Below are positions 1 to 41,250 of a DNA stretch of 41,250 bases, piece after piece. The position numbers and the translations under genes were made by a program. The notes beneath the pieces are model-generated. The model was not told the DNA's origin and did not search any database. It saw only the letters and a program-made list of their open reading frames with translations. The stretch covers positions 1 to 41,250 of the forward strand of contig JAURKO010000092.1 in NCBI GenBank assembly GCA_030831705.1, given 5' to 3'. How positions within the stretch are numbered: position 1 is the first letter of the stretch; the number at the start of each line of letters is the position of its first letter. This stretch comes from Daejeonella sp. GTDB lineage: Bacteria; Bacteroidota; Bacteroidia; Sphingobacteriales; Sphingobacteriaceae.

Positions 1-205
1 AGAAACAAGTTAGTTCATAGGATATTTGCTGTTGTAAGAAATGGGGCTCCTTATCAACAAAATTATAAAAACCACTTGTTTATGTCATAGAAATCACCAT
101 ACCAGTTTAAGCCTCTCCAGATAAAAAATACCGTTCCCTCATTCCTTCCACCTTTTACTAAACCTTAAGTCCAATCCGTCAAATGGTTCCATAATTTAGG
201 TAACC

Positions 206-1744
206 ATGCCATCAAAAACCTTTGGAAGTGCCGTTTTTGGAATTGAAGCGATCACCATAACTATTGAGGTTAATATCAGCGGCGGACTCAATTATTTCGT
301 TGTCGGTCTGCCCGATAATGCAGTAAAAGAGAGTATGCTGCGGATAGAAAGCGCCCTAAATAATTCGATCTTTCATATGCCCAGACAAAGAATCATCGTC
401 AATTTGGCTCCTGCTGATATTCGGAAAGAAGGTTCTGCCTATGATCTGCCTATTGCCATTGGTATTCTGGATGCCTCCGGACAAATTTTCAGCACAAAAC
501 TGGATAAATACCTGATTCTTGGTGAACTTTCTCTTGATGGAGGCATCCAGGCAATTAAGGGGGCTCTCCCAATTGCTATACAAGGTAAACGGGATGGATT
601 CAAAGGAATGCTACTGCCAAAAGAAAATGCCCGGGAAGCAGCCATTGTAGATGATTTTGAGGTTTATGGAGTGAGCCAGTTGTCGGAGGTGATCGGATTT
701 TTTGATAATAGCCTTGAACTGCAACGGACCATAGTCAACACCAGGGAGGAGTTTAAATACAACATCAACAATTATGACAGCGATTTCTCGGATGTCAGGG
801 GACAGGAAAACATCAAACGGGCCTTAGAAATTGCTGCATCAGGTGGGCATAACGTGATCCTGATTGGTCCGCCGGGAGCCGGCAAGACCATGCTCGCCAA
901 ACGCCTGCCCACCATCCTTCCACCTCTTGATCTTTATGAAGCGCTCGACACTACCAAGATCCATTCGGTTGCCGGAAAGCTCTCCGCATCCGATTCTCTT
1001 ATGACTGTTAGACCCTTTCGCTCACCGCATCATACGATCAGTGATGTTGCCCTAGTTGGAGGGGGTACTAATCCTCAGCCCGGAGAAATCTCACTGGCAC
1101 ATAACGGAGTGCTTTTTCTGGATGAGCTGCCCGAATTTAAGCGTACCGTACTGGAAGTGATGCGGCAACCCCTGGAAGAACGGAGGGTAACCATCTCTAG
1201 AGCAAAACTGAGCGTGAATTATCCTGCAAGTTTTATGCTGGTGGCTTCAATGAATCCCTGTCCTTGCGGTTTTTACAATCACCCCGATAAAGAATGTATC
1301 TGTGCACCTGGAGTAGTGCAAAAATATTTAAGCAAGATCTCGGGACCGCTTCTTGACCGCATCGACCTGCATGTGGAGGTAACCCCAGTAAATTTTAATG
1401 AGCTTTCTTCAGAGCAATTGAGTGAAAAAAGTGAAGCCATTCGCGAACGAGTGACCGAAGCAAGAAATATACAGATTAAACGGTTTAAAGAAAAAGCAGA
1501 TGTGTTCTGCAATGCCCAGATGAGTCCGAATATGGTCAGGAATATTTGCAGGATCAATGAAAGCGGACAGGTATTATTGAAACAAGCAATGGAAAAGCTG
1601 GGTCTTTCTGCCAGAGCCTACGACCGCATTCTGAAAGTTTCAAGAACCATCGCTGACCTGGCTGGAACTGAAGAGATTCAACTAGAGCATCTGGCTGAAG
1701 CCATACATTACAGGAGTTTGGACCGGGAGGGATGGGCGGGGTAA
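206..1744 (+). CDS. comM: YifB/ComM family Mg-chelatase-like AAA+ ATPase
   Basis: 512 aa ORF; Walker [47 protein letters not shown] and [13 protein letters not shown] motifs typical of YifB. Confidence 0.95.
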
Positions 1745-1911
1745 TTTCACTAGTTTGAGAATATGTTATCACAAAATACCAAACCTTCCAAACTCATTTT
1801 CTCCACCAATAAGCTCAATCAGGAAAATAAATCTAAATTTGTGAGGTCTTCAAATTCAGGAGCTAAAATCAAGATTTATAAAAACTTATATTTTAAAGCG
1901 AACAACCCAGA

Positions 1912-3396
1912 ATGTATCGTAAATTTTTTATATCCCTATTTTTCTTCTTTAGTACCCAGCAAGCTTTAAAAGCAAATTTTGCATTTAATTCTAATTCAAT
2001 AGCAGCACATCAGGCCATATTTGATTTGCGGTTTAATGATGCACGGAAATATATCAGGGATGAGAAATTAAATAATCCACAAAATGGGATTCCGGTTTTG
2101 CTCGAAAATTACCTTGATTATATATTTCTATTTACTTCAGAGAATACAGTCGAATTTGAAAAATTTAAGATCAGGAAGTCAGAAAGGATAGATGCGATCA
2201 AAAAAAATGATAAAAATTCGCCCTATTATCTTTTTGCCCAGGCAGAGATTCACCTTCAATCAGGAATGATAAAAGCTAAATTCGGAGAATACGTTTCATC
2301 CTCTTATGACTTTAAAAAGGCAAAAGACTTGTTAACCGAGAATCATGCAAAGTATAGAGACTTTTTACCCAATCAAAAAAGCCTCGGAATGATAGAAGTG
2401 ATCTTTGGAGCCGTCCCAACAAATTTAAAAGGGATAGCTAGTATTTTAGGGTTCGAGGGAAGTATCACGAAAGGGAATAAGCAATTAGAAAGGTTTAGGC
2501 TTCAGATTGCCAACAGTAAATTTAACTACTATAATGATGAAATTGTTACTTTACTCTGTATAACAAATGTTGATGTAATTCAAGGTAGAAATAGTTACAC
2601 TTACATGGCGCCTCTTTTAAATTCCATGAGTGATAGAAGCCTACTTAAATCTTATTTACAAGGATATACAGCTTTTAGAACAGGGCATGGCGATGCCGCA
2701 ATTAAATTTATAGAAGCTGCTCCGAAAGGTAATCAATACGCCGATTTACCACTCATGAACTATTTGATGGGCAATGCTAAACTTTGCCGAATGGATTCGG
2801 ACGCGAACCAATACCTCAGCAAATTTGCGAATGAGACCTACAGTACAAATTATGTAAAGGATACTTATCTAAGGCTTGCATTCTATTATCTGTTAAGAAA
2901 TAATCTCTCTCAGTATAATTATTATTTGGGATTGGTAAGAACTAAAGGTTCATTGATTATTGAAAAAGACAAACAGGCTTTGAAGGAATCAAATGACCCT
3001 AAACCTAATATAATTCTATTAAAAGCAAGACTTTACTTTGATGGAGGCAATTATAATAATGCATTGGCTCAATTAAAGTCGATTCAATTTGATGATTTTA
3101 AAAACCAGAAGGATAAAATAGAACTTTACTATCGTTTTGGGCGTATCTACGATATGATGAACAAATTTGATGATGCCTTATTGAATTATCAGCGGGTAAT
3201 TAATTTGGGTAAAAATCAAACTTATTATTTTGCAGCATATTCGGCATTAAAGTCTGGCAACATTTATGAACACTTAAAAGACTATAAAAAAGCTGCTGAT
3301 TACTACAATATGGCCATAGAAATGAAAAATCATGAGTATCAAATCGGTATTGGTACGCATGCAAAGGAAGGTTTGAGAAGGCTTAAACAACGATAG
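1912..3396 (+). CDS. Tetratricopeptide-repeat protein with N-terminal signal peptide
   Basis: 494 aa ORF; hydrophobic N-terminus; C-terminal TPR-like segments (YYRFGRIYDMMNKFDDALLNYQRVINLG, ALKSGNIYEHLKDYKKAADYYNMAIEM). Confidence 0.75.
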   Translation: MYRKFFISLFFFFSTQQALKANFAFNSNSIAAHQAIFDLRFNDARKYIRDEKLNNPQNGIPVLLENYLDYIFLFTSENTVEFEKFKIRKSERIDAIKKNDKNSPYYLFAQAEIHLQSGMIKAKFGEYVSSSYDFKKAKDLLTENHAKYRDFLPNQKSLGMIEVIFGAVPTNLKGIASILGFEGSITKGNKQLERFRLQIANSKFNYYNDEIVTLLCITNVDVIQGRNSYTYMAPLLNSMSDRSLLKSYLQGYTAFRTGHGDAAIKFIEAAPKGNQYADLPLMNYLMGNAKLCRMDSDANQYLSKFANETYSTNYVKDTYLRLAFYYLLRNNLSQYNYYLGLVRTKGSLIIEKDKQALKESNDPKPNIILLKARLYFDGGNYNNALAQLKSIQFDDFKNQKDKIELYYRFGRIYDMMNKFDDALLNYQRVINLGKNQTYYFAAYSALKSGNIYEHLKDYKKAADYYNMAIEMKNHEYQIGIGTHAKEGLRRLKQR

Positions 3397-3442
3397 ATTA
3401 ATTTAATTTATTTATCCGACAGCGTATTTTCAATTTAAAAAT

Positions 3443-3450
3443 TATCTTTG
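3443..3450 (+). promoter_or_regulatory. Candidate -7 box (TATCTTTG) for the acyl-module operon
   Basis: Exact match to the Bacteroidota TAnnTTTG -7 consensus 75 nt upstream of the 3526 ATG; no convincing -33 element seen. Confidence 0.4.
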
Positions 3451-3525
3451 ATTTAATACTTTTACAGCTGTCTTTGCCTGCTGGAATTCTTATAGAAGAG
3501 ATCATTATTAAAACTTTAGCTTAAA

Positions 3526-4248
3526 ATGCCGGAAAAAAAGATATTGATTACCGGGGCAAGCAGGGGTTTGGGCCTTGCAATATCTAAAGCGCTATCAGCT
3601 GAGTATACCTTAATCTTACACGCCACACGCAAGGAAAGCTTTACCAATGTTGATCCTAAACACCACCTGCTTTGTGCTGATCTCAGCGATCCCAAAGAAC
3701 TCATTGATTTTTGCAAACGTCTAAAAAAAGAGCACGGAGATACCCTGTACGGGGTAATCAATAATGCAGGCGTAACATTTGACAAATCCCTTATTTATCA
3801 GCCGGAAAATGAAATTGATAAAATGTTACATGTCAATTTAAAAGCTCCGATCATGATCTGTAAGGCTGTATTGAAACAATTCCTTTTGAATAAGCAGGGG
3901 GTTATAATCAACGTAAGTTCATGTGTTGGTGAAACAGGAAATGCTTTTCAGGCAGTTTATTCGGCAACCAAAGCAGGATTAGCAGCCCTGTCAAAATCTC
4001 TTGCCCGCGAAGTTTCTGCATTGAGCGAAGAACATGCCATCAGGATATTAAGCATAGCCCCGGGTTTTATTGAAACAGAGATGACAGATTCGGTACCAGA
4101 AAAATTCAGACAAGAATATTTAAAAGCCATTCCTGCAAACCGTTTCGGTAATGCAAAGGAGGTTGCCGAGGTGGTTGCTTTCCTTATATCGGATAAAGCA
4201 TCATATATTAACGGAACTAACATAAATATAAATGGTGGGATATTATGA
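3526..4248 (+). CDS. SDR family 3-oxoacyl-ACP reductase (FabG-like)
   Basis: TGASRGLG cofactor motif, NNAG, YSATK catalytic motif; first gene of FAS-like cluster. Confidence 0.9.
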   Translation: MPEKKILITGASRGLGLAISKALSAEYTLILHATRKESFTNVDPKHHLLCADLSDPKELIDFCKRLKKEHGDTLYGVINNAGVTFDKSLIYQPENEIDKMLHVNLKAPIMICKAVLKQFLLNKQGVIINVSSCVGETGNAFQAVYSATKAGLAALSKSLAREVSALSEEHAIRILSIAPGFIETEMTDSVPEKFRQEYLKAIPANRFGNAKEVAEVVAFLISDKASYINGTNININGGIL

Positions 4249-4825
4249 TAAAGGCAAGCATGTAGAAAGCCTGTGTTCAATACATCCGAGAGAAATACTT
4301 ATTGCCTACGGTCCCAAAAAACTGCTTGTTGATAAATATCACTGGCACTCCCCAAAAACAGGTATTGTAGCAAGTTATACTCCCAAAGAACATGATGTAG
4401 AAGACCATTTTGGTATTTTCAGAGGAGTAGATCAGATTGAGTCCTTCGTTCAGGCAACTTCTGCATCTTTGTCCATGTTTTTGATCTGTCAGAAACATAG
4501 TTGTGCCCCCGAAGATTTGAGAGAGAAATGTGTACCAAGTTTCATTAGCGTTGGCAACGTGAACTTTATGGCTGCACTTGAAAAGGGCGATACTTATGTT
4601 ATACTAGGAAAAATAACATTTTATAAATTTAAGCAAATGGTTTGCGATGGTCGGATTTATAGATGCCCCCAGGGATTAGACCTTGACGAGTATTTTAAAG
4701 ATTTTAATGAAAATCGCTTACTTAAATATGATCTCTCACCCGATTTTAAACTTATCTCTGATTACTATGATATAACAGGGCGGGAAATTGACATAGAATA
4801 TTTTAGAGCAATAAACAAAAAGTAG
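4232..4825 (+). CDS. Divergent hotdog-fold beta-hydroxyacyl-ACP dehydratase (FabZ-like)
   Basis: Segment DHFGIFRGVDQIESFVQA resembles FabZ GHFPGxPVxPGVLxIEAxAQA, keeping the His and the Glu; context between KR and ACP; start overlaps upstream stop. Confidence 0.7.
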   Translation: MVGYYDKGKHVESLCSIHPREILIAYGPKKLLVDKYHWHSPKTGIVASYTPKEHDVEDHFGIFRGVDQIESFVQATSASLSMFLICQKHSCAPEDLREKCVPSFISVGNVNFMAALEKGDTYVILGKITFYKFKQMVCDGRIYRCPQGLDLDEYFKDFNENRLLKYDLSPDFKLISDYYDITGREIDIEYFRAINKK

Positions 4826-4832
4826 ATTTTAA

Positions 4833-5093
4833 ATGGAAAGACAAGAAATTATAGACGGTTTAATAGAAGTACTTAAAACCGTTCGAATGATAGATCCTGA
4901 AAGATTAGTAGGGGTAACGGAAGAAACCGATTTTTTAGCTGATATGAATGTACCATCATCCCAGATGATTGCTATCGTCGCAAAAGTCGAGCAAAAGTTT
5001 GATATTGAATTTGAAGATGATGATATTGATGATTTAGGCTCAACAGTTAAGGATGTTGTTGATCTCATTTTAAAAGTAAAAGCACGTGGTTAA
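4833..5093 (+). CDS. Acyl carrier protein (non-canonical phosphopantetheine motif)
   Basis: 86 aa acidic helical protein; FLADMNVPSSQMIAIVAKVEQKFDIEF aligns with the ACP FxEDLGADSLDxVELVMALEEEF region. Confidence 0.85.
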   Translation: MERQEIIDGLIEVLKTVRMIDPERLVGVTEETDFLADMNVPSSQMIAIVAKVEQKFDIEFEDDDIDDLGSTVKDVVDLILKVKARG

Positions 5094-6441
5094 AAACACC
5101 GGCAGAAAGGTGGCAGTAGTGGGCATGGGCGGAGCTTTCCCCACCTGCAAGAATCTTTCTGAATTTAGTAGTAAACTATTTGCCAATAAAAGCCTGATCC
5201 GCACATTCGATGATGCAATTGCTTATGAGAAGCAGGTTAGGTCTACAGTAGCAGGTTTTATCACCGAGCCAGAGATGGATCTTGAGGTAATTTGGGATCC
5301 AATGGAAGGCATTTATCCCGAGACCTATATTGATAAATTAAACCGGATTCCGGATGCTAACCTGGCTACCTCAGACGTAGGCAGCATCTGGTCGATGCTT
5401 GCAGCACAAGATGCGATAAAAATGGCCGGGTGGTCAAAAGATCTTGTACAGTCAGAGCAAACGGGTGTTGTGATAGGTTCCGGAGGCTCAGCTAATACTA
5501 TTCTCAGAAACGGATGGCATAATTTTTACGTTTTTGGCAGAAAAACACGGCATTCAGGTGGTCATACCGTCGACAGAACCATGACCTACCGCGAAGCAGC
5601 TAATGTATCGGTTCTTATAAAAAACAAGGGTGTCTGTGAAACCATTAGCTCTGCGTGTGCCACCGGACTCGGTAACATTGGCTACGCCTATCGGCTAATT
5701 AAATATGGGATTCAAGACCGTGCAATCACCGGTGGAGTAGAAAGCACATCACTTGAAACCTTTATTGGTTTTGATGGGATGATGGTTTTAAGCAGGGGCT
5801 TTAGTCCGGAAGAGAGCTCACGCCCATTTGATATGGCAAGAAATGGATTCGTTTGCTCATTTGGTGCAGGCATAGTTGCTCTTGAAGAATATGAACAAGC
5901 CGTATCGCGTGGTGCGGATATCCTGGGTGTAATTGACGAATATTTTAACAATTCTGACGGTGATGGTGATATGTTCTACCCGTCTTTTGAAGGACAGCAA
6001 CGCTTATGGAAAGGGTTACTTTCCGATTCTGATCAAAAACCCGATGTGGTAAAAGTACATGGCACCTCTACCCCATCAGGCGATGCTATTGAACTCTTAA
6101 GCGTAGTTGATGCCTTGGGCGAAGAAGGATATCATATATCAGCCCCAAAATCACAATTCGGACATATGTTGGGTGGTGCCGGTTCGGTAGAATTCATAAC
6201 TGCCTTACTGATGCTTAAAGAGCAAAAAGTTTTGCCCTGTTTAAATTCTCCAAACCTCAACCCTGAACTGGAATCATTTCAGAAAAATCCGGATTGGAAA
6301 GGACCTGTGAAGCCACTAGCTGCTTACCGTCACCTGCTTCCGCAAGAAAGTTTTTCAAAACCAATTAATAATATTGTATGCCTTAATTACGGGTTTGGTG
6401 GTACCAACAGTGCTTTAAAATTGTCAAAATATGATAAATAA
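5086..6441 (+). CDS. Beta-ketoacyl-ACP synthase (KAS I/II type)
   Basis: GTG start overlapping ACP stop; active site SSACATG, VHGTSTPSGD and KSQFGHMLGGAG (Cys-His-His), C-terminal NYGFGGTN. Confidence 0.93.
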   Translation: MVKNTGRKVAVVGMGGAFPTCKNLSEFSSKLFANKSLIRTFDDAIAYEKQVRSTVAGFITEPEMDLEVIWDPMEGIYPETYIDKLNRIPDANLATSDVGSIWSMLAAQDAIKMAGWSKDLVQSEQTGVVIGSGGSANTILRNGWHNFYVFGRKTRHSGGHTVDRTMTYREAANVSVLIKNKGVCETISSACATGLGNIGYAYRLIKYGIQDRAITGGVESTSLETFIGFDGMMVLSRGFSPEESSRPFDMARNGFVCSFGAGIVALEEYEQAVSRGADILGVIDEYFNNSDGDGDMFYPSFEGQQRLWKGLLSDSDQKPDVVKVHGTSTPSGDAIELLSVVDALGEEGYHISAPKSQFGHMLGGAGSVEFITALLMLKEQKVLPCLNSPNLNPELESFQKNPDWKGPVKPLAAYRHLLPQESFSKPINNIVCLNYGFGGTNSALKLSKYDK

Positions 6442-7246
6442 TTCTGGTAAAGTTGCAGCCATTTTTGGGGTCAGGAATGAAGAATCAATAGCTTATAATA
6501 TTGCTCTGAAACTGCATCAGTCGGGTTGTAAAATTGCCTTAAGCTATGTTGAAGATACACGTGATGAAGTGCTGTACCTGCTTGAAAAATTAGGACTTGA
6601 TACCACGCTCGCCATGCAGGTAGATGTTAGGGATGAAGCTCAGATTAACAACTTTCTGAGTGCCGTATATAGTAAGCATGGCCCTATCAATTATATTTTA
6701 CATGGTGTAGCCTATGCCAATACCAAAGTGTTGTGTTCGAACTTTCTCGGTAGTTCGGAGCCCGTACCAGAATATATCAATATCCCTTTCGAAGACCTAA
6801 TGGATTCTTTTAACATCAGCGCTTATTCTCTTTTAAGAATAGCAAGGGTAGCTGAAAGTATGTTGGAAAAAAATGCATCCATATTAACCCTAACATATAA
6901 TGCTGCCAACAGGGTGATTCCTCAATATGGAGGAATGGCGATAAATAAAGCTGCTCTGGATAATATAATGCTTTACTTGGCCAGTTACTTTCGTAACAAG
7001 GAGGTGAGAGTAAATGCAATATCTGCAGGATTGGTAATGACTACCTCTTCGGGGGGAATTAATGGTGTACGGAAAATGCGTAAATTAGGTAAATACATGG
7101 CCCCACTGGGAAATATTGATGCGGGTGATGTGGGCGATGCCGCGCTTTATTATTTCTCTGATCTGTCAAAAAAAGTAAGCGGCAATATTCATTTTGTAGA
7201 TGGTGGATTCAATATTATGGCGGTACCTGTTATAGATGCTGAGTGA
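6431..7246 (+). CDS. FabI-like enoyl-ACP reductase (SDR superfamily)
   Basis: N-terminal GKVAAIFGVRNEESIAYNIA resembles the FabI GVANxxSIAxGIA motif; IPQYGGMAINKAALD gives the FabI Y-x6-K spacing. Confidence 0.85.
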   Translation: MINNSGKVAAIFGVRNEESIAYNIALKLHQSGCKIALSYVEDTRDEVLYLLEKLGLDTTLAMQVDVRDEAQINNFLSAVYSKHGPINYILHGVAYANTKVLCSNFLGSSEPVPEYINIPFEDLMDSFNISAYSLLRIARVAESMLEKNASILTLTYNAANRVIPQYGGMAINKAALDNIMLYLASYFRNKEVRVNAISAGLVMTTSSGGINGVRKMRKLGKYMAPLGNIDAGDVGDAALYYFSDLSKKVSGNIHFVDGGFNIMAVPVIDAE

Positions 7247-7637
7247 TTTAGAAAATTCTGTTAACCAATTAACTTCACAGCGAACATTTGCCGTGGGCAA
7301 TGATCTGGTACATATAGAAAACTTTAAAGTTTTACTGTGTGATCTTTTCAAAAAAAAGGTTTACACCCCTGCTGAAATAGCTTACTGCGAAAGCTTTAGT
7401 GATTCTTTGCAGCGCTATGCATCTACCTGGGCAGCTAAAGAAGCTGTATATAAAGCGATCAAACAACTGGATTCATCACCACTTGGATGGAAAAAAATAG
7501 AAATTACTAGATCCAAAAAAGCAGGGATTCCGAACGTGATATTGCCAGAACATCTCAAAAACTACGAGCTGAGCCTTAGCATCTCACATGACGCTGAGTA
7601 TGCCTGGGCTTTGGCATTAATTAATGCAAAAGTTTAA
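7236..7637 (+). CDS. Holo-ACP synthase-like 4'-phosphopantetheinyl transferase
   Basis: VGNDLVHIENF (AcpS GxDxVxIxR-like), YTPAEIAYC, WAAKEAVYKA motif. Confidence 0.88.
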   Translation: MLSDLENSVNQLTSQRTFAVGNDLVHIENFKVLLCDLFKKKVYTPAEIAYCESFSDSLQRYASTWAAKEAVYKAIKQLDSSPLGWKKIEITRSKKAGIPNVILPEHLKNYELSLSISHDAEYAWALALINAKV

Positions 7638-7642
7638 ATCCC

Positions 7643-8464
7643 TTGACCTCGAATTTTTATACTTCCGACTTTGTTGACCTCCATTATTATAAATATGGAA
7701 CCGGTGAAGAGCACATGCTTTGCTTTCATGGTTTTGGTATGCATGGGAAACAGTTTCGTGAATTAGAGCCAGAATTAGGAAAGAAATATACTTTTTGGGG
7801 ATTCGATTTGTTCTTTCATAAATCCACCAGACTGAAAGACCAAAGTCTGGAAACTATAAAAAAAGGATTGACAAAAAAAGAGTTGGCTAATTTCATTATC
7901 GAATTTTGTAAAGCACAAAACATCCGTCGATTTTCAGTAATTGGTTATTCTATGGGTACCCATTATGCAACAACTATTGCAGAAGAGCTTCCCGAAATGA
8001 TAAATGATTACATCCTAGCGGCACCTTCTTCCATTAAGCCGGGGAAAATTATCCAATTTTTTAGCAGAAATGCTTTCGGCAATAAAATCATAGAGAAGGT
8101 ATCTTTGAGTAAAGATGCAATGCTAAACTTGTTAAAGTTATGCAAGCGTGCTCGTTTTGTAGATGCAGAAGGCTATGCAATTTTATTAAAAGAAATTGAA
8201 ACCCATGAGTTAAGGTTTAACCTGTATGCCTGCTTAACTTATCTGCGTTTTTTAACAACTGATAAATCAAAACTAATTCATGTCTTAAATAATCATTCCA
8301 TTCGCAGTATTTTTATTTTTGGCCAGCGCGATAAATCATATCCCCTGAGTATTGGCAAATCTTTTTTACCAAAAATCAAAAAAGCCGAAATATTGAATTT
8401 AAATGAAGGACATGAAATGATCAATAAAGATTTTGCGAAAGTTTTAGGAGATTTGCTGTCATGA
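7643..8464 (+). CDS. Alpha/beta hydrolase (possible thioesterase/lipase)
   Basis: TTG start; HGFGMHG oxyanion region, nucleophile elbow GYSMG, GQRD Asp, EGHEMI His. Confidence 0.85.
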   Translation: MTSNFYTSDFVDLHYYKYGTGEEHMLCFHGFGMHGKQFRELEPELGKKYTFWGFDLFFHKSTRLKDQSLETIKKGLTKKELANFIIEFCKAQNIRRFSVIGYSMGTHYATTIAEELPEMINDYILAAPSSIKPGKIIQFFSRNAFGNKIIEKVSLSKDAMLNLLKLCKRARFVDAEGYAILLKEIETHELRFNLYACLTYLRFLTTDKSKLIHVLNNHSIRSIFIFGQRDKSYPLSIGKSFLPKIKKAEILNLNEGHEMINKDFAKVLGDLLS

Positions 8465-9117
8465 TAATTAAATCAAAGCCCTTATCGCAATTCTGGTTAA
8501 AATTTATTGGTTACATCCTGTCAATATTTTTCGAAAAAATTTATTTGAATAAGATAGTTATAAGGCCTGTTGAGATTAAATCTAACCATTCCTATATTTT
8601 ATCAATGAATCACTTCAGTTTTGCAGATGGTCCTTTAGGTTTTTATCTGGCCTATCAGTTATTTTTCAAGCAGGGCAAAATGAAACGGTTTTACATTATG
8701 TCTTTGAAAAAGCAAATGGAAAAAAAATGGTGGCTAAGATATTTAGGTTCATTTTCTGTTGATCCGGGAAAGTTATCGGTGAATGAAAGTTTGGCCTATG
8801 CAGCTGAAATATTGAATGAACCCGGTAATTTATTATTATTTTTTCCTCAAGGGAATCTTGAAAGCGTTCATATCAGGACTATACAATGTGAGGACGGAAT
8901 ATCACAAATAGTACCACAAATAACAGGAAAGTGCCAGCTATTATGGAGTAGCAACATCGGTGAATATTTTGAAAGTTTGTGGCCTTCTGTATATTTTAAT
9001 ATGCTCGATTGCGGTACCGCCAAAGATTTTGATTTCGACCAGTTTAAACAAGAGATAAACAAGCATCATAAAGAGTCTCTAAAAAAGAGTGTGAGATTTA
9101 CCGTGGAAGAAGATTAA
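8461..9117 (+). CDS. PlsC-like 1-acylglycerol-3-phosphate-type acyltransferase
   Basis: NHFSFAD (HX4D) and FFPQGNLES (FPEGTRS-like) motifs; ATGA overlap with upstream gene. Confidence 0.82.
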   Translation: MIIKSKPLSQFWLKFIGYILSIFFEKIYLNKIVIRPVEIKSNHSYILSMNHFSFADGPLGFYLAYQLFFKQGKMKRFYIMSLKKQMEKKWWLRYLGSFSVDPGKLSVNESLAYAAEILNEPGNLLLFFPQGNLESVHIRTIQCEDGISQIVPQITGKCQLLWSSNIGEYFESLWPSVYFNMLDCGTAKDFDFDQFKQEINKHHKESLKKSVRFTVEED

Positions 9118-9167
9118 AACATTATTAGGTATAACGTGAACTTGATTTAATATTTAACAACCACATA

Positions 9168-9183
9168 CCTGCCAGCAGGCAGG
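9168..9183. repeat. Small palindrome CCTGCC-AGCA-GGCAGG
   Basis: 6-bp perfect inverted repeat with 4-nt loop in intergenic DNA. Confidence 0.6.
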
Positions 9184-9247
9184 GAAACATAGCATATTAT
9201 CGCTACCAACCTCCATTTTAGACACAGATAGCCTTGAAACTTTGTTT

Positions 9248-9307
9248 CAATCTATGTAATTTACAATCTATGTTTCCTTTAAAAAAATAATATAATTCAA
9301 TCTATGT
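9248..9307. repeat. Three direct copies of CAATCTATGT
   Basis: Exact copies at 9248-9257, 9264-9273 and 9298-9307; a TTGAAAC-TTT-GTTTCAA hairpin (9234-9250) overlaps the first. Confidence 0.7.
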
Positions 9308-9408
9308 GGTTAGATATTTATATATCGAACTTAGGTAAAGTTTTGACTTTGTTCCATTAAATAAAATCTATAATAATCCATGTTACGTATCTTCAATAAA
9401 AAAATAAA

Positions 9409-10059
9409 ATGAAAAATTACTTTAACATCATACCCGCATTTGTTCTTGTGCTGGTATTGTTTTCCTGTGAAGCAATCTCTCAGAAAAAATCAGATGTCAG
9501 AAAAGTGAAACTCACAGCACCTCAGGGTAAAGCAATCGCTGCATTTGCGGAAGGCTGCTTCTGGTGTTCTGAGCATATCTTTGAGGCAGTGGTGGGCGTA
9601 GATTCGGCCATTTCAGGTTATGCAGGTGGAAATGTACCTAATCCAACCTATGATCTTGTTAATACTGAAACTACCGGCCATGCAGAAACTGTTTTAGTTT
9701 ATTATAACCCTAAAGTAATCTCCTATGGAGAACTTTGTAAGGTATTCTTTGCTTCACACGACCCAACTACGCCTAATCAGCAGGGGCCCGACAGAGGTTC
9801 ATCGTACCGTTCTATACTTTTTTATAATGGTGAAGTAGAAAAAGCTGCCGCACAACAGGCAGTAAAAGATGCCACTAACTCCGGCAGATTCAAAAAATCA
9901 ATTGTTACTGAGTTGAAGCCCATGACCGAATTCTATCGTGCAGAGGGCTATCATCAGGATTATATCGAACACAACCCAAATCAGGGCTACGTAAGGGCGG
10001 TTTCAATTCCAAGGTTTCAATTGTTTAAGAAGACGTATAAGGGAAAGCTTAAGTTGTAA
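9409..10059 (+). CDS. msrA: Peptide-methionine (S)-S-oxide reductase with lipoprotein-like signal
   Basis: GCFWCSEHIFEAVVGVDSAISGYAGG signature, PTYDLVNTETTGHAE, RAEGYHQDYIEHNP; N-terminal LVLFSC lipobox-like. Confidence 0.95.
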   Translation: MKNYFNIIPAFVLVLVLFSCEAISQKKSDVRKVKLTAPQGKAIAAFAEGCFWCSEHIFEAVVGVDSAISGYAGGNVPNPTYDLVNTETTGHAETVLVYYNPKVISYGELCKVFFASHDPTTPNQQGPDRGSSYRSILFYNGEVEKAAAQQAVKDATNSGRFKKSIVTELKPMTEFYRAEGYHQDYIEHNPNQGYVRAVSIPRFQLFKKTYKGKLKL

Positions 10060-10087
10060 GTAATAAGTTATAGGTTGTAAGTTTTTA
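10051..10087 (+). repeat. AAGTTGTAAGTAATAAGTTATAGGTTGTAAGTTTTTA element at msrA 3' end
   Basis: Near-identical reverse-complement copy at 18999-19053; supplies the msrA stop codon. Confidence 0.75.
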
Positions 10088-10327
10088 TTCATTCTCCATT
10101 GGAATAATTTAACTCAAAACTTAAATTGTTTTTATTCGATACCTTTTGATTTTGGGGAAAACTTTTGTTCTTGAATTACAATCCCATTTGCTAATTATCT
10201 CATTATCAAATTTACTAATTCAAACTTTTGTAAACGCGACTGACGAATTTATCTTGCATGATGACTATGTAAATTCGTAAGTCTCCACATTTTCAAATTT
10301 GCTAATTGATTTCTCTACCTTAGCTAA

Positions 10328-11554
10328 ATGGATTATCAGGTACACCAGATGCAAAACGGAATACGTGTTTTGCATAAACCAAGCCCTTCTAATATTTCAC
10401 ATACCTGTATTATTATCAATGCGGGTTCCCGTGATGAAGATCCTTCCAAAGATGGGCTCGCACATTTCATAGAGCACCTACTTTTTAAACAAACTGAAAA
10501 AAGAAATACGAACCAGATCCTTAACCGCCTTGAATTGGTTGGAGGTGATCTGAATGCCTACACCACAAAGGAATATACCTGTATTCATGCCTCTTTTTTG
10601 AAACCTCACCTTGAACGATCACTGGATCTGTTTGAAGATATTATTTTTCATTCCGTATTTCCTGAAGAGGAGATGAGTAAGGAAAAAGAGGTTATTCTTG
10701 ATGAAATAGCTTCGTACCAAGATCAGCCAGATGAGGCCATCAATGATGATTTCGAAGATCTACTTTTCGAAGGACATCCGCTGGGTCGTAATATCCTAGG
10801 TACTCCAACAAGCGTACAAAGTTTTACTAAAACGGATATTTTCAATTTCCACAAGGCAAACTACCGTACAGATGAAATCATTATCGGAATTTTCGGGGAT
10901 TATGATTTAAAAACAATTATCCGCCTCAGTGAAAAAATTTTTGCGAGGATTCCAGCCAATTTGCCTGAAAGAAAACGCGAAAAAATAGAATCATATTCCG
11001 CGAAAAACTTGGTTTTCACTAAACCCATAAACCAGTCGCATTGCGTAATTGGTAACCAATCCTATTCCATGCATCACAAACATAAGACCGCATTTCTCCT
11101 GGTCAATAATCTGCTGGGAGGCACAGGGATGAGCTCAAGACTAAATCTCGAAATCCGGGAAAAATATGGTATAGCCTATACCATAGAATCAAACTATACC
11201 CCAATGAGTGATACCGGTATTTTTTCAATTTATTTTGGTACCGACTCCGAAAAAACAGAAAAAGCCATCAAACTCGTAGAAAAAGAACTCAGAAAGCTCC
11301 GTGAACAAAAACTTGGTCCGGTACAACTGAAACAAGCAAAAGATAAATTTATCGGACAAATCGCACTCGGTGAAGAAAACAGAATGGGACTGCTAATTTC
11401 AATGAGCAAAAGTCTGCTGGATTACGGCCGTGTTGATTCCCTGGAAGAAATATTTGCAAAAATAAATGCAGTTACCAATTCCCAAGTGCTTGAAATTGCC
11501 AATGACATGTTCCATCCGAAAAAACTCAGTTCTATGATCTTCAATCCGAAATGA
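10328..11554 (+). CDS. M16 family (pitrilysin-type) zinc metallopeptidase
   Basis: HFIEH inverted zinc motif, downstream Glu in KEKEVILDEIASYQDQPDE. Confidence 0.93.
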   Translation: MDYQVHQMQNGIRVLHKPSPSNISHTCIIINAGSRDEDPSKDGLAHFIEHLLFKQTEKRNTNQILNRLELVGGDLNAYTTKEYTCIHASFLKPHLERSLDLFEDIIFHSVFPEEEMSKEKEVILDEIASYQDQPDEAINDDFEDLLFEGHPLGRNILGTPTSVQSFTKTDIFNFHKANYRTDEIIIGIFGDYDLKTIIRLSEKIFARIPANLPERKREKIESYSAKNLVFTKPINQSHCVIGNQSYSMHHKHKTAFLLVNNLLGGTGMSSRLNLEIREKYGIAYTIESNYTPMSDTGIFSIYFGTDSEKTEKAIKLVEKELRKLREQKLGPVQLKQAKDKFIGQIALGEENRMGLLISMSKSLLDYGRVDSLEEIFAKINAVTNSQVLEIANDMFHPKKLSSMIFNPK

Positions 11555-11700
11555 AACGTACCGGATTATTTAATCACATTCAGATTGATGAGTATTCTGC
11601 AACACCGAAGTATCTTCAATTAACAAATTCAATAAAAGATGCAATTATCACCGGTAAAATTAAAAAAGATGTGCAGAGGTTCCGTTTCACCTTACCTTGA
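11551..11700 (+). pseudogene. Truncated GntR-family regulator remnant (49 codons) upstream of the rhamnose operon
   Basis: Manual translation MKRTGLFNHIQIDEYSATPKYLQLTNSIKDAIITGKIKKDVQRFRFTLP*; the 'PKYLQLxNSIxxAIxxGKIKK' segment is typical of Bacteroidota GntR N-termini; the rest of the wHTH and effector domain are absent. Confidence 0.7.
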
Positions 11701-11770
11701 GACCTTCTCTTTAAAAATTTTTAGCCATACAAAAAAATGTATTATCTTATTATCACTATTCAGGCTTGCG

Positions 11771-11786
11771 TGACAGTGCATGACAG
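11771..11786. promoter_or_regulatory. Tandem TGACAG-N4-TGACAG (10-bp period) in rhaT upstream region
   Basis: Direct repeat spaced by one helical turn, 45 nt before the rhaT start. Confidence 0.3.
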
Positions 11787-11830
11787 CTGGATACTAAATG
11801 TTCATTAATTTTAATTATTAATCCCAATTC

Positions 11831-12907
11831 ATGCAAGCAATTTTAGGTGTCATTTTCCATTTAATAGGCGGGGCTGCATCTGGCAGTTTTTACCTTCCAT
11901 TCAAGAGAGTCAAGGGCTGGTCATGGGAAAGCTACTGGATAATCGGTGGACTATTTTCCTGGCTTATTGTACCTCCACTGGCAGCCTACCTCACCATTCC
12001 AGCATTTTCTGAGATTATAGCCAATACCGATGGCTCCATTCTAAAGGTTACTTTCATCATGGGCTTGTTATGGGGAATTGGTGGTCTAACCTACGGACTT
12101 GGAGTTCGTTACCTAGGTATGTCTCTTGGAAACTCCGTTGTTTTAGGCTTCTGCTCCGCCCTAGGTTCATTACTCCCGCCCGTGTTTTACGATTTATATC
12201 CGCAAGCCGGAAAAGTCAGTTTTACACAAATGCTCAACGATGATGGTGGCCGTATCGTTCTTCTTGGAGTGCTGGTTTGTCTTTTTGGGATTTTCTTGTG
12301 TGGCCGCGCCGGAATGCTGAAGGAGCGTGAATTAAGCGAAGAGACCAAAAAAGAAAGTATTCAGGAGTTCAATTTAGTGAAGGGTTTGATTGTAGCGATC
12401 ATTTCAGGAGTATTAAGCGCCTGTTTCAATTTCGGGATTGAAGCCGGAAAACCAATGGCAGATGCTGCAAATGCCCTGTGGAAAATCGCTAATCCAACAG
12501 AAACAACTGAGTTCCTTTTTCAAAATAATGTAACCTATGTCGTACTTTTATGGGGTGGATTAGCAACCAACCTGATCTGGTGTATGATCCTGAATACCCG
12601 AAACAAAACATTTGGCGATTATTCGAATAAAAAGACTCCACTATTGAAAAATTATATATTTTCGGCAATAGCAGGTACTACCTGGTTTTTGCAATTCTTT
12701 TTCTATGGTATGGGCGAAAGCAAGCTGGGGAACGGAGCAAGCTCCTGGATCCTGCACATGGCCTTCATAATCCTGATTGCAAATATGTGGGGGCTGTTGC
12801 TAAAAGAATGGACAGCAGTAAGCAAAAAAACATTTTCAACCTTTACTATGGGGATTATAACCATCATTCTTTCAGTTTTGCTGGTAGGTTATGGCAATTC
12901 CATTTAA
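11831..12907 (+). CDS. rhaT: L-rhamnose/proton symporter RhaT
   Basis: 358 aa multi-TM; GAASGSFYLPFKRVKGWSWESYWIIGG; rhamnose operon context. Confidence 0.93.
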   Translation: MQAILGVIFHLIGGAASGSFYLPFKRVKGWSWESYWIIGGLFSWLIVPPLAAYLTIPAFSEIIANTDGSILKVTFIMGLLWGIGGLTYGLGVRYLGMSLGNSVVLGFCSALGSLLPPVFYDLYPQAGKVSFTQMLNDDGGRIVLLGVLVCLFGIFLCGRAGMLKERELSEETKKESIQEFNLVKGLIVAIISGVLSACFNFGIEAGKPMADAANALWKIANPTETTEFLFQNNVTYVVLLWGGLATNLIWCMILNTRNKTFGDYSNKKTPLLKNYIFSAIAGTTWFLQFFFYGMGESKLGNGASSWILHMAFIILIANMWGLLLKEWTAVSKKTFSTFTMGIITIILSVLLVGYGNSI

Positions 12908-12923
12908 ATAAAACCAATTCCAT

Positions 12924-15038
12924 ATGACACAATCAAATTTTAAACATGTAAGCTACCTGTGGGATGATGCTACAGCTGCTAAACTTGCAGGAGATGAAGT
13001 AGCATTGTTAATTTATAGGTCTAATATTTTAGGCGCCGACCTAAGATTAACCAATTACGGCGGCGGAAATACTTCCTGCAAAGTGATGGCTAAAGATCCC
13101 CTAACTGGGATAGAAACTGAGATCATGTGGATCAAAGGATCAGGTGGGGATATTGGAACTTTAAAGAAAAGCGGACTCGCAGCACTTTATAATGATCGTT
13201 TATGTAATCTGAAAAATATCTACCGCGGCCTTGAGCATGAAGATGAAATGGTGGAATTGTTTAACCATTGTATTTATGATCTGAATTCAAAAGCTCCATC
13301 CATCGATACACCACTTCATGGTTTTCTTCCCTTCAAACATATTGATCACCTACATCCTGATGCGGCAATTGCAATTGCTGCAGCAAAAGATGGAAAAAAA
13401 ATCACCGCAGAACTTTTTGACAATAAAATTGGCTGGGTTGACTGGAGAAAGCCAGGTTTTGAACTGGGATTGGAACTAAAGGCCTGCCTGGATTCTAACC
13501 CCGGAATAAAAGGAATTATGTTAGGTTCTCATGGCTTGTTCACTTGGGGTGATACAGCTTATGAATCTTATATCAACACCCTCGAAGTGGTTGAAAAATG
13601 CGCTGAATTTATTGAGGAAAGCGTCAGAAAAAATGGAAGCGTATTTGCCGGAAAGAAAATAAATGGACTTCCGGAACAGCAAAGAAGGGAACAGGCAGCG
13701 AAAATTGCTCCTGTTTTACGCGGACTTTGTTCGTCAGAACGCTCCATGATTGGTCACTTCACTGATGATCCAAGGGTTCTGGAATTTATCAATTCTAATG
13801 ATTTGAACCGACTTGCCCCATTGGGCACGAGCTGCCCTGATCACTTTTTAAGAACGAAAATTAGTCCGCTGATACTTAATCTTGAGCCTGATGCGGATCT
13901 TAGCAATCCCAAAGAACTAATCACAAATCTTCAGCCACTTTTTGAAGCTTACCGAAAAATGTATGCAGAGTACTACAATAGCTGCAAACATCCAAACTCG
14001 CCTGCCATAAGGGATTCTAATCCGGTAATTATTCTTTACCCGGGAGTAGGACTATTCTCTTTCTCTAAGGATAAACAAACTGCCAGAGTTGCTGCAGAAT
14101 TTTATACCAATGCAATTAATGTAATGCGCGGAGCAGAGGCAATTTCTGAATACACTTCACTTCCAAGACAGGAAGCATTTAATATCGAATACTGGTTACT
14201 TGAAGAAGCAAAACTTCAAAGGATGCCAAAACCAAAATCATTGAGTGGCAAAATTGCATTGGTGACAGGAAGTGCAGGTGGTATTGGTAAAGCAATTTCA
14301 AGAAAGTTTGTTGAAGAAGGCGCTGTAGTTGTTTTGAATGACCTCGATCAGGACCGCTTGGAAAGTGCAGGATCCCAATTCCTCCAAGAATTTGGCCGAG
14401 ATAGCTATACAACTGTACAACTGAATGTTACCGAAGACGCAGATATAAAAAATGCTTTTGCACAGGCTGCCCTTAGCTTTGGTGGAATAGATATTGTAGT
14501 AAATTGTGCCGGTTTGTCTATTTCAAAACCGATTGAAGAACATACCGATAAGGACTGGGATCTACTTTATGATGTGCTGGTGAAAGGTCAGTTTAAAATT
14601 ACTCAGGAAGCCGTAAATACCATGAGAAAGCAGAATATGGGAGGTGATGTTTTAAATATTGTGAGCAAAAATGCCCTTGTTTCTGGTCCGAATAATGCCG
14701 GCTACGGCTCTGCAAAAGCTGCTCAATTACACCTGAGCCGCTTGAACGCTGCTGAACTTGGTCCGGATAAAATCCGCGTCAATGTGGTTAATCCTGATGC
14801 AGTGATCGCCGACAGCAAAATCTGGGAAGGTGCATGGGCTGAAGGAAGGGCTAAAGCTTATGGAGTTACCGTTGCCGAACTGCCTGCATATTATTCAAAA
14901 CGTACCCTGCTGAATGAAACTATTTTACCTGAGGATATTGCTAATGCCTGCTACGTTTTTGTAGGTGGCTTGTTAAAAAAATCAACCGGAAATGTCTTGA
15001 ATGTGGATGGTGGTGTGGCAATGGCTTTTGTGAGATAA
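12924..15038 (+). CDS. Bifunctional rhamnulose-1-phosphate aldolase / short-chain dehydrogenase
   Basis: N-terminal class II aldolase-like domain (NYGGGNTSCK, GSHGLFTWGD) fused to SDR (VTGSAGGIGKAI, YGSAKAA). Confidence 0.93.
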   Translation: MTQSNFKHVSYLWDDATAAKLAGDEVALLIYRSNILGADLRLTNYGGGNTSCKVMAKDPLTGIETEIMWIKGSGGDIGTLKKSGLAALYNDRLCNLKNIYRGLEHEDEMVELFNHCIYDLNSKAPSIDTPLHGFLPFKHIDHLHPDAAIAIAAAKDGKKITAELFDNKIGWVDWRKPGFELGLELKACLDSNPGIKGIMLGSHGLFTWGDTAYESYINTLEVVEKCAEFIEESVRKNGSVFAGKKINGLPEQQRREQAAKIAPVLRGLCSSERSMIGHFTDDPRVLEFINSNDLNRLAPLGTSCPDHFLRTKISPLILNLEPDADLSNPKELITNLQPLFEAYRKMYAEYYNSCKHPNSPAIRDSNPVIILYPGVGLFSFSKDKQTARVAAEFYTNAINVMRGAEAISEYTSLPRQEAFNIEYWLLEEAKLQRMPKPKSLSGKIALVTGSAGGIGKAISRKFVEEGAVVVLNDLDQDRLESAGSQFLQEFGRDSYTTVQLNVTEDADIKNAFAQAALSFGGIDIVVNCAGLSISKPIEEHTDKDWDLLYDVLVKGQFKITQEAVNTMRKQNMGGDVLNIVSKNALVSGPNNAGYGSAKAAQLHLSRLNAAELGPDKIRVNVVNPDAVIADSKIWEGAWAEGRAKAYGVTVAELPAYYSKRTLLNETILPEDIANACYVFVGGLLKKSTGNVLNVDGGVAMAFVR

Positions 15039-15060
15039 GAGCATAAATAAATAAGAAATT

Positions 15061-16335
15061 ATGAAGCTTGACGACAGTAAAATTGCTCAGCATAATCAAA
15101 AATTAGGAAAAATTCACAATTCAAAATTTGAGTTTTTAAAAACACAAATTAATGATTGTGAGTCTATTATATCTAAATTAATCGACTTCCAGATTGCAAT
15201 TCCCAGCTGGGCTTTGGGAAATGGAGGAACCCGTTTCGGACGCTTTGCCGGAGGTGGTGAACCCCGAAATCTGGAAGAAAAGATTGAAGATGTTGGTTTA
15301 ATGAACAAACTAAACCGATCAGGCAATGCAATTTCTCTTCACATTCCCTGGGATATTCCTAAAGATTATCAGGCAATCCGCGATCTGGCAAAGGATCATG
15401 GATTACGCTTTGATGCGATGAATTCTAATACTTTCCAAGACCAAAAAGGACAGCAGGAAAGTTATAAATATGGTTCACTTCAGCATGTTAATCCGGCTGT
15501 TCGAAAGCAAGCAATAGACCATAATATTGAGGTGATCAAACATGGTATTGAACTGGGATCAAAATCATTAACGGTATGGCTAGCTGATGGTTCCTGTTTC
15601 CCTGGACAACTAAATTTCAGAACTGCATTTCAGAATACACTAGAGAGTTTGAAGGAAATTTATGCTGCATTACCACCCGACTGGAAAATGTTTGTGGAAT
15701 ATAAAGCCTATGAGCCTAATTTCTATTCAACCACAGTTGGCGACTGGGGTCAATCTTTATTATATGCCAGTAAATTAGGGCCAAAAGCTTTTACACTTGT
15801 AGATTTAGGCCATCACTTACCTAATGCGAATATCGAACAGATCGTTTCACTGCTTTTGATGGAAGGTAAACTTGGGGGCTTTCACTTTAACGATTCCAAA
15901 TACGGCGATGACGACCTAACTGCGGGCAGTATCAAGCCTTATCAGCTATTTCTGATATTTAATGAACTGATTGAAGGTATGGATGATCGGAAAATGAACC
16001 ATGCTACAGATCTGGGCTGGATGATCGATGCTTCGCATAATGTCAAAGATCCGCTTGAAGATCTCCTACAATCTGTAGAGGCGATCATGATAGCCTATAC
16101 CCAGGCATTGATCGTAGACCGAAAATCACTTAGGGAAGCACAGTTGAAAAACGATGTGGCCCGTGCTCAGGAAATTTTGCAGGATAGTTTCCGTACCGAT
16201 GTGAGACCATTGGTTGCTGAAGCTCGCCTTCGTTCAGGTGGAGCGTTAAACCCAATAGGTTTATTCCGAGAATTAAATATTCGGACAGAACTAATCAGAG
16301 AAAGAGGTATGGAGACTGCTGCTACTGGACTATAA
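15061..16335 (+). CDS. rhaI: L-rhamnose isomerase (RhaI-type TIM barrel)
   Basis: Sugar isomerase with WALGNGGTRFGRF, VEYKAYEPNFY, GGFHFNDSKYGDDD; operon context. Confidence 0.88.
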   Translation: MKLDDSKIAQHNQKLGKIHNSKFEFLKTQINDCESIISKLIDFQIAIPSWALGNGGTRFGRFAGGGEPRNLEEKIEDVGLMNKLNRSGNAISLHIPWDIPKDYQAIRDLAKDHGLRFDAMNSNTFQDQKGQQESYKYGSLQHVNPAVRKQAIDHNIEVIKHGIELGSKSLTVWLADGSCFPGQLNFRTAFQNTLESLKEIYAALPPDWKMFVEYKAYEPNFYSTTVGDWGQSLLYASKLGPKAFTLVDLGHHLPNANIEQIVSLLLMEGKLGGFHFNDSKYGDDDLTAGSIKPYQLFLIFNELIEGMDDRKMNHATDLGWMIDASHNVKDPLEDLLQSVEAIMIAYTQALIVDRKSLREAQLKNDVARAQEILQDSFRTDVRPLVAEARLRSGGALNPIGLFRELNIRTELIRERGMETAATGL

Positions 16336-16364
16336 TCAATTTAATCAGAACAAAATATAAAATC

Positions 16365-17696
16365 ATGCAGCTTCCGGTAATAGCCGTATTTGATATCGGG
16401 AAAACGAACAAAAAGCTGATTCTCTTTGATGAACAGTTGAAAATCGTTTTTGAACATGCTGATCAGTTTGCCGAAATAAAAGATGAAGATGGGTTTCCTT
16501 GCGATGATCTAGAGAAACTAAACAATTTTGTATTCGAATCACTTCAAAAGGTTCTTTCCAAGCCGGAATTTGAAATTAAGGGTCTGAATTTCACGGCTTA
16601 CGGAGCGAGTTTTGTCTACATTGATGAATCCGGCAAACCTCTTAGTCCATTATACAATTATCTAAAACCTTATCCGGAAACTTTACTGGATCAGTTTTAT
16701 TCTTGTTATGGTGGGCAGACTGAGTTTGCAAAAGAAACTGCATCTCCGGTACTTGGAAGCCTGAATTCGGGTATGCAGCTCTACCGCATCAAACAAGAAC
16801 GTCATGAATTACTGAACCGGATAAAATACGCATTACATTTACCACAATATCTGAGTTTCCTCATCAGCGGTAAAAGCTGTTCAGACATTACCAGCATCGG
16901 TTGCCATACCAATCTCTGGGATTTCCGCAAAAACAATTACCATCACTGGCTGGAGAATGAGAACTTGATTGATAAACTAGCTCCAATTTTACCTTCCGAT
17001 ACTGTAATTAGAACAAGTTTTGAAGGACAAAGTTTTGATGTAGGAATCGGATTGCACGACAGCTCATCGGCCTTGATTCCTTATCTAGTCAATTTTAAAG
17101 AACCCTTCTTGCTAATTTCGACTGGTACCTGGTGCATCAGTTTAAATCCATTCAATGCGAGTCCGCTAAGTACTTTTGAACTTGAATCAGACTGCCTCTG
17201 CTACCTGCACTATGAAGGTAAACCAGTTAAGGCTTCCCGTCTTTTTGCCGGAAATGAGCATGAACAGGAACTAAACAGAATTTCAAAATTCTTTTCAGAG
17301 CCTAGAACAAAATATGAGCAGATGAACTTTAACACTGCCTTCCGGAATTACTTAGACCAGGAAGAGGTTTACTCAGGAAATGATCTTGCATCTTATGCAT
17401 CAGATCAAGAAGCGTATCACCGACTGATGATCCACATCATTAAACAGCAAAAAATATCTAGTGAACTTGTGATAAACGGTTCGGACGTGAAACGAATTTT
17501 TGTAGATGGAGGATTCAGTAAAAACTCAATCTACATGAACCTTTTATCCATTGTTTTTTCTGAAATGGAGGTTTATGCTGCTTCCATGGCACAGTCGACA
17601 GCAATGGGTGCTGCATTAGCAATTCATCATAGTTTTGGTACAAAGTCTGTCCCAACCAACCTGATCGAAATGAAATTTTATTCAGCAAATAAATAA
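16365..17696 (+). CDS. rhaB: FGGY-family carbohydrate kinase (rhamnulokinase)
   Basis: VFDIGKTNKK phosphate-binding, IFVDGGFSKN, STGTW; operon context. Confidence 0.85.
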   Translation: MQLPVIAVFDIGKTNKKLILFDEQLKIVFEHADQFAEIKDEDGFPCDDLEKLNNFVFESLQKVLSKPEFEIKGLNFTAYGASFVYIDESGKPLSPLYNYLKPYPETLLDQFYSCYGGQTEFAKETASPVLGSLNSGMQLYRIKQERHELLNRIKYALHLPQYLSFLISGKSCSDITSIGCHTNLWDFRKNNYHHWLENENLIDKLAPILPSDTVIRTSFEGQSFDVGIGLHDSSSALIPYLVNFKEPFLLISTGTWCISLNPFNASPLSTFELESDCLCYLHYEGKPVKASRLFAGNEHEQELNRISKFFSEPRTKYEQMNFNTAFRNYLDQEEVYSGNDLASYASDQEAYHRLMIHIIKQQKISSELVINGSDVKRIFVDGGFSKNSIYMNLLSIVFSEMEVYAASMAQSTAMGAALAIHHSFGTKSVPTNLIEMKFYSANK

Positions 17697-17698
17697 CC

Positions 17699-17864
17699 AT
17701 GAAACCATCATGATTTTTCAATAACACAGTGGAATGAATAAAATCATGATAGCCCGCCCTAACAAGCCGTTCGGACGAGCTTAATCACCTTTGAAAAACA
17801 AAAATATACAGATGAAACCTGCATGAGCTTACCGCTCACAAACCGGAATGAATAAGCTCATGCA
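17699..17864. repeat. Tandem pair of covarying hairpins between rhamnulokinase gene and rhaM
   Basis: ATCATGATTTT(17707-17717)/AAAATCATGAT(17740-17750) and TGCATGAGCTTA(17820-17831)/TAAGCTCATGCA(17853-17864); shared flanks ATGAAACC and GGAATGAA. Confidence 0.85.
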
Positions 17865-17899
17865 AGCTTCATAACAATTAAAAAACAAATTATATTCCA

Positions 17900-18217
17900 A
17901 TGAAAAATATTGTTTCCTTTAAAATGAAACTAAAGCCTGGCTTTAAGGAAGAGTATAAACGCCGTCACGACCTGATTTGGCCTGAGCTTAGCGCGCTGTT
18001 ATCAAATTCAGGAATCAGTAATTATTCCATTTTCCTGGATGAGGAAACCAATATACTATTTGCCGTTCAAACCCTCTCAGGTAACAATAGCTCACAGGAT
18101 CTCAGAAAAAATGAAATCGTTAAAAAATGGTGGGCCTATATGGCTGATATTATGGATACTAATGATGATAATTCGCCAGTAAGTAAGCCATTGGATATCG
18201 TTTTTCATATGGAGTAA
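17900..18217 (+). CDS. rhaM: L-rhamnose mutarotase
   Basis: 105 aa; KPGFKEEYKRRHDLIWPEL, NYSIFLDEETNILFA, WWAYMADIMDTNDDNSP. Confidence 0.95.
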   Translation: MKNIVSFKMKLKPGFKEEYKRRHDLIWPELSALLSNSGISNYSIFLDEETNILFAVQTLSGNNSSQDLRKNEIVKKWWAYMADIMDTNDDNSPVSKPLDIVFHME

Positions 18218-18293
18218 TAAATCCAATCAAGCATTACGCCTAGAGCTAAAACAGGTATTTGTTATCTAAAAGAAAGAAGGCTATTTTTACAAC

Positions 18294-18866
18294 ATGAAAT
18301 TGCCAATCATCGCCTACGGCGATTCCGTTTTACGTAAGAAAGGATTAGAAATCTCAAAAGATTATCCGGAAATGAATAGTCTTATTGAGAATATGTTCGA
18401 AACCATGTATGGCGCACATGGCATAGGCCTTGCCGCACCCCAAATTGGTTTATCCATTCGACTATTTATAGTTGATGCAACTTCTTTTGCTGAAGATGAG
18501 CCGGCATTGAAAGATTTTAAGAAAACATTTATCAATGCTAAAATCCTTGAAGAAAGTGGTGATAAATGGTCATTTAATGAAGGGTGTCTAAGTATACCGG
18601 AAATCCGGGAAGATATTAACAGGCATGAAAGTCTGACCATTTCCTATTATGACGAAAACTGGAAACACCATCAAGAAACTTACAATGGATTGGCTGCCCG
18701 TATCATCCAACATGAATACGATCATATTGAAGGAAAGCTCTTTATAGATAAATTAAGTCCACTACGTAAGGCCATGCTCAATAACAAACTAGGCTCTATC
18801 TCAAAAGGATTAGTGAAAGTAGAATATAAGATGAAGTTTCCTGCGTTGAAGAAAGGTAGGAGATAG
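18294..18866 (+). CDS. def: Peptide deformylase
   Basis: GIGLAAPQIG, EGCLSIPEI and QHEYDHIEG motifs. Confidence 0.97.
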   Translation: MKLPIIAYGDSVLRKKGLEISKDYPEMNSLIENMFETMYGAHGIGLAAPQIGLSIRLFIVDATSFAEDEPALKDFKKTFINAKILEESGDKWSFNEGCLSIPEIREDINRHESLTISYYDENWKHHQETYNGLAARIIQHEYDHIEGKLFIDKLSPLRKAMLNNKLGSISKGLVKVEYKMKFPALKKGRR

Positions 18867-18998
18867 GATTAGAGGATTATTTTGCAATCAAATCGTCACA
18901 AATAACCATAGGGTTTCTTCATTCTCAACTAACGCAACTGCTTTCAGCTTTATGCTTTCAACTTTCAGCCAAAACGATAAGTTTCATTGTTAGCACTA

Positions 18999-19053
18999 TT
19001 AAAACTTACAACCTAAAACTTATTACTTACAACTTATTACTTACAACTTATTG
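18999..19053 (-). repeat. Inverted, partly duplicated copy of the AAGTTGTAAGTAATAAGTT element
   Basis: Reverse complement contains two AAGTTGTAAGTAATAAGTT-type units; supplies the stop codon of the 19048 gene. Confidence 0.75.
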
Positions 19054-19683
19054 ATCCCTACTCCTGTCTCCCTGCATAATCTGCTGGATAAGAGCGCCCC
19101 AGGCAAAAGGATTAAGTAAAGGATTGGCCATGCGCTGGTTCATGTTTCTATTGGTGAGTCGGTTATGATTATTCTGGAAATTGAAACTTTGCATTTCTGC
19201 TCCATCGCGTGGGAGTGTCGCGATCATAGAAGCCAGGCTCTCACGTGAAAGATTCTTTTTTGCTATCTCCAGATCATCATCTGCAAACTTCATAGTCATG
19301 AATTCCTTTTTAAATTCATCTGTGCTTGCCCAGGGATAAACCCTTACGCCAGGGAGATTAATCGATTCCTGTTGCATTTTCATCAGAATAGTATACTTGC
19401 TGTCTGATAAATCATTGGGTATAACCAATGCTTCGCGTCTGTAACCAACAGCTGTAAAGGCTAATGTATCACCTTCATGTGCAACAAAAGAAAAATATCC
19501 TTTATAATTTGCCGAATAAAACTGATCCCTGCCTGTAAGATTAGTGATTGTTACGTATGGTACAACCGTATTACTGTCACGATTAACAATTATTCCTGAA
19601 AACTGCACTATTTTACGCTCCCTGACCTGAGAGAACCCGGAGAGGGAACAAATTAAACATATGAGAAATAACCAGCTTCGCAT
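19048..19683 (-). CDS. CarboxypepD_reg-like domain protein, secreted
   Basis: Signal peptide; FSGIIVNRDSNTVVPYVTITNLTGRDQFYSANYKGYFSFVAHEGDTLAFTAVGYR. Confidence 0.8.
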   Translation of the reverse strand: MRSWLFLICLICSLSGFSQVRERKIVQFSGIIVNRDSNTVVPYVTITNLTGRDQFYSANYKGYFSFVAHEGDTLAFTAVGYRREALVIPNDLSDSKYTILMKMQQESINLPGVRVYPWASTDEFKKEFMTMKFADDDLEIAKKNLSRESLASMIATLPRDGAEMQSFNFQNNHNRLTNRNMNQRMANPLLNPFAWGALIQQIMQGDRSRDQ

Positions 19684-19763
19684 GAATCAAAGTTAATAAA
19701 ATCGTACCTCAGTCGTGTTAAATTATGTTAAAACCTGTAATCTTTACAGAAAAGAGACCATAA

Positions 19764-20042
19764 TTACTGTAATCTTTCGGGTAAAACAGCCGTGGGATCA
19801 TCAATATCCGTCAGGTTTACAGCCTCAACAGCGGTAATTTCTGGAACAGCTCGTTTGATAGCCTGTTCTATGCCTGCTTTAAGTGTCATGATACTCATCG
19901 GGCATGAACCACATGAACCTAAAAGACGTAACCTAACAATGTTTTCGGGAGTTATTTCCTCAATTGATACATTGCCGCCATCTGTTTCAAGATAGGGCCT
20001 GATAGTGTCTAATGCAATTTCAACTCTTTTCAACAAATCCAT
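19764..20042 (-). CDS. NifU C-terminal-domain Fe-S protein
   Basis: YLETDGGNVSIEEI...LLGSCGSCPMSIMTLKAGIE; start chosen at MDLLKR rather than the longer ORF start. Confidence 0.9.
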   Translation of the reverse strand: MDLLKRVEIALDTIRPYLETDGGNVSIEEITPENIVRLRLLGSCGSCPMSIMTLKAGIEQAIKRAVPEITAVEAVNLTDIDDPTAVLPERLQ

Positions 20043-20082
20043 GATATCGTATTTATATAAAGATACAAAAAAAATAAAAATG

Positions 20083-21144
20083 CTATTTGGCAGCATTCAG
20101 AATAGCTACCTGCTGAGCCACACGCTCTGCGATCTGTAAAAATACCGGTCCTAAAATATTATCCTCCTCTAGAATAACGGGTTTCCCAATATCACCGGCA
20201 TCACTAATACTCTTAACCAATGGAATTTCTCCTAAAAATGGTGCATTAAATTGCTCTGCCAATGCTTTTCCGCCATTCTTTCCAAAAATATAGTACTTGT
20301 TCTCAGGTAGTTCAGCAGGCGTAAAATAGGACATATTTTCAACTACTCCAATGAGTGGAATTTTGATGGAATCCATCAAAAACATTCCTACGCCCTTCCG
20401 TGCATCAGCCAATGCTACATTCTGTGGAGTAGTTACAATCACCGCACCAGTAACAGGGAAACCCTGAGATACTGTAATATGGATATCCCCGGTTCCGGGA
20501 GGAAGATCAACAACCAGATAATCCAGTTCACCCCAGTCGGCATCATTAAACAACTGCTTTACGGCTGTTGACACCATTGGACCGCGCCACGGCACGGGCT
20601 GGTTCGGATCAGTAAAAAATCCTATGGACAATAATTTTATTCCATATTTTTCAATAGGTTCAATTCTCGTTTGCCCCGCTTCATTTTGGGATGCTTTAGG
20701 ACGCTCATCTTCCACACCAAACATAATTGGAATAGATGGCCCGTAAATATCTGCGTCAATTAGTCCGACACTAGCTCCTTTCTTTGCCAAACCCAGTGCA
20801 AGATTTACTGCTACTGTCGATTTTCCTACCCCTCCTTTACCTGAAGCCACAACAATAATATTTTTAATACCAGCCAAAGCGCGGTCTGGTCTGCTAGTCA
20901 CCCTAGAAGTCATATTGATTGATAATTCAACATCTTTGCTCACAAAATGCCGTATTGCATTCTTACAGGCGTTTTCAAGCATGGCCTTCATCGGACAAGC
21001 AGGGGTGGTCAAAACTACTGAGAAGCTAAGCTTATTTCCCTCGATCTTTAGATCTTCAATCATATTAAGAGTAACCAGGTCTTTCTTAAGATCCGGATCT
21101 TCAACATGACGCAATGCATTATATACCTGTTCTTGTGTGATCAT
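20083..21144 (-). CDS. mrp: Mrp/NBP35-family P-loop ATPase (Fe-S carrier)
   Basis: VASGKGGVGKSTVAVNLA, DADIYGPSIP, VVDLPPGTGD; N-terminal MIP18-like domain. Confidence 0.95.
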   Translation of the reverse strand: MITQEQVYNALRHVEDPDLKKDLVTLNMIEDLKIEGNKLSFSVVLTTPACPMKAMLENACKNAIRHFVSKDVELSINMTSRVTSRPDRALAGIKNIIVVASGKGGVGKSTVAVNLALGLAKKGASVGLIDADIYGPSIPIMFGVEDERPKASQNEAGQTRIEPIEKYGIKLLSIGFFTDPNQPVPWRGPMVSTAVKQLFNDADWGELDYLVVDLPPGTGDIHITVSQGFPVTGAVIVTTPQNVALADARKGVGMFLMDSIKIPLIGVVENMSYFTPAELPENKYYIFGKNGGKALAEQFNAPFLGEIPLVKSISDAGDIGKPVILEEDNILGPVFLQIAERVAQQVAILNAAK

Positions 21145-21318
21145 TTTTGAATATAAAGGAGAAAATATTTTACTAAGTTTATCACAAATCTACTAAAAGC
21201 GGAAGGCTTATTGTTAAAGGTAATAGGTTTTTACAGAGAACTGACCTGTAATATAGAAATTACTCCGGCGTTTGAAACTTAAATACCTTATCTTTCCATT
21301 TAGTGGAGAATTCATGCC

Positions 21319-23451
21319 ATGCAGATATCCAAAAAACAGTATAAAATAATCCGTTTTGTAAGCATCAGCTTGCTTGGGTTATTATTTATTAGCAGTATAA
21401 TAGCATTTACAAAACGTGAGGCCTTACTCAACACTGCCATAAAAAAAGCAATAAATAAGGCCGATAAGGAGTATGATCTGATACTTAAAATTGAAAATGC
21501 CGGATTTGTAGGTTTAAGTACTGTTAGTTTTAAGAATATAACGGTAGTTCCCCGTGGCAAGGATAGCCTGGCAAGAATTATAAATTTTCGGGTTGGGGTA
21601 AAGTTATTTCCATTGATTTTTGGGGATATAAAATTATCTGAAATTAAACTTGAAAGGGGCTTTATCAATCTGGTAAAAAGAGATTCGCTAAGTAACTTTG
21701 ATTTTCTGTTTAGGACGAAGAAGAAAGAAGTTGCAGAAGAAAAAACAGAAATGGATCTGGGCAGACTTGCCAATAATCTGATCAACCAATTATTATACAA
21801 AATCCCTGATGACATGGACATTAGGGATTTTGAGATCAAGTTTAGAGATGATTCGGGATCGGTCAGTTTATTCACCCGTAGTGCCACCATTGACGGCGGT
21901 GATGTAAATTCAACCATTTTGGTTAATGGAAATGAGTCGGTCTGGCATGTGGAAGGAACTGTAGATCCCGGAGATAAACAACTCGATCTAAAACTATTCG
22001 CTGATAATAAAAAAGTAGAAATTCCTTATCTCGAGAAAAGATTCGTGCTCAAACTAAACTTCGACACGGCAATGACTGAGATGCGAGGTGTAAACCGCAG
22101 CGGAAGTCAACTGGAAGTGAATGGCTCATGGCGGATTAAGAATATGCTACTCAATCATCGAAGGATTGCAGGTAATGACATCATAGTTCCGGATGCCTCT
22201 CTTGATGCTGATATGGTATTTGGAAAGAACTTCATTGCAATTGACAGCACATCGACTATACATCTTAAGAATATTAAGTTACATCCATTCATTAAATATA
22301 CTCTTGGCCATTCTAAAATTTATGAGCTAAAACTTCATACGGAAGAGCTTGATGCACATGAGTTAATAAATTCGTTTCCAAAAGGACTTTTCGAATCCCT
22401 AGAAGGTATTCAGGTTACTGGAAAACTGCAATATGATCTCAATTTTTATCTCGATTCTCAAAATCCGGATAGTGTCATTTTCAATTCTAAATTAAAGAAT
22501 AAAGGATTCAAGGTTCTTAAATGGGGGAAAACCAATCTCCAAAAAATCAACAGTACTTTTGTCTATACCCCTTATGAATATGGAAAACCAATGCGTGACA
22601 TCGTAATTGGTCCGGAGAACCCCAATTTTGTACCAATCGATCAGATCAGTCCCGATTTAAAAAATGCATTACTTACGGCAGAAGATCCAACATTTTATAG
22701 TCACAATGGCTTTGTTGAAGCCTCTATCCGTAGTTCCATTATAACCAATTTTAAAGCCCGGGCATTTAAAAGAGGGGGAAGTACTATTTCGATGCAGCTT
22801 GCAAAAAATGTTTATCTCAACAGACAAAAAACTCTGGCAAGAAAAATTGAGGAGATCCTGATTGTTTGGATAATGGAAAATGGCAAGCTCTCAAGTAAAC
22901 AGAGAATGTTTGAAACCTATCTTAATCTGATTGAATGGGGTAATAATGTTTATGGGATTGGGGAAGCATCAAGATATTATTTTGATAAACATCCTTCAGA
23001 GCTTAATCTAGGAGAAGGAATATTCTTAGCCAGCATTGTTCCCAGACCAAAATCGGGCTTGTACAGGTTTGAAGGAGATGGGAGTTTAAGATCCGGACTT
23101 TCATCATATTTCAATTTTATTGGTGGAATCATGGCCAGGCGTGGCATGACAGAGGCTGACAGTACCGGATATGGCTTTTGGAACGTAAGATTAAAGGAAA
23201 GTCTGAGAGCGGGAATACCCATAAGTGACTCACTTATTGTCGACAGGCTAATGATTGATGAGGATTCAGAGGATAAAGAATCCATTCTCCAGGAAATATT
23301 TGGAAGGAAGCGTCAGGATACAGTTCAGGTTAAAGAGGTGCTTAAAGTAAAGATAATCGCTAAAGACACAGTACCAACAAAAACCCCAAGCCGCAAAGAA
23401 AGAAGGGAAAGCAGAAAGAATGAACGGGATTCGAAAAATAAAAATCAATAA
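21319..23451 (+). CDS. Transglycosylase (GT51) with AsmA-like N-terminal region and basic C-terminal tail
   Basis: LTAEDPTFYSHNGF, RGGSTISMQLAKNVYLNRQKTLARKIEE; no SxxK/SxN/KTG transpeptidase domain; KTPSRKERRESRKNERDSKNKNQ tail. Confidence 0.85.
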   Translation: MQISKKQYKIIRFVSISLLGLLFISSIIAFTKREALLNTAIKKAINKADKEYDLILKIENAGFVGLSTVSFKNITVVPRGKDSLARIINFRVGVKLFPLIFGDIKLSEIKLERGFINLVKRDSLSNFDFLFRTKKKEVAEEKTEMDLGRLANNLINQLLYKIPDDMDIRDFEIKFRDDSGSVSLFTRSATIDGGDVNSTILVNGNESVWHVEGTVDPGDKQLDLKLFADNKKVEIPYLEKRFVLKLNFDTAMTEMRGVNRSGSQLEVNGSWRIKNMLLNHRRIAGNDIIVPDASLDADMVFGKNFIAIDSTSTIHLKNIKLHPFIKYTLGHSKIYELKLHTEELDAHELINSFPKGLFESLEGIQVTGKLQYDLNFYLDSQNPDSVIFNSKLKNKGFKVLKWGKTNLQKINSTFVYTPYEYGKPMRDIVIGPENPNFVPIDQISPDLKNALLTAEDPTFYSHNGFVEASIRSSIITNFKARAFKRGGSTISMQLAKNVYLNRQKTLARKIEEILIVWIMENGKLSSKQRMFETYLNLIEWGNNVYGIGEASRYYFDKHPSELNLGEGIFLASIVPRPKSGLYRFEGDGSLRSGLSSYFNFIGGIMARRGMTEADSTGYGFWNVRLKESLRAGIPISDSLIVDRLMIDEDSEDKESILQEIFGRKRQDTVQVKEVLKVKIIAKDTVPTKTPSRKERRESRKNERDSKNKNQ

Positions 23452-23478
23452 TAAAAGCCTTATATCTAAATTTATACC

Positions 23479-24012
23479 ATGAGGATAGAAATTGATGAGA
23501 AGAATTTTGAACTGATGCTTGAGTTGGATCAGATCGAAAAGCGTATCCGTTTATTGGGTATACAAATCAATGTGGATTTTGAAAACCGTATTCCTGTTTT
23601 TATTGGTGTATTAAATGGAAGTTTCATTTTTCTTGCTGATTTGATGAAGGAAATTAACATTGCTTCAGAACTTACGTTTGTAAAAGTATCATCCTATAAA
23701 GGGGATAAAAATAGCGGAAAGATTAAAGAAGAGTTGGGCGTAAATATGTCATTAAAAGATCGCGATGTAATCCTGGTTGAAGATATTGTTGATAGTGGAA
23801 AAACCCTTCGTTATCTTTTAGACATGATTTATAAGGAAAATCCGGCCTCAATTAATGTTTGTACACTGTTAATGAAGCCTAAATCTTTAAAAACAAAATT
23901 TGATGAGATCAGTTATGTCGGATTTGAAATACCCGATGACTTTGTTGTAGGCTTCGGACTTGATTACAATGGCTTGGGAAGAAACCTGAATGATATTTAC
24001 AGAGCGGTATAA
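23479..24012 (+). CDS. hpt: Hypoxanthine phosphoribosyltransferase
   Basis: VGVLNGSFIFLADLM-type region, DVILVEDIVDSGKTLRYLL PRPP motif. Confidence 0.95.
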   Translation: MRIEIDEKNFELMLELDQIEKRIRLLGIQINVDFENRIPVFIGVLNGSFIFLADLMKEINIASELTFVKVSSYKGDKNSGKIKEELGVNMSLKDRDVILVEDIVDSGKTLRYLLDMIYKENPASINVCTLLMKPKSLKTKFDEISYVGFEIPDDFVVGFGLDYNGLGRNLNDIYRAV

Positions 24013-24072
24013 TCCGGAAATTAAATTATTCCTTAATCAGCATTAAATCAAAAATCGTAATTTCGCTGCACA

Positions 24073-24750
24073 ATGAGCTATAAAAAAATGACCATACACA
24101 AAGAAGGCTATACATCCATAGCACTTTGTATTCTATTTATATTCGTCTTAAATGCTGTTGTAAATTTTCTGCTTCCCGAAGTGGTATGGTTTCGCTGGAT
24201 AATTTATATCCTATCTTTTGCTTTATTTGTTACCATCCTTCAATTCTTTAGAAATCCATTTATTTTGGTCTCAAAGAATGATAAACACATCATTTGCCCT
24301 GCAGATGGGAAAGTGGTAGTCATTGAAGAAACCGAAGAAACTGAATATTTAAAGGACAAAAGAATTCAGGTATCTGTATTTATGTCGCCAATAAATGTTC
24401 ATGTGAACAGAAATCCAATATCTGGAATTGTAAAATATTTCAAGTATCATCCAGGAAAATTTCTGGTTGCCTGGCATCCCAAATCATCAACAGAAAATGA
24501 ACGCACTACTGTAGTTATTGAAAATGATCAGGGAGTATCTGTTTTGTTCCGTCAAATAGCGGGAGCACTGGCAAGAAGAATTGTATGCTATTCGAAAGAA
24601 GGTGAGGCGGCTGAACAGGGAGAGGAATTCGGCTTTATAAAATTCGGTTCGAGAGTAGACATTTTCTTACCTTTGGGGACTGAAATAAAAGTTGGATTAG
24701 GTGAAGTCGTAAAAGGTGGAGTTACCGTTCTAGCACATTTAAAGAAATAA
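24073..24750 (+). CDS. psd: Phosphatidylserine decarboxylase-family proenzyme
   Basis: PADGKVVVIEE, MSPINVHVNRNPISG, FIKFGSRVDIFLP processing region. Confidence 0.93.
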   Translation: MSYKKMTIHKEGYTSIALCILFIFVLNAVVNFLLPEVVWFRWIIYILSFALFVTILQFFRNPFILVSKNDKHIICPADGKVVVIEETEETEYLKDKRIQVSVFMSPINVHVNRNPISGIVKYFKYHPGKFLVAWHPKSSTENERTTVVIENDQGVSVLFRQIAGALARRIVCYSKEGEAAEQGEEFGFIKFGSRVDIFLPLGTEIKVGLGEVVKGGVTVLAHLKK

Positions 24751-24766
24751 TTTAACCAATATAAAC

Positions 24767-24964
24767 ATGAAGAAATTAACAGGATTTTTAGCGATTACCT
24801 TCCTTGCAGGAGCCTTAACTCTTAATGCTCAGGACCAGCCAAAACAGAACACCAAACCGTCAGATAAAAAAGAAAGCAAAATGTGTGGTAAGGATTGTAA
24901 GATGAACTGTTGCAAGTCTAAATCAGAAGAAAAAGATAGCAAAGCACCTGGAAAAAAGAATTAA
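24767..24964 (+). CDS. Small exported Lys/Cys-rich protein
   Basis: 65 aa; signal peptide MKKLTGFLAITFLAGALTLNAQ then CGKDCKMNCCK cluster; followed by a terminator. Confidence 0.7.
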   Translation: MKKLTGFLAITFLAGALTLNAQDQPKQNTKPSDKKESKMCGKDCKMNCCKSKSEEKDSKAPGKKN

Positions 24965-24982
24965 TTTGAACAAAAATTAAGG

Positions 24983-25012
24983 AACTGGCCCTATAAAGGC
25001 CGGTTTTTTTAT
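24983..25012 (+). terminator. Rho-independent terminator
   Basis: AACTGGCC-CTATAAA-GGCCGGTT followed by T run. Confidence 0.8.
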
Positions 25013-25113
25013 TTCTGGAACTTAAACAATCCCTTATAAACCGGCAGGTTCCCTGTGGGTGGCGTTTTCACCGACCAGAGGGGAAATTCTGAGCATTTAG
25101 AAAAGCTTGTAAA

Positions 25114-25145
25114 CAAAAAAGCCTCCCGAATATTATTCAGGAGGC
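25114..25145 (-). terminator. Rho-independent terminator of rplS
   Basis: On minus strand GCCTCCTGAATAATATTCGGGAGGC followed by TTTTTT. Confidence 0.88.
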
Positions 25146-25162
25146 AATTAACTATACTAAAA

Positions 25163-25510
25163 TTACACTCTTTTAGATTTGATACGAGCAGCTTTACCGG
25201 TTAGTTCACGCAGGTAGAATAATTTTGCTCTACGAACTTTTCCGTGGCTGTTTACGTCAATTTTATCAATATTAGGAGAGTTTACAGGGAAGATACGCTC
25301 TACACCTACTCCATTTGACATTTTACGAACAGTAAAAGTCTCATTTACGCCCACACTATTGCGCTGGATAACAACACCCTGATAGATCTGGATACGTTCT
25401 TTATTTCCTTCGCGAATTTTATAGTGAACACTTACGGTATCACCAGCCTTGAATGCAGGAACTTGCTTTTTAACTGCTGCCTGCTCTTCAACAAATTTTA
25501 CTAAATCCAT
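25163..25510 (-). CDS. rplS: 50S ribosomal protein L19
   Basis: [52 protein letters not shown]. Confidence 0.97.
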
Positions 25511-25528
25511 GATTTTAAGCTATTAATT

Positions 25529-25551
25529 CGATTTTTAGCCCGTAAAAATCG
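25529..25551 (-). promoter_or_regulatory. Perfect 9-bp hairpin in the rplS 5' region
   Basis: CGATTTTTA-GCCCG-TAAAAATCG; 18 nt between its downstream edge and the rplS start. Confidence 0.5.
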
Positions 25552-25653
25552 GAGTGCAATATTAGGAAATATTTTTTACTTAAAAAAGTTTGTTTTGATA
25601 TTTTTCCGTTTTTATTTAACTGATTACCACTTTCAAAGAATTAATGGAGCTTA

Positions 25654-26328
25654 TTATTCAAGTAAATCTGGCCTGCGCTTTTTAGTCCGCTCCAGAGCCT
25701 GCTCATGCCTCCATTCGTTAATGGCGGCCTCATGCCCGCTTAGCAGAATATCGGGCACCTTATGCCCCTGCCAGTCGGCCGGACGGGTATAAACCGGTGC
25801 GTCCAGCAACTCTCCTTGAAAAGAATCTGATAAAGCTGATGTTTCATCATTCAAAACACCGGGAAGTAACCTTACAATACTATCCACTAAAACTGCAGCT
25901 GGTAATTCACCACCCGAAAGCACATAATCTCCGATTGAGATTTCCCTTGTTACAAAAATATCCCTGATCCGCTGGTCAATTCCCTTATAATGTCCTGCCA
26001 GAATAATCACATTTTTTTTGTCAGAAAGTTCATTCGCCATACTCTGATTGAGGGTCTTACCATCAGGTGTCATAAAGATGATCTCATCATAGTCGCGCTC
26101 TGATCTCAGTTTTTCAATACAATTCGCAAATGGCTCAATACTCATCACCATTCCGCTGCCACCACCATACTGGTAATCGTCAACCGACTTTTGTTTATGA
26201 TTTGAATAATCCCGAAGATTATGCACATGAATCTCGGCAAGTCCTTTTTTCTGTGCCCTTTGTAAAATAGAATGAGCAAATGGACTTTCAAGCAGGTCGG
26301 GTAATACGGTAATGATATCGAAACGCAT
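25654..26328 (-). CDS. trmD: tRNA (guanine-N1)-methyltransferase
   Basis: [53 protein letters not shown]; start chosen at MRFDI. Confidence 0.96.
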
Positions 26329-26455
26329 GGTGTAAAGATAGGAAGGAGATGTGAGATATGAGAAGCAGGATAAAGAAGATAAAACAAGCGACTCAATAAT
26401 ATTTCTGGCCATATCATTTGAAAAATGAACCCAGTCAGGATTTTAATTGGATCAA

Positions 26456-27691
26456 TTATCCCTTTTTCAGCTTATTAATCCAAATCAGCGTACCCGTAAT
26501 TGGCAGACTCGTAGCAATTAAACAGGCCAGAAAATAGATAATCTTGGAGAACTTCCCATAAACATCGCCCACGTGTAAAGCTTTTATGGAGTTTGAAATA
26601 CGTTCATTAAAAGGCTTTTCCGAAAATACTTCAGTTTTAATCAGTGACGATGTATATTGATCCAGATAGATTTTATCTGCCGCAACCGGAGCAAAAAAAC
26701 CTGTTTTTGTTTTGTTAACCAGTACTGCCTCTGAAGAGTCGGCTGGCATAGTGATAGTAAGATCGCCTGTATAATCAAGGACTTTATCAACAGATCTGAT
26801 GTATTCTGTGAATGACACTGATTTTGTTCCATTGATGGAGCTAGTGTCTGATTTCGGCATTTCAGGTTTAGGAGCATCTGCAGGCTGGTAGGTGCCTAAT
26901 GTTTTCCTCAGACCGGTTTTGTACCATTCAAATGACCATTGCGGACCAGTTATGCCCATCATAAACAAAAATATACAGCTGTAGAAACCAAGGCTGTTAT
27001 GAATATCATGATTAACACGTTTCCAGTTTGCATTCCATTTTATTTTTAAACCTTGTTTCCAGTTCCTGATTTTTTGAGGAAACCAGATGATGATACCGGT
27101 TATGACACCCAAAGTAAAAAGTATCGTTGCAGTTCCGCTGATATAGCTACCCAATTTCTTGTTTGGTAATTCTCCGATAAGTGGTTCTTCAATTCTGTCG
27201 AGCAACAACCAGCGATGCAAACTGAACATCATTTGCATAAAATCAAAAACACTGTTCTTATCAGCGCTGCTTCCCAATATTTTTCCGGAATAAGGGTTAA
27301 CCCAATACTGAATTCGTGGAGAAGGTGTGCTTGGTTTTTCACTAGCACTCGGTGCGGTATTTCCTGTAGGTTCTTCTGGCTTACTGACAGTCAGTACATA
27401 ACTTCTTGTAGGATCAGCAGGAATCTTAATACTGATCACCTGTCCACCAGTTTCGCTGCTTACAGTGGAAATCAGTTCATCAGCCGAAAGCCTTTGGGCA
27501 TTGAAAGCCTTTTCCACCTTGTATAGTTCCGGACTAGATAATTCCCTGATCTCCGTATTAAACACATAAATAGTGCCTGTAAGACATATTATAAACACAA
27601 TAATACCACTCGGCAAACCAATCCAAAGGTGGACATCATTCAGAAGTTTGCGCAATTTAGGCCAGGAAGGTTCGGAAGTTTGTGATTTCAT
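26456..27691 (-). CDS. PepSY-associated TM helix domain protein
   Basis: LRKLLNDVHLWIGLPSGIIVFIICLTGTIYVF, HRWLLL, NHDIHNSLGFYSCIFLFMMGITG; start chosen at MKSQT. Confidence 0.88.
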   Translation of the reverse strand: MKSQTSEPSWPKLRKLLNDVHLWIGLPSGIIVFIICLTGTIYVFNTEIRELSSPELYKVEKAFNAQRLSADELISTVSSETGGQVISIKIPADPTRSYVLTVSKPEEPTGNTAPSASEKPSTPSPRIQYWVNPYSGKILGSSADKNSVFDFMQMMFSLHRWLLLDRIEEPLIGELPNKKLGSYISGTATILFTLGVITGIIIWFPQKIRNWKQGLKIKWNANWKRVNHDIHNSLGFYSCIFLFMMGITGPQWSFEWYKTGLRKTLGTYQPADAPKPEMPKSDTSSINGTKSVSFTEYIRSVDKVLDYTGDLTITMPADSSEAVLVNKTKTGFFAPVAADKIYLDQYTSSLIKTEVFSEKPFNERISNSIKALHVGDVYGKFSKIIYFLACLIATSLPITGTLIWINKLKKG

Positions 27692-27899
27692 TAATTTTTG
27701 AATGTGTCGCTTTCTGTAAGTAAAAATTAGCAATGATCATTTGCCTAATTAGAAAATTGATAAATTATTCTTATTTAGACTTGTTCCAGATTGTGACAAA
27801 AGTATAAATTGAATCTGAACTTCAAAAAATTATTTAATCAAATTCGCAATTAAAGAATATCAGAAAACAATTGGCGATGGAGTGTAATTAGCTGAAGAA

Positions 27900-29093
27900 T
27901 TACTTTGGGAAGCTAACCTTCCCCATAGAAATAGAAGGTACCCCTGGATGTTTTCCAAAGTCAGTTTTTCCGCCAGAAACCGCTTCATTGGCGAGCAGAG
28001 CAAACAGAACTGCTTCTTTTGCATCGGGCTCGATTCCCAGGTCGGAAGTGTATTTTAGTTTTTTACCGAGCTGCTCCTCAATCATTCTGGTTAACAAGGG
28101 ATTATGCATTCCGCCTCCGCTGATATAAATTTCATAAGCTCCTTTGCCTTCCACACAAAAAGTAATTGCCTTCACTATCGCTTTGGCAGTAAATGCAGCC
28201 AGTGTGGCCATGATGTCTTCATTTGAAAGCCCATGAAGACCAGCCCCTTGAATAGCATCATTCAAATAAGATAAACTGAAAAGTTCAGGTCCGGTGGTTT
28301 TAAGGTATCCTGCCTTGAAAAAATCATGGTCAAAGAGAGCATCCAATAATGGAATAATCACTTTTCCGGATGATGCGATCGCTGCATCCTGATCAAAATA
28401 TTTACCGGGATAGTGGCCCTGTACAAACTGATCCATCAGGGTATTTCCCGGACCAACATCCGAAGAAAAGAATTCAGTTGAATAAGCTGATGGCAGGAAA
28501 GTGAAATTGGAAATACCTCCGATATTGAGCATGATGCGGTTTTCTGAGGAATTCGAGAATAGCAAATAATCACCATAAACCGATAATGGTGCTCCTTCAC
28601 AGCCTGCCGCCACATGTTTCTGCCTGAAATCACTGATGGTAATAATACCCGTTCTCATCGCTAAATGATCCCCATCTCCAATTTGCAGCGTGGCATTAGC
28701 GTATAAATCTGCTTCCCGCTGTTGCTTTGGGGCATGATAAATCGTCTGCCCATGACTGGCAATGAGGTCAATATCTGCCGGAGAAATATTCCAGTCTTTT
28801 AAACTTTCTATAATAAGTTCGGCATAATAATTACCAATAAAGGCATTTAAAAGGCTTAGTTTTTCAAGGTCAACGGTCCGCTTCGCAAAAACAGATTTAA
28901 GATCCTCCTTAAATGCGGGTGAATAGGCCTTACTTACAAAATGAATGACCTTAACTTGAGTCTCTAAACCACTGCCACTAAACTCGCACAAGGCAATATC
29001 GAGTCCATCGAATGAGGTACCAGACATGAGGCCAATAATTTTTCGGACTTGCTTATTGGAAATTGCGTAAAGAGAGGTAATGTTGGGATTCAT
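27900..29093 (-). CDS. anmK: Anhydro-N-acetylmuramic acid kinase
   Basis: IGLMSGTSFDGLDIALCEF, ASHGQTIYH, DVGPGNTLMDQFV, YISGGGMHNP. Confidence 0.95.
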   Translation of the reverse strand: MNPNITSLYAISNKQVRKIIGLMSGTSFDGLDIALCEFSGSGLETQVKVIHFVSKAYSPAFKEDLKSVFAKRTVDLEKLSLLNAFIGNYYAELIIESLKDWNISPADIDLIASHGQTIYHAPKQQREADLYANATLQIGDGDHLAMRTGIITISDFRQKHVAAGCEGAPLSVYGDYLLFSNSSENRIMLNIGGISNFTFLPSAYSTEFFSSDVGPGNTLMDQFVQGHYPGKYFDQDAAIASSGKVIIPLLDALFDHDFFKAGYLKTTGPELFSLSYLNDAIQGAGLHGLSNEDIMATLAAFTAKAIVKAITFCVEGKGAYEIYISGGGMHNPLLTRMIEEQLGKKLKYTSDLGIEPDAKEAVLFALLANEAVSGGKTDFGKHPGVPSISMGKVSFPK

Positions 29094-29142
29094 AATTCTC
29101 TATAAAAATAGAAAATTAGCGCAAAGGGAAATATTTTAATAT

Positions 29143-29670
29143 TCAGGATTCAAGATAGAGATCAATCAACCCTTCTGGAAGGTCTACTTTAAGAATTCCA
29201 TTTTCCTCATCTATCTCCACAATCAAATCATCGCTCAGTGGAAACATGATTTCCTTAAATTTATACGGAACAACGGCAACAAATTGCTGAGGATACTCAT
29301 GAATTTCAATGATTTCACCCAGTTCTCCGGCGGTTTCATCATGCACAATAAAGCCTTTAAGATCGGTGATCAGAAAATCATCTTCTTCTCTAACCGGTTT
29401 TAATTTATTTGGCAGATATAGTTTTTTACGGACAAGTACTTCTGCCTTTTCAATGGTATCAATATCATCAAAGTAAAAATTACCAGTCTGGTTGTTTTGA
29501 AGCTTGAAAGCAGAAATGAAAAATGGAACTAGTTTGCCATTGATCTCAGCAAAAACAGAGTCTAGCGGTAATTCTGTTGGATCATCATACTCAAAATAGA
29601 TTTGCACCTCACCCTTTAAACCTTTGGTTTTGGTGATATAGCCAATATAAAAACAGTCCTCGATCTTCAT
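29143..29670 (-). CDS. rimM: 16S rRNA processing protein RimM
   Basis: YIGYITKTKGLKGEVQIYFEYD, PRC-barrel-like C-terminal half; adjacent to rpsP. Confidence 0.93.
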   Translation of the reverse strand: MKIEDCFYIGYITKTKGLKGEVQIYFEYDDPTELPLDSVFAEINGKLVPFFISAFKLQNNQTGNFYFDDIDTIEKAEVLVRKKLYLPNKLKPVREEDDFLITDLKGFIVHDETAGELGEIIEIHEYPQQFVAVVPYKFKEIMFPLSDDLIVEIDEENGILKVDLPEGLIDLYLES

Positions 29671-29686
29671 TGCCGTAAAACAATAA

Positions 29687-29709
29687 CGTCATTGCAAATT
29701 GCAATGACG
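29687..29709. repeat. Perfect palindrome between rpsP and rimM
   Basis: CGTCATTGCA-AAT-TGCAATGACG, 10-bp stem with 3-nt loop. Confidence 0.85.
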
Positions 29710-29739
29710 CTACATAAATTTTAATTCTAAAAAAGCGAA

Positions 29740-30420
29740 TTATGCTTCTTCTTCAGTTTCAGAAGCTTCTTCAGCTGCTTCAGGAGCAGGAGTTTCAGCA
29801 ACTTCTTCTGCAGCAGCCTCTTCAATTACTTCAGCAATTGGTTCTTCAACTACTTCTTCTGCAACTTCTTCTGCAGCAACCTCAACCACTTCTTCAACTG
29901 ATGCTTCTGCTTCTACTTCCGGAGCATCTTCAGAAACTTCTTCTTCAACTACCTCTGGTGCAGGTGTGTTTTTTGCAACAATTGCAGCAGCAATATCTTC
30001 CTTCTTCTTAGCCTCAGCTGCCAATGCAGCCTTCTTAACTTCATCTTTCGATTTAGTCAGACTTTCTTTCTTACCTTCAATCTTACCTGCTTTGCTTTCT
30101 AACCACTCAGCAAATTTTGCTTCTGCCTGTTCTGCAGTCAATGCGCCTTTTTTAACACCACCTTCAAGATGTTTCTTGTACATTACTCCTTTGTAAGAAA
30201 GGATCGCACGACAAGTATCTGTTGGCTGAGCTCCTTTATTAACCCAATCCAATGCCTTTTCGAAATTAATTTCAATAGTAGCAGGATTTGTGTTTGGATT
30301 GTAAGAACCTAATCTTTCGATGAATTTACCATCTCTTGGAGCACGTGCGTCTGCTACCACTACATGATAAAAAGGTTTTCCCTTTTTACCAAATCTTTGC
30401 AATCTGATTTTAGTTGCCAT
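29740..30420 (-). CDS. rpsP: 30S ribosomal protein S16 with long acidic C-terminal extension
   Basis: [42 protein letters not shown]; Glu/Ala/Val-rich tail. Confidence 0.96.
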
Positions 30421-30472
30421 TTTTCAATATTTATGTATTCAACATATTCCCGGAGTCTATTCTGCGGGGTTG

Positions 30473-30480
30473 CAAAGATA
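30473..30480 (-). promoter_or_regulatory. Candidate -7 box TATCTTTG of the rpsP operon
   Basis: Exact TAnnTTTG match on minus strand, 52 nt upstream of the rpsP start. Confidence 0.5.
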
Positions 30481-30526
30481 TTAAAAAAATAACATTTAAA
30501 AAATGTAAAACCCCTATTTTTGAAAC

Positions 30527-31060
30527 ATGTCTGAAAGAAAACCCCGAATTGCAGTGGATATGGACGAAGTTATTGCCGATCCGCTAACTAAATTTATAAG
30601 TCTTTATAACCGTGATTACGGTGTCCCGCTCGATCTTCAAATACTTCCAGGGAACGAAGTATATCATCATGTTCCTGAACATGCCAAAATGAAATTGTAT
30701 GAATACATCAATGAAAAGGGCTTTTTTCGCGATCTTGCCGTGCTACCCGACAGCATTGAGGTAATGAAACAGCTTCAGGATAAGTATGATGTTTTTATAG
30801 TTTCGGCAGCGATGGAATTCCCAAATTCCCTGCAGGATAAATATGAATGGCTGGCAGAGCATTTTCCCTTTATCGGATGGCAAAATATTATGTTCTGCGG
30901 ACACAAAATTGTGAATGTAGACATCATCATCGACGACCGCATCAAGAATTTTAAAGATTTTGATGGCCGCAAACTATTGTTTTCCTCACCACATAATTTA
31001 TTGTTAACTGAATATGAACGAGTGAATAACTGGAAGGAAGTTGCAGAGAAATTGCTCTAA
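30527..31060 (+). CDS. 5'(3')-deoxyribonucleotidase (NT5C-like HAD)
   Basis: RIAVDMDEVIADPLTKFISLYNRDYG; DIIIDDRIKNFKDFDG. Confidence 0.9.
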   Translation: MSERKPRIAVDMDEVIADPLTKFISLYNRDYGVPLDLQILPGNEVYHHVPEHAKMKLYEYINEKGFFRDLAVLPDSIEVMKQLQDKYDVFIVSAAMEFPNSLQDKYEWLAEHFPFIGWQNIMFCGHKIVNVDIIIDDRIKNFKDFDGRKLLFSSPHNLLLTEYERVNNWKEVAEKLL

Positions 31061-31206
31061 GGAAATATTAATTATTCGGGTTAGAAAGTTATAGTGGTGT
31101 ATTACATCAGTTTTTCGACGCTAAAGCACCGGACTATTCGGCGATATGACTAAATTAAGGTTCAGTATTTTATTCAATCATAAAAACAGTACGGTTGCTC
31201 AATTGG

Positions 31207-31224
31207 CCCCAGCTTTAGCTGGGG
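31207..31224. repeat. Palindrome CCCCAGC-TTTA-GCTGGGG
   Basis: 7-bp perfect stem with 4-nt loop; no T tract. Confidence 0.75.
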
Positions 31225-31244
31225 TTTAAGAATTTGTGCGTTTC

Positions 31245-31514
31245 GGGCCTGTCCGAACGGAGTTCATCCGGGCGGGCTTCAGCCCGATGGACAGAACATT
31301 AAATCTTCTAATGTTTTTTAACAAAAGTCTGGTCTTGACCAAGAGTTAATGCACTAGGCTATTCAGCAATCCATGAAACATGAATAGCAGCAGCTTCCCT
31401 GCAATCTAAACGGGATCGAAGCGGCAGCCTTTTGCCCAAATCAAATTTATTTTTTACTCCAAATTTCAATGGCAAAAGCTACAGCGCCCGCCCGGCTGAA
31501 GCCATTCGGACGGG
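31245..31514. repeat. Inverted pair of a GC-rich dispersed element
   Basis: 31245-31277 GGGCCTGTCCGAACGGAGTTCATCCGGGCGGGC resembles the reverse complement of 31486-31514 (CCCGTCCGAATGGCTTCAGCCGGGCGGGC). Confidence 0.7.
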
Positions 31515-31685
31515 AAGAGCCCGACTGAAGAGCCCAACAAGCATAGAACTTGCTTTCCAAATAAATCCTTGAGGCCTACCTCTTAAACACCTTTCAAACT
31601 CCTCCAGATTTTATTTACAAATCTCTTTCAAACTTTTACATGTAACTATTTGTTGCGATATTAGTTCAACTAAAAAAAATTAAAT

Positions 31686-32015
31686 ATGATAGTAGTAACT
31701 ACAAATGAACTCGAAGGAAAACGCATTGTAAAATACATTAGTATTGTAACTGGCGAAGCAATTATTGGTGCAAATATTGTCAAAGATTTCTTTGCTGGAA
31801 TCAGGGATATCGTTGGCGGTAGATCCGGATCATACGAGGATGTAATACGTGAAGCGAAAGATATCGCCTTACGCGAAATGCAGGAACAGGCAGCCCGATT
31901 GGGTGCCAATGCAGTTTTGGGTGTTGACCTAGATTATGAAACCCTGGGAAGTAATGGAAGTATGCTGATGGTTAGCGCCTCTGGAACGGCGGTAGTAGTT
32001 GAGGATAAAATTTAA
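31686..32015 (+). CDS. YbjQ/UPF0145 family protein
   Basis: [41 protein letters not shown]...[14 protein letters not shown]. Confidence 0.92.
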
Positions 32016-32020
32016 TTTTT

Positions 32021-32053
32021 AACCCTGTTAGCTTTTAAAAAGCTGACAGGGTT
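32021..32053. terminator. Bidirectional terminator-like hairpin between convergent ybjQ-like gene and gmhA
   Basis: AACCCTGTTAGCTTTT/AAAAAGCTGACAGGGTT, long near-perfect stem; overlaps gmhA stop. Confidence 0.75.
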
Positions 32054-32610
32054 ACTTCTACATAATCGATCAGCGAATGTATCACCTTGATATGAATCTC
32101 CTGTGCCCTGTCGGCATATTCTGAACGGGGAGCACGGATTTCAATATCGCATATACCTGCCATTTTACCACCGTCTTTACCGGTCAAACCAATTACCTTC
32201 ATTCCTTTAATTCGGGCCGCTTCAATCGCTTTTAAAATATTCTCAGAGTTTCCGCTGGTGCTGATAGCAAAGAGTACATCTCCTTCAGAACCAATGGCTT
32301 CAATCATTCGTGAAAAAACAAAGTCATATCCGTAATCATTGGCAACACATGACAAATGGCTAGGATCAGAAATAGCAATAGCAGCATAAGCTGGACGGTC
32401 GTTACGGTACCTTCCCGAAAGTTCCTCAGCAAAATGCATGGCATCACTCATGGATCCACCATTTCCACATGAAATCACCTTGCAACCACTTCTAATTGAA
32501 TTAACAAGAATTTCGCCTGCTTTTTCAATAGCGATGAAATTCTGAGGGTCTGAAATAAAGCTGTCAAGAATGTGCTTTGCTTCAAAAAAATGATTTTTAA
32601 TAGTTTCCAT
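32035..32610 (-). CDS. gmhA: Phosphoheptose isomerase (SIS domain, GmhA-like)
   Basis: [53 protein letters not shown]. Confidence 0.92.
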
Positions 32611-33830
32611 CAGGGATTTATCAGTTTATAAATAGCTCCTTTTGTATTCTTCGGACCAACCTCTTGATTTGTAAGTACATAAAGCTCTCCGCCGTTATCC
32701 TGGGCAAAACTAAGTATTTTCAAATCTCCTGATGGTTTAGCTTCAAGACTGACCGTTCCACGCATCCAGGATTCGCCCTTCTTTTCAAGGTAAAACATAG
32801 GGCCAGTCCAGTCGGCAAAAATGTATTTATCTGCGAGTTTGCCCAATTCTTTCCCACGATACACAAATCCCCCTGTAATACTAATCCCTTCTTCGTGTTC
32901 ATATTCAGAAATGGGTAAAATCAAGCCTTCGGTTTTACAGTTCTCTTCCGGATCAAAACAATGACCTGCTTCCATGATCCTCCAGCCATAGTTACCGCCT
33001 TTTTCGACGATATTTACCTCCTCAAATTTATTTTGACCAACATCCGCAACAAAAAGTTGCCCGGTGTTTTTGTCGAATGAAATCCGCCATGGATTGCGTA
33101 AACCATAGGCCCAAATTTCAGGCTTTGCCGCCTTTCCTACAAAAGGATTATCATTCGGAACGACATAATTTTGATCGGTATTGACATCAATTCTCAAGAT
33201 TTTGCCTAGAAGAGTGTTCATGTCTTGTCCGTTACCTATTTCTCCGTGCCGGTCTCCTGCACCACCGCCATCCCCAACTCCAATGTATAAATAACCATCT
33301 GGTCCAAACTTGAGGTCTCCTCCATTATGGTTACTCTCTGGCTGCTGAATCCTTAATACTATTCTTTCACTAGCCGCATCGGCAATTCTTGGATCTGTTG
33401 AAACTTTATATTCAGCAATGACAGACTGATGATCAAGCCCCTTTTCGTTAGAAGGGGCACTGTAATAGACATAGAATTTTTTATTGTTTTCATAGTCCGG
33501 GTGAAGGGCAATACCTAGTAAACCTCGTTCATCATAAGCTCCGCTCATTTTAACAAGCTTATTTTCCAGATTCAGAAAAGCTTGTTCAATTAGTTTATTG
33601 TTTTCAATCACCCTGATTTGTCCGGTTTGCTCACATACCAATAGTAAACCCTGCGGACTAAAAGCTGCGGCAACAGGAGCGTGCAATCCTTCGGCTATTA
33701 CTTCAAGTTTTAGCGGTATATCTACTGCTAAGTTATTTTCAGTTTCATTCTTCTTATCCTGTCTGCCACAAGCTGTCAGAAAGGTTATGATGACCAGAAA
33801 GAAAAAACCTGAATTTTTCATAATAACCAA
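32610..33830 (-). CDS. PQQ-dependent sugar dehydrogenase (glucose/sorbosone dehydrogenase family), lipoprotein
   Basis: Lipobox-like [49 protein letters not shown]. Confidence 0.9.
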
Positions 33831-33838
33831 GTTAAATT

Positions 33839-34831
33839 TTAAAGGGAGAGTATTTCTACAATTTTTAAAAGTTCAGGATTCACCTCAGGATTATGTTTTA
33901 TGGCGTTACTAAATGGTGTGAAATGAATCTGACCATTTACAACCCCAATCATTTCCCTGTTTCTTCCGGCTATTAAAGATTCAACTGCCGCTACGCCCAG
34001 TCTACTGGCTAATACCCTATCCATACAGGATGGCGCACCACCCCTTTGGATATGACCAAGAATAGAAACTCTAGTGTCTATTCCCGGAAATTTATCTTTT
34101 ACTACTTTGGCGATTTCGAATGCCCCTCCAGCATCATCACCTTCTGCAACAATTATTATTTTGGAAGATTTGTCTTTCCGACTAGTTTCCAAACGATTAA
34201 TCAATGCACGGATATCTGTTTTCGTTTCGGGAATCAAAATAGCTTCTGCTCCAGTACCAATACCACTTCTGAGCGCTATCAAACCCGAATCACGGCCCAT
34301 AACTTCCACAATAAACAAACGATCATGCGACTCTGCAGTATCACGGATCTTATCAACCGCATCAATTACTGTGTTTATTGCAGTATCGTATCCGATGGTA
34401 AAATCTGTTCCAATTAAGTCATTATCAATTGTTCCCGGAAGTCCGATTACTGGTACTTTATATTCATCATAAAATATATTGGCACCCGTAAAGGTACCAT
34501 CTCCTCCAATCGCAACAATAGCATCAACATTATGCTTAACTAATTGCTCATGGGCCTTTTTTCTACCCTCTACTGTTCGAAATTCTTCACTTCTGGCAGT
34601 CTTCAAAATTGTCCCGCCTCGCTGTATAATATTTGCAACCGATTTACGCTCCATCAATTGGAAGTCGCCGCTGATCATCCCGTCATAACCCCGGTAAATC
34701 CCGGTTACATTAAGGTCATAATATAACCCGGTACGCACAACAGCACGAATCGCTGCATTCATCCCTGGTGAATCACCTCCTGAAGTAAACACTCCAATAT
34801 TTTTTATGTTCGCTTTATTTATCATCATCAT
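33839..34831 (-). CDS. pfkA: ATP-dependent 6-phosphofructokinase
   Basis: IGVFTSGGDSPGMNAAIRAVVR, GGDGTFTGA, PGTIDNDL, ILGHIQRGGAPS. Confidence 0.97.
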   Translation of the reverse strand: MMMINKANIKNIGVFTSGGDSPGMNAAIRAVVRTGLYYDLNVTGIYRGYDGMISGDFQLMERKSVANIIQRGGTILKTARSEEFRTVEGRKKAHEQLVKHNVDAIVAIGGDGTFTGANIFYDEYKVPVIGLPGTIDNDLIGTDFTIGYDTAINTVIDAVDKIRDTAESHDRLFIVEVMGRDSGLIALRSGIGTGAEAILIPETKTDIRALINRLETSRKDKSSKIIIVAEGDDAGGAFEIAKVVKDKFPGIDTRVSILGHIQRGGAPSCMDRVLASRLGVAAVESLIAGRNREMIGVVNGQIHFTPFSNAIKHNPEVNPELLKIVEILSL

Positions 34832-36864
34832 TTTTGCTCGAAAGCGATTTTACCTTTGTCTAAGAAACTTACGTAATTGCTGATATCCAAATTATACGCC
34901 TGTGGCGGAACCATTATCTTGCCATCATGATCAGTGATAATATAATAAGGCTGCGAATTGGTGCCAAATTTGGAGGCCTGAAAATCGCTCCACTTTTGTC
35001 CGATTGTATTTACTTTTTTACCACTGAAACTTGAAATATACTTCTCGTCCTCTTTAAGTTCTGTTTTATCATCCACGTATAAAGATATTAAAACATAATC
35101 CTCCCTTAGCCTTCGAATTACCTCCTTATCAGGCCATACACTAGCCTCCATTTTACGACAGTTGGTACAGCTCCATCCTGTAAAATCTATCAGAACAGGT
35201 TTATTTACACTTTTAGCATAAGCAAGCCCCTCTTCATAATCATAAAATGCATCAAGTCCGTGTGGTGCATGAAATAATCCGGCATATTTTTTTCCGGATG
35301 CTACACTTGGTTCTGACTGACTACCCGACCTGTTTGAGTAAAGATCAAACTCTTGGGTCACCTGAGGCGGAAGCCATGCACTTATTGCCTTAAGCGGTGC
35401 CCCCCATAACCCAGGAACCATGTATAAAGTAAAACCAAGGATGAACATTGAGAAAAATAGCCTTGGCAGCGAAAGAAAATTTAGTTCGCTGTCATGTGAT
35501 AAACGAATTTTCCCAAGTAGATAAAGTGCCCAAAGTCCGAAAACAACGATCCAGATAATCAGGAAAATATCCCGGTTCAAAATACCCCAATGATAAGCCA
35601 GATCTACATTGGATAAAAACTTAAATGCAAGTGCGATCTCAAGAAAACCCAATGAAACCTTAACGGTATTGAGCCAGCCTCCGGATTTGGGCATTTCTTT
35701 TAGCCAGGATGGAAATATTGCGAAAAGTGTAAAAGGTATAGCTAAAGCGGATGAGAATCCGAGCATACCTATCGCCGGACCCAAATAAGATCCTTTAGAA
35801 ACTGCATCAACTAATAACGTTCCTATGATTGGGCCGGTACATGAAAAAGAAACCAATGCTAGCGTAAAAGCCATAAAGAAAAGCCCGACAAATCCATTTT
35901 GATTTGATTTTTCATCCATCTTATTGACCAAAGAAGAAGGAAGTGTAATTTCAAAAGCTCCAAGAAATGAGATTCCGAAAATGATTAGTATAGTAAAGAA
36001 CAATAAATTAAAGGTTGCACTGCTCGCAGCTTCATTCAAGGCAGAAGCTCCGAAAATTAATGTGATGAGCAAACCCAGGGCAACATAAATCACAATGATC
36101 GAAAGACCATAAATTATTGCGCTTTGGATTCCCTTGGCTCTGGAACCAGATTTCTTGGTAAAAAATGAGACCGTCAGTGGAATCATCGGATAAATGCATG
36201 GCATAAAAAATGCTGCTAGTCCGCCGATAAACCCCGCTATAAAAATAGCCCATAATGACCCGCTTGAAGTTTCGGTATCAGACTGGATTGTGACTGCACT
36301 TGGAGGCAACAAGGTTGTAGATGCAGCCGAGTCAGTTAAAAGAATTGATGAATTGCTGTCTGCTTCAGGAACTGTCATTTCGGCTTGGGTAGAACCGGAC
36401 TGGACTGGAATAGTAAATTCTACTTCCGCAGGTGGTAAGCAGCGCTCATCATTGCATACCATAAATTCAAGCGTACCCGCAATAGTTGTTTTTGGAACCA
36501 GCAAGGAAATCTTCTGTTTAAATACAACCTGATTTTTATGCCAGGCTATTTGCATATTGAAATTCTTATCGAACGCACCGACCGCTTTCGGACTTTCAGT
36601 AACCTTATCTACTAATTGATAATCCTTGGAAGGCTTAAACTTGAAAGATGTTGGAATCGGTCCTCCATCATCAATAAATTGGGAATAAACATGCCATCCT
36701 TTTTCAATTTTGGCAGTAATAATCAAGTTGTACTCATTTTCATTCAATTTCTCAGATGAGAAACTCCATTTTACAGGATCATAAATCTTAGCATTAGGAT
36801 CTGGGAACTGTGCCTGCGTTGAAACAGCAAAAAACATAAAAATTAGACCCAAAAATCTTTTCAT
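34828..36864 (-). CDS. dsbD: Thiol:disulfide interchange protein DsbD
   Basis: N-terminal DsbD-alpha-like domain, polytopic core, C-terminal thioredoxin fold with CTNCRKME. Confidence 0.93.
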   Translation of the reverse strand: MKRFLGLIFMFFAVSTQAQFPDPNAKIYDPVKWSFSSEKLNENEYNLIITAKIEKGWHVYSQFIDDGGPIPTSFKFKPSKDYQLVDKVTESPKAVGAFDKNFNMQIAWHKNQVVFKQKISLLVPKTTIAGTLEFMVCNDERCLPPAEVEFTIPVQSGSTQAEMTVPEADSNSSILLTDSAASTTLLPPSAVTIQSDTETSSGSLWAIFIAGFIGGLAAFFMPCIYPMIPLTVSFFTKKSGSRAKGIQSAIIYGLSIIVIYVALGLLITLIFGASALNEAASSATFNLLFFTILIIFGISFLGAFEITLPSSLVNKMDEKSNQNGFVGLFFMAFTLALVSFSCTGPIIGTLLVDAVSKGSYLGPAIGMLGFSSALAIPFTLFAIFPSWLKEMPKSGGWLNTVKVSLGFLEIALAFKFLSNVDLAYHWGILNRDIFLIIWIVVFGLWALYLLGKIRLSHDSELNFLSLPRLFFSMFILGFTLYMVPGLWGAPLKAISAWLPPQVTQEFDLYSNRSGSQSEPSVASGKKYAGLFHAPHGLDAFYDYEEGLAYAKSVNKPVLIDFTGWSCTNCRKMEASVWPDKEVIRRLREDYVLISLYVDDKTELKEDEKYISSFSGKKVNTIGQKWSDFQASKFGTNSQPYYIITDHDGKIMVPPQAYNLDISNYVSFLDKGKIAFEQK

Positions 36865-36870
36865 ATCCTT

Positions 36871-37638
36871 TTAATTTATAAACTCAATCTCCTTATTATT
36901 GAAATACTGTAATCCTGAGCTAGTTTCAAGAACCAATTGTCCGCTTGCTGTTATATCCCTGATTACTGCGGTTTGTATTTCATTATTAAACCTAAAAACG
37001 GCGATTTCATCTTTTAGGTATAGTTTAGCAAGGTACTCATCTCTAATTCTAACTATATTTCCAGCTTTCAACTGCAAATATCTGGCCTCAATAAAGGCAC
37101 AAATTTCGCCTAATATTTGCATTAAGTTGTAATCCTGATGTAAAGCTTGTTTCAAAGAAGTTACATTCTTTAAATTAGCTGGGAAATTCTCCTGATTTAC
37201 ATTGAGACCAATCCCAATTATGGCATGTTTGATTTTATTACCCTGCAAGATATTTTCAATCAATATACCAGCTAATTTTTTATTGTTAAAATAACTGTCA
37301 TTAGGCCATTTTATGGTTGCAGCCTGTAATTTGCACTTATTAAAAAAATCGTTCAAGGCAAGACTCACGGCCATATTTAAGTCAAATTGCCTTTCAATTG
37401 CCAGAAAAACAGGGTTTAATAGTACACTAAAAGTCAGGTTTTTTCCTGCCTCACTGATCCAAGAATTACCTGACTGCCCACGACCGGCAAGCTGCCTGTC
37501 TGCCATTATAACAGTACCATCCAATAATGGCGTAGATTTTGACAAAGCATCCTTAAGAAAGGTATTTGTTGAGTCAACCTCTTTTAGAGTAATTAGATTC
37601 CGACCAATAAATAGTCCTGAAAAAGTATTATTTTGCAA
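36871..37638 (-). CDS. birA: Biotin--[acetyl-CoA-carboxylase] ligase (no HTH domain)
   Basis: TTG start; EVDSTNTFLKD, ADRQLAGRGQSGNSWISEAGKNLTFS, KWPNDSYFNNKKLAGILIE. Confidence 0.93.
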   Translation of the reverse strand: MQNNTFSGLFIGRNLITLKEVDSTNTFLKDALSKSTPLLDGTVIMADRQLAGRGQSGNSWISEAGKNLTFSVLLNPVFLAIERQFDLNMAVSLALNDFFNKCKLQAATIKWPNDSYFNNKKLAGILIENILQGNKIKHAIIGIGLNVNQENFPANLKNVTSLKQALHQDYNLMQILGEICAFIEARYLQLKAGNIVRIRDEYLAKLYLKDEIAVFRFNNEIQTAVIRDITASGQLVLETSSGLQYFNNKEIEFIN

Positions 37639-37679
37639 TTAAGATGCGTTAAAATGATTTAACAAAACTAATTTTTTTA

Positions 37680-38054
37680 ATGGTAAAAAATAAAACTATA
37701 CAAGAATCCACTTCAATTTCAGAACTCGTTGTTTATGGAATACAAGAAAAAAAGGGAAATGAAATAGTTCGGCTCGATTTGAGAAACATCAAAAGTTCAG
37801 TTGCCGATTACTTTGTTATATGCCATGCAGAATCTTCAACACAGGTAAATGCTATTGCACAAAGTGTGGAGGATGAAGTATTCAAGGCATTAAAACTCGA
37901 GCCCTGGAGAAAAGAAGGTTTACAACAGTCTGAATGGATAATTCTTGATTATATTGATGTCGTAGTTCATATTTTCAAAACAGACAAAAGAGAATTTTAC
38001 GGAATAGAAGATCTTTGGGGTGATGCAGAAATAAAATCATTTAAAAGTGCCTGA
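37680..38054 (+). CDS. rsfS: Ribosomal silencing factor RsfS
   Basis: DYFVICHAESSTQVNAIAQSVED, WIILDYIDVVVHIF..REFYGIEDLWGD. Confidence 0.95.
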   Translation: MVKNKTIQESTSISELVVYGIQEKKGNEIVRLDLRNIKSSVADYFVICHAESSTQVNAIAQSVEDEVFKALKLEPWRKEGLQQSEWIILDYIDVVVHIFKTDKREFYGIEDLWGDAEIKSFKSA

Positions 38055-38099
38055 AATTCAATATTTTAAGTACCAAAATGCCAATATAAAAATACAGAA

Positions 38100-40196
38100 A
38101 TGAAAGATATTAAAACGGACAAAAAATCTCCAATAAAAAAGATTCCAGGCAAGAAAATCGTTCCTAAAGCACCTAAGTTCAACATTATGTGGCTTTATGC
38201 TGTAATTATTTTGGGCCTATTTGTGGTTCAGTATATATTCAGTGGAAATAATGCTAAACTTATTAATTACCAGAAATTTGAGAATGAAATGCTCAAACCA
38301 GGTGATGTTGAAAAGTTGGTCGCATACAAAAATGGTGATCTTTATAATGTTGATGTTTATATCAAAAAAGATCGTTTAGATCAGAAAAAATATGATGAAG
38401 TCCGTAATAAGAGTAGCTTCAATGCGACTACAAACGGACCGCAATATATTTTCACTCAAGCTACTTATGAAAGTTTTGAGTCTAAGATAGTAGCAGCTGA
38501 GAAGGATCTTCCAATAAATCAGCGTACACCTATCATTTCAGAATCAAGAGAAAGTCCGTGGGCAGGTTGGTTCATGTCATTTATTCTGCCTGTACTTCTA
38601 TTGGTGGGATTTTGGATATTCATTATGAAAAGAATGGGTGGCGGTGCAGGTGGTGGTGCAGGTGGTCAGATTTTTAACATCGGCAAATCTAAGGCAACAC
38701 TTTTTGATAAAGAATCTCAGGTAACCATTACTTTTAATGATGTTGCAGGATTAGAAGAAGCTAAACAGGAGGTGATGGAAATCGTTGATTTCCTTAAAAA
38801 TCCAAAGAAATATACAAATCTTGGAGGTAAAATTCCCAAAGGAGCATTACTGATCGGTGCACCGGGTACGGGTAAAACCCTGATGGCTAAGGCGGTTGCA
38901 GGGGAAGCTCAGGTTCCATTTTTCTCACTTTCAGGTTCAGATTTTGTTGAAATGTTTGTCGGAGTTGGTGCTTCAAGAGTGCGTGATTTGTTCAAACAGG
39001 CAAAAGAGAAGGCTCCTTGTATCATCTTTATTGACGAAATCGACGCTATTGGTCGTGCCCGAGGAAAAAACAATATTGTTGGTGGAAATGATGAACGTGA
39101 AAACACCCTGAATCAGTTATTGGTTGAGATGGATGGTTTCGGAACGGATAGCGGAATTATTATTCTTGCTGCAACTAACAGACCTGATGTATTAGATACC
39201 GCATTATTACGTCCCGGACGTTTTGACCGTCAGATCTCTATTGATAAACCAGATTTGGTTGGGCGTGAGCAAATCTTCAAAGTACACCTGAAACCATTGA
39301 AACTTGCTAAAGGTGTTGATGCCAAGAAATTATCAGCACAGACCCCTGGGTTTGCAGGAGCAGAGATAGCAAACGTGTGTAATGAGGCAGCATTGATCGC
39401 AGCGAGAAGGAACAAAGAAGCGGTAGATATGCAGGATTTTCAGGACGCAGTAGATCGTGTAATCGGCGGACTAGAGAAAAAGAATAAAATAATCTCTCCA
39501 GAAGAGAAACGTATTGTTGCCTATCATGAAGCCGGACATGCTATTGCAGGATGGTTCCTTGAACATGCCGATCCATTGGTTAAGGTATCAATCGTGCCCA
39601 GAGGTGTTGCAGCCCTTGGATATGCACAGTATCTTCCGAAGGAGCAATTTTTGTATACTACAGAACAATTATTAGATGGAATGTGTATGACACTGGGTGG
39701 ACGTGTTGCTGAGGATATTGTGTTTAATAAAATATCAACTGGTGCACAAAACGACCTGGAACGTATCACCAAACTATCTTATGCCATGGTAACTATTTAT
39801 GGTATGAATGACAAGGTTGGCAATGTATCTTTTAACGATACTCAGGGCGAATACCAATTCAACAAACCCTATTCAGAAAAGACTTCTGAAATTATCGATA
39901 TCGAGGTAAGAAATCAGATTGACAGAGCATATCAGAGAACCAAACAATTATTAACCGATAAACGTGAGGGACTAGAGAAGCTGGCTCAAAAATTACTAGA
40001 AAAAGAAATTCTGTTCCAGTCGGATCTTGAAGAAATCTTGGGGAAACGTCCGTTTGATAACCGAACCACTTATGATGAGTTCGTGAATGGAACTACCGTT
40101 GAAGCTCCAGCTGAACAGCCAAAAGAAAGTCTTGATCATGAAGGTATGGCAGATCACAACATAGATCTTCCTGAAAACAGGTCGTCACAAGATTAA
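38100..40196 (+). CDS. ftsH: ATP-dependent zinc metalloprotease FtsH
   Basis: [21 protein letters not shown] region [22 protein letters not shown]. Confidence 0.97.
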
Positions 40197-40273
40197 ATTA
40201 TCAAATTCATGAAGCTTTGTTCTAGAAGAGTGAAATCTAATATCCTATTCTTCTTTTTTAAAACCTGTTGTTG

Positions 40274-40909
40274 ATGAAAGAAACAACTTCTAAAGAAAAG
40301 ATACTCAAGAAGATCCGAAAGGCACTTCTTGAAAAACGTGATAATCCTTTTCCTAATTTAGAAGAAGCCGCTATTTATGAAGAGTTTAATGGACACCTAG
40401 ATGCCCTTTTTGCTGAACAACTTAGCGCAGTTTCAGGAAATTTTGTGTTCTGTGAAAACGAAATTGAGCTTTTTGAAAACCTTTTGCACCTCGCAGAAGA
40501 CAAAAAATGGCGGAAGATCTACTGCTGGGAACCAAAACTGCAAAAACTTTTAAGCAATTATGAGTTCCCATTCTACAGTACTGATACTGATTTTTTAAAC
40601 GCTGATGTAGGGATTACGGAATGTGAATCACTCATTGCCAGAAATGGAAGTGTCATGGTTTCTAACGGAAATGCTGCAGGAAGAAGATTAAGTATCTACC
40701 CGCATGTTCATATTGTAATTGCCTACACTTCTCAACTGGTACTAGATCTTAAAGATGGATTTAAAATGCTTAAAGAAAAGTACCCTGAAAGCCTACCTAG
40801 TATGATTTCTAATGTTACTGGTCCGAGCCGGACCGCTGATATTGAAAAAACTTTGGTTCTGGGAGCACATGGTCCAAAAGAACTTTATGTGTTTTTATTG
40901 GAGGGATAG
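40274..40909 (+). CDS. LUD-domain (LutC/YkgG-like) protein
   Basis: DVGITECESLIARNGSVMVSN, ISNVTGPSRTADIEKTLVLGAHGPKELYVFLLE; ATG at 40274 preferred over upstream TTGs. Confidence 0.9.
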   Translation: MKETTSKEKILKKIRKALLEKRDNPFPNLEEAAIYEEFNGHLDALFAEQLSAVSGNFVFCENEIELFENLLHLAEDKKWRKIYCWEPKLQKLLSNYEFPFYSTDTDFLNADVGITECESLIARNGSVMVSNGNAAGRRLSIYPHVHIVIAYTSQLVLDLKDGFKMLKEKYPESLPSMISNVTGPSRTADIEKTLVLGAHGPKELYVFLLEG

Positions 40910-41250
40910 AAAACAAATCACTTCTATCCAATATTACTGGTTAACAAATCGCATTATCCTGAGAACCAAATCTATCTATAGAAACAAGCATGGTTTGACA
41001 ATAAAGTCAGGAGAAATAATGTAAATAATCTAACATTCGTTAGATATAAAAACATGCATTGCTAAGTTTAGACTTAAGTTTTTCTATTCTTTTAGAAAGC
41101 AGAGTCTGTTTCTTTTCGCTTATACCAGCCCCGTGTTCTGCCCTATTTTTTTGTGGGAAATTTAACAGATATCATGACATTCTGTATCGCAAAAAAGATA
41201 GAGCTGCCACTCGGGTTTATTTAATGAAACCTATGGTTCTATTAACGGAA

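Follow-up and report, generated by a model that had tools for sequence, protein, structure and literature searches.

A FAS-II-like gene cassette with its own carrier protein, phosphopantetheinyl transferase and acyltransferase in Sphingobacteriaceae

Gene content and conservation of the cassette

The window examined here is an entire contig of 41,250 bases (C44) from the genome of a Daejeonella-like member of the Sphingobacteriaceae (2.46 Mb, 87% complete). At positions 3526-9117 it carries eight forward-strand open reading frames, mostly overlapping or nearly abutting (spacings of -17 to +7 bases), in the order ketoreductase (KR), dehydratase (DH), acyl carrier protein (ACP), ketosynthase (KS), enoyl reductase (ER), phosphopantetheinyl transferase (PPTase), hydrolase and acyltransferase. 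An earlier note had described eight such genes here, and all of the frames were found where it had placed them. Two further claims about gene content also held: domains, folds and catalytic residues indicate that every step of one FAS-II elongation cycle is probably encoded, and neither a malonyl transferase (FabD) nor a KAS III gene is present in the cassette. Pfam identifies six of the eight proteins (KR, ER, ACP, KS, PPTase and hydrolase), while the DH and the acyltransferase were assigned by fold.

The KR (3526-4248; PF13561/PF00106) is an SDR/FabG-like 3-ketoacyl-ACP reductase whose S132/Y145/K149 triad is invariant in 76 sequences. The DH (4232-4825) has no relevant Pfam match. Its AlphaFold2 model (pLDDT 92) finds FabZ structures as its best Foldseek matches (E = 2e-8), a PDB sequence profile points weakly to FabZ (E = 0.0065), and comparison with FabA gave no significant match. 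H59, D67 and E70 are conserved in 80/80 ungapped sequences, and the catalytic His and Glu stand about 3 residues closer together than in FabZ. The modeled protein has the hotdog fold and catalytic His and Glu of a FabZ-type enzyme, and its predicted activity is that of a divergent 3-hydroxyacyl-ACP dehydratase.

The private ACP (4833-5093; PF00550) carries its attachment serine, Ser42, in a PSS/PST motif, and this residue is invariant in 81 sequences. A PF00550 search of the incomplete (87%) genome returned just two ACPs, one of them this protein. The KS (5086-6441, GTG start; PF00109/PF02801) has C191, H325, K355 and H360 invariant in 78 sequences. For the ER (6431-7246; PF13561), FabI NCBIfam models match best, at up to 185 bits, yet below their equivalog cut-offs; Y156, Y166 and K173 are invariant in 75 sequences. 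The Y-x(9)-Y-x(6)-K motif in an SDR protein with FabI similarity identifies it as FabI-type, with predicted enoyl-ACP reductase activity. The AcpS-type PPTase (7236-7637; PF01648, TIGR00556) completes the six-gene core, with D23, K68 and E69 invariant in 76 sequences.

Two further enzymes follow this core. The alpha/beta hydrolase (7643-8464, TTG start; PF00561) is esterase/thioesterase-like, and its triad S103/D230/H257 is invariant in 63 sequences. It is missing beside some cassettes and is therefore regarded as an accessory. The last gene (8461-9117) encodes a protein whose Pfam acyltransferase score falls just below the cut-off. Its predicted model (pLDDT 79.5) has PlsC (5kym) as the best Foldseek match (E = 4.9e-5), and the HxxxxD motif (H51/D56) is invariant in 68 sequences. 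The modeled LPLAT fold together with this motif identifies it as a predicted PlsC-like O-acyltransferase; its profile had no significant match to ApeD.

The cassette is not a chance assembly. Gene order is conserved over about 80 loci (nearly all of them), catalytic positions do not vary in any of the eight proteins across 63 to 81 homologues, apart from one gapped DH row, and pairwise dN/dS against four close relatives is 0.02-0.15. These three observations together lead us to read the genes as functional. The Bacteroidetes -33/-7 promoter pattern has three matches in the window, as many as chance predicts, and none is near the cassette. A search for additional conserved neighbor genes across the loci found only subclade-specific ones, besides a FabA-like gene in sister loci described below.

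Relation to housekeeping FAS-II and to characterized lipid clusters

The host genome has a housekeeping AcpP-FabF-Rnc operon on another contig (C31) and a second FabI (contig C1) that is 31% identical to the cassette ER. In a tree of 37 KS sequences, the module KSs are monophyletic (support 100/100) and fall outside the FabF clade, on the FabB side; a PDB profile likewise gives KAS I/FabB as the best matches. The module group sits on a long branch (2.48), and its deeper placement is uncertain because the tree program warns of long-branch joins. Identity with housekeeping FAS-II was rejected on the separate operon, the second FabI and the position of the KS outside the FabF clade. The earlier note had named, as the result that would undo its reading, a KS in the housekeeping FabF/FabB clade of a genome with no separate fabF/fabI/acpP set; we checked for this and found otherwise. 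Its description of a self-contained reductive acyl-elongation module is thus supported.

Among characterized systems, the aryl polyene (APE) cluster shares with the cassette a type II KS, a KR, a hotdog DH, a private ACP and a lysophospholipid-type acyltransferase (PMC8253772). The APE cluster of E. coli CFT073 encodes three KSs, including a chain-length factor, two ACPs, an acyl-ACP synthetase and LolA/transporter proteins, and its product is anchored in the outer membrane (PMC8253772). Its gene table lists neither an ER nor a PPTase, in agreement with the earlier contrast drawn with aryl polyene clusters as lacking an enoyl reductase (PMC8253772). The cassette instead combines a single KS and a single ACP with an ER and a dedicated PPTase, and the module KSs group apart from ApeO and from two ApeO-like KSs of another locus (L163). 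With a single KS, no ligase, no ammonia-lyase and an ER present, membership in the aryl polyene family was rejected.

The flexirubin/dialkylresorcinol cluster of Chitinophaga pinensis is likewise a Bacteroidota FAS-II-like cluster with KS, KR, DH and acyltransferase genes, and it encodes a tyrosine ammonia-lyase (TAL), a CoA ligase, five KSs and DarAB (PMC3992019). The cassette lacks TAL, CoA ligase and DarAB and has one KS; its KR scores 174.7 bits against the FlxB equivalog model, whose cut-off is 340 bits. Flexirubin membership was rejected on the KR score, the missing TAL and the single KS.

Resemblance to FabA/FabB systems extends to the KS, which is nearest KAS I/FabB in both PDB and NCBIfam, and to the FabA-like gene of sister loci. 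Against its best plasmid-borne matches of the FabB type, however, the KS reaches only ~34% identity, and a private ACP, a PPTase and an acyltransferase are attached to the cassette. FeeM-type N-acyl amino acid synthase clusters also pass an ACP-bound chain to an acyltransferase, and sister loci carry a FeeM-like GNAT gene. The terminal enzyme of the cassette, in contrast, has a PlsC fold, and FeeM scores below its curated cut-off in the sister loci; this candidate was rejected since the cassette has no GNAT. A literature search whose coverage excludes many journals found no characterized pathway or paper matching the cassette. The earlier proposal of a candidate undescribed lipid system is reasonable within that coverage. 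We regard the cassette as a variant of specialized FAS-II-like lipid clusters for which the literature searched holds no characterized match.

Distribution, a TPR partner and variant loci

The search for related cassettes gave 80 loci, most of them in Mucilaginibacter, Pedobacter and Daejeonella and a few in Zobellia, Taibaiella and other MAGs. The KS family occurs in 50/251 Sphingobacteriaceae genomes, in 5/395 sampled Bacteroidia genomes (~1%) and in 3/396 genomes of a phylum-wide draw, the host being included in the latter two counts. The cassette is scattered among soil and freshwater Bacteroidota.

Genes flanking the cassette vary between loci. By blastn, window positions 1810-3402 and 9349-10092 match 6930-8518 and 8583-9325 of L151, and comparison with the orthologous site of a congener (G002) delimits an indel unit at 3403-9348 that contains all eight genes. 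In the congener the cassette is absent from an otherwise intact ComM-TPR-MsrA region, which keeps the TPR gene, and a diverged cassette, 65% identical in DNA, lies elsewhere. The empty site and the varying flanks suggest that gain or loss affects the eight-gene block as a whole.

All eight genes of the earlier description stand, but it overlooked the indel, the lack of a hydrolase beside some cassettes and a functional partner upstream, a forward-strand gene at 1912-3396. This gene encodes a TPR protein of 494 aa and is genetically separable from the block. We call homologues of at least 46% identity type A and those of 45% or less type B, with a single match per genome; the two types form separate clades. 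Type A occurs in 42/50 Sphingobacteriaceae genomes that carry the KS versus 0/201 that do not (Fisher p = 5e-40, ignoring shared descent). Several KS-positive genomes have it unlinked, either on a different contig or at a distance of tens of kilobases. Type B is found mainly in KS-negative genomes and also in some KS-positive ones. The N terminus of the window's type A protein, judged by eye, resembles a signal peptide, and this protein is probably exported. It would constitute a ninth functional component, though the co-occurrence could partly reflect shared descent. An LpxR outer-membrane family gene lies directly upstream of type A in six Mucilaginibacter loci, a neighbor that we take as no more than a hint because it is limited to these six related loci.

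The acyltransferase follows the KS closely. Its high-scoring subfamily (>=315 bits) is present in 50/50 KS-positive versus 2/201 KS-negative Sphingobacteriaceae genomes. In one genome (G516) the cassette is split, the core lying ~48 kb from an acyltransferase-TPR pair, and both parts are retained. Two genomes have the hydrolase-acyltransferase pair but lack the FAS core, which suggests that this pair may use ordinary acyl-ACP.

More distant Bacteroidota carry variants of the cassette that the earlier note had overlooked. In six loci (L109, L112, L113, L117, L120 and L124) a FabA-like gene separates KR from DH, and the module hydrolase and acyltransferase are absent from their searched flanks. 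A homologous GNAT gene precedes KR in L120, L124, L117 and L112, and L109 has a weak GNAT match in the same place. The best match of the L120 GNAT is FeeM (E = 2e-4, below the curated cut-off). A TPR-LuxR (TPR-GerE) regulator lies upstream in L120, with homologues in L124, L117 and L109, and L113, from Zobellia, has a different alpha/beta hydrolase before KR. No FabA was found in 151 Sphingobacteriaceae genomes, in a search set without a positive-control genome. Retention of the core together with FabA and, mostly, GNAT in distant lineages suggests that the six genes may serve as an interchangeable acyl-chain maker. At least one relative (L116) has a locus without an ER, and complete saturation may therefore not hold for every cassette.

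A possible route to an acylated envelope lipid

With about even confidence, we propose that a dedicated chain is made by a private FAS-II and attached by the PlsC-like enzyme, as an O-acyl group, to a lipid of the envelope. From PPTase to ER, the proposed steps are those of the established FAS-II chemistry of these families. The cassette PPTase would charge the private ACP, and malonyl would be loaded by housekeeping FabD, which we invoke because FabD and KAS III are missing from the cassette. The FabB-side KS would then extend a primer, with KR, the FabZ-fold DH and ER completing the reductive cycle and ER driving the chain to saturation. The acyltransferase would take the finished chain off ACP and transfer it to a hydroxyl group on a lipid of the cell envelope. 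Judging from the neighbors and relatives of the acyltransferase, the acceptor would most plausibly be a glycolipid, for example, a glycosylated carotenoid. The hydrolase may be an optional accessory in editing or ester turnover, and the TPR protein, probably exported, may serve the envelope end of the pathway. The earlier note had suggested a saturated product passed to a hydrolase or acyltransferase; saturation and the hydrolase as recipient are both tentative, the hydrolase being absent at several loci and the acyltransferase present in all 50 KS-positive genomes.

Several observations were counted toward this mechanism: the complete, order-conserved core under purifying selection, the separate housekeeping AcpP-FabF operon and FabI, the distinct KS clade, the presence of the acyltransferase in every KS-positive genome and its joint move with the TPR gene in G516. 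Also counted were the restriction of TPR type A to genomes with the KS, the LpxR neighbor, the carotenoid-locus pairs and the FabA/GNAT sister loci. Counted against it were the two genomes that have the hydrolase-acyltransferase pair but no core, the distance of every sampled cassette from carotenoid genes, the ER-less locus L116 and the share that common descent may have in the TPR association.

The carotenoid-locus relatives, which the earlier note had also passed over, are the main pointer to the acyl acceptor, although only a hint. A lower-scoring acyltransferase tier (165-233 bits) occurs in 44 of the 251 genomes and never alongside the module form (50 genomes); this overlap of 0 has a hypergeometric p of 2e-5, uncorrected for phylogeny. 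Lower-tier examples often adjoin a hydrolase, a second LPLAT (LPLAT2), a glycosyltransferase, CruF, CrtW and CrtD, whereas others (L184, L186) have the hydrolase with fewer or none of the carotenoid-locus genes. Such a hydrolase-LPLAT pair resembles that of the cassette in gene pairing and in its related acyltransferase; it differs in being accompanied by glycosyltransferase and carotenoid genes and in having no private FAS core. The chain might accordingly esterify a carotenoid glycoside of the flexixanthin/saproxanthin type, with the cassette pair replacing the carotenoid-locus pair of KS-negative Mucilaginibacter-type genomes. The mutual exclusion favors this idea, as do the grouping of the module acyltransferase with carotenoid-locus LPLAT1 against LPLAT2 and the set of 12 KS-positive genomes inspected at this locus, in which the LPLAT2 locus keeps carotenoid genes (CrtD and/or glycosyltransferase/CruF) without the hydrolase-LPLAT1 pair. 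We nevertheless consider it doubtful: the pair is also missing from some KS-negative genomes (L189, L191), stand-alone pairs occur (L186, L187, L188), and 14/50 KS-positive genomes have no second LPLAT at the cut-off. In addition, the sampled flanks place none of the cassettes close to carotenoid genes, carotenoid glycosyltransferase genes included; only the related LPLAT1 pair has such neighbors.

The complete cycle, own FabI and PlsC-fold enzyme would also suit an auxiliary or back-up FAS-II with no dedicated product, feeding ordinary phospholipid or lipid A acylation under cold, membrane stress or FabI inhibitors. Patchy distribution and the LpxR-family gene adjoining the TPR gene in one clade are compatible with such a role. 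It is unlikely, however, given that the private ACP, own PPTase and long-branch KS suggest specialization, that the cassette encodes neither FabH nor FabD, and that sister loci have a GNAT and not a phospholipid enzyme. The GNAT gene just before KR in four sister loci, with its sub-cut-off FeeM match, and the TPR-GerE regulators could instead point to an acyl signal or an N-acyl amino acid as the product of the core, with the window holding an O-acyl variant. This we judge improbable, as the window cassette has neither gene type nearby, its terminal enzyme has the PlsC fold, and the GNAT assignment is weak. Far less probable still is a polyene pigment cluster of the aryl polyene or flexirubin branch that gained an ER, a reading already disfavored. 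Despite a common KR/DH/ACP/KS/LPLAT make-up and the weak FlxB match of KR, the cassette lacks a chain-length factor, an aryl starter enzyme, a second ACP, LolA and an exporter, and its KS groups away from the ApeO-type enzymes.

Returning to the dedicated envelope-lipid chain, we suggest more tentatively a broader reading. KR, DH, ACP, KS, ER and PPTase may form a transferable six-gene cartridge that is joined to lineage-specific terminal acyltransferases (PlsC-like with hydrolase and TPR type A, or GNAT with FabA) and that, in the lineage of the window, makes an unreported class of envelope lipid.

Bacteroidota are among the main bacteria of soils and fresh waters, and knowledge of their envelope lipids is sparse. 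The presence of a second, conserved FAS-II that has its own ACP, PPTase and acyltransferase predicts a specific lipid yet to be described. Because the cassette is present in cultured species (Mucilaginibacter, Pedobacter and Daejeonella lutea), the predicted lipid can be searched for there. If one core has indeed exchanged its terminal enzymes, it would illustrate how specialized lipid pathways evolve through recombination of a chain-building unit with new acceptor enzymes.

Gene neighborhoods of the TPR proteins and of the window

Type B TPR genes, which form the more distant clade and occur mainly in Sphingobacteriaceae genomes without the module ketosynthase (KS), are flanked on one side by a conserved gene pair and on the other by a KAS III-like gene (L136, L139, and L142). 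The products of this pair, of 247 to 365 aa, appear by eye to be Nif3- and zinc-ribbon-like. In L059, L107, and L125, this site is taken by the type A TPR gene, which there adjoins the same 250-aa gene. In six related Mucilaginibacter-type loci (L098, L099, L100, L101, L104, and L108), the type A gene is preceded, ~40 to 100 bases upstream, by a same-strand gene assigned to the LpxR outer-membrane family; Pfam confirms the assignment for L098 (E value of 1.5e-59).

In the window, positions 11831 to 18217 hold a putative rhamnose-use operon, its translations resembling a RhaT-like transporter and bifunctional aldolase/dehydrogenase-, isomerase-, kinase-, and mutarotase-like proteins.

Related FAS-II-like clusters and stand-alone gene pairs

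Nearest to the module KS in the KS tree are the KSs of two other FAS-II-like clusters. One (L168:734-5588) comprises KS, KASIII, DH, ACP, SDR, and a FeeM GNAT, the last a clear match (104.8 bits); the other (L170:7526-12007) comprises PPTase, ACP, KS, DH, SDR, and a KASIII-like gene.

In two genomes without the module KS, hydrolase-acyltransferase pairs that belong to the module subfamily stand alone (L187:9457-10927 and L188:8562-10047). These are perhaps leftovers of a lost cassette, or perhaps a pair used independently.
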